This document shows positions 1-64,000 of a stretch of DNA of 64,000 bases, piece by piece. The notes beneath the pieces were generated by a model. The model was not told where the DNA came from and did not search any database. It worked only from the letters and a program-made list of their open reading frames with translations. Positions within the stretch are counted from its first letter, which is position 1. Every line of letters starts with the position of its first letter. Source of the stretch: Polyangiaceae bacterium (lineage in GTDB: Bacteria; Myxococcota_A; Polyangia; Polyangiales; Polyangiaceae); assembly GCA_025353725.1 (NCBI GenBank), contig JANXOF010000045.1, positions 186,001-250,000 of the forward strand, written 5' to 3'. The translations under genes were made by a program, and so were the position numbers.

Positions 1-264
1 GTCTCCGTCGAGCGAGTCAACAAGCCTGGTGGCAAAGGGGCAGACGACGAAAAATCGATCAAGGTGAGGCGGATGTCGAGCCATATCGGCCGCGATGCCT
101 CATGCGCAACGTGTCATATCTTGGGCCTTCGTGACTTCGGCTCGCCGGGGCAAATTCGTATGTTCGATACCGAGGGAGAAGTCGATGCGGCAAAGGTTCC
201 GCTTGCTTCGAGTTGCCCGAATGACCTCCCGCGAGAGACGCTTTGTCCGGAGGATCGCTTATGA
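1..264 (+). CDS. 3' part of a secreted c-type cytochrome-like protein
   Basis: The reading frame is open from base 1 to TGA at 262-264, so the start lies outside the window. The 87 visible residues contain CATCH at residues 35-39, a CxxCH heme-attachment motif, so the protein is probably exported and binds heme c. The final codons overlap the ATG of the next gene (TTATGA), which suggests translational coupling. The family cannot be named from this C-terminal piece. The CxxCH content matches the operon at 943-5663, so both sets may belong to one secreted electron-transfer or oxidation apparatus (inference). Confidence 0.5.
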   Translation, partial: VSVERVNKPGGKGADDEKSIKVRRMSSHIGRDASCATCHILGLRDFGSPGQIRMFDTEGEVDAAKVPLASSCPNDLPRETLCPEDRL

Positions 265-851
265 AAGCGTTGCGCGTCGCGTTTTTCGCCTCGATTGTCG
301 GCTCCTTCGTGGCTTTCGCTGCCGCGCTATCGTGTGCGTCGTCGCCTGACGAAAATCGCCTGACACAAGCTATTGTGCCCGATTACGATACCTACGTCGC
401 CACGGTCGATACGTACCTCACGCGGCGGTGTGGGTCGCTCGACTGCCACGGTCAGGCTGGGCGCGCTTACCGTATCTACAGTCGCGAAGGCTTTCGGCTG
501 TATACGATTCAAGACGGGGCGCTCGTCTCCGGGCAGCAGCCGACGGCCCCCGAGGAGCAGCGTGCGAACTTCCAGGCGCTCGTAGCGCTCGAGCCAGAGG
601 AGATGACGCGCCTCATGGCGCGACAGGGAGAAAACCCCAACTTGCTTTTGTTTCTTCGGAAATCGCTGAAGCTTGAGCGCCACAAGGGCGGCCCGGCGAT
701 GGCGGAAGACGACCCCGGCTATCGCTGCGTCGTCGCGTGGTTGAGCATCCCCGTCGTGAAGGGGGATGGCACTCCGATTCCGCCGAAAGATCGCGCGAAG
801 CTTAGCGCGTCGGCCCAACGTAACTGTACGGAGGCGGCTAGTTTTCCGTAG
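261..851 (+). CDS. Secreted lipoprotein with a CGSLDCH heme-like motif
   Basis: This 196-residue protein starts at ATG 261, preceded by CGGAGG at 248-253. An upstream GTG at 243 is less likely because the signal sequence begins at MKALRV. The N-terminus is a signal peptide of about 25 residues ending in a lipobox-like ALSC. Around residues 56-62 it has CGSLDCH, a spaced variant of the CxxCH heme motif seen in secreted myxobacterial and planctomycete cytochrome-like proteins. The rest has no domain I recognise. It overlaps the preceding CxxCH gene by 4 bp (ATGA), so the two are probably co-translated. The exact function is unknown. Confidence 0.7.
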   Translation: MKALRVAFFASIVGSFVAFAAALSCASSPDENRLTQAIVPDYDTYVATVDTYLTRRCGSLDCHGQAGRAYRIYSREGFRLYTIQDGALVSGQQPTAPEEQRANFQALVALEPEEMTRLMARQGENPNLLLFLRKSLKLERHKGGPAMAEDDPGYRCVVAWLSIPVVKGDGTPIPPKDRAKLSASAQRNCTEAASFP

Positions 852-942
852 CCGCGCCGAGCTGCACGGCGGCCAACGTGCTTATCACCCCGGTTGGAAC
901 CGACTCGTTTTCCTAAGGCGCTCCAAGTCCTAACTGTGAGCC

Positions 943-2352
943 TCAGCCTGTATTGTTAGGCACCGTGATACCCAGCAAAGAACCGCCCGGGTAAAACTGC
1001 TGCACGCGGGTTAGATCCCCCTTCGCTACGGCGAAAAGTACCGCTGCTGCCGCCGCGGAACCGAGGGGACCACCCATGTAAGCGCCGCCCGTGTTCCCCG
1101 TCGCGGGGTCCCAACCGACGGCTCCTGCCGTCCGGTCCATATCCCCGAACCATCCTGTCCGCGTGTAGCCTGCACCCATGACGTAAAGTACGTTGGAGTT
1201 GCTCGGGGTTCCGTCCCCCCAGTCGCTCTCTCCTTTTCCATTAACGCGACTAAACGGCGATTTGAACGTGTCGCCACTGCAAGAGAGCACAATCGTTTCG
1301 GCTAGTGTCTTCGCCGAGCAAGACGGATCGGGCAAGGATTGCGCAAGATTGTGGATTCCGTTGAACATTTTGCCGGTAGCCTCGGCCATTGCTGCGGCAT
1401 CGGCATTGCCCTTCGCGAACAGATTGTGGGGGTCGTTGTTGAATCCAGGCATGACGAGCATCGACGTGAGGCCGAGGGAGAACGCCTTAATGCTACTAAT
1501 TAGCGCGATAGACATTTCACGAATTGGGTTTGACGTGCTCGCTGTCAGACCAAAGAGCAGTTGGTCGGACGCCGTTGGAGTGAGACGAGCCGCGAGGTTT
1601 CTCGCTAAAAGGCCCATCGACACCTTGCCTATGCCGAGTTGCTTTGTATTCGTCGTGCGACCTGCGGACGCATTTAGGCCGATAAAGGCTTTATAGTATG
1701 CGTCGGCCAACGAGGCGTTGTCCGGCTGACCGAGCAGTGCTCTCGAGGCTTCGCTGTTGAAGAGCTCGACGATTTCACTCGCTGAGCCTACGCTCGCCGT
1801 GTCAGGCATGCCCGGCGCAGTACCGATCGTAAGTCCCCCTACGGTGAGAACGGGGAGTAACGTCGGATTCGCTTGTTGAATTGCCGCGGCGGAGGCCAAC
1901 ATCCCGTTGTTGCCGCCAAGCCTAATGGCCGATACGGGCATTTTCGTGTGCGCTTCGTTTGTGCCGCTCAAAAAGGCCGACATCTTCCACTTGCAAGCTG
2001 GCTGTTGGAAGGGCGAGTGGGGCGCGTGCACCCAAAGTTTGTCAAATCCAATCGAAGGAATGCCTTGCCCCATCGCATAGTGCGTCGCTTGGCCATCCAC
2101 TGACCCAATGACTTTTGTGAATGGAAAAACTTGAGTGAAATTAGCTAAGCCGCCTTCGCCGGCGACGATAGAAATCAGACGATTTGTCGAAGCGCATGCG
2201 GCGGTGTCTGCTAGGGCGACTCCGCCCGTTTCACCGATGACGTTTAGAAACCGTGAGCGCTCGACGCCGAGGCTCGCGGCAACGGTCGCACTCCAGCGCA
2301 GGAATTGGCGTCGACCTGGCCCTCGAAGGTCTTTCAATCGAGAATCTATCAT
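943..2352 (-). CDS. Tat-exported DUF1501-like protein
   Basis: This 469-residue protein is the last gene of a four-gene minus-strand operon. The N-terminus carries a twin-arginine signal: RRQFLRWSA at residues 14-22, followed by a hydrophobic stretch. So it is folded before export. The C-terminal part (IVLSCSGDTFKSPFSRVNG, then a WGDG turn and a GxGYTRTGWFG stretch) matches the pattern of DUF1501 secreted proteins. DUF1501 proteins usually travel with DUF1549/DUF1553 cytochrome-type partners, which are encoded immediately upstream here. The biochemical role of the family is not established. An alkaline-phosphatase or sulfatase-like fold has been proposed, so I give no reaction. Confidence 0.7.
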   Translation of the reverse strand: MIDSRLKDLRGPGRRQFLRWSATVAASLGVERSRFLNVIGETGGVALADTAACASTNRLISIVAGEGGLANFTQVFPFTKVIGSVDGQATHYAMGQGIPSIGFDKLWVHAPHSPFQQPACKWKMSAFLSGTNEAHTKMPVSAIRLGGNNGMLASAAAIQQANPTLLPVLTVGGLTIGTAPGMPDTASVGSASEIVELFNSEASRALLGQPDNASLADAYYKAFIGLNASAGRTTNTKQLGIGKVSMGLLARNLAARLTPTASDQLLFGLTASTSNPIREMSIALISSIKAFSLGLTSMLVMPGFNNDPHNLFAKGNADAAAMAEATGKMFNGIHNLAQSLPDPSCSAKTLAETIVLSCSGDTFKSPFSRVNGKGESDWGDGTPSNSNVLYVMGAGYTRTGWFGDMDRTAGAVGWDPATGNTGGAYMGGPLGSAAAAAVLFAVAKGDLTRVQQFYPGGSLLGITVPNNTG

Positions 2353-2366
2353 GACGAAGGAGCTCC

Positions 2367-3086
2367 TTATTGGCAGGTATGTGCGGCGGAGAGAAGGGCA
2401 GCAACAGCAATCTTGGCGCCGTCCGTTGGGTTTTTGGCAATAGCGTCATTGGCGATAGCTTCGTGCTCAGCCGTCGCGGGTTTGCCCATGAGGCAAGTGA
2501 GGCCATCATGCGTAAACTTGCCGTCAACGCCGATGACTTTCACGCCGGGACACGCTGGCGCGTTCCAGTTTGCCGTGACCGCGTCGTACGAGGCCATCGT
2601 GAGGATGTCGAACATTTTCGAAGTTGCAGAAGTCGTCGCGAAGGGCGCCTCGGGGGCACGACCCTTGTAATTTGCACCGCCGAAAACGGCCGCTGTCCCG
2701 CCTTGGTCGAAGATGCTTCGGCCGCTCGGCGCCCCTGCAGGTCTAGCTCCGCTGCCGGTTAGGCCTCGTGACGTGAGTAGGGCTCCTAGAGACCTTACGG
2801 AGAGCTTGCCGCACGAGTGGAGTCGCGATGCAACTTCGGGTGACCCTAGCAAGCGCACCTGTCCGGGGTCGGCTAACTCCGTCGTTGTTCCAGGCGCACC
2901 GGGGTCATTCGAGTGATTGAACGTGGCATTTTCACCGCCTGCCGTGCCGTTTGGATCAAAGCCGCTTTGTGAGGTGCGTCCGTCAGAGAGTGAATCCGCG
3001 GTTCCTCCACTACATGCTCCCAAGGCGAGTGCCGTCAAGCTGATGAGGGTGAGAGTAATGCGGCTCATGTTCTTTTTGGCTCCCAT
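2367..3086 (-). CDS. Hypothetical secreted lipoprotein
   Basis: The product is about 239 residues, or 233 if the in-frame ATG at 3068 is used; that start puts the signal peptide at the N-terminus and has GGAG about 11 bases upstream. The lipobox LALGAC is near residue 24. A Gly/Ser/Thr-rich linker follows, then a C-terminal half with six cysteines (LHSCGKL, NAPACPG, LTCLMG, AHTCQ). I see no CxxCH motif and no recognisable domain. It lies 7 bp after the DUF1549/1553-like gene and 14 bp before the Tat DUF1501-like gene, so it is very probably an accessory envelope component of that system. Confidence 0.65.
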   Translation of the reverse strand: MGAKKNMSRITLTLISLTALALGACSGGTADSLSDGRTSQSGFDPNGTAGGENATFNHSNDPGAPGTTTELADPGQVRLLGSPEVASRLHSCGKLSVRSLGALLTSRGLTGSGARPAGAPSGRSIFDQGGTAAVFGGANYKGRAPEAPFATTSATSKMFDILTMASYDAVTANWNAPACPGVKVIGVDGKFTHDGLTCLMGKPATAEHEAIANDAIAKNPTDGAKIAVAALLSAAHTCQ

Positions 3087-3093
3087 GCCCTGA

Positions 3094-4371
3094 TTAAAAC
3101 TTCACGAAATCTTCACTTTTGAAGACGCCTCGCATGGTCTCTTTCAGATTTTGACCCTTGGCGACGAAGTCTTTGACGTACGACTCCGTGACTGCAATGG
3201 GTACCGACGCAAGGTCATTCACGATGTCGCCGCGAGACATCGCGTAGTTCCACACACGGTTGACAGCGCAACGCTGAACGTCGGAGTCGGCTGCGAGGAT
3301 TGCTCCGAGCGTCGTGAGATCCGTCACGGGTTTTCCGGCCCGCCAGGCGAATCCTTCTGAAGCCGGTAGAAAGTCGATTCGAGCGGCTTTCGGATTTCCG
3401 GGAATGGGGACATCGACCTGGGACGTCGCGTTCGAGAGCCCTTTTTCGTCGAAGTTGAGGAAGAGGGGGGCGAGGCGATTGAGGTTGACGTGACAGTTGG
3501 CGCAAATCACGGAGGAAGTGTCTTGAAAGTCAACTTTTGCAGTGGGTGTATTCTGTTTGCCGGTGATGCTTTCGAAGGCAAAATTTCCCGTGAATGTGCC
3601 GTTTCCAAGGGGTTTAGGCGTAGTCGAGTACTCGGCTGGAAATTTCGCGCACGCGAAGGTCTCCTGAACGAAGCGCGCGCGCCGAAAGGCCATATTGGCG
3701 AAGTATTGAGACTGCAGGCCGGGATCGGTCAGGACTCCCGCCGTCGCAACCGGCGCCGGGCCCCGGGCGCACGTCGCGGGTGTGAACGCGTTGGTGGTTG
3801 CGTTAAACGTGGGACACGTGTTTTCGGTGGCGGTGAAGAGGTCCGAATAAGGGCGACTTTCAACGACGACCTGCGCGGCGAAATTCGCCGCGGTGTCCTT
3901 GCTCGGAGTGCCAGGCGCAGGATCGCCCACTTGGGCCGTGCGGAAGGTGTCCTTCCAAAACTTGACCATCGTGGCCGTGAACTGTGGACTTGAAAGCATG
4001 GTGTCGACGAGCTTCTCGTACGCGACCTTCTTGCTGGCTTCGTCGGCTGCGCTTTCGATTGTCTTTATTTCCGCAAGCGTAGGGAGCTCGTCACGAAGCT
4101 TGAGGCTGGCAGTGCGCAGGGCTTCGCCGTAGTCGATTTTGCGGGCCTCAAGAAGTTGTTTGACTTGCTCTTCCGATGTTTGAGGAATGTCGCTGTTCGA
4201 GTTTGTGGGATTCGTCGATGCCGGCGGGGCACCGCCTTGAACTGAGTTAGGGTCTTCGGTACTCCCGCAGGCCGAGAGTGCGAACCCCGCTAAGGCACCC
4301 AACGCGATGGGCCGCCAAAGTTGAGGCGGTAGCGTGCTTCGTCGCCTCGCGAGTCCCCGTGTTTTTGCCAT
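3094..4371 (-). CDS. Secreted DUF1549/DUF1553-like lipoprotein with CxxCH
   Basis: This 425-residue protein has an N-terminal signal peptide ending in lipobox LSAC (about residues 30-34). Residues about 70-135 (LRDELPTLAEIKTIES, then VDTMLSSPQFTATMVKFWKD) resemble the DUF1549 pattern of a short helix-rich block ending in LLxSPxF. Residues about 290-296 contain CANCH, a c-type heme motif. The C-terminus (KDFVAKGQNLKETMRGVFK) resembles the DUF1553 end, FVxxGxxLKxLxRxI. These domains are typical of planctomycete and myxobacterial secreted cytochrome-linked proteins. It is the second gene of the operon starting at 5663. Redox partner and substrate are unknown. Confidence 0.68.
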   Translation of the reverse strand: MAKTRGLARRRSTLPPQLWRPIALGALAGFALSACGSTEDPNSVQGGAPPASTNPTNSNSDIPQTSEEQVKQLLEARKIDYGEALRTASLKLRDELPTLAEIKTIESAADEASKKVAYEKLVDTMLSSPQFTATMVKFWKDTFRTAQVGDPAPGTPSKDTAANFAAQVVVESRPYSDLFTATENTCPTFNATTNAFTPATCARGPAPVATAGVLTDPGLQSQYFANMAFRRARFVQETFACAKFPAEYSTTPKPLGNGTFTGNFAFESITGKQNTPTAKVDFQDTSSVICANCHVNLNRLAPLFLNFDEKGLSNATSQVDVPIPGNPKAARIDFLPASEGFAWRAGKPVTDLTTLGAILAADSDVQRCAVNRVWNYAMSRGDIVNDLASVPIAVTESYVKDFVAKGQNLKETMRGVFKSEDFVKF

Positions 4372-4439
4372 GATGAAAACCTTTGGTGTGCAAGTTGCGG
4401 TCAGCGTCGCCCCTCGAGCGACCTGTAGAGGTGCTGTCC

Positions 4440-5663
4440 TTAGAAGAATACGGACTTATTGGCGATGAAGAGATTTGCCCAGTTCGCCGCGTTGTTGACC
4501 AAGCCGCCGGTATGTGGTCCCGCGGTTACTTTTGTAACAAGTAGACTTTTGCCAAGGTCAGTCTCGTTGAGGTTTTGAAGGATTTGAGTGCAGACAAGCG
4601 ATTGATTCGCGTTGTTCAGCGAGAGGCCCGCGAGTCCGGCCCCGTGACAGCTGGCGCAGTCTGGGCTGATGCCGCCTCCCCCCTTCATTGAAGGAAGCAC
4701 CTTCGCCGTGAACCCCGCAACGTCTTTGCAAATCTTGGGCTTTTCGAGGACGGGCACTTTGCCTGGTTCTAGCTTCGCAAATTCGATGCGCACTTTGTCG
4801 CTCGCAAAGTCAAAGGGGACCCACCCTGCCGCCGTGAAGAAAGCGGACCCCGGAGACAGCACGGTGATTGCGCCTCCGGGCACGGTCTGGTCTGTATTTG
4901 AAAAACTTTCGGCGGAGTCGGAGATCTCTTTGCGGTTGGCGCTGTCGCGCTTTGAAAGCACGCGGATGAAAGATGGCTTGTAGACGTGAACGTCGGTGCC
5001 GGCGGGTGCCGCGATCATCAACTTTGTGAGCGAAAGCACCCCGCCGGTCAGTGCCGCGTCGAAGGTCAGGTGAACGCCGGTCAGGCCCCCCACGCAAGCT
5101 TTGGAGAGATCAAGGTCGTTTGGGCCTAGGACAAGAGAGGTGGAGTCTGTCGTAGGCCTTTTCATCGCTTGAATAACGGCGGCTTCCATTTTTAGCCATG
5201 CGATGACCTTGGCTTCAAACGTCGGATCGACACTGATGGCGGGACCGGCATGTGGGCCTTTTTGGAGCAGCACACTTTGGTAATAGTCTGCGACAATGGC
5301 GCCGGGTTGCGCCTTTACCGACTTGTAGGCGTCTGGACCCGCGAGAAACGTAGGAGGGAGTGGCTTGTAGGTTCCATCGGTGTGGCACTTCTTTCCGCAC
5401 TGTTGCTCTAGGTCACCTTCGACGGCGCGAAAGAGAAGCTCCTCGGCGGGAGGCCCTGAGTTGTTCACGCCCGGTCCGCCGTCGGCCGGTCCTCGATCTT
5501 CGCTACCCACGCCTCCTGGTCCCCCGCGCGAGAGGAGCCCGTTGGCGCTGTCGTCTGCACACGCGCCGGCAGCGACGAGCAGCGCGATGCCTAGCCCGGC
5601 TGAAAGCGCCGCGACGCGGTGGCTTGCCAAACGCTTTTCTCCCACGACGTAACGATGCAGCAC
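4440..5663 (-). CDS. Secreted di-heme cytochrome-like lipoprotein, first gene of operon
   Basis: This 407-residue protein starts at GTG 5663; no ATG is in frame nearby and the Shine-Dalgarno is weak. The signal peptide ends in a lipobox-like AAGAC near residue 34. Two heme-like motifs are visible: CGKKCH (a four-residue-spaced variant, around residue 90) and CASCH (around residue 335, followed by GAGLAG). That gives one cytochrome-like half at each end with a beta-rich middle. It is the first gene of the operon 5663-943 and is separated from the next by 68 bp. It probably carries electrons to or from the DUF1549/1553-like partner (inference). Confidence 0.68.
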   Translation of the reverse strand: MLHRYVVGEKRLASHRVAALSAGLGIALLVAAGACADDSANGLLSRGGPGGVGSEDRGPADGGPGVNNSGPPAEELLFRAVEGDLEQQCGKKCHTDGTYKPLPPTFLAGPDAYKSVKAQPGAIVADYYQSVLLQKGPHAGPAISVDPTFEAKVIAWLKMEAAVIQAMKRPTTDSTSLVLGPNDLDLSKACVGGLTGVHLTFDAALTGGVLSLTKLMIAAPAGTDVHVYKPSFIRVLSKRDSANRKEISDSAESFSNTDQTVPGGAITVLSPGSAFFTAAGWVPFDFASDKVRIEFAKLEPGKVPVLEKPKICKDVAGFTAKVLPSMKGGGGISPDCASCHGAGLAGLSLNNANQSLVCTQILQNLNETDLGKSLLVTKVTAGPHTGGLVNNAANWANLFIANKSVFF

Positions 5664-5883
5664 GCCATGTGCCAGTGCCCGGTTAGAAGATGAATCCGTG
5701 CGTCGAACCGTGGATCACGCAGCGTTCTGTGGGTGCAGCCCCACGACCTTGGGGGCGCTTGCCATCGTTGCTCGAGCGATCCAGGAACAGACACACGTTT
5801 CCCCTGATGGGTCGCGTCAATACAGTTGAGAACGAAGAGCGTGGCGCGACGGAGACGGGCGTTGGCGGCCATCTTAGGCTTAT

Positions 5884-6843
5884 ATGTATGCTGTGGAAGC
5901 TCTCGTCGTCGAAGCTGTCCTCGAGCGTTCGGCGCGCTGCGGGGACGCTTCGTTCGCGCGCGCCGCGCTTGTCGACGCGCTCGTGACGGCTCGTGGCCCC
6001 GCGCGACCTCGCGCGCCTGCGGTCGCTCCCACGAACGCTCATTGGACCCTCACCATGACCGTTGTGCCCGAAGTACCGATACGTGCGCCCGAGCAGCTCG
6101 TGGTCGAGGCACGCATTTACGACGAGGTTGGTGACGTGGTGGCCTCTCGGAGACTGGGCGATCGCGATGCGCGGGTTTGCCTTCCGGTCGCGCGCGGGGT
6201 GGCGGCCTGGGCCGCGCTGGTCCTGGACGCCGAGATGTCTCGTGCGCGCGAGCGTGAGACGGACGCCGTCACGGCCTCCGCCTCCTTAGCTCCATCTTTA
6301 CCCGTCAGGCCAAGTGCGCAGGTGGGCGTTGGTGAACGCGCGACTGAAGGGGTCGACGACCATGAGACCTCCGAGAACGTCGCGTCGCGCGAGATGACCG
6401 TTGGCGCCATGGCCTACTTTCGAAGCGGCATGACCGCGACGGGCGGTGTGGTGGGAGCGGCACCCTTCCTTACGTTCGAAGTCGCGCGCGCGTGGATTGC
6501 GCGGCCCGGACTTTTTTTCGGTCAGTTGATAGGGGCTGCGCAGACGGCGGACGTCCACGTCGGCGCGCGCGTTGACGTGTGCCGACGACTTCCCGGTAAC
6601 TACGTCGAGCGGCGGGGGATCGAGGCGGATGTGTGCGCGGGAGTGGAGGGCGGCGTGGTGGCTGCCAACGTCGCGTCGGCTGGCGTGGCGCTCGGGCCGT
6701 CGCTCAACCTTCGCGGCGAACTCACGTCGTCCCTTGCGCTCGAACTTCGTGGGCTCGTCGGGGCCTATGTTCTTCCGTATGCCTCGCAAGCCGCTCCGGT
6801 GTTCGCTTCCGTCGAAATCGGCGTGTCGGTGAGGCTCCGTTGA
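5884..6843 (+). CDS. Hypothetical protein upstream of ECF sigma factor
   Basis: This 319-residue protein starts at ATG 5884; an in-frame TAG at 5875-5877 excludes any longer form, so there is no signal peptide despite a secreted-looking composition. The N-terminal 110 residues include ARVCLPVARGVAAWAALVLD, a pattern I associate with unnamed myxobacterial proteins encoded next to RpoE-type sigma factors. The C-terminal 150 residues alternate Gly and hydrophobic residues (GAMAYFRSGMTATGGVVGA onward, ending EIGVSVRLR), suggesting a small beta-barrel or outer-membrane-like domain. Its stop overlaps the TTG start of the sigma gene by three bases, so they are coupled. Function is unknown. Confidence 0.6.
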   Translation: MYAVEALVVEAVLERSARCGDASFARAALVDALVTARGPARPRAPAVAPTNAHWTLTMTVVPEVPIRAPEQLVVEARIYDEVGDVVASRRLGDRDARVCLPVARGVAAWAALVLDAEMSRARERETDAVTASASLAPSLPVRPSAQVGVGERATEGVDDHETSENVASREMTVGAMAYFRSGMTATGGVVGAAPFLTFEVARAWIARPGLFFGQLIGAAQTADVHVGARVDVCRRLPGNYVERRGIEADVCAGVEGGVVAANVASAGVALGPSLNLRGELTSSLALELRGLVGAYVLPYASQAAPVFASVEIGVSVRLR

Positions 6844-7502
6844 GTTCTTCGTACGGGCGGCTCACGTGGGTCGGCGCGGCCGAGCGGTTGGAGCATGAGC
6901 ACGCGCGCGAGGGCGTGTCGCCTGACGCGCTCGAGAGTGGGGTCAAAAGCGCGGTCGTGCCTCGCGAGGTGTCCTTTCGCGATGTTTACGACGCTCATGT
7001 CAGCTTCGTATGGCGCAATCTGCGACGGCTCGGCGTCACGGACCGTGACGTGGACGACAAATGCCAGGAGGTGTTCGTCGTTGCCCATCGAAGGTGGAAA
7101 GACTTCGTGTGCCGCAGCCACGGACCGCGCGCATGGCTCTTCCAAATTGTCCTTCGTGTCGCTTCGGAAGCGCGTCGCCATCGCCGTCGCCATCCGGTCG
7201 ACCCTGACGGCGGACTCGCTCAAGAACGCGAGTCGATAGAGCCTCCGCAGGCGGTGGCCTTGGCGAACAAGGAGGCCCTAGCGCAGCTTGATCGAGCGCT
7301 TTCGACGATCGAAATCGGGCGCCGCGCGGTCCTCGTGCTCCATGAAATCGAAGAGATGAGTGCGCCGACCATCGCGCGGATCCTCGACCTCCCCCTCAAT
7401 ACAGTTTACTCGCGGCTACGCGTGGCACGGCTCGAGCTCGATGTGGCTCTCGCTCGTTTCGCTGAGGGTGAGGCTTTGAGGCAGAAGGAGGGGCCGCGGT
7501 GA
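6840..7502 (+). CDS. ECF-type RNA polymerase sigma factor
   Basis: Region 2 is seen in FRDVYDAHVSFVWRNLRRLG to WLFQIVLRVASEARRHRRR (about residues 43-120). Region 4 is in TIEIGRRAVLVLHEIEEMSA to LNTVYSRLRVARLELD, a helix-turn-helix for the -35 element. The protein is an extracytoplasmic-function sigma factor of about 220 residues, normal for the family. I chose TTG 6840 because GGTGAGG ends five bases before it and it overlaps the preceding stop; GTG 6915 is an alternative. The downstream gene overlaps by GTGA and encodes a single-pass membrane protein, a typical anti-sigma arrangement. Upstream residues in the same frame are antisense-like and not real. Confidence 0.85.
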   Translation: MSSSYGRLTWVGAAERLEHEHAREGVSPDALESGVKSAVVPREVSFRDVYDAHVSFVWRNLRRLGVTDRDVDDKCQEVFVVAHRRWKDFVCRSHGPRAWLFQIVLRVASEARRHRRRHPVDPDGGLAQERESIEPPQAVALANKEALAQLDRALSTIEIGRRAVLVLHEIEEMSAPTIARILDLPLNTVYSRLRVARLELDVALARFAEGEALRQKEGPR

Positions 7503-8251
7503 GCGCTCCAGACGCGCGCGCACTTTTCGCGGAGGCTCGGGCCGACAGCCCTAGCAACGTTTCTCGCGAGGCGATGTTTCGCACGATTCTGAATGCGACG
7601 GCGCGTGCGCCCGAGACTCCCGCGGAGCCGACTTCGTCTGTTTCGGGCCCGTCCTCGACGGCGGGTCGAGTCTCCGCGCTTCATCTTTTCAAGCTTCTGG
7701 CCGTCGTCGTGGCGGTCAGCGCGGGAGTCAGCTCAGGCGTTAGCGCCGTGTGGCGACGGGGTGCCTTACCGTGGGCGGTGGCACCGCCTTACCGTGGCGC
7801 ATCCGAGCGTTCGGAGGTCGAGCGCAGGCCGGAGACTGTCGCGATGGCCACGACGCGGGTAAGGCTCGCGCAGCCCAACGCTCGGGGGCGTGCCCCGTTA
7901 GCCGTTGCGCCGGAAGGTTCGCTCGGACCTTCCTTGGGCAAACGAGTCCCACAAACCGCCTCAAACGAGGTGTCGTCAGTGTTGCCTTTGCCGTCCCGTA
8001 CGACAGACGTTCACGACCTTGCGGAAGAGGCCCACACGGTGACTGAAGCGCGCCACGCACTCGTCGCGGGCGACGCGGCCGGGTCACTTCAGTTGGTGTA
8101 TCGTACACGTACATGGAGTGTTCGAGCGCTCGAGCCCGAGGAGCTTGGACTTGAAGCGCGCGCCTTGCGAGCTCTTGGCCGAACCGACGAAGCCTCCGTC
8201 GTGGAGGCGTCCCTTCGCCGTCGCTTTCCCGAACACGCGCTCGCTCGTTAG
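7499..8251 (+). CDS. Putative membrane-anchored anti-sigma factor
   Basis: This 250-residue protein starts at GTG 7499, which overlaps the sigma factor stop (GTGA) and follows GAAGGAGG. The N-terminal 60 residues are cytoplasmic-looking, one membrane segment spans about residues 63-84 (HLFKLLAVVVAVSAGVSSGV), and the rest would be periplasmic with a helical, TPR-like end (HDLAEEAHTVTEARHALVAG and following). This layout fits a regulator that holds the adjacent ECF sigma factor at the membrane. I see no HxxxCxxC zinc motif, so it is not a ZAS-type anti-sigma. The role is inferred from context and topology only. Confidence 0.6.
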   Translation: MSAPDARALFAEARADSPSNVSREAMFRTILNATARAPETPAEPTSSVSGPSSTAGRVSALHLFKLLAVVVAVSAGVSSGVSAVWRRGALPWAVAPPYRGASERSEVERRPETVAMATTRVRLAQPNARGRAPLAVAPEGSLGPSLGKRVPQTASNEVSSVLPLPSRTTDVHDLAEEAHTVTEARHALVAGDAAGSLQLVYRTRTWSVRALEPEELGLEARALRALGRTDEASVVEASLRRRFPEHALAR

Positions 8252-8276
8252 AAAAACGGAAAAGGCAAGCGAACGA

Positions 8277-8280
8277 CTAG
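8277..8280. repeat. Target-site duplication CTAG (left)
   Basis: CTAG immediately precedes the left inverted repeat and is repeated directly after the right one. A 4-bp CTAG-like duplication is usual for IS701-family insertions. Confidence 0.8.
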
Positions 8281-8298
8281 CACTACGTCATCACTTTT
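8281..8298 (+). repeat. IS left terminal inverted repeat
   Basis: CACTACGTCATCACTTTT; one mismatch with the right end at position 7 (G versus T). Confidence 0.85.
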
Positions 8299-8337
8299 TT
8301 CTTTCCATCGGTTCATCGCAGTGCTTCATAGGTCAGC

Positions 8338-9688
8338 GTGACCGCTCTCGTATCTGCGACGAAGGACCTCTGGGAAGCAAAGTTTGAGCGCTGGGTCGCG
8401 CCTTTCGATGCGATTTTCAAGCACAAGGTGCGCCGCGTTTGGGCGCCGCTGTACGTCCGTGGCCTCATCGCTCCGGGGGACCGAAAGAGCATGGAGCCCT
8501 CGCGGCGCGCGTAGCGCCTGGCTGAAAATCAGCAGCTTCATCACTTTGTTGCGGTTTCGAAGTGGGAAACGGAGCCCATTGAGAATGTGCTTTTAGCAAA
8601 GTCCGACGCCCTCGTCGGGGGCGACCGTGCTTTCCTCATTATTGATGACACGGCCCTTCCGAAGAAGGGAGAGCATTCGGTCGGCGTTGCGCACCAGTAT
8701 TGTGGCGCGCTGGGAAAGCAGTCCAACTGTCAGAGCCTTGTGTCGTTGACCCTCTCCCGCGACGACATTCCGGTTCCCGTGGCCTTGCGTCTCTATGTTC
8801 CGAAGACGTGGGCAACGGACCCAGTGCGCCGGAAGAAAAGTGGAATTCCCGAGCATGTCGCTTTTCAACCGAAGTGGAAAATTGCGCTAGCCGAGATCGA
8901 ACGTATTCGCACGCGTGGCGTTCGCTTCGGTGCTGTCCTCGCCGATGCGGGATACGGAGCCTGTTCTGAGTTCCGGCAAGGACTTACCGCGATGCAACTC
9001 CAGTGGGCGGTCGGCGTACTCTCTACACAGAAAGTGTACCCGCTCGCGGCGCGCGCCCGCATGCCACGCGCGAAACGGGTAGGCCCTCCACGCAAGCACG
9101 GCGTGCCAACCCATGCGCGACGCTCCGTAAAAAAGATGGTTGAAGGTCTCGAACACAAGTGGAAGCGAGTGTCGTGGCGCAAGGGAACCAAGGGACCTCT
9201 GGAAGCCGAGTTTGTCGCGACGCGCGTTCGTGTGGCTGACGGAGCCGAAGCAGGCAACGGGATCCATCTCCCAGGCGAGGAAGCGTGGTTGGTGGCGGAA
9301 CGCCTGGCGAACGGGCGAGGTCAAATACTATCTAACGAACCATCCCGATCACGCGTCCCTCAAGGCTCTGGCCGGGGATATCAAGGCGCGTTGGTCGTGC
9401 GAGCTCGTACATCAACAGATGAAAGAGGAACTCGGCCTAGACCACTTTGAAGGGCGTTCCTGGCTTGGACTGCACCATCATGCCGTACTCACGATGATTG
9501 CTTTTGCCTTCTTGCAGCACCAACGCGTGGCAGCAGAAAAAAAAGCTAGGGCGTGCGACGTCTTCGTCGCAGCCGACGCTGCCATCGCTACGACGGCTCA
9601 TCGCGATTCGCCTTATCGCTCCGAGTCCGTGTCCGCGATGCCGCGAGCTTGTGCGCCCAATGGTCCCCATATAAAAGTGATGAAGTAG
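8338..9688 (+). pseudogene. IS701-family DDE transposase, frameshifted
   Basis: The coding sequence can be followed from GTG 8338 (frame of KDLWEAKFERWVAPFDAIF) to TAG 9686-9688 inside the right repeat. One base is missing near 8500, which exposes TAG at 8511. One extra base near 8522 restores the frame before residues LLAKSDALVGGD. A further +1 near 9302 separates EEAWLVAER from [14 protein letters not shown]. The DDE catalytic residues are all still present: IIDDTALPKKG, VLADAGYG and [14 protein letters not shown]. The total length of about 450 codons equals a normal IS701-type transposase, so this is a recently damaged copy (or contains sequencing errors) rather than a deletion derivative. 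Confidence 0.85.
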
Positions 9689-9690
9689 TG
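9673..9690 (-). repeat. IS right terminal inverted repeat
   Basis: AAAAGTGATGAAGTAGTG, the complement of the left end with one mismatch; the transposase stop codon lies inside it. CTAG at 9691-9694 is the right copy of the target duplication. Confidence 0.85.
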
Positions 9691-9757
9691 CTAGCGAATC
9701 CGCTCGGCGTTGCTTGCCGCATAGCGGCTTCCAGTGTCAGCGGATGCCGCTCGGTTG

Positions 9758-10498
9758 TTAGCAGCTCGTTCCTAGCGCGCGCTCGGCTTCGCCCAGCGGA
9801 TCGAGGACCGCGCGCAACACGCCTCGAACGACGGGCGAGCGTACGGAAGCCGACGCCCGCCACGCGAGGAAGCGCGCCTCGCCGAGCGCGGCGCCAGCGA
9901 GGGGCGTGTAGACCAAGTCGAGCCCGGACGGCCGACCGCCGGTCCCCTCGAACGCGTATTCCCACACCGCGGACGCTGCGGCAGCAAAGGCGAGCGCGCC
10001 GTACCATTCGAGATGACACGTACGCGCGCGCATCATGTAGAGCTCACTTCCGAAAAGGCCGTGGCCTAGAGTGTTGACGTACCAGGAGTCGCCGTCCCAC
10101 TCGAACGCACGTCGCGAAGAATCAAAAATAGGAGGCTTCGTGACCGCCTCCTTGTAATGCGCGGCGAAGGTTTCGGTCCTTGCGAAAGGATCGGGCCAGA
10201 GGAATGCTTCCGTCGCGCGCATGACAGTCAGCAGCGCAGCTGTGTGTGCAAGCGGGACGACGATTTCCGGACGCGACTCAGGCAAGACCACGGACAGAGC
10301 GACCGACGAACGCGGTGCCTCGGGTCCATTCGCGTCACGTATGAGGGCCGTCGCCTGAGCGAGCGCGAGAACCAAGGAAGCGGAAATCACCTGTCGAGAG
10401 TAGCGTGCGTTCTGTACCGCGCTCGTATGCGTTCGCACCTTTCGAAAGAACGGCGGTCGTGTCTGCCGATTCTTACGCCTCAGCAACTCCGCCGACAT
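9758..10498 (-). CDS. DUF3943-family membrane/envelope protein
   Basis: This protein of up to 246 residues carries the DUF3943 signature: FEWDGDSWYVNTLGHGLFGS, then an ARTC segment, a hydrophobic ALAFAAAASAVWEYAFEG and a GLDLVYTPLAGAALGE segment. DUF3943 proteins are predicted inner- or outer-membrane-associated proteins of unknown function. A GTG at 10390 would give a cleaner signal-like start (VISASLVLALAQ), so the first 36 residues, which are Arg/Lys-rich, may not be translated. The gene ends about 67 bp from the insertion sequence, which has split its terminator. It is divergent from the Ser/Thr kinase gene. Confidence 0.75.
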   Translation of the reverse strand: MSAELLRRKNRQTRPPFFRKVRTHTSAVQNARYSRQVISASLVLALAQATALIRDANGPEAPRSSVALSVVLPESRPEIVVPLAHTAALLTVMRATEAFLWPDPFARTETFAAHYKEAVTKPPIFDSSRRAFEWDGDSWYVNTLGHGLFGSELYMMRARTCHLEWYGALAFAAAASAVWEYAFEGTGGRPSGLDLVYTPLAGAALGEARFLAWRASASVRSPVVRGVLRAVLDPLGEAERALGTSC

Positions 10499-10539
10499 TC
10501 TTCCCTTATGGGTTCTACGTTATGATTGTGTGCCTTCCA

Positions 10540-10568
10540 TTGATTGCGGGGTTCGCGTGACGTATTCT
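10540..10568 (+). promoter_or_regulatory. Possible sigma-70-like promoter of the kinase operon
   Basis: TTGATT at 10540-10545 and TATTCT at 10563-10568 are separated by 17 bases. The predicted start would leave only a few bases before the GGAGG at 10576-10580. Visual match only. Confidence 0.35.
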
Positions 10569-10581
10569 CTCTCACGGAGGC

Positions 10582-12111
10582 ATGCAATTGACTGCAGCCC
10601 TGGCGGTAGAAGGGCCCGAATATGGGGTCGTGATTGGTGGACGCTACCGACTCGAACGGCCTCTCATGAAGGGCGGCATGGGTTCGGTTTGGGTCGCGAC
10701 TCACGTGGCGCTTGGCCATGAGGTGGCGCTCAAGTTCATTCATGTCGAGGGTGACGCTCGCGCGGATGCCCTCCGGCGATTCGAGCGCGAAGCTCAAGTC
10801 ATTGCGCGGCTGAAAAGCCCGTACGTCGTGCAGGTGCTCGACTACGGCATCGACGAGGCAAGCCGTCCGTACCTTGCCATGGAGCTTCTCTCAGGCGAGT
10901 CACTGAAGGCCCGACTCAGTCGCGCCCGCTCGCTTTCGATCGAAGACACGGCGCGCATTGTCGTTCAGGTTTGCCGCGCCATTCATCGAGCGCACGCCGC
11001 CGGCGTCGTTCATCGCGACATCAAACCGGGAAACATCTTCCTGTGTGACGATGACGACTATCGAGTCAAAGTGCTTGATTTCGGTATTGCCAAGACAGTC
11101 GGTCTTGCAAATACAGATCAGCACAACACGGCAACGGGAATGATTGTCGGAACGCCAGGCTACATGAGTCCCGAGCAGGCGCTCGGCCGCGCCGACCTGG
11201 ATGGTCGCTCCGACCTTTTTTCGCTTGGGGTCGTTGCGTGGCGTTGCCTGACTGGCCATCACCCACACGAGCGTGAGGGAACTCCCGCGTCGTTTGGGGA
11301 GTTGATCGTGAAGGTGGCGACGCAATCTGTCCCGCTACCGTCGACGGTCGTGACCGGAATTCCGGTCGACCTCGATCTGTGGTTCGCGAAGGTACTGGCA
11401 ACCAAGCCCAGTGACCGATTTGCGTCTGCGAAAGCGATGGCCGACGCTCTCACGTGCGCCTTGGGCATGAACAGTATTGCGTTCAATACGGGAGAATATG
11501 CAGCTGCCGGCGCCGATGACGTCATCGGCGTGGCGATCTCATCGATCTCTGCGACGTCGACGAGCGGTGCACGCTTGGGTCCCGTCTCGAGCGTGCACGT
11601 GCGACGCGGTGAAGTGCACGCCGGTCCGGCCGCACCCGACCACGGAACGATGCTCAATACGGTTACGTTCGGGCAAGCCGTTGCCGCGGACGCGCGTCCG
11701 ACCTCGAAGTTTCGCGGCATGCTCACGGTCGGTTTGCCGATTTTTGCAATCTCTCTGATGGTCCTCCTTTTGGCTACTTCGCGCGCCAGCTCGCCTAAAC
11801 TCGAAGGCGCGAGTCTCGGCCCTCTTGTGTCTGGAACGGCACCTGCCTCGTCTGGTCCTCCGGTGTCCGACGTGCTTGCGCCATCCGCGCTTACGGCCCC
11901 CTCCTCGGTACGGGCCTTTCCGGACGATGATGGTGGGGCGAAGGTGGCGCACAAAGACGTGGCTGCGTCACATCGCAAGTCGAACGCGGTTTCTCCGCCT
12001 TTTGTCTCTGCTGCGCCGCCTCGGAAGGAGCCGTCCGTCGCCGTGCCACCGGCGTCGTCCGCGACTCCACATGTCGGCGACCGAGGTCGCTTGCTCGACG
12101 ATCGCCTATGA
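10582..12111 (+). CDS. Hanks-type Ser/Thr protein kinase with one membrane segment
   Basis: The kinase domain spans about residues 18-285. It has the Gly loop LMKGGMGSVW, catalytic Lys in VALKFIH, HRDIKPGN, DFG in VLDFGIAK, and the activation-segment end GTPGYMSPEQA, so it should be active. A Ser/Thr/Pro-rich linker follows, then one membrane helix at about 378-398 (GLPIFAISLMVLLLATS) and a periplasmic Pro/Ala-rich tail of about 110 residues with no PASTA repeat. GGAGG ends one base before ATG 10582, too close for good initiation; TTG 10588 has the ideal spacing and may be the real start. The next gene overlaps by ATGA. Confidence 0.93.
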   Translation: MQLTAALAVEGPEYGVVIGGRYRLERPLMKGGMGSVWVATHVALGHEVALKFIHVEGDARADALRRFEREAQVIARLKSPYVVQVLDYGIDEASRPYLAMELLSGESLKARLSRARSLSIEDTARIVVQVCRAIHRAHAAGVVHRDIKPGNIFLCDDDDYRVKVLDFGIAKTVGLANTDQHNTATGMIVGTPGYMSPEQALGRADLDGRSDLFSLGVVAWRCLTGHHPHEREGTPASFGELIVKVATQSVPLPSTVVTGIPVDLDLWFAKVLATKPSDRFASAKAMADALTCALGMNSIAFNTGEYAAAGADDVIGVAISSISATSTSGARLGPVSSVHVRRGEVHAGPAAPDHGTMLNTVTFGQAVAADARPTSKFRGMLTVGLPIFAISLMVLLLATSRASSPKLEGASLGPLVSGTAPASSGPPVSDVLAPSALTAPSSVRAFPDDDGGAKVAHKDVAASHRKSNAVSPPFVSAAPPRKEPSVAVPPASSATPHVGDRGRLLDDRL

Positions 12112-13112
12112 AACCGTACCTCGTTTTTCTCTGTCTCGTGGCCGCCGGCGTTTCACCAGTTACGGCGTTCGCGCAGGGAGCGGACGCGCGGGTGGTCGCC
12201 GAGTCGCTTTTTCGCGACGGACGACGCTTGATGGACGCCGGCCAAATCGCCGAGGGTTGCCGAAAGCTCGAGGCGAGTGAGCGTCTGGACTCTGCCCCCG
12301 GAACCATGCTTGCCCTTGCGACGTGCCACGAGGAAGAAGGCCGTTCCGCCACGGCGTGGAGTGAGTTCAACCAAGCGCTCAGCGTGGCCCGTCGCGATAA
12401 TCGCGCGGACCGCGCTCGCTTCGCGTCCGAGCACATTGCTACCCTCGAGCCCGTGTTGCCGCGCCTTGCCGTCGACGTCCCGCCTGAAAACAGGGTGCGT
12501 GGTCTCGTCCTCGTGCGGAACAGCGCCGAGCTGAACGAAGCCGCATGGGGCGTGGATCTTCCCGCCGACCCTGGCACCGTCGTCATCGAAGCGCGTGCGC
12601 CGGGGCGCGTGCCCTGGAGGGTTGAAGCTCGCGCGACCCCTGGTACTTTGGTGCGTGTGAGCATTCCGTTGCTCGCGGTGCAGGAGACTCCGAAGGTCCC
12701 CTCGCCGCTCCTCACGCTACGAGACACATCCGCGCGGGCGTATCATCCGGCTCGACGAACGGCGGCGATCGCCGTGGGCGGAGCGTCCGCCGCGGCACTC
12801 GGTATCGGCATTTACGCGGGCGTCCGCACATTGCAAAAGCGTTCGTCGAGCGATGCCGAGTGCCCAACAGTCGAATTCGAAGCTCATTGTACGGAAACAG
12901 GAGTGACCGACAATCGCGACGCGCATACGCTCGCAACGGTCTCAAACGTGGCTATTGGCGCGGGAGTCGTCGGTCTGTTCGTCGCAGGTTACCTTTGGTT
13001 TTCGGCTGGATCTCCGCCGGCGCCGGCACGGAAGCTAGGCTTTACACACGTCCGCATTTTGCCTACAGCGGAGCTCCACTCAGTAGGTGGACAGTTCGAA
13101 GCCGTTTGGTAA
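12108..13112 (+). CDS. Secreted TPR-like protein coupled to the kinase
   Basis: This 334-residue protein has a signal peptide (MKPYLVFLCLVAAGVSPVTAFAQ). Helical repeats of tetratricopeptide type span about residues 28-110 (VAESLFRDGRRLMDAGQIAE, then ALATCHEEEGRSATAWSEF). A beta-rich segment resembling PEGA-type modules (PADPGTVVIEARAPGR) follows, then two hydrophobic segments at about 222-245 and 278-300. This architecture recurs behind Ser/Thr kinases in myxobacteria. The 4-bp overlap with the kinase gene means co-translation. It is probably an envelope partner or substrate of the kinase; the ligand is unknown. Confidence 0.75.
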   Translation: MKPYLVFLCLVAAGVSPVTAFAQGADARVVAESLFRDGRRLMDAGQIAEGCRKLEASERLDSAPGTMLALATCHEEEGRSATAWSEFNQALSVARRDNRADRARFASEHIATLEPVLPRLAVDVPPENRVRGLVLVRNSAELNEAAWGVDLPADPGTVVIEARAPGRVPWRVEARATPGTLVRVSIPLLAVQETPKVPSPLLTLRDTSARAYHPARRTAAIAVGGASAAALGIGIYAGVRTLQKRSSSDAECPTVEFEAHCTETGVTDNRDAHTLATVSNVAIGAGVVGLFVAGYLWFSAGSPPAPARKLGFTHVRILPTAELHSVGGQFEAVW

Positions 13113-13166
13113 TCACAGCCACGTCGAGAGCGGTTTGCTCCTGTCGGCCCGTGATACTCTAACGCG

Positions 13167-15365
13167 ATGAATGGAAGTGCGCTGTCGCCGCGCGTCGGTG
13201 CTCTCGCGCTCGTCGCGCTATTTGCGGGCGGCGTACCCGCGGCGATTGGGTGTCAGTGGATTGCGCGACTCGACGATCGGTCGGTTTACGCGGGCGGCGA
13301 CTCGGGCTCCGTGGCTCCGCCTGCAGCCGACCCCGACTTGACCAATTGCAAGCTGCCGAGTTCGGGCAACGCGAGTGTCCGCTTCGCGGACCTCGTCACC
13401 AGCACGGACCGTTTCGACGTTTGCCTTAGGCCTTCGAGCGTGGACTCGTTCTCAGCCGTGAAGCCTCTGTTCAGCGGTGCAGGCCCGACCTGCGGCTCAG
13501 GTTTGGCGTACGAGGTTGTGACGACGCCCGTTGCGATACCCGCGGATACGTACGACGTGAAGGTCCTGAAAGCCGGAACGACAACATGTGATGGCGAGGG
13601 GGTGGCCACGCTCAGTCAAGTTCTTCTCGCCGACGGCGTGACGACATCGCTTGCGCTCTTCGGTAATGGCCAAGGGGCACCCACACTTCGAAGGTTTGAC
13701 GAAAGCCGGCCAAAAGAGGTAGGTGCGACGGCACTCAGACTCCTCCATGCGGCTCCCGACCTAGGACTTCTCGACTTTGGACTTGGCGCGAATCCAAAAT
13801 TGCCAAGTCAGATGGTGTCCACTCGAATAACGGGTGTTCCGTATCAAGATGTGCGGCCGTCGAAACCCACCCCGAATATCGACGCAAACGGCTACACCGT
13901 CATTCAGTTGAGCAATTCTACGCTGCCTTACGTAATCTCTAATGCAGGTTCCAAAGACGCTATTTTGGCACTGCTAAGGCGCACGACGGCCGGGTCGTCG
14001 TATTCGTTTTTTGTGGTGGGTCGGAGCGATGTGCCCGACTTCCCGCTCGAGATTTTCGCGTGTGACGAGGGAAGGACCGCCGGCACGCTCGCGCGCTGTA
14101 GCGATGCGCTTCCTCTCAACGTCACCGTCGATACGCTCAACCTTCAACTCAGTGGCGCTCTGTCACCTGCAGAGGCGGCGCGGCGACCCGTTGCAATAGC
14201 TGCGGCCGGCGCGCTCGATGGCGACATCGCATGCATCACGGAAGCCTTCCAAGACGATGATAAGCGCGCGATTATTCAAGCCGCGAAAGCTCGCCTCCCG
14301 TACAGCTACTTTCTACCGACGACCTTCGACTCGCTTCCGAGTGATCCGCGGAGTCTCGCGGGAAGAGTGCCGCCCTCTCCGTCGGGTACGTCGTGCGGGA
14401 AGGAGCAACTCGAGGGGATGAACGCGCTCGTCAATTGCGCGCGAGACAAGTGCTCTACGGTGCCCGGCAGCGAAGACGCTCGCGCGACCGTCTCGGAGTC
14501 CGCAGGCACGTGTTTGCTCAATCAATGCGCCGTGCGGAACATCTCTCTCTTCACGGGTCCGCTTGGCGCGGCGTGTGGTCAATGCGTCCTCACGCAGTAT
14601 CAGTCGTACGAGCCGATGAAGGAGATTCGAGACCTGTGCGCGAACAATCCGAAAGCGCGGTCCTCGTTTCGAGGCTCCAACGGATCCTTGTTGCTCTCTC
14701 GTTATCCGTTCTTGGCTACGGATGGATTTGTCTTTCCGCCACTCTTCTTTTGGACTCCAGGCGCGCTCCACGCAAAGCTGCGCGTCGACAATGGGGCGGA
14801 GCTCGACGTCTTTTGCGGAGCGACGTCTTCGGTCCTTGAAGACTGCACGCTTGCGCCGAATCCGTTGCCATCGTTCTACGGTGAGCGCCCCGACGGCACG
14901 CCCCCGACCGACTGCAAAGAGGGCACCACGAACAGTCAGCGACTTCTGCATAGCCAACTGCGAGATTGGGTGAGAACGACAGCTGGCGCGGCTGGAGGAA
15001 AGATCGTGCTCTCGGGCGATTTTTACTCAGGACCTTCGCTCGGAGGCGCAGTGGTCGCTCTGCATGCGGACAACTTCGGGTTGCTCGCCGATCGCTTTAG
15101 CCTAGGGATTCCGGCGGGGTTTACCCCCGTCTGTTTCTTTTGCGACGGCAACCCGCTTCGCGCTCCGGCTGACGCCGCAAAGACGTTGGACGGCGCGTGG
15201 ACGCGTTGGAACCTGCTTCAAAATATCCCTGTCACCGCAGTTCGTTCGCTTTCCCGAACGGCCGATGCGACGGCCCTCGAAGCCGACGTTGGCGTTGGCG
15301 ACCGACGCGCGATTCCGATCTCGCAGTACTACGGACTACGGACTGTTCTACGCATCGCCCCGTAA
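13167..15365 (+). CDS. Lipoprotein with DUF4397-like and endonuclease/exonuclease/phosphatase-like regions
   Basis: This 732-residue protein has a signal peptide ending in lipobox AIGC (residues 26-29). Around residues 190-215, ATALRLLHAAPDLGLLDFGL is a DUF4397-type motif, a secreted beta-sandwich. The C-terminal 300 residues follow the order of an EEP-fold phosphatase (SNGSLLLSRYPF, then HSQLRDWV, then KIVLSGDFYSGP). The catalytic GDFN is GDFY here and I cannot find a clean terminal SDH, so it may be inactive or have changed activity. There are many paired cysteines (CGQCVLTQY, VCFFCDG). It lies 54 bp after the kinase/TPR pair and may be in that operon. Confidence 0.6.
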   Translation: MNGSALSPRVGALALVALFAGGVPAAIGCQWIARLDDRSVYAGGDSGSVAPPAADPDLTNCKLPSSGNASVRFADLVTSTDRFDVCLRPSSVDSFSAVKPLFSGAGPTCGSGLAYEVVTTPVAIPADTYDVKVLKAGTTTCDGEGVATLSQVLLADGVTTSLALFGNGQGAPTLRRFDESRPKEVGATALRLLHAAPDLGLLDFGLGANPKLPSQMVSTRITGVPYQDVRPSKPTPNIDANGYTVIQLSNSTLPYVISNAGSKDAILALLRRTTAGSSYSFFVVGRSDVPDFPLEIFACDEGRTAGTLARCSDALPLNVTVDTLNLQLSGALSPAEAARRPVAIAAAGALDGDIACITEAFQDDDKRAIIQAAKARLPYSYFLPTTFDSLPSDPRSLAGRVPPSPSGTSCGKEQLEGMNALVNCARDKCSTVPGSEDARATVSESAGTCLLNQCAVRNISLFTGPLGAACGQCVLTQYQSYEPMKEIRDLCANNPKARSSFRGSNGSLLLSRYPFLATDGFVFPPLFFWTPGALHAKLRVDNGAELDVFCGATSSVLEDCTLAPNPLPSFYGERPDGTPPTDCKEGTTNSQRLLHSQLRDWVRTTAGAAGGKIVLSGDFYSGPSLGGAVVALHADNFGLLADRFSLGIPAGFTPVCFFCDGNPLRAPADAAKTLDGAWTRWNLLQNIPVTAVRSLSRTADATALEADVGVGDRRAIPISQYYGLRTVLRIAP

Positions 15366-15388
15366 ACGGTTAGGCAGAGCACGGGGGT

Positions 15389-16609
15389 CTAGGGCTCGGC
15401 GTACATCCGAATACCTGTGGCGGCGGCAACGCACATTCTGTGGGCTTCGGCCCAGTCCGGGTGCCGTACGAGTACGTGGCCGTCGGAGAGAAGCGTGTTC
15501 TTCCAATTGCGCCGCGGCGTTCCGGGCCGAAGGAGCTTCTCTTCGACGACGGAATCGCCGCACATTCGAAGCCAATCGCCCAGGCCTTCAATCCGCGCAA
15601 TCGTGCCGTGACCTATCGCGCGTTTGAAGATGATGCCCGCGTTGTACAGTCTCGTCGTGGGTGCCTCGAACGTGCCCCAACATACCACGCGCGCCCATTC
15701 ACGAAAGAGATCGATGTCACTCGTGTAGTTCATTTGGTCGACGAGGTGCGCACCGCCTGGCCGACATCCAATTTCGCCGAACACGGCTTCGCCTTTGGGC
15801 GTTAAAAACCACTCCATGTGGGTGAAGCCGTCCCCCATTCCGAGGGCTTTGAGAACGTTGCGGCCAAGTGCGACGCCGCCTGCGAGCCTCGGATGCGCCA
15901 TGTCCCGCACCGTGAGGATGATCGGGCTGACCCATTCGAGTGAACGCATCTCGAGAGGCTTCGGAAGGTACTGAGCGATGTTCTCGTACGCCGGAATGCC
16001 GCCGCGGCTCACGGCGTCGAACGTGAACTCCTCGCCGTCGATGTATTCTTCGCAGCTAGCTTCGCCAACGCCACGCATTTTCACGAGAATGCCGTCGAGC
16101 TCCGTGCGGCTCTCGACTTTATACGTGTCAGCGCTTCCTGCGCCGGCAATAGGCTTTACGATGAGCGGATATCCGAGCTCCTCGGCGGCGGCGAGCGTCT
16201 CGCTTTCGGTTCTCACGCGCCGTGATTTCGGCACACGCAGGCCCGCTGCGGCTACGCGCTCCTTCATGAGTTGCTTGTCGCGAAAGGCTGTCACGGTATC
16301 CACAGACATTCCTGGCAGGCCCCAGCGCTCTCGGATGCGAGCGGCGAGGATGACGAGGGGCTCCCAGTTGGCGACCACTCGGTCGACTGAAACACCGCGC
16401 AACCATGCGGTCACCCGGTCGATCACGTCGTCTTCGGTCATAATACGTGGTACATGCAGGTAATCGTGCAGGTAAGGGCGGAGCCTGCCAGGTAACGCGT
16501 CGCGAGGAGTTTCTCCTACGCCGTACACCGCGGCGCCGACCTCGGCGAGGCCACGCGCGTACTCGATCATTTCGGGGGGATACACCGGGGCTAGGAACAC
16601 AACACGCAT
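15389..16609 (-). CDS. ATP-grasp carboxylate-amine ligase (paralogue 1)
   Basis: The 406-residue product starts at ATG 16609 (MRVVFLAPVYPPEM) with AGGA nine bases upstream; an in-frame extension above it is less likely. Residues 1-105 form the pre-ATP-grasp domain. ATP-grasp follows, with YPLIVKPIAGAGSADT (nucleotide lysine), CEEYIDGEEFTFD and FGEIGCRPGG (metal-binding Glu and Arg). It resembles amino-acid ligases of the BacD/PurK/carbamoyl-phosphate-synthase type, which activate a carboxylate as acyl phosphate and join it to an amine. Two paralogues at 19563 and 22361 share the same domain order and the C-terminal HPDW/HPDY box. Substrates are unknown. Confidence 0.85.
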   Translation of the reverse strand: MRVVFLAPVYPPEMIEYARGLAEVGAAVYGVGETPRDALPGRLRPYLHDYLHVPRIMTEDDVIDRVTAWLRGVSVDRVVANWEPLVILAARIRERWGLPGMSVDTVTAFRDKQLMKERVAAAGLRVPKSRRVRTESETLAAAEELGYPLIVKPIAGAGSADTYKVESRTELDGILVKMRGVGEASCEEYIDGEEFTFDAVSRGGIPAYENIAQYLPKPLEMRSLEWVSPIILTVRDMAHPRLAGGVALGRNVLKALGMGDGFTHMEWFLTPKGEAVFGEIGCRPGGAHLVDQMNYTSDIDLFREWARVVCWGTFEAPTTRLYNAGIIFKRAIGHGTIARIEGLGDWLRMCGDSVVEEKLLRPGTPRRNWKNTLLSDGHVLVRHPDWAEAHRMCVAAATGIRMYAEP

Positions 16610-16709
16610 CACACGTGATCCTGTAACACGATGGGGGCACAAGGCGCCTCTTGCTCTTGCTCTCGCACCGCAAGGCGTAGACACTTGAGCCTTGGGAGGG
16701 GAGGGACAG

Positions 16710-17936
16710 ATGAGTCTGGTCGACAAGCCGCTAAGCGGGTTCGAGTTTGCTCGGCTCCGAATCACCAATCTCAAGTTGGGCGACCCGTCCGAGCTCGCTC
16801 CAGCAGTTCGTCGGACGATCGCAACGAGTGCACTTTCGCTCAAGGTGCAACGCGTCGGCGTGTGGATCTTCTCCGAAGACCGGCAATGTCTCGTGGCGCT
16901 CCATCTCGTCGGAACCCCCGAGCTGGCAGGTGAGGTAGCTGTGCTTCCGGTGGCGAAGTGGCCAAAGTACTCCGCCTACATCGACGAGCGACGGGTGCTC
17001 GCCGTCGACGACGCACAGGCGGATCCGCGCACGTCAGAGCTCGTCGCGGACTATCTTGCTCCCCTGGGGATCACAGCCCTACTCGACGTCCCGATTTTTA
17101 TCAGTGGTGAAGTTTGGGGCATGCTTTGCCACGAGCACGAGGGCGGCCCTCGGGGGTGGACTCGGCCCGAGATCGACTTCGCCATTTCGGTCGCTGACAT
17201 GTTGAGCGCCCTCTTTGAGCAATCCGCTCGTCTCACGTGTGAAAAGGAGCTGCGCGCGCGCGACGCGAAAGCCGCGAAAGAGAGACAAAATGACGCTCTT
17301 GTGCGCATGGCCGCCGGTGTCGCCCATGACTTCAATACTGTGCTTCAAACCGTCTTGTTGCTCGCGGAGTCCGCCACGCGAACACGCCAGGAAGACCCGA
17401 CCAAGGCGCTATCTCAAATCAAAGAGGAGTGCGGACGCGGCAGCCGGATCGTACGGCAGCTTCTGGACTTCGCGCGTCCTACGCCGCATTCGATGGCCCC
17501 GCTCGACCTGGCGGAGTTGGTCACTGACTTGCGACCCGCGATCGAGGCGTTAACCTTCGACGCGGTGGAGTTCGATGTCCGCATGGGCCGTGAAGTCATG
17601 ATTGACGGCAACCGCGCCCAACTCGAGCAAGCCATTCTGAATCTGGTGGTGAACGCGCGTGACGCCATGCCCGAGGGAGGAACTCTGCGCGTCGGCGTAG
17701 GCGTCGACGGCGAAGAGGCGTGCGTCTCCGTCTCCGACGAAGGAACAGGCGTAGCGGACGACGTTCGAGAGCATATTTTTGAACCATTTTTCACCACGAA
17801 AAGCGATCAGGGCGGCACTGGCCTCGGACTCGCCACGGTCGCCGTGGTGGCCGAGCAGCATGGCGGCCGCGTCTCGGTCGCACCCGGCGAGAGCCGCGGC
17901 ACGACGTTTACGGTTCGCATCCCGCGCGTGTACTAA
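16710..17936 (+). CDS. GAF-domain sensor histidine kinase
   Basis: The start is ATG 16710, preceded by GGGAGGGGAGGG. Residues about 20-165 form a GAF sensory domain. Then come the H-box (MAAGVAHDFNTVLQTV), N-box (NLVVNARDAMPEGG), G1 (VSDEGTGV), F-box (FEPFFTTK) and G2 (GTGLGLATV). There is no membrane segment or receiver domain, so it is a soluble kinase sensing a cytoplasmic signal. No response regulator is adjacent. It is divergent from ATP-grasp paralogue 1 and may control the surrounding ligase genes, although only position supports this. Confidence 0.9.
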   Translation: MSLVDKPLSGFEFARLRITNLKLGDPSELAPAVRRTIATSALSLKVQRVGVWIFSEDRQCLVALHLVGTPELAGEVAVLPVAKWPKYSAYIDERRVLAVDDAQADPRTSELVADYLAPLGITALLDVPIFISGEVWGMLCHEHEGGPRGWTRPEIDFAISVADMLSALFEQSARLTCEKELRARDAKAAKERQNDALVRMAAGVAHDFNTVLQTVLLLAESATRTRQEDPTKALSQIKEECGRGSRIVRQLLDFARPTPHSMAPLDLAELVTDLRPAIEALTFDAVEFDVRMGREVMIDGNRAQLEQAILNLVVNARDAMPEGGTLRVGVGVDGEEACVSVSDEGTGVADDVREHIFEPFFTTKSDQGGTGLGLATVAVVAEQHGGRVSVAPGESRGTTFTVRIPRVY

Positions 17937-18032
17937 CAGGCGAAGTGTACCGAACCATCCCCCTGCGGGTTCGTAGGGAGGAAAATCGGCTGTGATGAAG
18001 GTAACGCTCTGGGCCTGCTGGCTTCGCGCGAA

Positions 18033-19313
18033 TCAAAGGCATTTCCAGTAGTTCCCGCCAGCACTCGGCACAACGCCTGAGACGACAGGCTCGGTAGCAC
18101 ACTTATGAGCGAGGCAGATGGGGGGCTGCTCATCGGCGCCAAAGACGCACATGCATGACGGCGTCTGATTATACTTATTTTTGTAAACGTGGACATGGTC
18201 CCCCGGACAAGGCGCATGCACGGGCTGGATCGACGTATCGTCGCATCGATAGCAGGTGCTCTTCGGCGGAAGCGGACATGCTTCACATTCGCCATTGGCC
18301 GTTCGTTTCTTAGGAACGCTTGCTGGTATATTCATGATGTCGTTCGGAAATAACTTTCCCTTTCTAGCTTCGAAAACCTGTTTTGATACATCCTCAGAAC
18401 AACCGGCCGGCGGGTGATTGCCGAAAACCTGGCTGACCCACGCACCCAGCGCAGCGACCCCGCCGCTTACGATGCAGACGGGCTGACCGGCTATGGCAGC
18501 GGGAGCGCAAACCACCGCGGCCGCGCACGCCGCGGCGACGAGCTCGCAACTGCCGAAGGCGACGAGGCCCGCAGTTGCGGACGATGTCGCGACGGATAGG
18601 GCACAAACTGGGGATTCACGCATCGCCAGTAGGCAAGTGCCACGGGTAGAGTCAACGGATAGCGGCGCCACGCTCGCTCGCATTGCCGGGAGCGATGATG
18701 TCGCGGCATTGTCTGTAAGGAGCGCGGCGGGGACGGATGACTGAAGGGCTACGCGCGTAGACTCAATGAGATTCCGGCCTCCGCTGGAGCACGGATTGAG
18801 CAATTCCGGGCCTGCCTCGATGAGTGCGGTCGGTGAGTCGCCGAGCAGGGATCCACCCGACGTGTGCAGCTTGATTGACGCGGGACGAGCCTCGGTTGGC
18901 GCCTTCGACCCCGATGCTAGGAGATAGTCGAGAGAGGCCGCGCGAAGGCGAGCTAACGCGATTTGACTTAACGAGGATTCGACGATCTCGCTATTCCGGG
19001 ACTCAAGATGCCCTCCGGCGTCCAAGGGAGTATCGATTCTTAGCCTGCCGATGGCGTCGCCTATGCCGACCTTGATTACGGCGACGGTTTCTTCGAGTCC
19101 CCCGGGGCGAATCACGATTAGGGCGCTCTCCGCGTCTATCGTGTCGAGGCGCCAGCTCACGGCTCCCACCGAGGTGGCTTCTGGTACTTTAGCCGACCAT
19201 TGCTCGCTGTTCGGGTTGTCGACTTTGCTCTCCGTCGTGCAGCCTCCAGCGCAAGCGAAAAATGCGACAGCACAAAGTGAGATAATACCTACATACCGTC
19301 TTACCGCGTGCAT
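18033..19313 (-). CDS. Cys-rich lipoprotein with a toxin-associated PCPGDH motif
   Basis: The ATG at 19313 gives 426 residues; an in-frame TTG at 19343 adds ten. A signal peptide ends in a lipobox-like AGGC. The middle holds an unusually hydrophobic Ala/Val/Cys segment (ELVAAACAAAVVCAPAAIAG) that could insert in a membrane. The C-terminal 90 residues contain paired cysteines and PVHAPCPGDHVHVYKNKYNQ followed by CMCVF. A very similar PCPGDHWHYxxYNQxP-CxC pattern occurs, from memory, in Rhs/polymorphic-toxin-associated proteins. It could be a secreted effector or its carrier. No immunity gene is obvious next door. The gene sits between the histidine kinase and ATP-grasp paralogue 2. Confidence 0.55.
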   Translation of the reverse strand: MHAVRRYVGIISLCAVAFFACAGGCTTESKVDNPNSEQWSAKVPEATSVGAVSWRLDTIDAESALIVIRPGGLEETVAVIKVGIGDAIGRLRIDTPLDAGGHLESRNSEIVESSLSQIALARLRAASLDYLLASGSKAPTEARPASIKLHTSGGSLLGDSPTALIEAGPELLNPCSSGGRNLIESTRVALQSSVPAALLTDNAATSSLPAMRASVAPLSVDSTRGTCLLAMRESPVCALSVATSSATAGLVAFGSCELVAAACAAAVVCAPAAIAGQPVCIVSGGVAALGAWVSQVFGNHPPAGCSEDVSKQVFEARKGKLFPNDIMNIPASVPKKRTANGECEACPLPPKSTCYRCDDTSIQPVHAPCPGDHVHVYKNKYNQTPSCMCVFGADEQPPICLAHKCATEPVVSGVVPSAGGNYWKCL

Positions 19314-19562
19314 TAACGAGGTTCTTTGCCAGCGACGTGCCAAGTGCGTCTCACGTCACCGCGCAGCTTGCCAGACTGACAGCATGTCTTTAGGGGGCCG
19401 CCGCTGGGAGCCGGGCGCGGGTACCGAAAGGCGTCGGTCTATTCACCGAATCGCGAGGTCCACGTTCTCCCTGGATCCTAGGCCCCATCCGCGCCGCTGT
19501 CGGCGTCAGCGCACGTCGTGCGTTGACACTTGGCCGGCTTTTGCAGAGTCTGCCAGCGCGCT

Positions 19563-20789
19563 ATGCCCCGAAATGTGATCTTTGTAGCTCCTTTTCCCAT
19601 TGAAACGACGATGCGCTTTGCCCGAGCGTCGGCCAAGCTCGATGACGTCCGCCTGCTCGGCGTTGCGCACACACCACCTGACGCAAACGGCCCAGATGCG
19701 CGGGTGTTCGACGACGTCGTGCGCGTCACCGACCCGCTCAGCGGGACGGACATCATTGACGCTATCGAGGTGTTACGTCGTCGCCACGGTCAACCTTACC
19801 GTGTCATTGGCATTCTCGAGCCGCTCATGGTTGAATTAGCAAAAGCGCGGGAGCACTTTGGCATTCCGGGGACCTCGTCGAAAGCCGCCGAGCTGTTTCG
19901 CGACAAGGCTCGAATGAAGGATGCGCTTCGCGCGGCCCATCTGCCTGTCGCGCGGCACGCGCTCGTGACATCTGCGCGCGAGGCGTGCGCATTCGCGGAG
20001 GAGGTGGGGTTTCCGATCGTGCTCAAGCCGCCCGCTGGGATGGGTGCAAAGGCCACGTTCCGCGTGAGTGATGAGCGTGCGCTTCTGCGTGCCGTCGAGG
20101 GAATGCGCGTCAGTTCCGCGAGTCCGGTGCTGGCCGAAGAATTTCTGCGTGGTCGCGAGATGTCGCTCGAGACCGTAACGACCTTTGGCAAGCCGCAAGT
20201 GCACTCGATCTCGCACTACCTTCCAAGTTGTCTCGAGGTCCTTGAGAACCCTTGGATTCAGTGGACGTGTCTCTTGCCTCGATCGCTCGACCTACCCGTT
20301 TACGACAAGGCTAAAAAAATGGGTTACGCCGCGGTTGAAGCGCTCGGTCTCGACGATGGAATGACGCACATGGAATGGTTTGAGCGCGCCGACGGAACGC
20401 TCGCGATAGGCGAAATTGCGCAGCGACCGCCGGGAGCCAACATCTCCTTCATGACCGGCCTCGCGCACGCCATCGACCCGTACCGTGCATGGGCCCGTGC
20501 GGTCGTGGACGGTGTGCTCGACGCGCCTTGGAACCGCCAATACGCCGTGGGCTGCGCGTACCTTCGCGGCATGGGCCACGGGCGCGTCGCGGCGGTGACA
20601 GGCGTGCACGAAGCCCACGAGGCCGTCGGCCCGTACATCGTTGAAGCTAAGCTCCCCGCGCTCGGCGCGATTAAGGCCGATAGTTACGAAGGAGACGGCC
20701 ACGTGGTCGTCCGACACGAACGTACCGAGGTCGTTGAAGCCGCGCTAAAAACCCTCGTAGATACTATTCGAGTCCACTACGCCTCTTAG
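19563..20789 (+). CDS. ATP-grasp carboxylate-amine ligase (paralogue 2)
   Basis: This 408-residue protein starts at ATG 19563 (MPRNVIFVAPFPIETT); longer in-frame starts would add a non-conserved Cys-rich leader. The pre-ATP-grasp domain is followed by FPIVLKPPAGMGAKATF (ATP lysine), LAEEFLRGREMSLETV and IGEIAQRPPGANI (metal site). The layout matches paralogues 1 and 3 residue block by residue block, including the HMEW segment and the C-terminal GHVVVRHE box. It is transcribed alone, convergent with glycogen synthase. It is probably an amino-acid or peptide ligase acting in the same pathway as its paralogues (inference). Confidence 0.85.
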   Translation: MPRNVIFVAPFPIETTMRFARASAKLDDVRLLGVAHTPPDANGPDARVFDDVVRVTDPLSGTDIIDAIEVLRRRHGQPYRVIGILEPLMVELAKAREHFGIPGTSSKAAELFRDKARMKDALRAAHLPVARHALVTSAREACAFAEEVGFPIVLKPPAGMGAKATFRVSDERALLRAVEGMRVSSASPVLAEEFLRGREMSLETVTTFGKPQVHSISHYLPSCLEVLENPWIQWTCLLPRSLDLPVYDKAKKMGYAAVEALGLDDGMTHMEWFERADGTLAIGEIAQRPPGANISFMTGLAHAIDPYRAWARAVVDGVLDAPWNRQYAVGCAYLRGMGHGRVAAVTGVHEAHEAVGPYIVEAKLPALGAIKADSYEGDGHVVVRHERTEVVEAALKTLVDTIRVHYAS

Positions 20790-20807
20790 CCAATCGAGAG
20801 AGCGACG

Positions 20808-22286
20808 TTAGCGTCCTGGGGCGACCATTCGGTAGACCTGCTCATAGGCCGTGACGCGCTCGTCCCACCCAAACCGAGCGCGCATGCCGTTCTCTTGGAG
20901 TCGTCGCCACCGCGCGCGATCGTCTCCGCTCCCGGTGCCCCATGTCGCGAGGGCGGTTTCGAGGGCCCACGTGAGGCCTGTTTCGTCGAAGTTTTCGAAC
21001 GAAAAGCCATTGCCCCGACCGGAGCGCTTGTCGAACTGCGCGACCGTATCGGCGAGACCGCCCGTGCGATGGACGATTGGCACCGTACCGTAGCGAAGAC
21101 TGTACATCTGATTGAGGCCGCACGGCTCGTAGCGCGAAGGCATTAGGAACATGTCGGCGCCCGCCTCGAAAAGGTGCGCTGCGGGCTCGCTAAACTTCTT
21201 TAGATAAGAAACCTGTTTTGGAAAGCGACGTGCGAGAGATGCGAAAAAATCTTCGTAGTTGGCTTCACCCGTACCGAGCACCACGAGCTGAACGGCGCGG
21301 CGCTCGAAGAGACGGGGCAGCACATTGAAGCAGAGGTCGAAGCCCTTCTGCCACGCGAGTCGCGACACGACCGCAAGCACCGGCACCTCACGCACGTAGG
21401 GCAATCCCGCAGCCGACAGCAGCGCCTCCTTGTTCAACTCTTTGCCCTCGAGCGCCGAGGCTGAGTAGCCGAAAGGTAAAAGAGGGTCGTCCGAGGGGTT
21501 CCACTCGGCCTCGTCGATGCCGTTCAGAATGCCGAAGAGCACGCCCGCGCGTTCACGCAAAAATGCATCCAAACCGACGCCATATTCCGGGCTTTGGACC
21601 TCGCGCGCGTACGTCGGACTGACCGTCGTCATCGCGTTCGCGTAGAGCAGCCCGGTAAGTAGAAAATTAATTCGACCTTCGCGGAGTTGATCCTGGTGCA
21701 GGTGGTGTGCAGCCGCCGCAAGTCCGAGATCGGCAAGAACCTTGGCGTCAAACGCGCCCTGGTGGCCGATGTTGTGAAGGGTGAGGACCGTCCGCGTGTT
21801 CGCGAACAATCGGTCCCACGCGAAGACCGTTCGAAGGAGAAGCGGAAGGAGCGCGGTTTGCCAATCGTTGGCGTGAACGATGTCCGGCCGGAACCCAAGA
21901 CGCTGGCAGATGACGAGAGAAGCCCAGGCGAGGACGGCGAACCGGAGATGCTCGTCGTGGTCTTCTGTGTAAATGGCATATCGCCCGTACAGGCGCGGGC
22001 AGTGCACGAAATAAACCGGCACCTTGGTTCCGGGTAGCTGGCCCTCGTAGACCGAGAACGCGACGCGTGCGCCCCCGAGGTCGAGAATGACCTCCCGGAG
22101 GATGAGCGTTACGTGTTCGAGCCTGGTGATTCGCCCATACATCGGCATGACGATGCGGACGTCATGACCTCGGCCTTCGGCGGCGAGCGCCTTGGGTAAG
22201 GCTGACGCAACATCACCCAGGCCACCAACTTTGGCAAAGGGGGCCACCTCCGACGCGACGAAAAGCACGTTCACGGTCGCCCTCAT
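20808..22286 (-). CDS. glgA: Glycogen (starch) synthase, GT5 family
   Basis: This 492-residue protein has the GT5 N-terminal ADP-glucose motif KVGGLGDVASALP (residues 19-31) and the C-terminal acceptor/nucleotide block MFLMPSRYEPCGLNQMYSLR followed by GTVPIVHRTGGL. These define bacterial GlgA, which transfers glucose from ADP-glucose to an alpha-1,4-glucan. Length is normal for the family. No other glycogen gene is adjacent. It is divergent from the nine-gene ligase operon with a 74-bp intergenic region and convergent with ATP-grasp paralogue 2. Confidence 0.95.
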   Translation of the reverse strand: MRATVNVLFVASEVAPFAKVGGLGDVASALPKALAAEGRGHDVRIVMPMYGRITRLEHVTLILREVILDLGGARVAFSVYEGQLPGTKVPVYFVHCPRLYGRYAIYTEDHDEHLRFAVLAWASLVICQRLGFRPDIVHANDWQTALLPLLLRTVFAWDRLFANTRTVLTLHNIGHQGAFDAKVLADLGLAAAAHHLHQDQLREGRINFLLTGLLYANAMTTVSPTYAREVQSPEYGVGLDAFLRERAGVLFGILNGIDEAEWNPSDDPLLPFGYSASALEGKELNKEALLSAAGLPYVREVPVLAVVSRLAWQKGFDLCFNVLPRLFERRAVQLVVLGTGEANYEDFFASLARRFPKQVSYLKKFSEPAAHLFEAGADMFLMPSRYEPCGLNQMYSLRYGTVPIVHRTGGLADTVAQFDKRSGRGNGFSFENFDETGLTWALETALATWGTGSGDDRARWRRLQENGMRARFGWDERVTAYEQVYRMVAPGR

Positions 22287-22360
22287 ACAGCAGATTGCGT
22301 CGGCTGTTCGCAGCTTCGTTGAAAGCAGAGCGCACAGGCTGATAGCGTGCGAGGCCCGCC

Positions 22361-23584
22361 GTGGATGTCCTCTTCGTTGAACCTTGTTTTCCGGCCAACC
22401 AGCGTGAATTCGTTCGCGCGCTCGCCTCCGTGGGGGCTCGCGTCATCGGCATCGGCGAGCGTCCGAAGTCCGCGTTGGATGACGAGCTGCGTCACTGGCT
22501 CGTGCACTACGAGCAGATCGGTAACGTCACGGACGTCGGACAGCTCGCCACGGCGGTGAAATGGTTGCAGGGGAGGTCGAAGCCCGAGCGACTCGAGGCC
22601 GTGGTCGAGGCGCACGTCATGCCGGCGGCGAAGGTGCGCGAGGCCTGCGGGATCCCCGGTACGAGCGTCGCGACCACGTTCCTTTGCCGGGACAAGCCCG
22701 CCATGAAGGAGGCCCTTCGAAAGGCTGGCGTCCCGTGCGCTCAGTCGATCGGCAGCTCTGACGCCTATGAAATTAGGGCATTTGCGGCGCATATCGGGTT
22801 TCCCGTGGTCATCAAACCGCGAGACGCGGCGGGAGCGTCGGGGACCTATCGCGCGGCGAACGCGCGTGAGCTCGAGGCCGCGCTCGTCGCCTGTGAAGTC
22901 CACGACGGCCGCAGCGTTGCCGTCGAGGAGTTCGTCGAAGGGCACGAGGGGTTTTACGACACCTTGAGTATCGGTGGCCGCGTGGTCCACGACTTCGTCT
23001 CCCACTACTTTCCTAACGTGCTCGAGGCGATGCGTACGCGCTGGATCTCCCCCCAGTTTATTGCCACGAACCGGCTCGATGCAGCGCCCTTGTACGCCGC
23101 AGTCAAAGCGATGGGTCAGAAGGTTATCGAGACCCTCGGGATCACGACCTCAGCGACGCATATGGAATGGTTTTTCGGACCAAAAGGACTCAAATTCAGC
23201 GAAATCGGGTGCAGGCCGCCTGGCGTGCGGACGTGGGACTTGTACGGCGCGGCGAACGAGGTCGACCTGTATCGAGAGTGGGCGATGGCGGTCGTGCACG
23301 GGCGGCCAAGCCAAACCTTGTCGCGGCGCTTTGCCGCCGGAATTATCGCGCTCCGCCCCGAGTGTGACGGGCACATTCGCGGTTACGACGGGGTGGGCGA
23401 CGTGCTTCGAAGATTTGAGGGGTGTGTCATCGATAGTCACTTCCCCCCACCGGGCACGCTGACGCAACCCGTCTCGGCTGGCTACATGGCGAACGCGTGG
23501 CTTCGGATGAAGCATCCAGATTACGACACCCTCCGATCGATGCTTGACGTCGTCGGTCAGACCCTCAAGGTTCGCGCGTCTTGA
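22361..23584 (+). CDS. ATP-grasp carboxylate-amine ligase (paralogue 3), first gene of nine-gene operon
   Basis: This 407-residue protein starts at GTG 22361 after GCGAGG. It has the same architecture as the ligases at 15389 and 19563: FPVVIKPRDAAGASGTYRA (ATP site), VEEFVEGHEGFYDTLSI, THMEWF and FSEIGCRPPGV (metal site), with a final MKHPDYDT box. A weak -35-like TTGAAA lies at 22319-22324. The stop overlaps the TTG start of the next gene (TTGA). As first gene of an operon with a second ATP-grasp type and a GCS2 ligase, it probably makes one of several amide bonds in a joint product. Confidence 0.87.
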   Translation: MDVLFVEPCFPANQREFVRALASVGARVIGIGERPKSALDDELRHWLVHYEQIGNVTDVGQLATAVKWLQGRSKPERLEAVVEAHVMPAAKVREACGIPGTSVATTFLCRDKPAMKEALRKAGVPCAQSIGSSDAYEIRAFAAHIGFPVVIKPRDAAGASGTYRAANARELEAALVACEVHDGRSVAVEEFVEGHEGFYDTLSIGGRVVHDFVSHYFPNVLEAMRTRWISPQFIATNRLDAAPLYAAVKAMGQKVIETLGITTSATHMEWFFGPKGLKFSEIGCRPPGVRTWDLYGAANEVDLYREWAMAVVHGRPSQTLSRRFAAGIIALRPECDGHIRGYDGVGDVLRRFEGCVIDSHFPPPGTLTQPVSAGYMANAWLRMKHPDYDTLRSMLDVVGQTLKVRAS

Positions 23585-24621
23585 TTGCCGGTGAGCTCCC
23601 GGCTGTCGTGCTGCTCGGCGCGCAGAGGTACAACCCGACGCTCGGCGACGCGATCGAAGAGCTCGGGGTGCGAGGAAAGATCGCAACGATCACGGCGGGT
23701 TGGCAGGAGCGTGAAGACGACGATGCCGATTTGAAGGCGTACCTCGGTGGCCGCGCGGTCAATCTTTCGCTGCACGCGCGCGGCGAGGACGTCTTTCGGC
23801 GTGATCCTGAGCTGCTCGCCGCCCATCGCGAGCGTCAAGCCGTCCTCCGGCATCGGCAAGACTTCTACCGCGTGCGGTTGGAGCACGCACTCGACGCACA
23901 ACACGTGATCGACCAGCGGTCGGCGCCCGACGAAATCCTGGAAGACGAGGCTCGTACGTCGATTGACGCGATCCGCAACATTGACGCGCTTCACCTCGAC
24001 AGGTGCGCTCGGGACCGAAAAGATTTCGACGCGCGGCACAAGCCCGACGAGCACGCGGCCGTCGTCGAGCATCGCGCCGCGCTGAAAGCGATCGTCGAGG
24101 AGTGCGACGCCATCGCCATCGCCGGCGGGCATGTGGCTTCTCTACTCAATCGGCTGCGCCTCTTCAGAATCGACGAAATCGCACGCGGAAAGACCATTTT
24201 TGCGTGGTGCGCAGGGGCCATGGCCATCTGCGAACGCGTGGTCCTTTTCCACGACTCTCCTCCGCAAGGCCCAGGCGCAGCCGAGGTGCTGGACGCCGGC
24301 CTTGGGTTTGTCGGCGACGTCGTCGTGTTTCCGCAACCCGAGTTTCGCTTGAAGCTCGCCGATCGCCCGCGCCTCCGCGTCATGGTGCGTCGGTTCGCGC
24401 CCGCGACGTGCCTCGCGATGCCCGCGCGCTCGCGTGTGACCTGGCTTCGCGCAGGTCCGCTAGCTCCCTACGGCGCGTTCGCGATTCGTGACGACGGAAC
24501 CCATTCCTACGATCCGCCGCCGCGCAGCAGGCCCTCGGGCTCACCGAGCACGTCCGTCGAACTTAGCCCGTCGAGTACGGCGTTGCCCTTCAGCCCTCCG
24601 AGCAAGCGGTACGCCTCATGA
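23581..24621 (+). CDS. S51/class-I-amidotransferase-like hydrolase (cyanophycinase-like)
   Basis: This 346-residue protein starts at TTG 23581, overlapping the ATP-grasp stop; no other in-frame start is near. N-terminal LPAVVLLGAQRYNPTLGDAI and C-terminal CDAIAIAGGHVASLLNRLRL then TIFAWCAGAMAICERVVLF follow the order of the peptidase S51/cyanophycinase/glutamine amidotransferase fold. In S51 enzymes the nucleophile is Ser in GxSAGA. Here the position is Cys (WCAGA), as in class I amidotransferases. It may hydrolyse an isopeptide or amide bond in the product of the ligases. The C-terminal 40 residues are Ser/Pro-rich and the next gene overlaps by ATGA. Confidence 0.65.
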   Translation: MIAGELPAVVLLGAQRYNPTLGDAIEELGVRGKIATITAGWQEREDDDADLKAYLGGRAVNLSLHARGEDVFRRDPELLAAHRERQAVLRHRQDFYRVRLEHALDAQHVIDQRSAPDEILEDEARTSIDAIRNIDALHLDRCARDRKDFDARHKPDEHAAVVEHRAALKAIVEECDAIAIAGGHVASLLNRLRLFRIDEIARGKTIFAWCAGAMAICERVVLFHDSPPQGPGAAEVLDAGLGFVGDVVVFPQPEFRLKLADRPRLRVMVRRFAPATCLAMPARSRVTWLRAGPLAPYGAFAIRDDGTHSYDPPPRSRPSGSPSTSVELSPSSTALPFSPPSKRYAS

Positions 24622-25766
24622 ATCGGCCCCTTGCTATTCAGGAGCTTATTAAATTCAGCCCTGACGGCGCAAAAGTCGACGCCTTCTTCGGCGTGCCGGG
24701 GCGAACGTTTCCGGTCGTCGAGGGGCCTCACGCCACGTTCGTCTGGCGCGGTGAAGCCGATGGCGTCACGCTCCAGCATTGGATTTTTGGGCTGGAGTCC
24801 TCGAGTTCGCTGGCGCGCGTAGCGAATACGGATCTTTGGTATCTCACGCTCGATATCCCCCACGGGTCGCGTGTGGAATACAAACTTGAGATTCATCGTC
24901 ACGGCGGCAGCCAGTGGATTGAAGACCCGCGTAACGCGAACCGTGCACGCGACCCGTTCGGTGCCAACTCCGTACTCCAGGGGGAAGGCTACGAGGTGCC
25001 CGATTGGGCTTTTCCCGACGACGATGCGCGCTCGGGGATGCTCGATCCGTTCTCGTTTCATTCGAAGAGCTTGGGCGGAATGCGTCATGGATCGATTTAC
25101 CTGCCCGCGCGATTTCGGAAGACTCGCTTATACCCCCTTGTCGTGGTGCACGACGGCAGTGACTACGTGAACTTCGCGCGTATGAAGGTCGTGCTCGACA
25201 ACCTTATTCATCGCCTCGAGATCCCGGACATGATCGTGGCGTTCACCGATTCGCCCGATCGCCTTCACGAGTACGCGAACGACGAAGCGCACGCGCGGTT
25301 CCTCACCGAAGAGCTTCTCCCGGACCTTACCGGTCGCCTGCCGCTTCTCGATCGCCCGCAGGCGCGGTGCTTGATGGGCGCAAGTTTTGGCGCTGTCGCG
25401 GCCTTTTCTACGGCATGTCGCTATCCGGACGTCTGGGGTCGCCTGCTTCTCCAGTCAGGCTCATTCGCGTTCACGGACATCGGAAAACGAAACCGTCGTG
25501 GTCCGCTCTTCGATCGCGTCGTGGAGTTCGTGAATCAGATTCGCGAGCAGCCCACCGCAGTGAGCGAGCGTATTTTTATGAGCTGCGGCGTATACGAGTC
25601 ACTCATCTACGAAAATCGGTCGCTCGTGCCCTTGCTCGATGCCACCGGTATGCAGGTGAAGTTCGTCGAAGCGCGCGACGGTCACAATTGGGAAAACTGG
25701 CGTGATCGTTTGCGTGAGGGTCTTTCGTGGCTGTTCCCCGGACCTCTCATGTTTGTCTACGAATGA
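24618..25766 (+). CDS. Enterochelin-esterase-like alpha/beta hydrolase
   Basis: This 382-residue protein has an N-terminal Ig-like early-set domain (about 1-130, FVWRGEADGVTLQHWIFGLE then WYLTLDIPHGSRVEYKL), as in Fes. An esterase-D-type catalytic domain follows: YPLVVVHDGSDYV, nucleophile Ser in LMGASFGAVAAF, and catalytic His in EARDGHNWENWRD. Fes-type enzymes hydrolyse ester bonds of catecholate depsipeptides. No signal peptide is seen, so it is cytoplasmic. ATG 24618 overlaps the preceding stop. Its presence between ligases suggests that the pathway product contains an ester or that a thioester/ester intermediate is released (inference). Confidence 0.82.
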   Translation: MNRPLAIQELIKFSPDGAKVDAFFGVPGRTFPVVEGPHATFVWRGEADGVTLQHWIFGLESSSSLARVANTDLWYLTLDIPHGSRVEYKLEIHRHGGSQWIEDPRNANRARDPFGANSVLQGEGYEVPDWAFPDDDARSGMLDPFSFHSKSLGGMRHGSIYLPARFRKTRLYPLVVVHDGSDYVNFARMKVVLDNLIHRLEIPDMIVAFTDSPDRLHEYANDEAHARFLTEELLPDLTGRLPLLDRPQARCLMGASFGAVAAFSTACRYPDVWGRLLLQSGSFAFTDIGKRNRRGPLFDRVVEFVNQIREQPTAVSERIFMSCGVYESLIYENRSLVPLLDATGMQVKFVEARDGHNWENWRDRLREGLSWLFPGPLMFVYE

Positions 25767-25778
25767 GGACCCTCTCGC

Positions 25779-27035
25779 ATGGCTGAAATTGTTCGCCACA
25801 TCGGCCTTTCGCTGGGCGCAGACATCTGCTGGCCCCTCTGCTTCGAAGCGTTGATGACACGACTCGATCTCCGTATTCCGTCGGATGATGGCAGTGGCGA
25901 CGTCATTCGCTTTGAGGTCGAGCGCGTTTCCATCGAACCGTACGACCTTCGTCAGCCGTGCAAGTACGACCTCGTCATCGATCGGCTCACGCACTGGTAC
26001 CATACGAGTCGCGAGTGGATAAAAAAGGCCATCGTGATGGATGGCCTTTACGTCTTCAATAACCCTTGGAGCGTTCAGTCAAACGAAAAGCATACGTCGT
26101 ATTGCGCGATGATTGCGCTCGGCATGCCCATTCCCGAGACGTGGATGGTTCCCCCCAAAAACTACGAGCCCACGCCGGACTTGAAGCCGACGCTCTCTCG
26201 GTACGCGAAGCTCTTTGACGTTCGCCGGGTGGGTGAGCGCATCGGTTGGCCGATGTTCATGAAGCCGTACGACGGCGGCGGTTGGCGGGGCGTTACAAAG
26301 GTCGATGACCCAAGCGCGGTGCTGAAGGCGTACGAGGAGAGCGACAAATCCGTCATGCACCTTCAGGCGGCGGTGACAGGGTTCGATCGCTTCGTGCGCG
26401 TGATAGGCTTCGGCCCGCAAACGCATTGCGTTCTCTACGACCCGGATGCGCCCCTTCACGATAGGTACACGACGGCCGTGAACTTCGTGACCGATGCAGA
26501 GAAAGAGCACCTTCGAAAGGTGACGCTTACGATCAACGCGTTCTTCGGGTGGGAATTCAACTCGTGTGAGTCTTTGCGAAAGGGCGATGTTTGGTACCCG
26601 ATCGATTTCGCCAATCCGTGTCCCGATTCGCAAGTGACGTCCCTTCACTTTCACTTCCCGTGGATGGTGAAGGCGTACGTAAAGTGGGCCGTCTTCTGCG
26701 CCGCGACCAAGCGCCCGATGCGCAAAAATCAGGATTGGGCTCCTTTCTATGAGGTCGCCGCTCTTGACCTTCCGTACGCCGAAAAGCTCGACAGGTATGC
26801 CGCGATTGCGGACGAGCGCTTTGAGACCAAGCGGTTCGAAGCTTTTTGCGCCACGCACCTCGCTCATCTCGACGAGGTCGCTTCCGACTTTTTCTGCAGC
26901 GACGAAGCGAAAGACGCCGTAATGCAGAAGGTGGCGGCCCTCTTCCCCGCCCACGAGGTCGAAGCGTTTACGGAGCTTTTTTGGTCGCGTATCCAGGAAT
27001 GGCGCGCTTCAAGTGCAGAGGGGTCGCATGTTTGA
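25779..27035 (+). CDS. ATP-grasp ligase, second type
   Basis: This 418-residue protein lies 12 bp after the esterase gene. The ATP-grasp core is clear but not of the same subgroup as the three paralogues: IGWPMFMKPYDGGGWRGVTK (nucleotide-binding Lys and Gly loop), then LQAAVTGFDRFVRVIGFG, and WYPIDFANPCPDS as a metal-binding Asp/Asn block. The N-terminal 110 residues are specific (YDLVIDRLTHWYHTSREWIK). It probably forms an amide or phosphoester-activated bond on a different substrate from the paralogues. It overlaps the next gene by 8 bp. Confidence 0.8.
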   Translation: MAEIVRHIGLSLGADICWPLCFEALMTRLDLRIPSDDGSGDVIRFEVERVSIEPYDLRQPCKYDLVIDRLTHWYHTSREWIKKAIVMDGLYVFNNPWSVQSNEKHTSYCAMIALGMPIPETWMVPPKNYEPTPDLKPTLSRYAKLFDVRRVGERIGWPMFMKPYDGGGWRGVTKVDDPSAVLKAYEESDKSVMHLQAAVTGFDRFVRVIGFGPQTHCVLYDPDAPLHDRYTTAVNFVTDAEKEHLRKVTLTINAFFGWEFNSCESLRKGDVWYPIDFANPCPDSQVTSLHFHFPWMVKAYVKWAVFCAATKRPMRKNQDWAPFYEVAALDLPYAEKLDRYAAIADERFETKRFEAFCATHLAHLDEVASDFFCSDEAKDAVMQKVAALFPAHEVEAFTELFWSRIQEWRASSAEGSHV

Positions 27036-27771
27036 GTCAAGTCGTTGGTTTTCGTCGCGTGTGAACTGCGACGTCACGCTCAATCGGTGGGGTCATTCCG
27101 GGCAGCCGGTGCTCTTCTTTCCGACGGCCGGCGGCGATGCGGGAGAGGTCGATCGCTTTCTGATGATTCGCGCTCTTTCGCCGCTCCTCGCGGCGGGCCG
27201 CATCAAAGTCTACTCCTGCGATAGCGTGGCGGGCCGCGTCTGGTTCAACCAGGAGAGCAGCCCCGAACATCGCATGTGGATGACGCACCAATTTCACCAG
27301 TACGTGAAGCACGAGGTCGTTCCGGCAATCCGTTTGGACTGCAAGTCGAGCGACATCGGAATCTGGGCTACGGGTTCGTCGATAGGCGCGTTTCACGCCG
27401 TCGCCGTGACCTGCCGGTTCCCGGACATCTTCCACCGAGCCCTCGGCATGAGCGGTACCTATGACCTAATGCGTTTTACCGAGCGCCCCGAGCCGACGGA
27501 CTACTTCTTCGTTTCGTCGCCTCTCCACTTCGTTCCTACGCTCGGCGATCGCCATCTCGAGCTCCTTCGCACGCGCCACATCCACCTCGCCTCGGGTGAG
27601 GGGAAGTGGGAGAACATCGGTGAGAGTTTCCGTCTCGCGAAGATGTTTGGTGACATGGGCATACCCAATTGGGTGGATTCCTGGGGCAAGGAAAGTGACC
27701 ACGACTGGATGACGTGGCGCGCCAAGTTACCTGCCTATCTTGAGAACTGGACAGAGTCACCAACGTCGTAG
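27028..27771 (+). CDS. Putative esterase, alpha/beta hydrolase
   Basis: The start is ATG 27028 (MFESSRWFSSRV) with AGAGGGG upstream; five extra in-frame residues are possible. The 247-residue protein is a single esterase-D-type domain: GQPVLFFPTAGGDAGE (oxyanion region), nucleophile Ser in IWATGSSIGAFHAV, and a late SDHDWMTWRAKLPAYL with the catalytic His. It resembles the catalytic half of the esterase at 24618, including the final HxWxxWR block, so the two may be old paralogues with different substrates. It overlaps the ATP-grasp gene by 8 bp and is certainly co-transcribed. Confidence 0.78.
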   Translation: MFESSRWFSSRVNCDVTLNRWGHSGQPVLFFPTAGGDAGEVDRFLMIRALSPLLAAGRIKVYSCDSVAGRVWFNQESSPEHRMWMTHQFHQYVKHEVVPAIRLDCKSSDIGIWATGSSIGAFHAVAVTCRFPDIFHRALGMSGTYDLMRFTERPEPTDYFFVSSPLHFVPTLGDRHLELLRTRHIHLASGEGKWENIGESFRLAKMFGDMGIPNWVDSWGKESDHDWMTWRAKLPAYLENWTESPTS

Positions 27772-27836
27772 AACATCGCGCCCGCACACGCCGTGTGCGG
27801 CCAGGCGTGTCCTGGAGTCTCGAAGAGGCAAGCGCC

Positions 27837-29828
27837 ATGGATGACACTCGCGATCACAAGACGACGACGGGCGAACTCCTCGGGGAGGAGCGTCGCCTTT
27901 TCATGCGCGCTCTGATGGGCGACCTCCGCGCGCTGGAACGCATGCTCGAGGCGGGAATCATCGAGCGCGGCGTCGCGCGCATCGGCGCAGAGCAGGAGAT
28001 GTTTCTGGTCGACAAGGGCTTTCACGCCGCGCCCGCCGCACTGAAACTCCTTCGAAGTCTCGACGACCCGCATTTTACAACGGAGCTCGGTCTCTTTAAC
28101 CTCGAATTGAATGCCGACCCCCAGCCCTTTGCTGGCAAAGGCCTCGCGCAACTCGAGGCGCAGCTGAATGAGCTCTACGCCAAAGTGCAGCGAACGGCCG
28201 TCGAACACGACGTTCAACCCGTGATGACGGGCATTCTACCCACGCTCGGAAAGACCGACCTTCGGCTTTCGAACATGGTGCCCAACCCTAGGTATATGAC
28301 GCTCAATCGAGTGATGACTGCGGAACGTGGCGAGGGGTACGATATCGCGATTCGGGGACTCGACGAGTTCGTCGCGAAGCACGACTCGCTCATGTTCGAG
28401 GCTTGCAACGCGAGTTTTCAGGTCCACCTGCAGGTCGCTGAGCCTTCGCAGTTCGGTCACGCTTACGACCTCTCGCAGCTCCTTCTGGCGCCCATTCTTG
28501 CGGCGGGTACGAACTCGCCGACGCTGTTTGGCAAGCGTCTTTGGGCAGAGACGCGTATCGCGCTCTTCGAGCAATCGTGTGACATTCGGCGGCCGCAGGT
28601 GCACGGACGTGAGCGGCCCGCGCGCGTTTCGTTCGGTAAAGCGTGGACCAACGGCGGTGCGCTCGACATCTTCAAGGACAATGTCGCTCGTTTCAGACCG
28701 CTCGTGGGGTTGGACCACGAGGAAGACGCAAACGCGGTTCTCGATCGTGGGGAGATCCCCCAACTCAAAGCCTTACGCTTGCACAACAGCACGATTTATC
28801 GCTGGAACCGCGCGTGTTATGGAATCTCCGAGAACGGCAAACCGCATCTTCGCATTGAGCTTCGCGTGTTGCCGGCCGGGCCGAGTGTCATCGATGAGGT
28901 GTCCAACGCGGCGCTCTGGCTTGGCCTGATGAGCGAACTCACTGCGACCGTCGAAAACCTCCCCGCTCGTATCGACTTCGAGCAGGCCCACGCGAACTTT
29001 TACGCGGCGGCGCGCGACGGACTAGGCGCGACCCTGACGTGGCTCGACGGGGAAGAGGTTGGCGCTCAGTCGCTTCTTTTGGACAACCTGCTACCGCTCG
29101 CCGAACGCGGACTCGCCCGCGCGGGCGTCGACGGCGCGGACGCGAAGAAGTACCTGAGCGTCGTCGAGAGGCGCGTCCGTTCGCGGAACACGGGCTCGCG
29201 ATGGACGCTCAGCTCGCTCAGCTCCATGAATGGGCGCGGATCTCGGGGCGAGAGGCTCAGCGCGCTGGTTGCGGCTACGATGGCGCGTCAACGCACGGGG
29301 CGCCCGGTTGCCGAATGGGCGCCTGCGAAGCTCGACGAGCTCTACGCCGGGCACCGCGCCTACGACCGCGTTTCGCATTGTATGCGCTCGGAGGTCCTGG
29401 CCGTGCGCGTTGATGACTCTGTCGAGCTCGTCCGAGATTTGATGAAGTGGAAGGGCACGCGCCATGTTCCGGTCGAGGATGACCGAGGAAAACTAGTTGG
29501 TCTCGTCACCTCACGTGTCGTCCACCTTCACTTCGCGTCGTTGCCGAAAGCCAACACGCTTAGGCTCAACACCGCGTGCGATCCGCTTGTCCCTGTCGCA
29601 GACATCATGCGGCGAGAGCTTTTTACCGTGACCCCCGACACGCTAACCGCCGACGCGATAGCGATGATGCGCCTTCACCGAATCGGGTGTCTGCCCGTCG
29701 TGCAAGAGGGACAACTCGTCGCGCTTGTTACGGAGGATGACTTTTTGAACATCGCGGCCGCGCTCGCGGATGACCGGAAGGTGCACAATGAACTGCCCGA
29801 AGAGCACGCGCTGAGCCAAGCTCCGTGA
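27837..29828 (+). CDS. GCS2-type carboxylate-amine ligase fused to two CBS domains
   Basis: The start ATG 27837 (MDDTRDHK) has AGAGG nine bases upstream; a GTG at 27795 would add 14 unlikely residues. Residues about 35-400 form a glutamate-cysteine-ligase-2 fold: VARIGAEQEMFLVD, LGLFNLELNADPQP and LRIELRVLPAGPS supply the acidic metal/ATP residues. Residues about 515-655 are a CBS pair (VDDSVELVRDLMKWKGTRHV, then TPDTLTADAIAMMRLHRIG) that usually binds adenosine nucleotides and senses energy state. So this ligase activity is probably gated by AMP/ATP. The stop overlaps the next GTG start (GTGA). Confidence 0.88.
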   Translation: MDDTRDHKTTTGELLGEERRLFMRALMGDLRALERMLEAGIIERGVARIGAEQEMFLVDKGFHAAPAALKLLRSLDDPHFTTELGLFNLELNADPQPFAGKGLAQLEAQLNELYAKVQRTAVEHDVQPVMTGILPTLGKTDLRLSNMVPNPRYMTLNRVMTAERGEGYDIAIRGLDEFVAKHDSLMFEACNASFQVHLQVAEPSQFGHAYDLSQLLLAPILAAGTNSPTLFGKRLWAETRIALFEQSCDIRRPQVHGRERPARVSFGKAWTNGGALDIFKDNVARFRPLVGLDHEEDANAVLDRGEIPQLKALRLHNSTIYRWNRACYGISENGKPHLRIELRVLPAGPSVIDEVSNAALWLGLMSELTATVENLPARIDFEQAHANFYAAARDGLGATLTWLDGEEVGAQSLLLDNLLPLAERGLARAGVDGADAKKYLSVVERRVRSRNTGSRWTLSSLSSMNGRGSRGERLSALVAATMARQRTGRPVAEWAPAKLDELYAGHRAYDRVSHCMRSEVLAVRVDDSVELVRDLMKWKGTRHVPVEDDRGKLVGLVTSRVVHLHFASLPKANTLRLNTACDPLVPVADIMRRELFTVTPDTLTADAIAMMRLHRIGCLPVVQEGQLVALVTEDDFLNIAAALADDRKVHNELPEEHALSQAP

Positions 29829-30820
29829 GCTCCCCTCCGAGCGTTCGCGTTCCGCTCGCCTTGGAGGCGCGTGAAATAGGGTGTGTCGCGGGGCGCCTTC
29901 CGGGCCCCACGCTCATTGCCATTGCCGGCATTCACGGCAATGAGCAGGCAGGTATCAAGAGCGCGAGGCGAGTGCTCAAAAGACTCGCATGTGCCGATAT
30001 TGACCTGAGAGGCGAGTTCGTCGTCTTCGCGGGCAACGTGAGCGCGATGCGTGAGGGGCGACGTTACCTTGCCCGAGATCTCAATCGAGCATGGACTGAC
30101 GCGAAGGTCGCCGACCTCGAGGCGCGAGCGGCTCGCTTTGAGGGCGTCTCCGCCTCCCTTGGTCGCGACCAAAGTGTGCACGCCCTCGATGCCGAGGACC
30201 GAGAGCAGCTGGAGATCCTCGCCGCCGTGCGAGCGGTGATGGCGCGAGCCCGAGGGTCGGTTTATCTCGTCGATCTGCACACGACGAGCGCGTACGGCGT
30301 TCCGTTTGCTCTGTTTGGTGACACCGCACCGCAGCGCGCGTTCGTAAGTGCCTTACCGCTGCCGATTATCAAGGGCCTCGAGGAGCAGGTCGAGGGAGTT
30401 CTTTCCGCGTATTGGACGCGCCGCGGCTGCGTGACGTTTGCGGTCGAAGGCGGTCAGCATCACGACCAGGGATCGGTCGACAACCTCGAGGCGGTTCTCC
30501 TCCTGGCCGCGCAGTCAGCGGGCCTCTTTGCCGTGGGCGACGTGGAGGACGCCGTCGCGGCCCACGCGCTGCTCGAGGGCAGGCGCGGTAGCCTGCCGCG
30601 GTTCATGGAGGTGGTGCGAAGGCACGCGATAGCTCCGGGGGATGGGTTCACGATGGAACCCGGATTTCGCAACCTCGATCACGCGCACACGGGCCGGCTA
30701 CTCGCGCGCGATCGCACGGGGGATATTCGAGCGCCGCACGATGGCCTAGTCATGCTCCCGCTGTACCAGCCCGAGGGCGACGACGGATTCTTTTGGGGAC
30801 GCGCGGTTGCGTCCGTCTGA
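29825..30820 (+). CDS. AstE/aspartoacylase-type zinc hydrolase
   Basis: This 331-residue M14-like protein has Zn ligands in IAGIHGNEQAG (HxxE), a substrate Arg in RDLNRAW, the third Zn ligand in YLVDLHTTSAYGVPF and the catalytic Glu in VTFAVEGGQHHDQ. The family (succinylglutamate desuccinylase/aspartoacylase) cleaves N-acyl amino acids or C-terminal amino acids. It is not in an arginine succinyltransferase operon; it is coupled by GTGA to the GCS2-CBS ligase. That suggests it removes an acyl group or trims the product made by the ligases. Confidence 0.88.
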   Translation: MSSPPSVRVPLALEAREIGCVAGRLPGPTLIAIAGIHGNEQAGIKSARRVLKRLACADIDLRGEFVVFAGNVSAMREGRRYLARDLNRAWTDAKVADLEARAARFEGVSASLGRDQSVHALDAEDREQLEILAAVRAVMARARGSVYLVDLHTTSAYGVPFALFGDTAPQRAFVSALPLPIIKGLEEQVEGVLSAYWTRRGCVTFAVEGGQHHDQGSVDNLEAVLLLAAQSAGLFAVGDVEDAVAAHALLEGRRGSLPRFMEVVRRHAIAPGDGFTMEPGFRNLDHAHTGRLLARDRTGDIRAPHDGLVMLPLYQPEGDDGFFWGRAVASV

Positions 30821-30852
30821 GAGGTCCACAACCGAGATTTGAAACTAAGAAT

Positions 30853-32868
30853 ATGCCTTACCGTGTTGAACCCATAGCGTTCGCGTCGGTGCTCGCGGCG
30901 CTGGCTTTATTCGCGTGTGGTCCGCGCCTAAGAGGCGCGGGAACCGAGCGCACTGTTGCTGTGAAGTCGACGCCGTCACCTTCCGTTGCTGCTCGCGTAC
31001 CGCGTGGAGTCGAGCCGGATGCCTTTGAGGGTGAAAGGAAAGAGCGAGCGTCCGCCCGTGCGCCGCTCGCGGAGGCGCTGATCGACGCGTATACAAACGT
31101 ATCTCCGACCTTTTCGCCGGACGGGAAGAGAGTGCTCTTCGGCTCTTCCCGCGGAGGGTCGATGCAGTGGTACCTCGCCGATGCGGCATTGCCAAGCAGG
31201 ACGCCCATGCAAGTTACGCTTGGGCCGGAGCGCGTCGCTTGGGCTGATTTTACGAGAGATGGGAAGAGTGTTCTGTTTTCCCGAGACCAGAGCGCCGACG
31301 AAAATTTTAGGCTTTACAAGATTGGTATCGACCCGGAGGCCGGGAAAGCGGTCTCCCTGACGCCTTTCGAGACGCGGCGTCGCGATACTCCTCTCGAACC
31401 GCGAGGCGTCCCCGGGACACTCCTCTATACGCAGAGCGAGAACGATTCGCCCGCCGTCGAACTCGTTGTTCAGTCCGTAGCGGGCGGGCCACCCAAAGTC
31501 GTCTATCGTGATGCTCAACACTGCGCGCTCCTCGACACGACGGCGGACGGAAAGCGAGTGCTCCTTCAAAGGTGGGTATCCGCGAGCGAATCCGTTTTGA
31601 TCGAAGTCGAAATTGCGACAGGAACGCAGCGGCGTATTCATCCCGCTGAGGGGAAAAAAGTGTCCGTGCAAGATGCACGTTACGCGCACGATGGCAAGCG
31701 CGTGTATGTGGCAACAGACCACGGTGAAGAGGGCTATTGGCTCCTCGCGCTCGACGTCCAAAGCCGTGAGGTCGTCGCGCGCTACAAGAATGAAGACCCG
31801 AAAACCGCGATGATTTCAGGCGTTCAGGTCGCGGCGCGCGGATCGCGAGTCGCGCTCCTGGTCGATGCCGGCAATCGCAACGAGGTCCGCCTGTTGGATG
31901 CGACAACCTTGGCCTTCGTCGGAAAGTTGAAGACCCCGCTCGGGCAGGTCGAGATGACGCGGTTTTCCGAGGACGGCTCGATGCTCGGCCTCAGCCTTGC
32001 GACGGCGGATTCCCCGACCGAAGTCTTCGTGGCCAACACGACGACGTTTGCGGTGAGGCCGTTGCTTCATGAGACGCGACCCGGCCTCAAAACGATGGCC
32101 GCCATCACGACTTCGATCGAATCGATAAAGGCGTTCGACGGGCTCGTGCTCCCCATCAATGTCTACGTGCCGCAAGGCGCTGCACGGAAGCCCGTGATCG
32201 TGAATTTCCACGGAGGACCCGCATGGAACTACCCCGTCCGATGGAGCGCCCTGACGAGGTTCTTTACGGCGCTTGGGTACGCCGTCATCGAGCCTAATGT
32301 GCGCGGGTCGACGGGATTCGGGCGTGCGTATGAGATGGCCGATAATCGCGAGAAGCGAGCCGATTGGCTACGCGACCTCGAATCCGTAAACGCGTGGGTC
32401 AAGGGGCAACCTTGGGCAGATCCGGAACGCGTGGTCATCGCCGGATCGAGCTACGGCGGATATGCGGTGCTCATGGGTCTCACGCATCAGCCGACGCTTT
32501 GGCGCGCCGGCATCGATATGTTTGGCATTGCTGACTTGCGGGGGTTTCTAGCGACGACCACGGCGGCCGTGCGTGCGAACTACGTCGAGGAGTTTGGTGA
32601 TCTCGAGAAAGCTGGCGCACTCTTAGACAAGTTCAGCCCGATGGGTCGTATCGACAACGTCGTTCGGCCACTTTTTGTCTACGCTGGAGCCAAAGACCCA
32701 CGCGTTCCGCGAACGGAATCGGACAAGGTCGTGCAGGCTTTGCGAGACCGAAAGATGCGTGTGGAGTACATGGTGTCGGCCAATGAAGGGCATTCGCTCG
32801 ACCGTCGTGAAAACCGCGTCGAATTTATGATTCGAGCGGCGCAGTTTCTCGAAGACGAAATGAAGTGA
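30853..32868 (+). CDS. Secreted prolyl-oligopeptidase family (S9) lipoprotein peptidase
   Basis: The start is ATG 30853 (MPYRVEPIAF); the signal peptide ends in lipobox LFAC (residues 17-20), so the protein is a 671-residue lipoprotein. Residues about 90-400 are TolB/WD-like propeller repeats (PTFSPDGKRVLFGSSRGG). The C-terminal 250 residues are the hydrolase: VIVNFHGGPAWNYP, Ser in IAGSSYGGYAVLM, Asp in GAKDPRVPR, His in ANEGHSLDRR. All triad residues are present. It lies 32 bp after the AstE-type gene, which makes it the exported hydrolase of the operon, perhaps degrading or maturing the product outside the cytoplasm. Confidence 0.9.
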   Translation: MPYRVEPIAFASVLAALALFACGPRLRGAGTERTVAVKSTPSPSVAARVPRGVEPDAFEGERKERASARAPLAEALIDAYTNVSPTFSPDGKRVLFGSSRGGSMQWYLADAALPSRTPMQVTLGPERVAWADFTRDGKSVLFSRDQSADENFRLYKIGIDPEAGKAVSLTPFETRRRDTPLEPRGVPGTLLYTQSENDSPAVELVVQSVAGGPPKVVYRDAQHCALLDTTADGKRVLLQRWVSASESVLIEVEIATGTQRRIHPAEGKKVSVQDARYAHDGKRVYVATDHGEEGYWLLALDVQSREVVARYKNEDPKTAMISGVQVAARGSRVALLVDAGNRNEVRLLDATTLAFVGKLKTPLGQVEMTRFSEDGSMLGLSLATADSPTEVFVANTTTFAVRPLLHETRPGLKTMAAITTSIESIKAFDGLVLPINVYVPQGAARKPVIVNFHGGPAWNYPVRWSALTRFFTALGYAVIEPNVRGSTGFGRAYEMADNREKRADWLRDLESVNAWVKGQPWADPERVVIAGSSYGGYAVLMGLTHQPTLWRAGIDMFGIADLRGFLATTTAAVRANYVEEFGDLEKAGALLDKFSPMGRIDNVVRPLFVYAGAKDPRVPRTESDKVVQALRDRKMRVEYMVSANEGHSLDRRENRVEFMIRAAQFLEDEMK

Positions 32869-33338
32869 CGTTATCGTCCGACCCTAAGTTGGTTCCGACC
32901 CTCGCGCGCGTCGTGCTCGACACCAACGTGTTGATTTCGGCCCTCCTCAAACCCGGAAGCGTCCCTCATCGCGCGATTCAAGCCATCTGGCAGTGCGGAG
33001 CGTTGGTGCTCTACGACGATCGAATCGCGGAGGAATACCGCGAAGTGGCCGCTCGTCCGAAGTTCCGCGCCATCGACAGCGTGTTGCGAGAAGAGTGGCT
33101 CACGCGGCTGCTCGACCGCGGTGAACGCCTCTCCTCTGTCGCCCCGTGGGAAGGCGTGATGACCGACGACGGCGACAGGCTCTTCGTCGAAGTGGCGCTC
33201 GAAGGGCACGCGCAGGCCATCGTGACCGGGAACCTTAGGCACTTCCCAACCGACATAGGATTCGACGTGATCCCACCCGCGACGCTCCTCGCACATCTGG
33301 AGTCGCGCGCGGCCTCCCGTCTCCCTACTGACGCGTAA
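32865..33338 (+). CDS. PIN-domain nuclease-like protein (orphan)
   Basis: This 157-residue protein starts at GTG 32865, overlapping the peptidase stop (GTGA). The PIN fold is clear: VVLDTNVLISALLKPGS (first Asp), middle acidic EEYREVA, MTDDGDRLFVEVALEG and AIVTGNLRHFP (last acidic cluster). It belongs to the 'toxin-antitoxin toxin component, PIN family' group, but no antitoxin is next to it. Upstream is the S9 peptidase and downstream is a convergent Thg1-like gene that overlaps its end by 14 bp. It may be a resident RNase that has joined the operon. Confidence 0.8.
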   Translation: MTLSSDPKLVPTLARVVLDTNVLISALLKPGSVPHRAIQAIWQCGALVLYDDRIAEEYREVAARPKFRAIDSVLREEWLTRLLDRGERLSSVAPWEGVMTDDGDRLFVEVALEGHAQAIVTGNLRHFPTDIGFDVIPPATLLAHLESRAASRLPTDA

Positions 33339-34089
33339 CGATCTCGAGGACAAGTTCGTCGAAATCCGCTTTCATAGGGAGTTCGTAGTTCACGGCCGCA
33401 CGCCGACGCGTCGAGACTACGACCTGATTGGTTTTCGGATTCTCGCCCGTCTCGGTTTCGTCGACCCACGCGATTCCTATCCCGCGCTTTTGCCACGCGG
33501 GGATATCGTTGAAATTTATCCCTGACGCGAAGAGCAGCTCGTTGCGGTCGGCGACGGAGACTCCTTTTAGTTTTTGCGTCGCCTCGTGATCGCCGAGTCC
33601 CTGCCGACGAAGCAGCCAATACGCGTGACCGTTCAGCGCGTTCCGGTGCGCGTCTTCGTGGCGCCACCGAAAGTAGTCAACCACGTCTTCAGTCCTAGGA
33701 AATTGCGAAATGCGCGCATCAAACGCGCCGAGGGCGCCCAGGGTCATCGAAAACTTGGCGCTCGCTTCACCCGCAAGCACCGAAAGGTACTTTCGTAGCT
33801 TTCTGCCAAAAAGCGATTCATCTTGGCGAAAAAGCAGCGAGAGTTCATCGCTCTGCGTATATCCGAAGAGCACTGAAAACCCACATGACGTGACAAGGTG
33901 TTCGAGTGTCGCGACCATGCAATCGCGGAATCGCGTGTCGTAGGGGGCCTCGAACTTCATCGCCCCGCGCGTGAGTTGGGAGAACGATCGGCCGTCGATA
34001 CGCGCCACCATGTGCATGCCCGGCAGCACGCAGTGGTCGTGCGCGGTCTCAAAGACGCGCATGCGTCGGTCGAGTTGTTCGAACTTCAT
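33325..34089 (-). CDS. Thg1-like tRNA 3'-5' nucleotidyltransferase
   Basis: This 254-residue protein has the Thg1 metal sites: [15 protein letters not shown] (residues 28-42) and [18 protein letters not shown] (about 75-92), plus the conserved [18 protein letters not shown] helix and N-rich LNGHAYWLL. Eukaryotic Thg1 adds G-1 to tRNA-His; bacterial Thg1-like proteins, known from Myxococcus, mainly repair tRNA 5' ends by template-dependent 3'-5' addition. The length fits the bacterial form. It is 10 bp downstream of the serine dehydratase gene and tail-to-tail with the PIN gene. Confidence 0.92.
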
Positions 34090-34099
34090 GGTGAGGCTC

Positions 34100-35485
34100 T
34101 CAGCACTCGACGATGTTCACGGCGAGTCCGCCGCGCGCTGTTTCTTTATACTTTGTGAGCATGTCTGCGCCGGTCTGGCGCATCGTGGCGATCACCTTGT
34201 CGAGCGAAACGAGGTGCGAGCCGTCTCCGCGTAGGGCGAGGCGCGCGGCGTTGATTGCTTTGACCGCTCCCATGGCGTTGCGCTCGATGCACGGCACTTG
34301 AACGAGTCCGCCGATCGGGTCACACGTGAGCCCGAGGTTGTGCTCCATACCGATTTCAGCGGCGTTTTCGACTTGCTCGGGCGTGCCGCCCATCACCTCC
34401 GCGAGCGCGCCCGCGGCCATGCTGCACGCCACGCCGACCTCGCCCTGGCAACCGACTTCGGCCCCAGAAATCGACGCGTTCATCTTGTAGAGCATTCCTA
34501 CCGCGCCCGCCGTGAGCAGAAACCGAATCGCGCCGTCATCGTCAGCGCCGGTGATCCAACGTGCGTAATAGTGCAAGACCGCGGGTACGATGCCGGCCGC
34601 ACCGTTGGTGGGCGCCGTGACCACGCGCCCGCCCGCAGCGTTCTCCTCGTTGACGGCAAGCGCCCAAAGGTTCACCCAATCCATGGCATTGAGTGGGTCG
34701 CTGGAGGACGCTTCGGCGCGGAGTTTCCGATGAAGTCCCGCGGCGCGGCGCTTCACTTTTAACCCACCTGGGAGAATCCCCTCACGCTCACAACCGCGCT
34801 TGACGCATGCGCGCATCGTCTCGACGAGGTGAAGGAGGCCCGCGCGGACGTCAGCTTCGGGTTGAAACGTCGTTTCGTTTTCGAGGGCGAGCGTACTGAG
34901 CGAAAGTCCGTGCAGTTTGCATAATCGAAGAAGATCCGCCCCTGACTTAAAGGGATACGCAAGAGGCGCAGGCGCGACCGGAAGTGGCAGCGCGTCGGTC
35001 GCTGTTGTCGTTCGAGCGCCGTCGACCACGAAGCCTCCTCCGACGGAGTAGTACGTTCGCTCAAGCAATCGCGCCCCCGCAACGTCTTCGGCGACGAAGC
35101 GCATGCCGTTTGGGTGCAGCGGAAGCGATTTACGCCGAAGAAAAACAATCTGATCGGCCACGCGGAAGGCGACCTCGCGGCGGCCGAGGAGCCGCAACTT
35201 ACCCTCCGTGGCGATCCGCGCGATGCGCAACGGAACGCCGTCCACGTCGGTCGTGTCTGGCGCCTCGCCTTCGAGGCCGAGTTGGAGCGCGACGTCCGTT
35301 CCGTGTCCCTTTCCTGTGTGCGCGAGCGATCCGTAGAGCTCCACGCCAATCCGCGTGACGCGGTCAAAGCAGCCCTCGGATTCGAGCGCTTCGGCGAACC
35401 GTCGGGCGGCTTTCATGGGCCCGACCGTGTGCGAGCTGGACGGGCCAATCCCAATCTTGAAAATGTCGAATACGCTTAGCGGCAC
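34100..35485 (-). CDS. sdaA: L-serine ammonia-lyase, iron-sulfur-dependent
   Basis: The start is GTG 35485. This 461-residue single-chain serine dehydratase has the N-terminal beta domain ([20 protein letters not shown]) and the C-terminal alpha domain with [20 protein letters not shown]. The latter contains cysteines for the 4Fe-4S cluster, with further cysteines in [15 protein letters not shown]. It converts L-serine to pyruvate and ammonia. The length matches bacterial SdaA. It is followed after 10 bp by the Thg1-like gene, probably one transcript. Confidence 0.95.
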
Positions 35486-35614
35486 GCGCCGAGACGTATC
35501 CCGGCGTACATCAAGCGTCCAGAGCCCAGCCCATAGCCATGGCTCTCTGCAACCGTCTTCGGGGACTACCGCGACGTATTCCTTGATGCGCTCGAGAGCG
35601 CGTGCGACCTCGAT

Positions 35615-36106
35615 TCAGGCCGGTGTCGCGGAGTTCGCTTCAGATGTCGACTCCTCGATCGTGGCGCGGTCGAGCGCCGCCTCCGTGAGGGGCTTCGCTT
35701 CCGCGTGAACTTTGCGCGGGCGTCCGCGGGGGCGCTTGCCCGCTTGTGGCTCCGACGTGAGCACGAGTGCGTCACCCCCGGCGCCTTCGGAACGCGCGCG
35801 TCGTGCACCGCGTGGGAGCGTGACGGCCTCGAGGCGCGCCGTCAGCTCGGGGTCCGCCTCGGCGTAAACGCGGGCGTAGGCGAGTGCACGCTGCACTTGC
35901 TGAAGAAGCGATTCTTGGCGCTCGATGAGCGTGGCGCGTGCGCTATCGACCGCCGCTTGCGCCGTCGTCACGACGCCTGCCGCGGCTTCGACTTCGGAGG
36001 CGACGCGTGCGAGCGACTGCGCATCCACCTCGCCGAACCGCACGTCGGGCAGGTGAGTCGCGAAGAGGTCGAGAACGGTCTGCACGTGCGAAGGAATAGC
36101 GCTCAT
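35615..36106 (-). CDS. Small protein with an AT-hook-like basic motif
   Basis: This 163-residue protein has a coiled-coil-like N-terminal region (about 20-100, VASEVEAAAGVVTTAQAAVD onward, then ERQESLLQQVQRALAYARVY) and a basic segment KRPRGRPRKVHAE near residue 125. KRPRGRPRK is the AT-hook core that inserts in AT-rich DNA minor grooves. The C-terminus is acidic. It is probably a small DNA-binding architectural protein or a helical scaffold with a DNA hook. There is no family name I can support. It is not closely linked to neighbours (130 bp and 73 bp gaps). Confidence 0.65.
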   Translation of the reverse strand: MSAIPSHVQTVLDLFATHLPDVRFGEVDAQSLARVASEVEAAAGVVTTAQAAVDSARATLIERQESLLQQVQRALAYARVYAEADPELTARLEAVTLPRGARRARSEGAGGDALVLTSEPQAGKRPRGRPRKVHAEAKPLTEAALDRATIEESTSEANSATPA

Positions 36107-36179
36107 GACATGAGCATACGTTCAGTGCACATTGTAGGCAACTTCTTCGCTCAACTTTAAAAATGCGTGCGTTATCTGC

Positions 36180-36971
36180 CTAAGGGCAGCGGCCAATTCG
36201 CACGGACATCATGTGCACGGCCAGAGTGGGAGCGTCATTCCGGTCGCGCGCGACGCTCGCTATCGCTACCGCCGTTTCTGTCGTGCACGCGCCGAATACG
36301 TTGTAATCCGACGCCGGGCCTTTGCCTACAACGATATAGAACTGGCTTCCGCTCACGGTCGTCGAGGCCGCCATCGCGAGTGTCCCGAGCGGCTCATCGA
36401 CTTGATTCTCCTTGATGAGATCATAGCCGGGGCCGCCCATGCCGGTGCCCTCCGGATCGCCGCCTTGAATCACAAAGTTGGGAATCACCCGGTGCCACGT
36501 TAGGCCGTCGTAAAACGGTCGCGCCCGCCACTTGCCGGTCGCGTCTTTGAAGGGACGTGTACCGCGCGCAAGCCCGACGAAATTCGCGACCGACACGGGC
36601 GCGCTCGTTTCAAAGAGCTCACAGCGAATCGAAGACTTCTCCGTCCGTATGCCCGCGCTGAGCTTCCCGCTTCCGGCGGGAAAGCCTGCCATGGCCTGCG
36701 CGAGCGTAAATTTCGAAGCGCCGCCGGTTGGGTCGGAGTCCGCGCTCGGGTCGATTGGAAGTCCTGTCACCGGAGGCCCAGGGTCTTTCGTGCATCCCTC
36801 GAGAGGGTCGGCCCCCGCATCACTTCCCATATCCGCAGCGACGAGGCGCCCATTGTCTGGCGCCGCGGTTGCGGAGCTCGTCGAGCATCCCGCGCCAGAC
36901 AGACAACCTGCGGCCCCCGCGACCGATCCAAGGACGAGCGCATAAACGGAGCCGGCTCCACGAAAAAGCAT
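36180..36971 (-). CDS. Secreted cyclophilin-type peptidyl-prolyl isomerase lipoprotein
   Basis: This 263-residue protein has a signal sequence with a lipobox-like AAGC or GAGC, a low-complexity Asp/Gly linker, then a cyclophilin domain from about residue 105. Active-site features are HRVIPNFVIQGGDPEGTG (Arg and Phe), GTLAMAAST and SQFYIVVGK (Gln-Phe). It should catalyse cis-trans proline isomerisation of envelope proteins. It ends in CP, and two more Cys are in the catalytic region. It is a single gene with no obvious operon partner. Confidence 0.9.
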   Translation of the reverse strand: MLFRGAGSVYALVLGSVAGAAGCLSGAGCSTSSATAAPDNGRLVAADMGSDAGADPLEGCTKDPGPPVTGLPIDPSADSDPTGGASKFTLAQAMAGFPAGSGKLSAGIRTEKSSIRCELFETSAPVSVANFVGLARGTRPFKDATGKWRARPFYDGLTWHRVIPNFVIQGGDPEGTGMGGPGYDLIKENQVDEPLGTLAMAASTTVSGSQFYIVVGKGPASDYNVFGACTTETAVAIASVARDRNDAPTLAVHMMSVRIGRCP

Positions 36972-37029
36972 CGGTTAGGTTTAGCAGCGCCGGTTCTAAG
37001 GCTGCAGATTCTCTCGTAGGCTCAAGGCT

Positions 37030-37332
37030 ATGAAACGTCGCTTCGGCGCTCTTTTTCGTGCGTTTACAGTCGTGCTTCTCGTTGTTTCGGCGTGGACGAC
37101 CTACGCGAACGTGTACTCCGACCGTGCCGAGGTCAGCGCTCAAGCCGAACAAATCGCGCGAAAAGCTGCCGGCTGCGGCGCTACATGTAGGTTTTCGGGC
37201 ATGCGCGTTTCGCGTGGAATGCTCGAGGAGAGCGTCACGTATGACGTTGTAGGGTCGGGTACCTACATGGTGGCCTGTCGCCGCGCGTACGTCGCGGTCG
37301 GTGACTACGCGTGCGCCGTGAGCCCGCGCTGA
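37030..37332 (+). CDS. Small single-pass membrane protein, unknown
   Basis: This 100-residue protein has one N-terminal membrane segment (residues 8-26, LFRAFTVVLLVVSAWTTYA), a short helix with DRAEVSAQAEQIARKA, and a C-terminal part with four cysteines (CGATC, VACRRA, YACAVS) that probably form disulfides outside the membrane. Upstream CTCGTAGGCTCAAGGCT gives AAGG seven bases before ATG 37030. No family is recognised. The context (between cyclophilin and S1-domain genes) gives no hint. Confidence 0.55.
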   Translation: MKRRFGALFRAFTVVLLVVSAWTTYANVYSDRAEVSAQAEQIARKAAGCGATCRFSGMRVSRGMLEESVTYDVVGSGTYMVACRRAYVAVGDYACAVSPR

Positions 37333-37411
37333 AGAGGGCGAAGAATCTGGCGGGAAAGCATTTCTGGACAGATTCTGTCGCGACGGACCGTGCTAAACAC
37401 GCAGGCTCCTC

Positions 37412-38863
37412 ATGACGCCAGAAAAAGACGACACCTTCGCCGCGATGTTCGAACAGCAGGGCACGCCGGCCCGCAAGCGACGCGGGATCCGCGTGGGTGA
37501 CAGGCTTGATGCCGTGGTTATCCAGGTCGGTCGTGACGCCGTGTTCGTCGAACTCGACGGAAAACAGCAGGCGTTTTTCGAAGCGGCTGAACTCCGCGAC
37601 GACGACGGCACCATCTCCCTGAAGGTGGGCGACAAGGTCACGGCGAACGTCGTCGAGGTGAATGACGAGCAGGGCGTCGTCCGCCTCGGTCGTTCGCTCG
37701 GGAAGCCCGGGAGTATTGCCGCGCTCGAGCAAGCCAAGCTCTCCGGCATGGGCGTCGAGGGCAAAGTCACTGGAATGAACAAGGGCGGCCTTGAGGTCGA
37801 GCTTGCCGGAACCCGAGCGTTTTGCCCCATGTCTCAGGTCGACGCGCGCCGGATTGAGGAGGAGGACGCGAAGGCCTTTATTGGTCAAACGATGCGCTTT
37901 CTCGTCACTGACGTTCGCGAAGGCGGCAAGAATGTCGTTCTTTCGCGCCGCGGGCTTCTGGCGCGTGAAGCGAGCGAATCGATGATGCGCGCGATGAGCG
38001 ACATCGTCCCGGGCGCCGTGCTTCGCGGGACGGTGACAGGCCTTCGTGAGTTCGGCGCGTTCGTCGACCTCGGGGGCATCGAGGGGCTCATTCCTCGGTC
38101 AGAGGTTTCCCATGATCGCAGCGCCTCAATGAGCGATTCGCTGAAAGCGGGCGACACCGTCGAGGTCTCCGTTCTCGAGGTGAAGGACGTCGAGTCCGCG
38201 CGCACGGGCGCACCGACGAAGAAGATCACGCTCTCACTCAAAGCCCTTGCCGCCGATCCCTGGACCGAACTCGACATCGTCGAGGGTCGCGTTTTCAACG
38301 GCACGATCGTTCGGATTACTGAGTTTGGACGCTTTATTCGGTTGGCCCCGGCGATTGAGGGACTCCTTCACATCTCAGAGCTCGGGAAAAACGGGAAGGG
38401 CGCCGAGGGCGAAGAGATCCTTGTCGTCGTCAAGAAGGTCGATCGCGCCGCGAAGAAGGTGTCGCTTCTTTTGGCGCCTGACGGAGCCGAGGCGGGTTCG
38501 ACTATCGCGACGGGCGCGACCGTTTCGATCAAGGTCAACTCGGTGGTCACCGGCGTTGTCGAGCGCATTGAGACGTACGGAATTTTCGTCCAAATCGACG
38601 GTGCCAAGGGTCGCGCGGGCCGCGGCCTCGTCCCGCAGGCCGAACTCGGAGTTCCGCGCGGGACAGACCTGCGCAAGGCCTTTCCTGAGGGAACGAAGGT
38701 CACGGCGAAGGTGCTCGAGACGGGAGAAGGGCGCCTCCGCCTTTCTCTCAAAGGTGCGAAAGACGCCGAAGAGCGCGCCGACTTCGAGGCCGCGCGTAGC
38801 AAAGCTCAAGCTCCGAGGTCCCTCGGAACGTTCGCCGACTTGCTCAAAGGCCGAAAGCTGTAA
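37412..38863 (+). CDS. S1 RNA-binding domain protein
   Basis: This 483-residue protein has about five OB-fold S1 repeats: residues 20-95 (GDRLDAVVIQVGRDAVFVEL), 108-190, 200-290 (GAVLRGTVTGLREFGAFVDL, the canonical form with HD and RS loops), 290-365 (GRVFNGTIVRITEFGRFIRL) and 375-455. It resembles a divergent ribosomal protein S1 but is shorter than the usual RpsA (about 550 residues) and has a different N-terminus. It is therefore more likely an S1-like RNA-binding regulator. The aldo/keto reductase gene follows after 6 bp. Confidence 0.88.
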   Translation: MTPEKDDTFAAMFEQQGTPARKRRGIRVGDRLDAVVIQVGRDAVFVELDGKQQAFFEAAELRDDDGTISLKVGDKVTANVVEVNDEQGVVRLGRSLGKPGSIAALEQAKLSGMGVEGKVTGMNKGGLEVELAGTRAFCPMSQVDARRIEEEDAKAFIGQTMRFLVTDVREGGKNVVLSRRGLLAREASESMMRAMSDIVPGAVLRGTVTGLREFGAFVDLGGIEGLIPRSEVSHDRSASMSDSLKAGDTVEVSVLEVKDVESARTGAPTKKITLSLKALAADPWTELDIVEGRVFNGTIVRITEFGRFIRLAPAIEGLLHISELGKNGKGAEGEEILVVVKKVDRAAKKVSLLLAPDGAEAGSTIATGATVSIKVNSVVTGVVERIETYGIFVQIDGAKGRAGRGLVPQAELGVPRGTDLRKAFPEGTKVTAKVLETGEGRLRLSLKGAKDAEERADFEAARSKAQAPRSLGTFADLLKGRKL

Positions 38864-38869
38864 TCGGCC

Positions 38870-39862
38870 ATGACGCCCGTTCCCACACGCAAGCTCGGCT
38901 CCCTCACGGTCTCAGCCGTCGGGCTGGGCTGCATGGGAATGAGCGAATTTTACGGTCCGCGTGACGACGCCGAATCAATCGCGACGATTCATCGTGCGCT
39001 CGAATTGGGCGTCACGCTCCTCGACACGGCGGACATTTACGGGCCGTTCACGAACGAGGAGCTCGTGGGTCGCGCACTCGCGGGCAAGCGCGACAAGGCG
39101 ATCGTCGCGACGAAGTGCGGGATTGTTCGCGACCCGAACGACCCGAAGGTTCGCGGGTTCGACGGGAGTCCTGCATATATCAAGAAATCAGTCGAAGGCA
39201 GCCTCAGGCGCCTGAATATTGATGTGATTGACCTTTACCAACTTCATCGTGTCGACCCGAAGACATCGATTGAAGATTCCGTCGGCGCGCTGGCTGACCT
39301 TGTCGCGGCAGGCAAGGTGCGCGCTGTGGGTCTTTCGGAGGCGAGCTCCTCAACGCTGCGCCGCGCGCACGCGGTTTACCCGATTGATTCGGTGCAAAGT
39401 GAGTACTCGCTTTGGACGCGAGATCCGGAACACGACGTCCTCGCGACATGCAAAGAACTCGGGATTGGGTTCCTCGCGTATAGCCCTCTCGGTCGCGGCT
39501 TCCTGTCGGGGCAGCTCAAACGTTTCGACGACTTCGCACCCGACGACTTTCGCCGCATGAACCCGCGCTTTCAAGGTGAGGCATTCGTGCAAAACCTCGC
39601 GCTTGTGGCCGAGGTCGAGAGAGTCGCGAAAGCCAAAGGCTGCACGGCTTCGCAGCTCGCGCTCGCGTGGGTGCTCGCGCGTGAGCCGTTCATCGTTCCA
39701 ATTCCCGGTACGAAGCGTCGGAAGTACCTCGAGGAGAATACGGCCGCGCTCGCGGTGGCGCTGTCATCCGACGACCTCGCTGCGATTGAAACAGCGTTCC
39801 CGAAAGGGGCGGCTATCGGCACGCGCTACACCGAAGCGATGATGAAGTTCGTCAACGTTTGA
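38870..39862 (+). CDS. Aldo/keto reductase
   Basis: This 330-residue (beta/alpha)8 NADPH enzyme has [12 protein letters not shown], the catalytic Asp in [10 protein letters not shown], Lys in IVATKCGI, His in LYQLHRVDP, and the NADPH-binding [18 protein letters not shown] region at the C-terminus. It resembles AKR13-type soluble reductases acting on small aldehydes or ketones. ATG 38870 is the likely start. It follows the S1 gene after 6 bp, probably in one transcript. Confidence 0.93.
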
Positions 39863-39922
39863 GGTGACTTCGCGGACCGTTTCGGTCGGGAGGCGAGGTG
39901 TGTAAGTTCGTGTGACGGAGAC

Positions 39923-41473
39923 ATGACGGTGCGCGTGGCGCGAGCAGGTCATGGTGTACCGACCGTGTCGTCGATTTCAGAAAGCTTGCTCGTGTTCTCG
40001 GATGTGCACCTCGGCAGTGACATTCAAGAAATCTCCAATGGGGCGGCGCATCAAATTCGGCGCTCAGCCTCAGTCGACCATGATCTGGTGTGTCTTCTTG
40101 CGCACTATCGCGCTCAAAAACCGCCAGCGGAGAGGTGGCGCATCGTCATCGCGGGCGACTTTATCGACTTTATCGGTATGACGGTGTCACCGCATCAGCC
40201 GGACTCGCTTGAGACCGCGCTGACCGACGAAGAGCGGCGCCACGGCGTCGGCAATGCCTCCGACCACGCGCGGCTCAAGCTTGCGCGCGTGGTGGAGCGT
40301 CACAGCGACGTGTTCGCGGCGCTGAGTCGGTTCGTAGCCGACGGACACGCGCTTTCGCTCGTTCATGGCAATCACGATATCGAGTTTCATTGGGACGCCG
40401 TGAAAGACGATTTCCGCGAGGCGCTCTTTTCTTATGTCGTTGCGTCTCACGCGCCGACTCCCTCGCGCGAAGAGTTTTTCGCGCGCATCGAGTTCAATCC
40501 GTGGTTTTTCTACCGCGACGGCGTTGCCTACATTGAGCATGGTCACCAGTACGATTCGTTCTGCGCGACGGACCACATCATGGCGCCGCTTTCTCCGCTC
40601 GATCCGCGACGTGTCGCACGGGGGTTTTGCGATATCCTCCTTCGGCATGTCGTGCGTCCGACGCGCGGGATGAAGGAGCACGGCCACGAGCACGTCGGCC
40701 TCGGCTATTACTTGTCTTTCGGCGCGCGTCTCGGGTGGTCAGGCATGGTGGGCCTCGGTGTGAACTTCGCGAAGGCCGTCGCCGAGATGTTCACGCTGCG
40801 CCGCGCACATCTTTCGGCGGCAGCGTGCCTGATTCGGACAGACCATGAGCGTCGCGTGGCCGCACTTGCGTCGGCGACTCGACTCGGCCTGGGCCGATTG
40901 CGCGCACTGCTTGCGCTACAGTCTCAACCGATTACGTCGACCGTCGGCGGAATCATGCGCGGCGTGCTTCTCGACCGGCTCGCGGTGGCCTTTGTAGCGC
41001 TCTCGACACTCTTCGTCCTTGGGTTAGTCGCACTGGTCGTCGGCGTAGGCCGCGTCGCGCCGTGCGTCGCAGGCGGAGTCGTTCTGGCGTGGATCGCCCT
41101 TCACGTTTACTTCTCTCGGCAGCGCACTGTCGACCCGGCGGAGCACATGGTCGATCGCGCGGCCCACCTCGCGAAGCTTTTTCCCGCGGCCTTCGTGGTC
41201 ATGGGGCACACGCACATCCCGGCTGCCGCAGCCGCGGGAACGGCGACATACATCAACGTAGGCTCCTGGGCCGAGGAGGCCCCGGACGCGCACGATTCCT
41301 CGAACTCCGGCGACGACCTGGCTTACCGCGCGGCGCGCACGCACCTTGTGATTCACGTCCGCGACGATCGTCCGGAGGCGCGCTTCTGCACGTGGGCAGA
41401 GACAGGCCCCGAAGAGATGCTGGCGCCCGCGCTCGCGCAATCTCCAACACCGCCCCGCGTCATCGCTTCTTAG
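39923..41473 (+). CDS. Membrane-anchored metallophosphoesterase
   Basis: This 516-residue calcineurin-type enzyme has its dinuclear metal ligands in LLVFSDVHLGSD, IAGDFIDFIG, VHGNHDIEFHW, IEHGHQYDS and VVMGHTHIPAAA. Two membrane helices lie at about 352-376 (VAFVALSTLFVLGLVALVV) and 383-402 (VAGGVVLAWIALHVYF), inserted between the catalytic blocks before GHTH, which is unusual. It may hydrolyse a lipid or nucleotide phosphate at the membrane. GGAG ends two bases before ATG 39923; GTG 39929 has better spacing and may be the actual start. Confidence 0.85.
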   Translation: MTVRVARAGHGVPTVSSISESLLVFSDVHLGSDIQEISNGAAHQIRRSASVDHDLVCLLAHYRAQKPPAERWRIVIAGDFIDFIGMTVSPHQPDSLETALTDEERRHGVGNASDHARLKLARVVERHSDVFAALSRFVADGHALSLVHGNHDIEFHWDAVKDDFREALFSYVVASHAPTPSREEFFARIEFNPWFFYRDGVAYIEHGHQYDSFCATDHIMAPLSPLDPRRVARGFCDILLRHVVRPTRGMKEHGHEHVGLGYYLSFGARLGWSGMVGLGVNFAKAVAEMFTLRRAHLSAAACLIRTDHERRVAALASATRLGLGRLRALLALQSQPITSTVGGIMRGVLLDRLAVAFVALSTLFVLGLVALVVGVGRVAPCVAGGVVLAWIALHVYFSRQRTVDPAEHMVDRAAHLAKLFPAAFVVMGHTHIPAAAAAGTATYINVGSWAEEAPDAHDSSNSGDDLAYRAARTHLVIHVRDDRPEARFCTWAETGPEEMLAPALAQSPTPPRVIAS

Positions 41474-41808
41474 AGAGTTGACCTGGATCTGCGCACGGCG
41501 TCGTCAAGCAGGATCCGTCGCCCCACTGTACTGGCCGCAGCGCGCCGCCCGGTTGCACCTGGCTCGATGTTCGAACCCGCGAGGGCGGCATTGATGTTCT
41601 CGTGATGGCACGGAGCCAAGGGGGCGGTTTCCGCTAAGCGTGCGATGGCTCATCGGCTCGCGTTGGCCCAACGCGCGAGGCGTGCGTCCGAGAATGAACC
41701 TCCTCCCCGACACGGAAGAACGAAATCGCGAAGGTGATGGCGATGGCCCACACGATCGCGAACGGAAATGCGACCCACACGGAACAACGGCCGAGCGCGG
41801 GACCGTTT
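41474..41808. other. Gene-poor stretch, possible small membrane ORF remnant
   Basis: No complete gene is supported. On the minus strand, one frame just downstream of the truncated acyltransferase reads a membrane-like segment, AFPFAIVWAIAITFAISFF (about 41735-41790), then ends quickly. It has no good start or RBS and is probably debris of an earlier gene. Confidence 0.3.
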
Positions 41809-42225
41809 TCATCGGGACTCCGTCAGACCATGGCCGCGCTCCATTAGATCACGCAGTCGCGCCATGAACCGCGCTACCGGCGATCCATCGGTCACGTCGT
41901 GGTCGAACGATACCGTCAACCCCACTTGTTCTCGCGCGACCCATTGACCCGCCACGAGAGCCGCACGCTCGGCGATTCCTCCTACGGCCACCAGAAGAGG
42001 ATGAATGCCCGACGGTATGCCCCAGCTCATCCCTTGACCGCCCACCATGCCGGCGGAGGTCACGCACATCGTCCCCATCGAGCGCTTGGCCAGGAAGGGA
42101 TCGCTCCGCAGGCGTCGCCACAGCACCAGGTCACGCACGCTTCTTGGAAGCATCGTGAAGAGGCGGGTTTTCGCTTCGGCGCGTCGAGCGTCCACCTGTA
42201 CTTCGCCTTCTGCCACTTCACTCAA
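41809..42225 (-). pseudogene. Truncated 2-oxoacid dehydrogenase E2-type acyltransferase
   Basis: The 138-residue frame ends with an E2/chloramphenicol-acetyltransferase-fold block. MGTMCVTSAGMVGGQGMSWG, GIHPLLVAVGG and LTVSFDHDVTDGSPVARFM include the catalytic HDVTDG (HxxxDG). The fold normally needs about 230 residues plus, in true E2, lipoyl and binding domains; all are absent. Upstream in frame there is no related sequence before the frame fades near 42300. The only usable start is TTG 42225. I read it as the 3' remnant of an acyltransferase gene that lost its 5' part, although a short stand-alone product cannot be excluded. Confidence 0.6.
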
Positions 42226-42301
42226 GGCTGGCTCTACCCTGCAGACGGAGGCGGCTTCGCTTTGCCGCGGGCGGTCGCTTCCCAGGGGCCTTCGGTGCCG
42301 G

Positions 42302-42520
42302 TCAGTCCGCTTGAGCGATAAGCTTGATCACCTTCGCTGCTTTTTCAAAATGGTCAAGTCGTTGCGTGCAGATCCACCATGTCGCCGCCTCCATAAGCAA
42401 GTCGGGCTCATCGTTCTTGTTCTTGAAGACCGCGTAGAAGGAGATTCCAACGTCTGACCCCTTTGCGGCCAGCTTCCCGCGGTAGACCGCAACAAACCGC
42501 TCACGCAACTCCTCACGCAT
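42302..42520 (-). CDS. Small hypothetical protein
   Basis: This 72-residue protein starts at ATG 42520 (MREELRERFVAVYRGKLAAK); a longer in-frame extension is Arg-rich and not plausible. It is mixed alpha/beta with a Trp pair (EAATWWICTQRLDHFEK). No family is recognised. No Shine-Dalgarno is visible and the flanks are degraded, so it may be a gene fragment. Confidence 0.4.
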   Translation of the reverse strand: MREELRERFVAVYRGKLAAKGSDVGISFYAVFKNKNDEPDLLMEAATWWICTQRLDHFEKAAKVIKLIAQAD

Positions 42521-42600
42521 AATGAATGGAATATTACCATACAACGTCTCGATTGTCCGCTTGAGCCGGCGTGGGCAACGCTCGGGCGCAGAGCGGCTCG

Positions 42601-43107
42601 CTAACTTTTTTCGCCGCTCGCAAACTTGTGCATGGGACACTCGACGCACGCCCCGTAATCGCATAAGCGACAGGCACGCATCGCGCCTCGAGGCGACACG
42701 ACAGCGCGGTCCACAATCTTTGCGGCACGTGTCCCAAACGTTTCCCGTTCCTTCGCGGTGAGCGCGCTGAACGCGCGGACAAGCACGTCCTCCCTACGTG
42801 CGGCTGCGCTGGAAGCTGCATCGCGACCTTTTCGGGTGAGGTGCGTCGCAATGGATCGCGCGTCGCTACCCTCGCGGCGCTCCACCAAGCCGTCCCGCTC
42901 CAGGCGGTCCACTAAGCGGACACAGCCCGAGTGCGAAAGTGAAAGGGGACCGCGCAAGAATTCCACGCTGGAGTCAGGGTATTTTTCAAGAACCAGTAGG
43001 GCTGCCGCGTCACCCGCAGCGTGCGGTTCGGTGACCATCCGGCTCAGCTCATCCGATACCAAAACGGCGAGTGCTCCGAGCAAATTGGCTGCATTCAAAG
43101 GATTCAC
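42601..43107 (-). CDS. MarR-family regulator with C-terminal cysteine cluster
   Basis: The start is GTG 43107. This 168-residue winged-helix protein has the recognition region SLSHSGCVRLVDRLERDGLVERR and the wing SDARSIATHLTRKGRDA. The C-terminus carries CRLCDYGACVECPMHKF, a four-Cys arrangement suited to metal binding or thiol redox sensing and known in a subgroup of MarR proteins. It is divergent from the DUF417 gene at 43232, so it probably represses that gene and releases it on oxidative or chlorine stress (inference). Confidence 0.88.
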   Translation of the reverse strand: MNPLNAANLLGALAVLVSDELSRMVTEPHAAGDAAALLVLEKYPDSSVEFLRGPLSLSHSGCVRLVDRLERDGLVERREGSDARSIATHLTRKGRDAASSAAARREDVLVRAFSALTAKERETFGTRAAKIVDRAVVSPRGAMRACRLCDYGACVECPMHKFASGEKS

Positions 43108-43231
43108 AACGCCAACATATTCTCAACGCATACGACCAATGCGAAAAACTCGTTGAGTGCAAGAATAGTCGAAACCATGACCGCATCACCGCGTATACAT
43201 ATGCATAAGTCATACGTTTGATGGGAAGAAA
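43108..43231. promoter_or_regulatory. Divergent promoter region with inverted repeats, candidate MarR operator
   Basis: Between the divergent marR and DUF417 genes lie nested inverted repeats. CGCAT (43127-43131) pairs with ATGCG (43139-43143), and CTCAACG (43122-43128) pairs with CGTTGAG (43151-43157). An AT-rich TATACATATGCATAAG follows near 43193-43208, close to the DUF417 start. The repeats are plausible regulator sites. No tested site is known to me. Confidence 0.4.
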
Positions 43232-43735
43232 ATGGCACCTGCGGTCGAATACAACACGGTTCTGTGGCGCATTGGGCCGAAGCGCCTTGTGCGCGTCGAG
43301 AGGTTCGCACTCGGTGTTCTTCGGTATAGCTTGGTGTTATTCCTACTCATGTTTGGCGCACTGAAATTCGCGGCGTTCGAGGCCGAGGGTATCAAGCCGC
43401 TTATTGAGCATTCGCCACTCATGTCGTGGATGTACGCGCGCTTCAGTGTTCGTACGGCGTCTGGCTTGCTTGGTGTTTTCGCGATAACCGTTGGCGTCCT
43501 GATTGCCACACGGCGATTCTTTCCCCGCATATCGGGCTTGGCGAGCTTCGCGGCCGCGGCCATGTTTCTCATCACGTTGAGCTTTCTGGGGACGACACCG
43601 GGAGTGCTTGAACCCACGAGCCAGACTGGCGGGTTCCTGATGAAAGACTTCATGTTTTTTGGTGCTGCTCTCTTCACAGGTACGGAGGCGCTCCGTGTGG
43701 CGCTTTTGCAAACCTTGAAACGGTCGACACCATGA
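43232..43735 (+). CDS. DUF417 family membrane protein (RclC/YkgB-like)
   Basis: This 167-residue protein has four membrane segments (LRYSLVLFLLMFGALKFAAF; TASGLLGVFAITVGVLIAT; LASFAAAAMFLITLSFLGT; a shorter last one). The conserved KFAAFEAEGIKPLIEHSPLM and PTSQTGGFLMKDFMFFGAAL blocks are DUF417 hallmarks. In E. coli the family member RclC belongs to the reactive-chlorine-response operon. The divergent Cys-rich MarR gene fits such regulation. The stop overlaps the start of the following GNAT pseudogene (ATGA). Confidence 0.85.
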   Translation: MAPAVEYNTVLWRIGPKRLVRVERFALGVLRYSLVLFLLMFGALKFAAFEAEGIKPLIEHSPLMSWMYARFSVRTASGLLGVFAITVGVLIATRRFFPRISGLASFAAAAMFLITLSFLGTTPGVLEPTSQTGGFLMKDFMFFGAALFTGTEALRVALLQTLKRSTP

Positions 43736-44257
43736 ATGCGCACAGGCCGACGACTGATGGTACGAGGCGCGTCCAAGGTCATTGGCGCCCCGCGACGGAC
43801 GACGACGCTTCCGTCATTGTTGCCATGAGCGCGGCATTGAACGTCGAGGACCCTGGTCCGACCCCGGTGCCTCAAGCGCATATGGTCCGAACTCTCTCTC
43901 CACGCTGCGCGAAAGGCCACGGCGCGGACGAGCAGTTGTCCTTGCAGATGCTGAGACCTGTACGGCTACGCCTTGCTTATCTCGTTTTTGTCCAATGAAC
44001 TTGGCGGCAAGGTTTGCACCGTCGATGAAGTCTACGTCGCACCCCAAGCGCGCGGCCGTGGTCTCGCGGGGAGTCTTTTTGGACAACGGTTCGATGGCGG
44101 TCGGTGGTCACCAAGGCTGGTCGCGCTTGCACTTGAAACGGCGCCAGGCAACCAACGGGCTCGGAGATTTTATAAGCGCCACGGCTTTGTCGGCAAAAAC
44201 CTAAGCATGCGGCGGCTGACGCGATTGCTACCTATCAAAGCAGCGAAGGAAGAATTC
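43732..44257 (+). pseudogene. GNAT acetyltransferase, two frameshifts
   Basis: A GNAT domain can be read through three frames. HWRPATDDDASVIVAMSAAL runs in frame from ATG 43732. A shift near 43895 leads to STLRERPRRGRAVVLADAET. A second shift near 43960 leads to YGYALLISFLSNELGGKVCT, VDEVYVAPQARGRGLAGSLF (acetyl-CoA loop with QARGRGLA) and NQRARRFYKRHGF. Two indels in about 70 codons make the original protein unreadable unless they are sequencing errors. The last frame runs without a stop into the next GNAT gene. Confidence 0.75.
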
Positions 44258-44983
44258 ATGGATGACGAAGAGTTGGCACGCCGGTCCATTCTTGGTTTTG
44301 GCGAAATCATGGCTGCATTGGGCCGTTGGGGAACAGGTGCAGAAGCCGTAATTAGGCAAGCTGACGCAATCGGCGCGCGCGTCGTTACGGCGACAGGCAA
44401 TCCATGGTTCGATGGCGTGGTCGTGCCGCTAGGCGCCATGCCGCCGACGGGCGACAGCAACCTTCCCACGGGTGTGTGGACGCTTCAGAACAGCGTGTCA
44501 GGGCGAATCGAGCAACCTGAGATCGCTACCCCGTGCATGGGCCTCGACCTCTCTTCCCTTGCGCCTCGCCCACCGAGTATGCAGGTGAAGGTTGAAGAGG
44601 TCTCCTTCGCAGTTTTCGGCGATCTGAACGAACGCGCCTATGACGATATTGGCGTCTTTGGTCCCCTAGCCAGAGCACTCGCGAAGGACAACCGTATTCG
44701 CGTATACGGGCTGCGCGCCTCAGCCGAAGAGAGCAGCGCATTCGTTTGCGTTGCCCTAACGCTGACGGTTTTGGATGACCTTGGAATTCACTACGTTGCA
44801 ACTGAAGCGGCGCATCGGCGCAAAGGACTCGCAAGTTTACTCGTGCGTGCTCTCTTGGACGCTGGGAGGGCAAGCGGGCTCCGCTCTGCAACGTTGCAGG
44901 CGAGCGCGGAAGGTCTCCCGGTCTGGACACACCTTGGATTCCGCAGGGTAGCGACACTTCGCGGATTTGTGCGTCCGCCGTGA
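44258..44983 (+). CDS. GNAT-family acetyltransferase
   Basis: The start is ATG 44258 (MDDEELARRSILGFGE) with AAGGA eight bases upstream. The 241-residue protein has a non-conserved N-terminal half containing ARVVTATGNPWFDGVVVPLG and a C-terminal GNAT domain (LDDLGIHYVATEAAHRRKGL with the HRRKGLA acetyl-CoA loop, then GRASGLRSATLQASAEGLPV and HLGFRRVA). The frame is open upstream into the damaged GNAT gene, so a fused product is formally possible. The RBS argues for separate initiation. Confidence 0.75.
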   Translation: MDDEELARRSILGFGEIMAALGRWGTGAEAVIRQADAIGARVVTATGNPWFDGVVVPLGAMPPTGDSNLPTGVWTLQNSVSGRIEQPEIATPCMGLDLSSLAPRPPSMQVKVEEVSFAVFGDLNERAYDDIGVFGPLARALAKDNRIRVYGLRASAEESSAFVCVALTLTVLDDLGIHYVATEAAHRRKGLASLLVRALLDAGRASGLRSATLQASAEGLPVWTHLGFRRVATLRGFVRPP

Positions 44984-45090
44984 CGTGAATGGCAAACGAT
45001 CACCAACTCGCATCCGGCGCTTGCGTGCTCGTTTGCCGTGCTGAAATAATTCGACATGAAAACCCTTCTGGAAAAAGAAACTGCCGGCCA

Positions 45091-45471
45091 ATGCATCTCA
45101 ATAACTACCTATTTTTCACCACGGCATGTGAAGCCGCACTTTCCTTCTACGAGCAATGTGGCCTGGGTAAAGCGACCCTCATTCTCCGTCACGGGGCCGG
45201 CACTTCGATGCGGGGCAAGGTAATGCACGCGCGATTTGCCGGCCCGGGTATTGATTTTTTTGCGTCGGACAACGAGGACGCTGAGCCCATGCGCGGCTCC
45301 GCCCACATGCTTACGATGGACACGTGCGACCAGACGCGATCGATATTCGAGTTGCTTGCGGAGGGCGGTACAATCACTACGCCGCTTGGGCTTCAGTCTT
45401 GGGGTGACTTCTATGGCAAGATCACCGACCGCTTTGGAGTTCAGTGGATGCTCAATTGTCCAACCCGATAG
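45091..45471 (+). CDS. VOC/glyoxalase-fold protein (PhnB-like)
   Basis: The start is ATG 45091 (MHLNNYLFFTTACEAALSFY); earlier in-frame starts add unrelated residues. The 126-residue protein matches the PhnB-type vicinal-oxygen-chelate fold: LFFTTACEAALSFYEQCGL, GKVMHARFAGPGIDFFASD, and the C-terminal LQSWGDFYGKITDRFGVQWM. Such proteins are cytosolic with various small-molecule roles, and no substrate can be named. It lies 107 bp after the GNAT gene. Confidence 0.8.
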   Translation: MHLNNYLFFTTACEAALSFYEQCGLGKATLILRHGAGTSMRGKVMHARFAGPGIDFFASDNEDAEPMRGSAHMLTMDTCDQTRSIFELLAEGGTITTPLGLQSWGDFYGKITDRFGVQWMLNCPTR

Positions 45472-45852
45472 CGTCAGGCAGCCGATTCGCCAAGAAGTTG
45501 CCGCTCACTGCGCTAGTCTCTTCGGAGGTGATAGATTACTTTTTTCACTTGTAGGTCTTACCCGGAGGCACCCCGAATCGACGCGCCTGTTCCGCGATGG
45601 TCACCGTCCTCTACGATCGCAGCCAGGTCTACGTTGGCTTTGAATTAAGGCGCTAGCTTCTTGCGTGTATTATTCATCTGTCCCGCTTCCTCCTCGGAGA
45701 AGCAGGCTCTCTTTCTTACACCTTAAGCGCCGGAGCGAAATTTGGTGCCCACTTCACGGATCGGCGCAAGCATTCGCGAGTCCGCCATAGGCATCAGAGC
45801 GGCACTGGCCCTTGACACTGGACGTCAACGTTTACGGCTCCGCCGTTAGCAG
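45472..45852. other. Gene-free mosaic stretch
   Basis: I see no supportable gene. On the minus strand near 45640-45700, GGAAGCGGG is followed by ATG and MNNTRKKLAP then a stop, resembling the first codons of an IS3-type orfA. This is too short to call. The stretch abuts the IS5 remnant and looks like insertion-sequence debris. Confidence 0.4.
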
Positions 45853-46332
45853 CTACCCATCTACCGTACCGACGGCCGGAAATGCGAAGTGCTGTGACAC
45901 ACGCAGAAGGGGTTCGACGCGAAGATGCAGGGTACCGTCCGGCTCGTCATCGGAGCTAGCGAGCCGAGCACCATCGCAAAGCGAAAGCCGACGAGGCGCG
46001 CCGGGGCTCACTTGGAAGTAGGGTTCTCCAGGCTTCGCCAGGAGCGCAACCTCGGTGAACCCGCTTGCATTCTTCGACCCGTAAAAGCCCTGCGAGCCGT
46101 CGCTGCGTTGAAATATACGCACCTTATCAAGCTCACTGTTCCGCGCCTTCTTCTCGAATCGCGTGGCGATGGCTCGGAAGCGCTTCAGCGTGTGAAAGAC
46201 GCACTCCACGAGGTAGCGCTTCGCGTACAGCGCGCGCACGACGGGCAGCTTGCTTGGACGTTGCGGCTTCGAGCTGATGACGGGGCGCAATTTACGTTCT
46301 CGCACCGCTGCGCGGAAGTCGTCGGAGTCGCG
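45853..46332 (-). pseudogene. IS5-type transposase C-terminal remnant fused to a foreign tail
   Basis: From about 46332 to 46138 the minus strand reads DSDDFRAAVRERKLRPVISS and YAKRYLVECVFHTLKRFRAI followed by ATRFEKKARN, the end of an IS5/IS4-type DDE transposase with its catalytic Glu region. Its N-terminal two thirds are missing. The frame then continues into an unrelated but protein-like segment (KVRIFQRSDGSQGFYGSKNA to VSQHFAFPAVGTVDG). It looks like the 3' end of a host gene joined by a deletion or insertion. Confidence 0.7.
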
Positions 46333-46385
46333 TACGCGCTACACGAGTCCCGTACTTTCGTGATTCCTGATGCTTGTGCAGTCTG

Positions 46386-46745
46386 CACGGGACGACGGAA
46401 GCAGAGCGGAAGTGGACCGAGTTGGTGGCATCGTGGCAGGCGGGCGGCACGAGCGCGGAGGTGTTCCCAGAGGGTCCGCCGTTTGCGGCGTCGACGCGGA
46501 AGCGGTGGGCAGGACAGCTTCCCCGCCGCGCACGCGAGCGAGCGAGCGGCGCGCCTCGCGCCGGGCCCCCGTGTCGATGGCGTGCGTCGTTCGCCCAGAT
46601 GCTATCGCAGCCGTTCGCGCGCTGCAGGTGCCGCGTCGTATTGACGTCTTGGGAGCTCAAATCACGGTATGCCCAGGCTTCGATGCGCAGCTTTTTCGCG
46701 CGGTGGTGTCGGCACTCGGAGGCGCGCCGCCGACTCAGGAATGTG
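46386..46745 (+). pseudogene. IS66 accessory gene tnpA remnant
   Basis: TEAERKWTELVASWQAGGTS and AEVFPEGPPFAASTRKRW run in one frame. After about 46520 the homology continues in another frame with RRAPVSMACVVRPDA and CPGFDAQLFRAVVSALGG. This is the IS66 orf1/TnpA type with at least one frameshift. It is immediately followed by the stub of tnpB. Confidence 0.65.
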
Positions 46746-46935
46746 CATTTTTATAAACGCCTGGACGACGGAAGGTTCATCGCGGTCGACGTGCCCGCAA
46801 ACGCGACGGGTGTCGAGATTGCAGACGCCGAGCTTTAGGCGCTTCTCGACGGCATCGACGTCGAGGCAAAGACGCCAAAAGCGCTCGCCGTAAAATTGGG
46901 CTCGAAGAAAGCTATCGGCCCGGCTTCCGCAGCGC
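46745..46935 (+). pseudogene. IS66 tnpB stub with internal deletion and stop
   Basis: Only the end of TnpB remains: FYKRLDDGRFIAVDVPANAT then GVEIADAEL, a TAG at 46836-46838 where Glu is expected, and ALLDGIDVEAKTPKALAVKL beyond it. The first two thirds of tnpB are missing between the tnpA end and this piece, so the element is certainly dead. Confidence 0.65.
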
Positions 46936-47596
46936 GTCGGCAGTCCGAATTGTCGTCGCCCGCGCCACCTACGGGAAAAAAGACGGTGAGTTCGTCACGG
47001 TGGATGTGCCGAAAGAAGTCCAAAAGCGCGGACTTCTCGCGCCGTCGGTGATTTCTCGCATGCTCGTCGCCAAGTACCGCTTCGGGATGCCGCTTCACCG
47101 GTTCAGCGAGATGCTCTCTTCGGATGGCATCCGTCTCGATGACAGCGTGATGTGCCGGTACGCCGAGCACGTCGGCGCGACACTCGAATGTATTGTGCAG
47201 GCGTGCGTCAACGACGCCAAAGAAAACGCATTCTGTCTGTCCACCGACGCGACTGGAGTGAGCATCCAACCCAAGCGCACCTCCGGAACCCCCGGCAAAC
47301 GCGGGCAGCCTTGCCGTAAAGGCTATTTCTTCGTTGTCCGTCCCGACCAAGATCACGTACTTCTTCGAGTATCAGCGGAAACATACAACTGCCATTGTTT
47401 GCCAGATGTTTCGCGGTTTCGTCGGTTACATCCAGGCCGATGCCCTCGCCATCTACGACGCGCGTTACCACGGCGACGCGCGCGTGTGGCCTGACGACAC
47501 GCCGCCGCTTGAAGTCGGCTGCTGGGCCCACGTGAGAACAAAATTCTGGAAAGCCGCCACGACGGTCAACGAGTCGGCCTCGAAAGAGGCGCCGCG
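46935..47596 (+). pseudogene. IS66 transposase (tnpC) remnant
   Basis: EVQKRGLLAPSVISRMLVAK, MCRYAEHVGATLECIVQA, AFCLSTDATGVSIQPKRT and RGQPCRKGYFFVVRPDQDH form the DDE core of IS66 transposase in one frame. A +1 shift near 47350 moves the homology to FFEYQRKHTTAIVCQMFRGF, VGYIQADALAIYDARYHGD and PLEVGCWAHVRTKFWKAA. The N-terminal region and the last 150 or so residues are missing; homology stops near 47590, where XRE-like sequence begins. Confidence 0.8.
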
Positions 47597-47721
47597 AATC
47601 CTAGCCTCTCGACACTCGAACGCTTCGCGGAGGCCACCGGGATGCGCGTTCGCGTCTCGCTCGAACCCGGCCGAGCGTGCCCGGAAGAAGAAGGCGCGCA
47701 AGGCGACGCAGGCGGCACAAC
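47597..47721 (+). pseudogene. C-terminal scrap of an XRE-family antitoxin
   Basis: NPSLSTLERFAEATGMRVRV followed by SLEP in one frame, then (after a shift near 47668) RARKKKARKATQAAQ, match the end of HTH/XRE antitoxin-type regulators, which finish with an LERFAEATG box and a basic tail. The DNA-binding part is missing, replaced by the IS66 remnant. So an older toxin-antitoxin locus was cut here. Confidence 0.5.
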
Positions 47722-47724
47722 CCG

Positions 47725-48099
47725 TCACGGGGGCGGGATTTCCTCGACCGTTGTGCGCCCGTCGCGGGCGACCCAAAGGACCTCGTTCGTGAGGTCGCCG
47801 ACAGCGGAGAGGGCGGCAAGGGCAGCGCGGACATAGCGAAGCTGCTCGTCGCGGGTGGCGGCGCCGTTTTCGAGCATGATGATGCCGGGGTGAACGTCGC
47901 GAGCATGAGCCAGCTTGAGAGAGTCATCCACGTTGGCGGTGACGAGCACGCGATCTTTGTCGAAGGCACGGTCTAGCACTTCGCGGTACGAAGCCGCGAG
48001 GAGGCCGCGGTCTCGAACGTGGCAGGCACCTATGCCGTCTTCGTACGCGAGCTTCTCGGCCACCTCGGGCGAGATGTTCTCATCGAGTAGAAGCTTCAC
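47725..48099 (-). CDS. DUF5615 PIN-like toxin
   Basis: I chose GTG 48099 (VKLLLDENISPEVAEKLAYE), giving 124 residues; a longer start at 48144 adds 15 unrelated residues. The LLLDENISP opening, VRDRGLLAASYREVLDRAF, RVLVTANVDDSLKLAHA and HPGIIMLENG blocks define the Mut7-C/DUF5615 PIN-like fold, a predicted RNase. It overlaps the DUF433 gene by 20 bp, the standard antitoxin-toxin order, so the pair is probably an intact type II-like module. Confidence 0.82.
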   Translation of the reverse strand: MKLLLDENISPEVAEKLAYEDGIGACHVRDRGLLAASYREVLDRAFDKDRVLVTANVDDSLKLAHARDVHPGIIMLENGAATRDEQLRYVRAALAALSAVGDLTNEVLWVARDGRTTVEEIPPP

Positions 48100-48628
48100 G
48101 GGGACGACCGACACGGGGGTAAGCGAGGGTGTACAACTTCGCAAACTCGATCTCTTCGTCCTTGAGGTACGGGTAGTCCTCGCGCACGTCCGCGGGCGAT
48201 GCGCCTTTGATCAGCATGCCGCCGATCTGGCGCACGGCGAGACGGCTTTTCGCGAAGACGGGCTCTCCACCCAAGACCTTCTCATCTTCGACGAGCTTCC
48301 CCTTCCACGTCTCGAAGCGTTCGAGCTTTTCCTTCACCGCGCTCACGATCTCTCCGAGCTTAAGTTCGGTGATGGCGCTCAGCGCGAGCCGGGCCGGGGG
48401 TGGCTTCTCTTTGAGGGCATCGCGGATAAGCAGGTAGAGCTTCTTCCGGTCCCCCACGCCGAGGTCGAAGCCAAGCTCGGCCACGGTGCGAAAGTAGACC
48501 ACCGCAGGCAACTCAAAGCGCGGCGGGCTCGCGGAGCCGAAGAAGCCGTACTCCACGTCCTTGCGCACGCGGCGCTCTTCGAGCCCGGTGAACGCGACGA
48601 CTTCGGTGGCGGAAAGGGTCGGCGGCAT
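48080..48628 (-). CDS. DUF433-type antitoxin
   Basis: This 182-residue protein has an N-terminal MerR-like helix-turn-helix (MPPTLSATEVVAFTGLEERR) and a C-terminal DUF433 domain (LGGEPVFAKSRLAVRQIGGM, then GASPADVREDYPYLKDEEI). DUF433 proteins are usual partners of DUF5615 toxins. The N-terminal DNA-binding part suggests autoregulation. The imperfect palindrome GGATACAGTATAC (48645-48657) over the promoter -10 is a good candidate operator. Confidence 0.82.
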   Translation of the reverse strand: MPPTLSATEVVAFTGLEERRVRKDVEYGFFGSASPPRFELPAVVYFRTVAELGFDLGVGDRKKLYLLIRDALKEKPPPARLALSAITELKLGEIVSAVKEKLERFETWKGKLVEDEKVLGGEPVFAKSRLAVRQIGGMLIKGASPADVREDYPYLKDEEIEFAKLYTLAYPRVGRPREASTR

Positions 48629-48650
48629 AATGGTTCTCTGTCTAGGATAC

Positions 48651-48678
48651 AGTATACGGCGCCGTCGGACAGGTGCAA
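48651..48678 (-). promoter_or_regulatory. Promoter of the DUF433/DUF5615 module with overlapping palindrome
   Basis: On the minus strand, TTGCAC (complement of 48673-48678) and TATACT (complement of 48651-48656) are separated by 16 bases. The -10 overlaps the imperfect palindrome GGATACAGTATAC. The distance to ATG 48628 is about 22 bases. Confidence 0.55.
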
Positions 48679-48861
48679 GCTCGGCTCTTTTTCCGCGCTT
48701 CTATCGGACGTTGGCGGGGACCCTCTAGGTCACGAGATCATGAACGCGCGTCTCGCTACACAACCGACCGAGTCGATAATGCGCCTTCGCGAGCCCTCGC
48801 GGGAAATCGATCTGTGTCCTCACCCGTGTGCTCAGACCGCAAGCATACACTCCGAACGAGG

Positions 48862-48896
48862 AACGGGACCCCGCGCTCAGCGCTCGGGATCCCGTT
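48862..48896. terminator. Strong hairpin downstream of tRNA-Val
   Basis: AACGGGACCCCGCGC pairs with GCGCTCGGGATCCCGTT with one mismatch and a bulge. It is 19 bp beyond the tRNA 3' end in the tRNA direction. There is only a weak T-tract (GCTTTCG on the plus side), so the directionality is uncertain. Confidence 0.45.
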
Positions 48897-48914
48897 GCTT
48901 TCGAGTTCGAATTG

Positions 48915-48986
<72 letters not shown>

Positions 48987-49013
48987 GAAGCCGTTGCCGA
49001 ACTTCTTCGCTGT

Positions 49014-49042
49014 TGGTAACTCACGAGCATCCGGTCTGTCAA
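49014..49042 (-). promoter_or_regulatory. Probable tRNA-Val promoter
   Basis: Consensus TTGACA (complement of 49037-49042) and TTACCA (complement of 49014-49019) with 17-base spacing, about 30 bases upstream of the tRNA 5' end. Confidence 0.55.
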
Positions 49043-49106
49043 GCGCTCGTACCGCGCGACCTTTTCGCGGGCCCTCCCAGGGTTTTGCATGCCTCGAGCG
49101 CTGCGC

Positions 49107-51050
49107 TCAGAAGCGAAGCGTGAGCTCGACGCGCGCGCCGGCGTAGGCGGGGAACACCTTGCAGATGCCGCTCACGCACTTCAGGCCGCCGCGTTGCTGG
49201 CCTGCAAAGACGCGTAAGTTCGAGTCGCTCGTAAAGCGATAGAGAACCGAGCCGTTCAGGTAGTACGTCGGGAAGCCAAGCTGGGTGGTGTACTCAATGC
49301 CTTGACTGAATACCCACTTTGGAGCGACTTTCAGCGCGCTGTAGTGTTCGCCTTGGCGCCAGTAGGCGGGGCCAATGGCGGCGTCGCGTATGTTTTGGTT
49401 TTCTTCCTTGCGGACTCTATGCCGGCCCGTGAGCTCAATGGAGTACGGGCCGCGAATGTGCTGGCTAAGCGTATATTGAGCCTGAAACTCGTTGTAATAA
49501 GCCGCTCCGCTCTCTTTGGTGTCATCGCGTGCGCCTGCGGACACGAAAAAATGCGAGCGTCCTTTGTCGTAGACCCACTCGGCGCCTCCAAGCCCGTCGA
49601 AGACGCGGTTGCTGGTTCGCGCGGCGGAGATACCCGACCCGTCCTCACGGCGTAGCGTCCGTCCTTGTTCGTCGCAGCCGCCACCTGCTACTTCGCTTTT
49701 CGTGAAGGCATAAATTCCTTGTACATAAATGAGTAAATCGCTCGAAAGGCGGTAGTCCGTTCGCAGGCGGCCACCGTTCACACAAGCGTTGAAGAACCCG
49801 AACGCGCTGTCTTGCGTCGCGAGCTCGGCCTGCGGAATATTCGTGTACGAAACGTTCGCGAAGGCAGAGGCGCGCGTTTGGTCCACTGCGCCGGTGACGC
49901 CGTAAAAGTTGCGGTAGCTTTTGGCCTCGAGCGTACTCGTGAAGTGGCCCGCGTTCGTCGTGAGCGAGGCGTAGAGCGCGTTTCCGCTCGCCGCAGGGTC
50001 ATTCGGCGCCTTGTCGTGGCGTCGCCGCTCGACGACCGCCTCGACATACAAACTGCCATGCTTCCACAGGCTCGGAATCTCGATCGATTGCCCGCCAAGG
50101 AACACCTCACTCGCGGCGATCGTCGGCGTTACGGCACTCGGGAGTGTCGCGAGCCACGTCTCCGTGTCGCTCGGCGCGCAGCTTCCGAAGGGGGAATCGA
50201 AGGTACCCATGGCGATCCGTCCGTCGCTTTCGTAGCGATGCGGCGCGCATCGGGTAAACTGCGCGCCGTGCGTCGAGAGCACCACGGGCAGTCCTCGACC
50301 GGCTTGGATTTGAGCGCCCACCACGCGGTCTGAACCGAAAATGGGTTGGGGTCCGAAACGGTCACCCTCAATTCCGCGTGCGGGATCTGCGACGACGTCA
50401 CGCGGCACGATCAAGGCTCGGCCCGTCGCTTCGTCGATTCGTGTGGGGTTTAGCACTCCGGCTACCACCGTGAACGCGAACGGGTCGCGAGTGAACGTTA
50501 CCTTCGCACCGCGGACGGTCGTGTCAATTCCGAGTTCGTCGACCTTTCGAAGCGAAAGCACAAACCCTCGGCCGAATTGGACATACGCGTCGCCCGCGGT
50601 GAGCTCGAGTTCATCACCCGTATAGCGGGCAAAAAGTTTCGCGGGGTATATGTAGTCGCGATAGCGCGAGGAGTCGTCACGAAGCACGCTGTCAACCTGC
50701 TCTGGCGGAATACACGCGCGGCTCTGCCCCGCCGTGCAGACGCCCCGGTCGACTGGGCGACGCCAGTATGCCGACGAGTCGAGGCGCATACCGAGCGTCC
50801 ATCGCTCCCACTTCAGGGCTACGTTAAGACGGTTGATCCACGAGCCATAGCCGTGGTCGCGGACGTCTTCGCCCTCGTTGCGCCGCGCGTCAAACTGCTG
50901 CGAAACAAGCGTCGTCTCGGTCACGTCGAGCGTGACTGGTTTGCCTCCTACCGTCGCCACGTCGCTCGCGCGCGCGGCGCGAAGGTCGGTGAGAGTCGCT
51001 GCGACGGTCGCGACGACGACGCGGTACCGCCAAACGCTACTTCGTGCCAC
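49107..51050 (-). CDS. Outer-membrane beta-barrel protein (DUF6029-like)
   Basis: I chose GTG 51050 because it places the signal peptide (YRVVVATVAATLTDLRAARA) at the N-terminus; a longer frame from 51125 would overlap the thioredoxin gene by 89 bp. The mature protein of about 620 residues is made of alternating strands ending in a C-terminal Phe (AYAGARVELTLRF), the outer-membrane barrel signature. LTAGDAYVQFGRGFVLSLRK matches DUF6029 proteins. Extra cysteines (VCTAGQSRAC, CAPSD, NACVNG, LKCVSGICK) may pair. It is the third gene of a unit with two thioredoxin-fold lipoproteins and may receive disulfides from them. Confidence 0.75.
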   Translation of the reverse strand: MARSSVWRYRVVVATVAATLTDLRAARASDVATVGGKPVTLDVTETTLVSQQFDARRNEGEDVRDHGYGSWINRLNVALKWERWTLGMRLDSSAYWRRPVDRGVCTAGQSRACIPPEQVDSVLRDDSSRYRDYIYPAKLFARYTGDELELTAGDAYVQFGRGFVLSLRKVDELGIDTTVRGAKVTFTRDPFAFTVVAGVLNPTRIDEATGRALIVPRDVVADPARGIEGDRFGPQPIFGSDRVVGAQIQAGRGLPVVLSTHGAQFTRCAPHRYESDGRIAMGTFDSPFGSCAPSDTETWLATLPSAVTPTIAASEVFLGGQSIEIPSLWKHGSLYVEAVVERRRHDKAPNDPAASGNALYASLTTNAGHFTSTLEAKSYRNFYGVTGAVDQTRASAFANVSYTNIPQAELATQDSAFGFFNACVNGGRLRTDYRLSSDLLIYVQGIYAFTKSEVAGGGCDEQGRTLRREDGSGISAARTSNRVFDGLGGAEWVYDKGRSHFFVSAGARDDTKESGAAYYNEFQAQYTLSQHIRGPYSIELTGRHRVRKEENQNIRDAAIGPAYWRQGEHYSALKVAPKWVFSQGIEYTTQLGFPTYYLNGSVLYRFTSDSNLRVFAGQQRGGLKCVSGICKVFPAYAGARVELTLRF

Positions 51051-51603
51051 CAGCGGACAACGGTGCGAGAGCTGTCGCGACGTGTTCTTCGAGGAGCGCC
51101 TCGTCGCCAGAGTTGTATCCGTCATGCACGTAGACGACGTCGCCGCTCTTGTCGATTAAAACGGTGAGTGGCGCCGACTTTTTCGGGTTGTAGATGCTCG
51201 CGATGTGGGAGTCTTCGTCGAGTAATACGGGAAATGTAACCTCGTTGCGACGCGCCCAAGCGGGTACTTCCGCTATCGTGTCGGAGGAGTCCATCGCTAT
51301 GGCGAGAATCGCGAAACCACGGTGTCGCTCTTTTTCATAAAGGCGCCGGAGGTGGTGCAGCTCCGAAAGACACGGTTGGCACCATGTGGCGCAAAAGTCG
51401 AGAAGCACCACCTGCTTGCCAAGGTAGTCGCTCAGCTTCACCGTCTTGCCGTCGATGTCGTGGCCCGTAAAGTCGGCGGCGCGGCTGCCTTTGGAAGCGC
51501 TAGGCGACGTCTTGGTCGGTCCTGTCGTTGGCTCGCAGGCGGCACTTACGCAAAGCGCGCTCGCGAGTGCGGTGGCTGTCACAAAACGCAGAATCTCCCT
51601 CAT
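51037..51603 (-). CDS. TlpA/ResA-type thioredoxin-fold lipoprotein
   Basis: This 188-residue protein has a signal peptide ending in lipobox SAAC (residues 20-23). The thioredoxin fold has the active site FCATWCQPCLSEL, then FAILAIAMDSSDTI and the cis-Pro region APLTVLIDKSGDVV. It is of the TlpA type, reducing or exchanging disulfides in the periplasm. It overlaps the upstream thioredoxin-like lipoprotein by ATGA and the barrel gene by 14 bp. Confidence 0.9.
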   Translation of the reverse strand: MREILRFVTATALASALCVSAACEPTTGPTKTSPSASKGSRAADFTGHDIDGKTVKLSDYLGKQVVLLDFCATWCQPCLSELHHLRRLYEKERHRGFAILAIAMDSSDTIAEVPAWARRNEVTFPVLLDEDSHIASIYNPKKSAPLTVLIDKSGDVVYVHDGYNSGDEALLEEHVATALAPLSAGGTK

Positions 51604-52388
51604 TTAACGACTTGCGCGGGGTTTTCGTCGACCCACTTCGACCAACGCTCGATGTCGTCTGTCAGCTGCGACGCGCTAAATCCGACTCCCGACGCCAAAA
51701 TCTCCATGGATCTCGCGTCGATCAACGCGTTCCACGGTACGGCGCCGGCTTCGAAAAACTGACCTAAACTCCGCTGCTCCGGGTCGAGAAAGAGCGTGTA
51801 GTTTACTTGGTGACGTTTCTGCCAAACGTCGAGATCGGTCAGTGTAGAACCTGTTCCGCGGGCGCCCCCCTCCACAATCGCTTGAATGACGGTGACCTTT
51901 TTTGCCTTGAGCGAGGTCACGAGTGGCACGAGAAATTCAGCTTCGTTGTTGCATGTGGGACACCAGAGCGAGCCGGCGGAGAAGCTTATGAGTTTACTCA
52001 TGCGCAACTCGGGGTCGAAAAGCTCGGCGAGGGAGACGACCGTCTTGCCCTTTGCGGGGTCGCCATCACGGTAGCCGAGGAACTTGTAATTCCGCATGAC
52101 GCTTCCCGCGCGCGACCCCGCACGAGGCTGATACCCGAGGTTTTGCGTAGGGTACGGCTTTCCGTAAGGGTTGACCTCGCTCCCTTCGCCAGCGGCTGGC
52201 GTCTCAGGCGTGGTCGCCGCGGGTTGCCCGGGATCTACGCCTCGGTCCTGCGGTGTTCCCGCGCCCGTACTTCCTGACGAGTTGCATCCGGCGGTGGCAA
52301 GTCCCGCGAGGGAAACGAGAACGAGGCACGACACGCGAGTCACCCACGACAGGCGAGCAACAAGAGGAGAGACTCGTGTCATTGACAT
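51600..52388 (-). CDS. Thioredoxin-fold lipoprotein with WCPTC
   Basis: The start is ATG 52388, with ATG 52382 as a close alternative (AAGG nine bases before). A signal peptide ends in lipobox ATAGC and is followed by a Gly/Pro/Thr linker. The redoxin domain has FSAGSLWCPTCNNEAEFLVP as active site and GAVPWNALIDARSMEIL as cis-Pro region. It probably forms a redox relay with the TlpA protein encoded by the overlapping gene. It is divergent from the Cys-rich lipoprotein gene at 52483, a likely client (inference). Confidence 0.85.
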   Translation of the reverse strand: MSMTRVSPLVARLSWVTRVSCLVLVSLAGLATAGCNSSGSTGAGTPQDRGVDPGQPAATTPETPAAGEGSEVNPYGKPYPTQNLGYQPRAGSRAGSVMRNYKFLGYRDGDPAKGKTVVSLAELFDPELRMSKLISFSAGSLWCPTCNNEAEFLVPLVTSLKAKKVTVIQAIVEGGARGTGSTLTDLDVWQKRHQVNYTLFLDPEQRSLGQFFEAGAVPWNALIDARSMEILASGVGFSASQLTDDIERWSKWVDENPAQVVK

Positions 52389-52482
52389 AGACCTTACTGG
52401 GACACGAACGAGTCGTGACACCCGGCGTTCAAGTCTATGGTGAGGTCACTGAACGTCCAATAGAATTGAAGCTGCAAAATCG

Positions 52483-53547
52483 ATGACCTATCCCTTGGTT
52501 TCGGAGCTCGCTCGACACGGCCTCGCGGCACGCGCAGCGCTTGGTAGGTTCGCCGCGGTTGCAAGCACCGTAGCGGCCGTCCTCGTAAGCGTTGGCGCAT
52601 GTTCTTCTGCAACGGTCGCCGGCGCTGCTGCGTCCTGCGATCCGGCTCAGTGTGCGCCTAAAAACGAGTGCCTGGCGGACGGCGCGGGCGTGGTTGCCTG
52701 CCGCCTCTCGTGCGCAGCCCACACGGACTGCCCGTTCAACTACCAATGTGCGACGGGCGCGCCAAAAAGCTATTGCGTCAAACTTGCGGTTGATATCGCA
52801 CCGAAAGCTACGGGTCAGTGGGGTACACACTGCTTGGCGCCAGACGGGGAGGCCGGCAACAAAGCCTGCGACGGGTCGGCTTCGTTTTCTTGCTTCGGCG
52901 CGGGAACGACCGACGCGACCGCGTACTGCACGCGCTTTGATTGCAAAACCGACCTGGAATGCGCGGGAGGCTATTACTGCGGAACTGCGAATACTGCGCC
53001 CAACGTCACGACCGACAAACGCAGTTTCGGTACGACGAGGACGGTGTGCCTCAAACGGGCCTATTGCTCCCCATGTCACGCAGACCTCGACTGTCCGGTC
53101 ATCGATGGCACGCCGAGTCGGTGCGCGGACGACGATCTCGGGACAGGGAAGTACTGCACCACGCCGTGCAAAACGTCGAGCAACTGCCGTCTCGACGCCG
53201 CGTGCACGCTCGTCGCATACGACGGCACGAGGCTTTGTCGTCCGCGCGCCGGAGTCTGCAAGGGAGATGGGTCGCTTTGCTCCCCCTGCCACGCGGATTC
53301 GGATTGCCCGAAAGGGTTTTGCTTGGGCGGCGCCTACTCACCCGAAACGTTCTGTTCGATTAAAGCGACCGCCTCCTGCGAGGCCAACGTGAACAATACA
53401 GGTAAATGCCCGACCTTCACCGGTTACGCCGGAACGCAAATCGGGTGTCAGTCGACGAACGACAACCCATCAATTCCGCAAGATCAGTGCCTTGGCGTCG
53501 TGAACTTCGGTACGAGCGGAGACATTGCTTGCTACACCAAGCACTGA
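52483..53547 (+). CDS. Cys-rich secreted lipoprotein
   Basis: This 354-residue protein has a signal peptide ending in lipobox VGAC (residues 36-39). The mature part has about 30 cysteines in short repeated units of the form CxxDxDCPxxxxC (SCAAHTDCPFNYQC, PCHADLDCPVID, PCHADSDCPKGFC). This is the Dickkopf/EGF-like pattern common in myxobacterial surface proteins. It is divergent from the thioredoxin/OM-barrel unit, and correct folding would need such oxidoreductases. The ligand is unknown. Confidence 0.75.
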   Translation: MTYPLVSELARHGLAARAALGRFAAVASTVAAVLVSVGACSSATVAGAAASCDPAQCAPKNECLADGAGVVACRLSCAAHTDCPFNYQCATGAPKSYCVKLAVDIAPKATGQWGTHCLAPDGEAGNKACDGSASFSCFGAGTTDATAYCTRFDCKTDLECAGGYYCGTANTAPNVTTDKRSFGTTRTVCLKRAYCSPCHADLDCPVIDGTPSRCADDDLGTGKYCTTPCKTSSNCRLDAACTLVAYDGTRLCRPRAGVCKGDGSLCSPCHADSDCPKGFCLGGAYSPETFCSIKATASCEANVNNTGKCPTFTGYAGTQIGCQSTNDNPSIPQDQCLGVVNFGTSGDIACYTKH

Positions 53548-53573
53548 CGCGCTTGGATGCGCGCTCCGGCTCG

Positions 53574-54677
53574 CTATCGCGTCTTGCCGCTTGACCGTTC
53601 GCGCAGCCGCGCTGTCCAGACAGCACGTGCGTCGCCTCTCGCGAGCAACGCCCCGTGCGCCGCCGCGGTGATGGCGAGCGCGGCGAGCGGAACGTCCAGC
53701 GCACCGCACGACAGCAGCGCGAGTGCGAGCGTGCCCAGGACGGCGGGTGGGTGCGCGCGTTGCACGACCGCGACGAGTGCGAGGAGGATGGTGGCCGGCA
53801 CGAGAAACGCCGGGAGACCGGCGAGCCCGTAGGGCAGGGGAGTGCCAGGCGCGAGGGCGAGCGAGCCGCGCAGGATCGCCTCATAAGCCGACGGCGTATC
53901 CCCGTTCGCGCGCGACGCCAGATACGTCACTCCGAACGAGGCCGCGATCGAGGCATTGGCGAGCCACCGCCCGCGGACACGGGAGCGCGTACCGAGCCAC
54001 GCCGCGGCGAACAGAACGCCGAGTGTTTGGACGACGACAGCCGCAGTCGCTAGACCTCGACCCGCTTGGTAGAGACCCAAGCTCGCGCGCTCGCCGGCAA
54101 GGGCTGTCACCTCCCACGCGACGGGGCGGAGTACGCCCGCCATCGCGAAGATGCCGAGAACGGCCCCGACGGCACGGGTGTGCACGACCCGCACGAGCGC
54201 CATCGAAGCCACACTCGCTATCACGCTCGCGAGGAGCGCGAGGGCGAGGGTCGCGCCCGTATGCAACCGCTCCACGACCGATGGTGCCGCCAACGCGACG
54301 ACGAACCCCGTCGCGACGAGAACGACACCGCGCGTGCCCCGACGCCCCACGTTTCCCGCACGTGACAGCTCGAACGATGCGGTCGCGATAAACGCGACGA
54401 GGAGACCGCCAAAGGCGTAGCTAAAGGTGGCGGAGAGAAGGTCGGTCAGCTCCATCGCGCCTTGGGAGGCGACGCCGCGCATGCCGGGGGCGACAAGCAC
54501 TCCGAGCACCTTCGCCGCGGCTCCCACCAAGGCCGTGGCGATAAGCGTAGTTTCAATCCATTCGACACTGGAAAACTGCGCACCGCGGGCTTTGCCGTCC
54601 CCTCCGAGGGGAGCCTCAGGCCGAGCCGAGGCTTCGCCAGCGGTCACCGCGCTCTCGGTTGTGTTCGGGCTTCCCAT
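53574..54677 (-). CDS. Polytopic inner-membrane protein, unknown
   Basis: This 367-residue protein has about nine hydrophobic segments after a 40-residue polar N-terminus: TTLIATALVGAAAKVLGVLV, FSYAFGGLLVAFIATASFEL, GVVLVATGFVVALAAP, LALALLASVIASVASMAL, AVGAVLGIFAMAGVLRPV, VVVQTLGVLFAAAWLG, and three more near the C-terminus. No transporter motif is evident. It lies 68 bp after the TonB-like gene and is probably co-transcribed, so it may be a partner in envelope energy coupling. This is speculative. Confidence 0.6.
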   Translation of the reverse strand: MGSPNTTESAVTAGEASARPEAPLGGDGKARGAQFSSVEWIETTLIATALVGAAAKVLGVLVAPGMRGVASQGAMELTDLLSATFSYAFGGLLVAFIATASFELSRAGNVGRRGTRGVVLVATGFVVALAAPSVVERLHTGATLALALLASVIASVASMALVRVVHTRAVGAVLGIFAMAGVLRPVAWEVTALAGERASLGLYQAGRGLATAAVVVQTLGVLFAAAWLGTRSRVRGRWLANASIAASFGVTYLASRANGDTPSAYEAILRGSLALAPGTPLPYGLAGLPAFLVPATILLALVAVVQRAHPPAVLGTLALALLSCGALDVPLAALAITAAAHGALLARGDARAVWTARLRERSSGKTR

Positions 54678-54745
54678 CGTTTGCCACGAAGGCAGCGCCG
54701 GACGCTACCACGGGTCGCGGCAGCTCGGCGCATCTCACGCGCGCG

Positions 54746-56482
54746 TCACCCCGCGCGACGGATCTGTCGCGCGTTCGGCGGGGCGGTTCCCTCGCGCATT
54801 TCGCGCAAGTTGACGGGAGGCGGCGCGCCACGCTCACTCGGGCCTTTGGGCGTGGGCGCTGGGGGTTGTGGGTCCTCCGTCGGAGTTTTGGCGGGCGTGT
54901 TCAACATAAAGGGCCGCGCGTGCATCGTCGAACACGCGAAAACCTCGTCGCGGTGAAACTCCCAATGCAGGTAGACGTTGCCGTCCGGCGACACAATCGC
55001 GGTCGGGGCTGGACCAAATGGCTGCGCGCGGTGTACGGCGTCAAGAGCTGCAATGTCGAAGGCGGTAATTCCGCTGGTCTTCACGATACCCAACTTGACG
55101 ATGCGCCCCTCCTTCGGATTCACCACAATTTCGAGCTTCGTGATGAGGCGAGGCGCGTTGAGCGGGTGCGCCTTCGGGAGGTTGTCGAGACTACCAAGAA
55201 AGCTGTCTGCAAAAAGCGGGTGAATGCGATTGTGAATGGTATTCAGGTAGGTCGCGAAGGGAACGGCCGCCGCATTGAGCGCCGTTTGGTTGCCCGGCTT
55301 CACGCTCGATACGTAATTCTCGATCGCGTTCTTCCAGCGCTCGAAGTTCGACGCCGTCCACGATCCGCGGTGCTCGCTCTTCCGTCGTTCGCCATCCGCC
55401 TCGCGCTCTTTGCGAAGTTGGTCCGACCCGACGACGGCCACAATTCCCTTGTTCGAGAGGTTCAAGTTCACCTGGCCGGGTCCGGGATTGCCACCCAAGC
55501 CGAGCCACTTTGTCGACGGCGACGCGTTCGAGTTCGCAGCTCGCGGCTGGTTGGTGGTGCCCGCGACAGGGTCCCGTTGCGCCTGCGCGCCCGGCCTAAC
55601 CGGCGTAAACCAACTCGCTCCCGCCGGCGACTCGACGAGGTCGAACGACGGCGCGGGCTGAGCGCCAGGTGCGAGCTGCGGCGTCTCATTCGCGGCTTGC
55701 GCGGACGTGCGCCCATCACCGCCCGCTTTTGGCGCGACTTCGGACGGAGGCGCAGGGACTGCTGTCGCGGTCAACGGGCGTTCGACGGGCTTGTTGTCCT
55801 TCGAGGGCTGAAACTCGCTACCCCTCTCGCCGGGCGCGCGATCCTTGTCGCCCTTGTGCTCGTCACTGTCGGCAATTTTGGTTCGCTCGCTGTCGCCCGT
55901 TTGATCCTTCGGGCCGGCGGTTTTGTTGGCGCCTGGGGTTGGGTTCTCGGCGTCGTCGTCGTGGGCCGTTTGCGTGGCCGCCTTCTCCTCGTCGACTTTG
56001 TTGGCCTCGTCCGCGATGAAGCGCGCGTTCGGGTTGTCTTCTTGCTTCGGCTTTGCGTGCTGTTTTACAGCGATCCGCTTGTCCGACTTGAGCTCTTGCT
56101 CGTCGAGCTTCTTCAGCGGGTCTTCGTCTTTGACGACCACCTTCAGGTCGGGCTTCGCAGCCTCAGGCTTCTTGGTGTCAGGCGGCTTGGCAGGATCGGG
56201 CTTCGCGGGATCCGGTTTCTTCTCCACAACGGGAGCCGGCTTCGGGGGCTCGGGGTCCTCCTCGGGACGGACGCCTTGGTCCACAACGGCAATCTCAAAC
56301 GACTGCTCGCTCGCCCTCACGCGTTCGCGCGCCTTGGTGCCCAGGGACGCGACATACTGCCGATCGTCGCTGTATCCGCGCAGCTGCTTCGAGACTTCCT
56401 CGGTACCTCCGCCCATCATGAAGTGCGCGCAGATGGCAGCGCACACCCATAAGGCTATCGGGATTTCGTGGCTTCTTGACAT
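54746..56482 (-). CDS. TonB-like protein with long Pro/Lys/Asp spacer
   Basis: This 578-residue protein has one N-terminal membrane helix (IPIALWVCAAICAHFMMGGG). A periplasmic spacer rich in Pro, Lys, Asp and Glu spans about 60-300 (KPDPAKPDPAKPPDTKKPEA), with a TonB_C-type domain at about 400-530 (TKLEIVVNPKEGRIVKLGIV, then TAFDIAALDAVHRAQPFGP). It differs from standard TonB (about 240 residues) in length and in a Pro-rich C-terminal tail of about 45 residues. No ExbB/ExbD is adjacent. It may couple the proton motive force to an outer-membrane receptor elsewhere or act as a TonB paralogue with another target. Confidence 0.78.
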   Translation of the reverse strand: MSRSHEIPIALWVCAAICAHFMMGGGTEEVSKQLRGYSDDRQYVASLGTKARERVRASEQSFEIAVVDQGVRPEEDPEPPKPAPVVEKKPDPAKPDPAKPPDTKKPEAAKPDLKVVVKDEDPLKKLDEQELKSDKRIAVKQHAKPKQEDNPNARFIADEANKVDEEKAATQTAHDDDAENPTPGANKTAGPKDQTGDSERTKIADSDEHKGDKDRAPGERGSEFQPSKDNKPVERPLTATAVPAPPSEVAPKAGGDGRTSAQAANETPQLAPGAQPAPSFDLVESPAGASWFTPVRPGAQAQRDPVAGTTNQPRAANSNASPSTKWLGLGGNPGPGQVNLNLSNKGIVAVVGSDQLRKEREADGERRKSEHRGSWTASNFERWKNAIENYVSSVKPGNQTALNAAAVPFATYLNTIHNRIHPLFADSFLGSLDNLPKAHPLNAPRLITKLEIVVNPKEGRIVKLGIVKTSGITAFDIAALDAVHRAQPFGPAPTAIVSPDGNVYLHWEFHRDEVFACSTMHARPFMLNTPAKTPTEDPQPPAPTPKGPSERGAPPPVNLREMREGTAPPNARQIRRAG

Positions 56483-56756
56483 TGCGTGGAATTCGTCGTG
56501 CGAACCGTTCGGGTCCCCAAGGGTAGCATCCGACTCCCTTCCCTTCCATCTGTGGGACGCGTTCGCGACTGTTGAACGTAAGAAAGGAGACCGCGGCTTT
56601 CGTGTGCTTCAGGTCGCGATCACCTCGTGTGTGGGTGTCGCACGCGCCACATCCTTTGGGTAGTCGTCGAATTCGAGCGAACCGGCAGAGCCTTGGATCC
56701 ACGGCGTGATACGGCCGAGCGCGTCATTTCCTTTGTACACCGGCTACCGCGCCCAC

Positions 56757-57940
56757 ATGCATGTTGCGATGAGACTCGCGCCTCCCTTCCTCGCGCCTTT
56801 TGCTCTGGCCTGTGCGGCGTTAAACTGCGGTGGTCCTACGTTCGTTGCGTCGTCGCGCGCTCGTGTGGAGAAAGTGTCGACTCCGGCTATCGACCTGGTT
56901 AGGGCGAGGGCGTACTTTTCTGACTTTGAAACCCAATGCTCCGCGGACGGCGGAAAGCTTTGGGGGCGGTCTCTCGCCGGTCCGTTTCTCTTCGTCGATT
57001 CTGCCACGCGCGACGTGGTCGCCAACCAGCGCGGAACTTCGACCTTCCCTACGGCCAGTCACGGAGTTTTCGTGGGTACGTTGACGCCCGCGGAAACGGT
57101 CGCGAACACCGCTCTCGGCTGCAACTTGAATGGAACGCGCTGCAGCACGCACTCGAAAGCACGAGCGACTCGCGGGAACAATTGATTGTCGACGCACTTA
57201 CGTTTCGAGCTTCGCGCGGAGCCGTATTTCCCAATGCGGCTCCGCGCGAGGCCGCCTTGGAGATTTTCGAAGGACTTGCGGAATACACGGGCGCAAGGCT
57301 TGCGAACTTTACCGACGTTGATGTCGTGCGCTCAGCCGTCGAACGGCGCTCGACGTCGACAGGTTTTGTCCGAATCTTTGCTTACGTGAGTGGTCCGCTC
57401 TACGGATTTCTGCTTGATGCCACGGGCGTTGACTGGCGTAAGCGTCTCACCAAAGAGACGGACCTTGCGTTGCTCCTAAGTGAGCTCACGCATCTCGGCC
57501 CTCACGGACAAGGCACACGAGATGCCGAGGAAGCCGAGCACCGTCACGGCGGAGAGGCGATCCGGCTCGCGGAGCGTGACATCGAGGCCAAGCGCCTTGC
57601 GAGGGTTTTCGAGTGGACTCAGTCACTGATCGTCGGACCGGTCTTAGTCGTCAATCTGAAGGAGGTCACCAGACGCAGCTTCGATCCGAGGCGCGTGTTC
57701 CCGTTGGATGAGCAACAAGTCGTGTATACGAGCCGCACGCTCAGTGCTTCTTGGGGAATGCTCACAGTCGACGATGGCGCAATTCTGGAGAACGAAGCGA
57801 CCGGTCGCGGCCATATTTCGTTGGTGGGTGCATCTGCGGACTACACGCGAGGTACGGGCTGGTCGCTCCACTTGGCAAAAGGCTGGGCGGTCGCAGCGTC
57901 CGCACGACCAGGTGACTTTACCGTTGCGCGCATTCGTTAG
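56757..57940 (+). pseudogene. Secreted metallopeptidase-like protein with internal out-of-frame deletion
   Basis: N-terminal sequence in one frame (signal peptide and lipobox ALNC, then CSADGGKLWGRSLAGPFLFV and ASHGVFVGTLTPAETVANTA) continues after 57112 in another frame (RLQLEWNALQHALESTSDSR, FEGLAEYTGARLAN, to DFTVARIR at 57940). Homologues I recall have about 50 more residues here, with an HExFHRIQ-like metallopeptidase motif. So a deletion of about 140 bp plus a shift removed the active site. The flanks keep good sequence, so the event is recent. The 3' end is duplicated at 59041-59139. Confidence 0.65.
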
Positions 57941-58037
57941 CGGCAGGGACTTCGAGGGGGCGCGCGCGACCCGCTCTCTGCTCCACTCCGCTGCAGAGCG
58001 GCAGCGTTCTACTCGGGAAGCGCCAGACCGCACATGT
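57848..58037. repeat. Diverged direct repeat, copy A
   Basis: 190 bp resemble 59041-59232 along their length, starting at CGAGGTAC and ending at CACATGT, including TGGCAAAAGGCTGG and CGGTCGCAGCGTCC. Copy A holds the 3' end of the peptidase-like gene and a remnant of the lipoprotein 3' end on the other strand. Confidence 0.7.
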
Positions 58038-58110
58038 GGGAGCGGATCGAGTGGCGGTCGGCCGCGCGGCCGAAGCCATCCGCGCTGCCGGAGGCGGGGG
58101 CGGGTGAGGC
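58009..58110 (-). pseudogene. Remnant of a second copy of the lipoprotein gene
   Basis: On the minus strand, SADGFGRAADRHSIRSHMCG then LALPE aligns with the end of the intact lipoprotein at 59207 (GADGLCKVHLLNYVAKDMCS then VALP). The spacing is identical between ADG and MC. Only about 35 codons can be followed. Confidence 0.5.
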
Positions 58111-58198
58111 GGCGCCCGTGCCGACGACGAACTCGCTCCTCGCCGCACGGGTGGTCACGCAAGATGTCCGAATGCGGTTCACGATCTCGCGCCGACGG

Positions 58199-58996
58199 CT
58201 ACCGTGATTTAAGCCGCTCGATCTCAAGGAGCGCCTCCGCAAGCCGCTTATCAAGGTCGTCGGCGCGCTCGGACTCTTGCTGCGCGCGCTCGGACTCTTG
58301 CTGCGCGCGTTCGGACTCTTGCTGCGCGCGTTCGGTGACCTCATTGACGGCGCGTTCGAGGCGAAGAACCAATTCCTCGGCTTCGGGCAGACTAGCTGTG
58401 CCGAAGTAGAATCGAACGCGGTCTCCCTCGACGGACAGGTCGAGCCGGAGGACCTTCGACTCATATCGGCCCGCCTGCGGTAGAATAGGGAGATACGAGC
58501 GCGCGCCCGGCTCGAGTCGCCAACCTGCGAGTCGCAAGTGTTGCCGATCAAACACAAAGTACTCGCCGATGCCTACGCGGGCGTAGCGCCTCACGTTCGT
58601 TTCGAAGTCCTTCTTTCGGCTGCCACTGACATGCACTTCAAGCACGAAGTCGAGGCCTTTACCCTCCTCGCTCACCACCCATTTTTCTCGTGGCTGGGTC
58701 TCAACGTCTCGCACCGCGAGGACGTCGGGGCAAAACATCGGTTCGTCGGGGTAGTAAGTAGCGAGCTCCTTCGAGACGTAGACCTTTTGGCCCACGCGCC
58801 GGAAGAACTCGTCGAGAGCGCTTACTGCGCGATCTTTCGCACGCGAATGGCGGTCCCCCTCCGGCGGGTGAAGGTACATCGGCACCTGGGCGGGCAGAGC
58901 GTCGACAACGGCACGTCGCTCAGAGGCGGTCAACGTGTCCCACTCCTCTTGCGAAGGGGCGCGAGGAAGTGTGGGCTCGAACGCTACAAGAGTCAC
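58199..58996 (-). CDS. Uma2-family (DUF820) putative restriction-type endonuclease
   Basis: I chose GTG 58996 (VTLVAFEPTLPRAPSQEEWD); the in-frame extension upstream is unlikely. The 265-residue protein has the Uma2 PD-(D/E)xK-like core: FCPDVLAVRDVE, LDFVLEVHVSGSRKKDFE, then RRYARVGIGEYFVFD. The C-terminal 45 residues form a coiled coil with a seven-residue unit ERAQQES repeated exactly three times. Uma2 proteins are usually multicopy in myxobacteria and of unknown role. It sits between two diverged direct repeats. Confidence 0.82.
   Translation of the reverse strand: MTLVAFEPTLPRAPSQEEWDTLTASERRAVVDALPAQVPMYLHPPEGDRHSRAKDRAVSALDEFFRRVGQKVYVSKELATYYPDEPMFCPDVLAVRDVETQPREKWVVSEEGKGLDFVLEVHVSGSRKKDFETNVRRYARVGIGEYFVFDRQHLRLAGWRLEPGARSYLPILPQAGRYESKVLRLDLSVEGDRVRFYFGTASLPEAEELVLRLERAVNEVTERAQQESERAQQESERAQQESERADDLDKRLAEALLEIERLKSR
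58264..58335 (-). repeat. 21-bp triplicate repeat inside the Uma2 gene
   Basis: The unit GCGCTCGGACTCTTGCTGCGC (shown in two parts: GCGCTCGGACTC and TTGCTGCGC) is present three times in tandem with one G/T change. It encodes the ERAQQES heptad of the coiled coil. The near-perfect copies suggest recent slippage. Confidence 0.8.
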
Positions 58997-59040
58997 GGTA
59001 GAAGAATAGCAGCCGTCGCTTATCTTCGCACCCTCCGCGC

Positions 59041-59232
59041 CGAGGTACAGACGGGTCGTTCTAACTGGCAAAAGGCTGGACGGTCGCAGCGTCCACACGA
59101 CAGGGTGATTTTGTCCTCGTGCGCACTCGTTGGCGATAGTGATTTTGACAAGGCGCGCGCCCGACCAGGTCTCGGCTCCAGTCCGGTGCAGAGCGACGAT
59201 CTTTTATCAAGGAAGCGCGACGCTGCACATGT
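59041..59232. repeat. Diverged direct repeat, copy B
   Basis: Second copy of the 57848-58037 segment. It contains, on +, the last codons of a peptidase-like paralogue (LAKGWTVAASTRQGDFVLVR, stop at 59137-59139), which has no upstream gene here. On - it contains the real end of the lipoprotein gene at 59207. Confidence 0.7.
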
Positions 59233-59887
59233 CTTTTGCGACGTAGTTGAGAAGGTGAACTTTGCAAAGTCCGTCGGCTCCTCCGACCGCGTCGCCGAGG
59301 CACAAGGCTTTTTCGAGAAAATTATCGAGTTCGCTACAGCAGTCGAGAAGTTGGCTGCAGTACGATACGGACGAAGCGCTTTCCACGACAGCGACGCTAA
59401 CGAGTTTCGTTTGCTCGGTAGCGCCCGTCGCTGACGCACGAAGCGTCACCGATAGCGGTCCAATCGCCGCGTCGGTCGTTGCCGAGAGAGTCAATTCCCC
59501 GCTCGTTGCGCCGGCAGGAAGGATGATCTGCGGCGCCGCAAGGCCCGCCGGAAGCTGACTCGCACTCAGCATGATGGGACCTGTCTGCCCATTGCCGCGT
59601 GAGACTAAAACGGGAATTCGGGCCGTCGCGCCTCGCGTCACGTTGACTACACCGCCAGCGACAGTAAGCGTGAAGCTCGTGTCTGGCGCCCCGGCATCGG
59701 CAGCAGGCGAGGTGGGCGTCGCCGCTGGGGTTACGGGAACTTTAGGCGCTTCGCTCTCTTTTTTGACGAGATTTTTGTCGTCGTTACCTGTCGCTGGACT
59801 CGAAGCACACGCGATCGTCGAGACCGCAGCGGCAGCGAGGAGCGTGACAAGAAGGCCCGCGCGAGTGTTCGATGTCAGGGATGCCAT
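59207..59887 (-). CDS. Secreted Ig-like lipoprotein, Cys-rich end
   Basis: The start is ATG 59887 (MASLTSNTRAGLL) with GAGGT seven bases before; a much longer upstream frame has no signal peptide and is rejected. The 226-residue protein has lipobox STIAC, a Pro/Ala/Asp linker, one Ig-like beta domain (VTRGATARIPVLVSRGNGQT to SATGATEQTKLVSVAV) and a C-terminal helical piece with six cysteines (SYCSQLLDCCSELDN, ALCLGD, GLCKVH, KDMCSV). It may bind a surface ligand. Its 3' end has a duplicated remnant at 58009. Confidence 0.65.
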   Translation of the reverse strand: MASLTSNTRAGLLVTLLAAAAVSTIACASSPATGNDDKNLVKKESEAPKVPVTPAATPTSPAADAGAPDTSFTLTVAGGVVNVTRGATARIPVLVSRGNGQTGPIMLSASQLPAGLAAPQIILPAGATSGELTLSATTDAAIGPLSVTLRASATGATEQTKLVSVAVVESASSVSYCSQLLDCCSELDNFLEKALCLGDAVGGADGLCKVHLLNYVAKDMCSVALP

Positions 59888-60082
59888 TTCAATTACCTCG
59901 TGCCACATCGAAGCAGAAGGCGTACCAACCACGCGCCCGTGCGAGAACCGCGCTTTCGCTTCAATTTTAGCCGTTTTTGCGGTTTGAACCGCGCGTGGTC
60001 CATGGTGCACGCTTTCACCACCGGTGTACTTCCGAGGGACCACGAGCCGCCCGTCGTCGTCGCGGTCGGCTTCCGTCGTCGC

Positions 60083-60997
60083 CTACTTCAAAAGCTTCTC
60101 GAGCTGCGCGACATCGAAGCGGATGAGGGCTTCATACGAGTCCGTTTCGGCCCCTCCGCCGAGTGCGTCAAGTACCCCAAGGGAAATCTTCGCCTCGTCG
60201 GCGAGCGCTTTCGCGGGGTAGGCATCGGACTGCGGCTCGCTAAAAACAGCGCGGATACCCTGAGCTTTCAGGATCTCGCGAACACGGCCGTAGTGCGCTC
60301 TTCCCTCGTGCTCGTCGCCCCGGAAAATCCCAATGAACGCCGGAGTTTCAAGTTTGTAGCGCTCACCAAAGTACTGAAACGCTCCGTGGAACGGCACAAA
60401 CGTGCGCGTTTTCATCGCTTTCGTCCTCGTTTCGACTTCGGCGTCGAGCGCCGCAAGCGAGGCATCGACCTCCGTGGCGCGCTTCCGGTAGGCGAGCGCG
60501 TGGGCAGAGTCGGCTTTGCCAAGCTCCTCGGCGATGGCACGCACGATGAGCCGCGCGCGTTCCGGATCGAGCCACACATGAGGGTCGGGCGTCCCGTCGG
60601 CTTCGTTCGTGAGCGTCGGAACACGGTCGCCCACTTTCAACACGCGGGCCTTTGGCGCGGCGTTGGCGAGCAGCGTCTCCATCCACGCGTCGAGCCCGAG
60701 CCCGACCAAGATGCCCACACGCACCTTCGACGCGGCCTCGACTTCGGCCGGGCTCGGCTCGGGTCTCGCTGCGTGCTCGCTGGTCCCGGGTGGCACCATG
60801 AGCGTCACGTCCGCGTCGGGGCCCGCGACGCGGCGAACCAAGTCGTAGATGGGAAACACTGAAACGCTCACGGTCATCCGCGGGCGATCCCTCGACTCCT
60901 CGCCGCTTTTACAGCCTTTAGAGCACCCCCAAAGGCCTGCCGCCAAGGTGATGGCGCACCCGAGAGCCACGACAGGGAAGAGAGCGCGCTTGAGCAT
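60083..60997 (-). CDS. Zinc/manganese ABC transporter substrate-binding lipoprotein (ZnuA-like)
   Basis: I prefer ATG 60997 (MLKRALFPVVALG); GTG 61015 is possible. The lipobox is LWGC. The 304-residue protein has the cluster A-I metal-binding layout: TSEHAARPEPSPAEVEAA, PDPHVWLDPERARLI (His ligand), FVPFHGAFQYFGERY (His ligand) and VFSEPQSDAYPAKALADEA (Glu/Asp). It lacks the long His-rich loop of ZnuA, so Mn or Zn specificity is open. No permease or ATPase gene is adjacent, so it is an orphan component. Confidence 0.87.
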   Translation of the reverse strand: MLKRALFPVVALGCAITLAAGLWGCSKGCKSGEESRDRPRMTVSVSVFPIYDLVRRVAGPDADVTLMVPPGTSEHAARPEPSPAEVEAASKVRVGILVGLGLDAWMETLLANAAPKARVLKVGDRVPTLTNEADGTPDPHVWLDPERARLIVRAIAEELGKADSAHALAYRKRATEVDASLAALDAEVETRTKAMKTRTFVPFHGAFQYFGERYKLETPAFIGIFRGDEHEGRAHYGRVREILKAQGIRAVFSEPQSDAYPAKALADEAKISLGVLDALGGGAETDSYEALIRFDVAQLEKLLK

Positions 60998-61088
60998 GAT
61001 CCGCGGACTTCGCACAGTGCGCAGCCTATCGCAAAAGTGACCTCTGATTCGTCCCGCGCGCGGCTCGTGTTACAACCTGCGCGCCCCG

Positions 61089-62171
61089 ATGGAGACTACG
61101 TCACGCGAAGTGGAAGAACCGCCCTACGAAATCCGTGGCTCGTTGCCCGAGGACGAAGCGCAGATCTTACGTATCGCCAGGCACTTGAACACGGTGAATC
61201 TTCCCGAGGAGGAGGAGGGAGTGCGCCAAATCCTTGCGGCATCCCACCAAAGCTTCACGCAGGCGACGGCCGAACCGTCACGGCGTCAGTACGTTTTTGT
61301 GCTCGTCGAGCGCGCGACCGGGACGATCCTCGGCACCTCGATGGTCTTCGCGCAGCTGGGTCGTAAAGATGCGCCCTACATCTATCTCGACGTGATTGAC
61401 GAGGAGCGTTACTCGCAAACGTTGGACAAGCACTTCGAGCACACGGTGCTGAAGATCGGCTACTCGTACAATGGGCCAACCGAAATCGGCGGCCTGGTCC
61501 TCGACCCTACGTACCGGCGGGTGCCCGAGCGCCTCGGTACGTTCTTGTCGTACGTGCGCTTTCTCTTCATTAAAATGCACCGCCCCTGGTTTCGTGACGA
61601 GGTACTCGCCGAGCTGCTCCCACCCCTCGAAAAAGACGGTACTTCGCACCTTTGGGACGCGCTCGGGCGTCACTTTACGGGGATGACTTACGCCGAGGCC
61701 GACAAGCTCTCGCGCAAGAACAAGGAGTTCATTCGAGGTCTTTTTCCCGAAGGCACCATCCACGCTTCGCTCCTTCCCAAAGATGCCCAAAGCGTGATCG
61801 GGAAGGTCGGCGCGCAGACCCGTGGCGTCGAAAAACTCCTTCGCCGCATTGGCTTTCGCTACGCCGACCGCGTCGACCCTTTTGACGGCGGCCCGCACTT
61901 TACCGCCGCGACCGACGAAGTCAGCCTCGTCTCGAGCTCACGCCGCTTTCGGGTCGAGGAACTCGTCGCCGAGGCCACGCTCGCGGCTTTGCCACCCGAA
62001 AAACGTAGACGCGCCGTCGTTGCCGTCGAGCCGAACGGGCCGCCCTTCTTTCGAGCGGTGCTCGCGCCCTTCGAGCCGCGCGGCTCCGAGGGGTGTGCGC
62101 TCGGGAGGCTTGCCGCGCGGGCGCTCGGTCTCGAGGTTGGCTCAGAGGCCTGGATTCTGCCCCTCGAGTGA
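61089..62171 (+). CDS. astA: Arginine N-succinyltransferase-like protein
   Basis: This 360-residue protein matches AstA along its length: RIARHLNTVNLPEEEEGVRQ, YVFVLVERATGTILGTSMVF, EIGGLVLDPTYRRVPERLGT, LSYVRFLFIKMHRPWF, LWDALGRHFTGMTYAEADKL, and FIRGLFPEGTIHASLLP. AstA transfers succinyl from succinyl-CoA to arginine, the first step of the AST pathway. No astB, astC, astD or astE is adjacent. The AstE-type hydrolase at 29825 lies in an unrelated operon. So the gene may work in AST from elsewhere or acylate another amine. Its stop is 14 bp from the convergent EEP gene. Confidence 0.85.
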   Translation: METTSREVEEPPYEIRGSLPEDEAQILRIARHLNTVNLPEEEEGVRQILAASHQSFTQATAEPSRRQYVFVLVERATGTILGTSMVFAQLGRKDAPYIYLDVIDEERYSQTLDKHFEHTVLKIGYSYNGPTEIGGLVLDPTYRRVPERLGTFLSYVRFLFIKMHRPWFRDEVLAELLPPLEKDGTSHLWDALGRHFTGMTYAEADKLSRKNKEFIRGLFPEGTIHASLLPKDAQSVIGKVGAQTRGVEKLLRRIGFRYADRVDPFDGGPHFTAATDEVSLVSSSRRFRVEELVAEATLAALPPEKRRRAVVAVEPNGPPFFRAVLAPFEPRGSEGCALGRLAARALGLEVGSEAWILPLE

Positions 62172-62185
62172 GCCAGGTGCGCTAG

Positions 62186-63115
62186 CTAGTCGAACGCGAA
62201 CGAGCCGACGAGCGGCACGTGGTCGGAAAGGCCACGAAAAGTGCCGTTTCGCTGACCGAAACGGTGCGATCCGTCGAAGTTTAGCCAATTCAGTGCACGG
62301 CCCGTGAAGATGTGATCGAGGTGCATCCGGAGGTTCATGAAGCCCGCCGTGGGCCACGCGACGAGCGCCTCTTCGTGCAGTTGAAAGTGACGTGCGAAAG
62401 CGTCCTCGAATCCGTGCTCGCGGAGGTACCGGTACGCGGGCGATCCCGGTAGCGCATTGAAATCGCCGACGACGATAAACCGTTCGCTCGCCCGTTCGCG
62501 CGCGACAAAGTGCGCGAGATTCTTGGCCTCTTCGAGCTGGTTTGGGCCCCAGCCCATACGCCGCGGCTCAAGCCAAAACGCGCGAGAAAACGCCGTCGGC
62601 AGACTCAGGTGCGTGTTGAAAACATCCAGGCCGACGCCCGACCGGTGGTGAACGCGCAGATGCGCGCAGATGCGCGTTTGCTTAAGCTTTTTCACGGGGT
62701 GCGCAGCGCGCGACGTGATGTCGTGCGGCTGAGCGGCGTTGTCATGTGACACCCGGAAGTCGCCACGCACAAGCACGGCGAGTCCCGTTGTATAAAGTGG
62801 CGCCGTGCTGACCCGATACGCGTGTGCCGGGAAGTAATACGCCTCATAGGCATCGGGCTTTCCGCGTGCGCGCAGCGCGTGCTGGAGCATGGCCATCAGG
62901 CGATCAAGTTGGGTCTCACCGGCTGGCGCGGGGTGAGCCATATTTGAACGCAAGGACGTGGTCTCGACCTCTTGAAGGCAAATAATGTCGGCGAGCGGGG
63001 CGAGTGTGGCGAGCGCCTCGGCGATGCGCGCCATGGCTTTCGCCGTGCTCGCGATTCCGCGCGTGGCGTGTCCAAAATAGCGAACGTTATAAGTGACGAC
63101 GCGCACGGGAGCCAT
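62186..63115 (-). CDS. Endonuclease/exonuclease/phosphatase family protein
   Basis: The start is ATG 63115 (MAPVRVVTYNVRYFG) with GGAGG seven bases upstream; an extra 20 residues are possible in frame. The 309-residue protein has all EEP active-site blocks: VTYNVRYF, IICLQEVETT (Glu), NTHLSLP, VVGDFNALPGS (Asp, Asn) and FRGLSDHVPLVGS (Asp-His). No signal peptide is present, so it is cytoplasmic. Substrates may be nucleic acid, a phosphoinositide-like or another phosphodiester. No operon partner. Confidence 0.9.
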   Translation of the reverse strand: MAPVRVVTYNVRYFGHATRGIASTAKAMARIAEALATLAPLADIICLQEVETTSLRSNMAHPAPAGETQLDRLMAMLQHALRARGKPDAYEAYYFPAHAYRVSTAPLYTTGLAVLVRGDFRVSHDNAAQPHDITSRAAHPVKKLKQTRICAHLRVHHRSGVGLDVFNTHLSLPTAFSRAFWLEPRRMGWGPNQLEEAKNLAHFVARERASERFIVVGDFNALPGSPAYRYLREHGFEDAFARHFQLHEEALVAWPTAGFMNLRMHLDHIFTGRALNWLNFDGSHRFGQRNGTFRGLSDHVPLVGSFAFD

Positions 63116-63305
63116 ACCGGGCCTCCACTGTAGAACGTCGGCGCGGCGCGCGCGCGCACTATCCCTCGAAGCCATCGAGCGCGACCGCGCCGTGTGTTTG
63201 GAGCCGTCGCACGGCCTCGCGTGACTCTACGGTTGTCCATGTAGGTTTGGTGGTGCGGGTTGCTTTTTGAGCGCATCGAATCCGCTGGGTGCTAGTTTTA
63301 AACGG

Positions 63306-64000
63306 GTGAAGGCGCCGTATATCTTTGGTAGTGCGTGCATATTTGCGGCCGTACTCTCGGCGGGGGGGTGCTCGTCGAACGCGCCTTCGACGCCAGAGAC
63401 AGGTCCGCTCAATCCGTCGAAGACGCCGACTAACGGTCAAGGCGTGCCAAGCGACGCGGGAGCGGTGGTGCCTACTACGCCGGTGGCATGCGTGCTTACG
63501 CCGCCGAGTAAACGATGTGGACTTGCGCCTCAGTGCGGATGTCTTCCAAACGAGACATGTGATGTCATCGCGGAGCCTACCGGCGAAGTCGCGTGCGTCA
63601 CGGCAGGGAGCAACACCATGGGGCGCCCGTGCGGTCGGACTGGAGACTGTGCAGCGGGCCTACGATGCGAGTACGGCGCGTGTCACGCGTATTGCCCGAC
63701 GGTTTCGAGCAAATGTACGTTAGCGGGCACGGACATCTGCGTGGGTGTCAATGGCAATGATGACAGACCCCTCCCTAATCTTACGATATGTACGATTCAG
63801 TGTGATCCCCGAGCGCCGTCGGCGGTCTGTGGCGCAAACTCCTGCGAATGGCTCGCCACCTACTACTCGCCGTTCACGAAGGTAAGCGACTGCGTTTTGG
63901 GAGGTCCGAACAAGCAGGGTGACGGCTGCAAAAGCGCAAGTAACTGCCTCCCCGGATTCGCTTGCATCACACGGCCTGGCAAACCGGAGACGGACAAGGA
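63306..64000 (+). CDS. Cys-rich secreted lipoprotein, 3' end outside window
   Basis: GTG 63306 starts an open frame that is still open at base 64000. A signal peptide (IFGSACIFAAVLSAGGC) ends in lipobox AGGC, a Pro/Ser/Thr linker follows, then at least 18 cysteines in short loops (CGLAPQCGCLPNETC, CGRTGDCAAGLRCEYGAC, CKSASNCLPGFAC). This is the same Dickkopf/EGF-like architecture as the lipoprotein at 52483. The visible 231 residues give no enzyme motif; a surface-exposed binding protein is likely. Other frames over this stretch are shadows. Confidence 0.65.
   Translation, partial: MKAPYIFGSACIFAAVLSAGGCSSNAPSTPETGPLNPSKTPTNGQGVPSDAGAVVPTTPVACVLTPPSKRCGLAPQCGCLPNETCDVIAEPTGEVACVTAGSNTMGRPCGRTGDCAAGLRCEYGACHAYCPTVSSKCTLAGTDICVGVNGNDDRPLPNLTICTIQCDPRAPSAVCGANSCEWLATYYSPFTKVSDCVLGGPNKQGDGCKSASNCLPGFACITRPGKPETDK

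Follow-up and report, generated by a model that had tools for sequence, protein, structure and literature searches.

The Uma2-family gene in the stretch of 64,000 nt analyzed here (the window) lies between two diverged copies of a junction where a peptidase-like and a lipoprotein-like gene converge. In our reading, to which we give a probability of roughly 0.55, the locus is a scar left when an insertion duplicated ~190 bp of its target. Local alignment places copy A at 57848–58037 (190 nt) and copy B at 59041–59232 (192 nt). The gapped alignment has 192 columns with one 2-nt gap and 46 differences in the 190 ungapped columns, leaving 144/190 positions (~76%) identical, and its score of 141 compares with a maximum of 32 when the copy-B region was shuffled 1,000 times under a Markov model. 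The convergent junction is thus present twice where the earlier note had placed it. Identity is 78/99 in the first 99 columns, covering the peptidase tail and the bases just beyond, 47/64 in the intergenic part, and 19/27 in the lipoprotein tail; the alignment that the note had proposed as a check therefore finds similarity outside the coding ends, through the intergenic stretch. Since the copies are 24% divergent, their boundaries are approximate: looser scoring added 16–19 gapped bases on the left (to 57832/59022) and moved the right edge of the intervening segment to 59021. An anchored extension test with linear gap costs detected no homology past either repeat end.

Copy A consists of a peptidase tail (57848–57940), an intergenic part (57941–58008), and a lipoprotein tail (58009–58037); copy B begins with a remnant of the peptidase tail at 59041 and closes with a lipoprotein tail at 59207–59232. 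On its outer side copy A runs on into the peptidase gene, and on its inner side it keeps ~9 lipoprotein codons, the remnant reading MCGLALPE-stop on the minus strand within 58009–58037. The outer side of copy B runs on into the intact lipoprotein gene, while its peptidase end is ~31 codons long (59041–59133) and contains an early in-frame stop. Both copies are uninterrupted, and on their inner sides they abut a segment of 1,003 bp. The continuity of A with the peptidase and of B with the lipoprotein, with neither copy broken, supports insertion with target duplication. Searched with copy A, the draft genome of the same organism (6.6 Mb, 98 contigs, 97.55% complete) gave copy B as the only other significant match (E 4.7e-30), the next having an E-value of 0.11. 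With two significant copies only in the draft genome, the possibility of a dispersed repeat was ruled out, and since the ends of both neighboring genes also lie inside the repeat, we take it to be target DNA rather than a dispersed element.

Under the target-duplication reading, a segment of ~1 kb bearing the Uma2 gene would have entered the convergent gap between the peptidase-like and lipoprotein genes, and ~190 bp of the target would have been copied, one copy ending up on each side of the insert. The copied target would comprise the terminal ~31 codons of the peptidase gene, the gap, and the terminal ~9 codons of the lipoprotein gene. The outer genes would so retain their natural ends, the inner parts of the copies would resemble gene remnants, and the copies would then have drifted to ~76% identity. 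We infer that a single event produced both the duplication and the insertion, by staggered breakage and fill-in or by template switching. The remnants described in the earlier note, an inner lipoprotein end in A and an inner peptidase end in B, are indeed there, although we read them as the ends of target copies and not as lost genes.

The peptidase-like gene beside copy A (56706–57940, plus strand) was delimited from its open reading frames and an alignment with homologues from the genomes G005 and G108, and to judge from these it is a pseudogene with an internal deletion upstream of the junction. Its 5′ part reaches to ~57113 and its 3′ part runs onward in another frame, the change of frame falling near 57110–57131, and this frame still reaches the natural stop at 57940. 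The intact G005 and G108 homologues have ~60 residues, the HExxH stretch among them, that are absent here; in a further homologue (L060) HEAFH lies at residue 141, between flanking motifs that begin at 109 and 172. The HExxH motif is present in 82 of 83 homologous peptidase loci (80 from named genomes and three from the G-numbered genomes), the lone exception being a partial match, and from this motif we infer that the family is one of metallopeptidases. Intact homologues gave no match to Pfam (two tested) or NCBIfam (one tested). The peptidase is rare in the bacterial family, occurring in 4/108 genomes including that of the window. The earlier picture of copy A beside a peptidase gene and copy B beside a lipoprotein gene stands, with the amendment that this peptidase, lacking HExxH, is itself broken.

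The lipoprotein-like gene (59207–59887, minus strand) has an intact reading frame of 226 aa from the ATG at 59887 and a Cys-rich C terminus. No Pfam family exceeded its cut-off and NCBIfam gave no match. Of 57 other related genomes, 14 have weak partial matches (best E 9.9e-12); all of these stop at or before residue 178 of 227, leaving the Cys-rich end without a relative in those 57 genomes.

The segment between the copies, which we read as the insert, spans 58038–59040 (1,003 bp, no strand) as defined by the alignment edges, and no significant similarity to the body of the lipoprotein or the peptidase was found at its edges. The gene that the earlier note had assigned to Uma2 is confirmed by a match to PF05685 at 58199–58996 on the minus strand; if translation begins at the GTG at 58996, the protein has 265 aa, and it scores 62 bits against a cut-off of 27. 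Pfam describes the family as "Putative restriction endonuclease." The protein had no NCBIfam match at E 0.1 and nothing among PDB sequences at E 0.01. Its C-terminal tail consists of heptad repeats, and at 58263–58335 a 21-bp tandem repeat present three times encodes AQQESER heptads of this tail. The open reading frame list shows no second gene of methyltransferase size in the segment, and no terminal inverted repeats of the insert were seen among the 25 of 45 pairs listed. Downstream of the Uma2 gene lies a piece of 161 bp (58038–58198, no strand) in which no gene was recognized and whose GC content is 74.5%, vs. 61.8% for the window. Against the organism's own genome this piece gave weak short matches only (best E 0.001), and a 68-bp match to G001 (L057) had no evident shared reading frame. 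The target-duplication reading provides no explanation for these 161 bp of GC-rich DNA inside the insert, which weighs against it. In a comparison of five loci, Uma2 homologues aligned only within 58212–58967 of the window, so the ends of the insert are not fixed by comparison.

An iterated profile search that caught 101 of 110 proteins provided the sample of aligned Uma2 members. D91 is shared by 101/102 and E120 by 97/97 of the aligned members, and the window protein has both; we take them to be the acidic residues of a PD-(D/E)XK-type site. The column of its N134 holds K in 89/97 members, presumably the catalytic lysine of the site, and N in 4/97, the window protein and its relative from G002 being among these four. 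The nuclease activity of the window protein is accordingly uncertain and it may be inactive; together with its G002 relative it possibly represents an inactive or altered subgroup in which the acidic residues are kept. The Asn in place of the common Lys weakens any claim of insertion driven by the gene itself. A close relative in G002 (L099, 5291–7784) adjoins an open reading frame that we presume to be transposase-like. Two fragments in contigs of G000 (L101 5702–5823 in C11 and L103 4752–4849 in C81) match portions of the window gene at 86% and 82% identity and are apparently relics of close paralogues.

The earlier note had proposed, as the simplest history, a tandem duplication of the peptidase–lipoprotein pair, with one gene later lost from each copy and the Uma2 gene gained between them. 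That history would yield the identical final layout, and it has models in L211 (G000) and L267 (G009), where Uma2 lies between apparent whole tandem paralogues. It requires, however, that two gene bodies were removed, and no residue of them was found at the insert edges, whereas a target duplication of ~190 bp gives the same layout without loss of any whole gene and is favored on that ground. Nor did the genomes that the note had suggested looking for, with two complete pairs or with the junction free of Uma2, come to light: the peptidase search found no peptidase–lipoprotein junction, single or double, in 108 family genomes. In the flanks of the 83 other peptidase loci (shorter than 10 kb at 15 of the 80 named loci), neither the lipoprotein nor Uma2 was matched at E 0.01, and the junction reached nothing better than E 0.018. 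DNA searches for the junction in related genomes scored six candidates per genome; no empty site was found for the window locus, nor for the L292 locus discussed below, and this counts against the target-duplication reading. Duplication of the whole pair is in our view an unlikely history of the locus.

Slightly less likely again is single-crossover integration of a circular DNA that bore Uma2 together with a divergent junction copy. Such an event would give both bracketing copies in one step, and their divergence could be older than the integration itself. However, DNA with 24% sequence divergence is a poor substrate for homologous recombination, and the 108 family genomes and 83 peptidase loci yielded no junction that could have been its source. 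The differences within the peptidase tail, compared over 33 codons, are distributed 9, 6, and 6 over the codon positions; from these 21 differences only, the even spread is what drift would be expected to give and appears unlike the import of a diverged copy from a working peptidase gene. A tandem duplication of the ~190-bp junction that came first, with Uma2 inserted between the copies later, needs no gene loss and has counterparts in two-copy direct repeats of 75–472 bp without Uma2 elsewhere (L314, L325, and L346), but the later insertion would have had to strike the boundary between the copies, both copies being uninterrupted, and we regard it as the least probable of the three.

We also looked at direct repeats around other Uma2 genes. 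The family has 23 matches in this genome (two under the cut-off) and 249 over the 12 genomes of the genus searched, 11 of which have any. Of the 249 matches, 112 entered a scan for flanking repeats and 110 were scored, L204 and L258 having too little flank; the controls were 1,423 overlapping windows, unmatched for accessory genes, taken from 40 stretches that belong to six of these genomes and to the window. Repeats scoring at least 80 flanked 8/110 Uma2 loci vs. 9/1,423 control windows (six places), the eight being the locus reported here (scored as L213), L292, L211, L267, L208, L243, and L297, which was counted twice. With two-copy repeats only, the numbers were 4/110 vs. 5/1,423 windows (three places; P = 0.0024, overlapping windows treated as independent), and without the present locus 3/109 vs. 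5/1,423 (P = 0.015, with overlapping windows and unmatched controls). Copy number was assessed genome-wide for the present locus, L208, and L292, and on retrieved DNA only for L211, L267, and the control repeats. A second null, in which the flanks of different loci were paired, gave 7/110 vs. 8/1,054 at a score of at least 40, the seven being L292, L213 (the present locus), L243, L229, L274, and L297 twice. These counts do no more than suggest an enrichment of such duplications at Uma2 genes. That two-copy direct repeats also bracket DNA without Uma2 (the 5/1,423 control windows in three places) weighs against our reading. The one Uma2 reading frame within the 40 control stretches (L344) lies away from any repeat.

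The single clean parallel appears to be L292 of the congener G005, which has the look of a fresh instance of the window layout. There a Uma2 gene (188 aa, 83.6 bits) is flanked by 100% identical direct copies of 82 bp, each taking in the final 18 codons of a protein-kinase gene and what is apparently the beginning of the reading frame that follows. Both of these frames remain open. The 82-bp repeat is found at full length at two places in G005 only, with two short partial matches elsewhere. The pieces upstream and downstream of Uma2 at L292 are unlike those of the window insert. In its arrangement the window locus looks like an older version of L292.

Seven other loci were set aside as examples and yet kept in the counts: L211 and L267 for the apparent whole tandem paralogues noted above; L208, where the ~180–190-bp repeat occurs at six places in G000, its own two included; L243, with a repeat dispersed over G010 and G008 DNA; L297, a case of tandem Uma2 genes; L229 (score 52), where the copies do not adjoin the insert; and L274 (score 40). 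The repeat that brackets Uma2 at L208 (134–315 and 2422–2612) is dispersed, whole or partial, in G000, and that of L243 (1425–1493 and 2130–2198) is ~60–70 bp long with inverted-looking ends (GACCGC...GCGGTC). The one reading frame compared with Pfam at L229 had no match. L325 contains a 472-bp direct repeat (2417–2888 and 5010–5480) whose copies are ~93% identical and enclose genes resembling those for short-chain dehydrogenases and IrrE/M78 proteins, possibly another insertion with duplication and one without Uma2. The 111-bp repeat at L323 (11050–11160) has nine matches, itself included, in the retrieved G000 DNA at 95–98% identity and is a dispersed element of that genome.

The locus adjoins znuA (60083–61015, minus strand; Pfam ZnuA, 196.8 bits). 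According to tblastn, 15 related genomes have a znuA match and in 12 of them znuC lies next to it, whereas G018, G021, and G022 gave no znuC; all nine congeners with a znuA match, among the 11 searched, have the adjoining znuC. In the window, a block of ~3.6 kb with the peptidase, Uma2, and lipoprotein genes occupies the place of znuC beside znuA. Across 56483–60082 znuC is absent, with no orthologue found in the draft genome, and znuA is retained: a tblastn search of the window with the ZnuC of one congener gave no significant match that could be a remnant, and a congener znuC compared with the whole genome had a best-scoring match 34% identical and none of 37 above 39%, values in line with other ABC ATPases. 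Among eight congeners, queried with the ninth, znuC identity is 69–88%. As neither a znuC remnant in the window nor a close znuC in the draft genome was found, the block is read as a lineage-specific replacement of znuC. Seven congener stretches contain znuA and astA together; a tonB-like gene is present in six of the seven, where the contig reaches, and an Exo_endo_phos gene in four, and znuC sits between tonB and znuA. The gap from astA to the Exo_endo_phos gene is 15 bp in the window (62171–62186) vs. ~1.9–4.0 kb in four congener stretches, and holds other reading frames in the two congeners inspected; the short gap is read as another local loss.

Taken by itself, the window locus is one old scar, and what is new here is the broken peptidase without HExxH and the block in the place of znuC beside znuA. 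Its wider interest lies in Uma2, a nuclease-like family that is present in many copies and whose function is uncertain. The family (DUF820, COG4636, PF05685) is expanded in cyanobacteria and Thermus (PMC1274311, PMC9403480), and has been described as a likely solo toxin and predicted PD-(D/E)XK endonuclease found mostly in cassettes of paralogues (PMC2701414). The window gene resembles it in its Pfam match above the cut-off and in its many copies per genome. The passages of this literature that we consulted are silent on the route of multiplication, and the titles, abstract openings, and passages on Uma2/DUF820 that we covered contain no report of target duplications. It is conceivable, though we think it doubtful, that the Uma2 genes in this bacterial group are self-standing mobile units that spread one gene at a time, with neither a transposase nor fixed ends, through insertions in which a target stretch of some tens to hundreds of base pairs, mostly at the end of a gene, is copied. 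If true, this would help account for the expansion of Uma2 to dozens per genome, and if long target duplications mark Uma2 insertions, a scan of many genomes would reveal their movement.

The closest known counterparts are restriction-modification genes, whose insertion with long target duplication was reportedly described by Nobusato et al. in 2000 and Furuta et al. in 2010. Published accounts state that insertion of these genes can be accompanied by target duplications that are long and vary in length (PMC3874152, PMC3031569), on the order of 100 bp (PMC3874152), and credit a Helicobacter pylori example to Nobusato et al. 2000 (PMC1643837). The present case differs from them in its cargo, which is Uma2 by itself, the open reading frame list showing no methyltransferase; in the Asn that replaces the Lys common in the family; and in its copies, which are old and diverged and for which no empty site was found. 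The two are alike in combining a nuclease-related gene with a segment without transposase, in the long and variable direct copies of the target (~100 bp there and 82 and ~190 bp here), and in the outer genes that retain their ends. If long target duplications do mark Uma2 insertions, the mobility route of restriction-modification genes would extend to a lone predicted nuclease.
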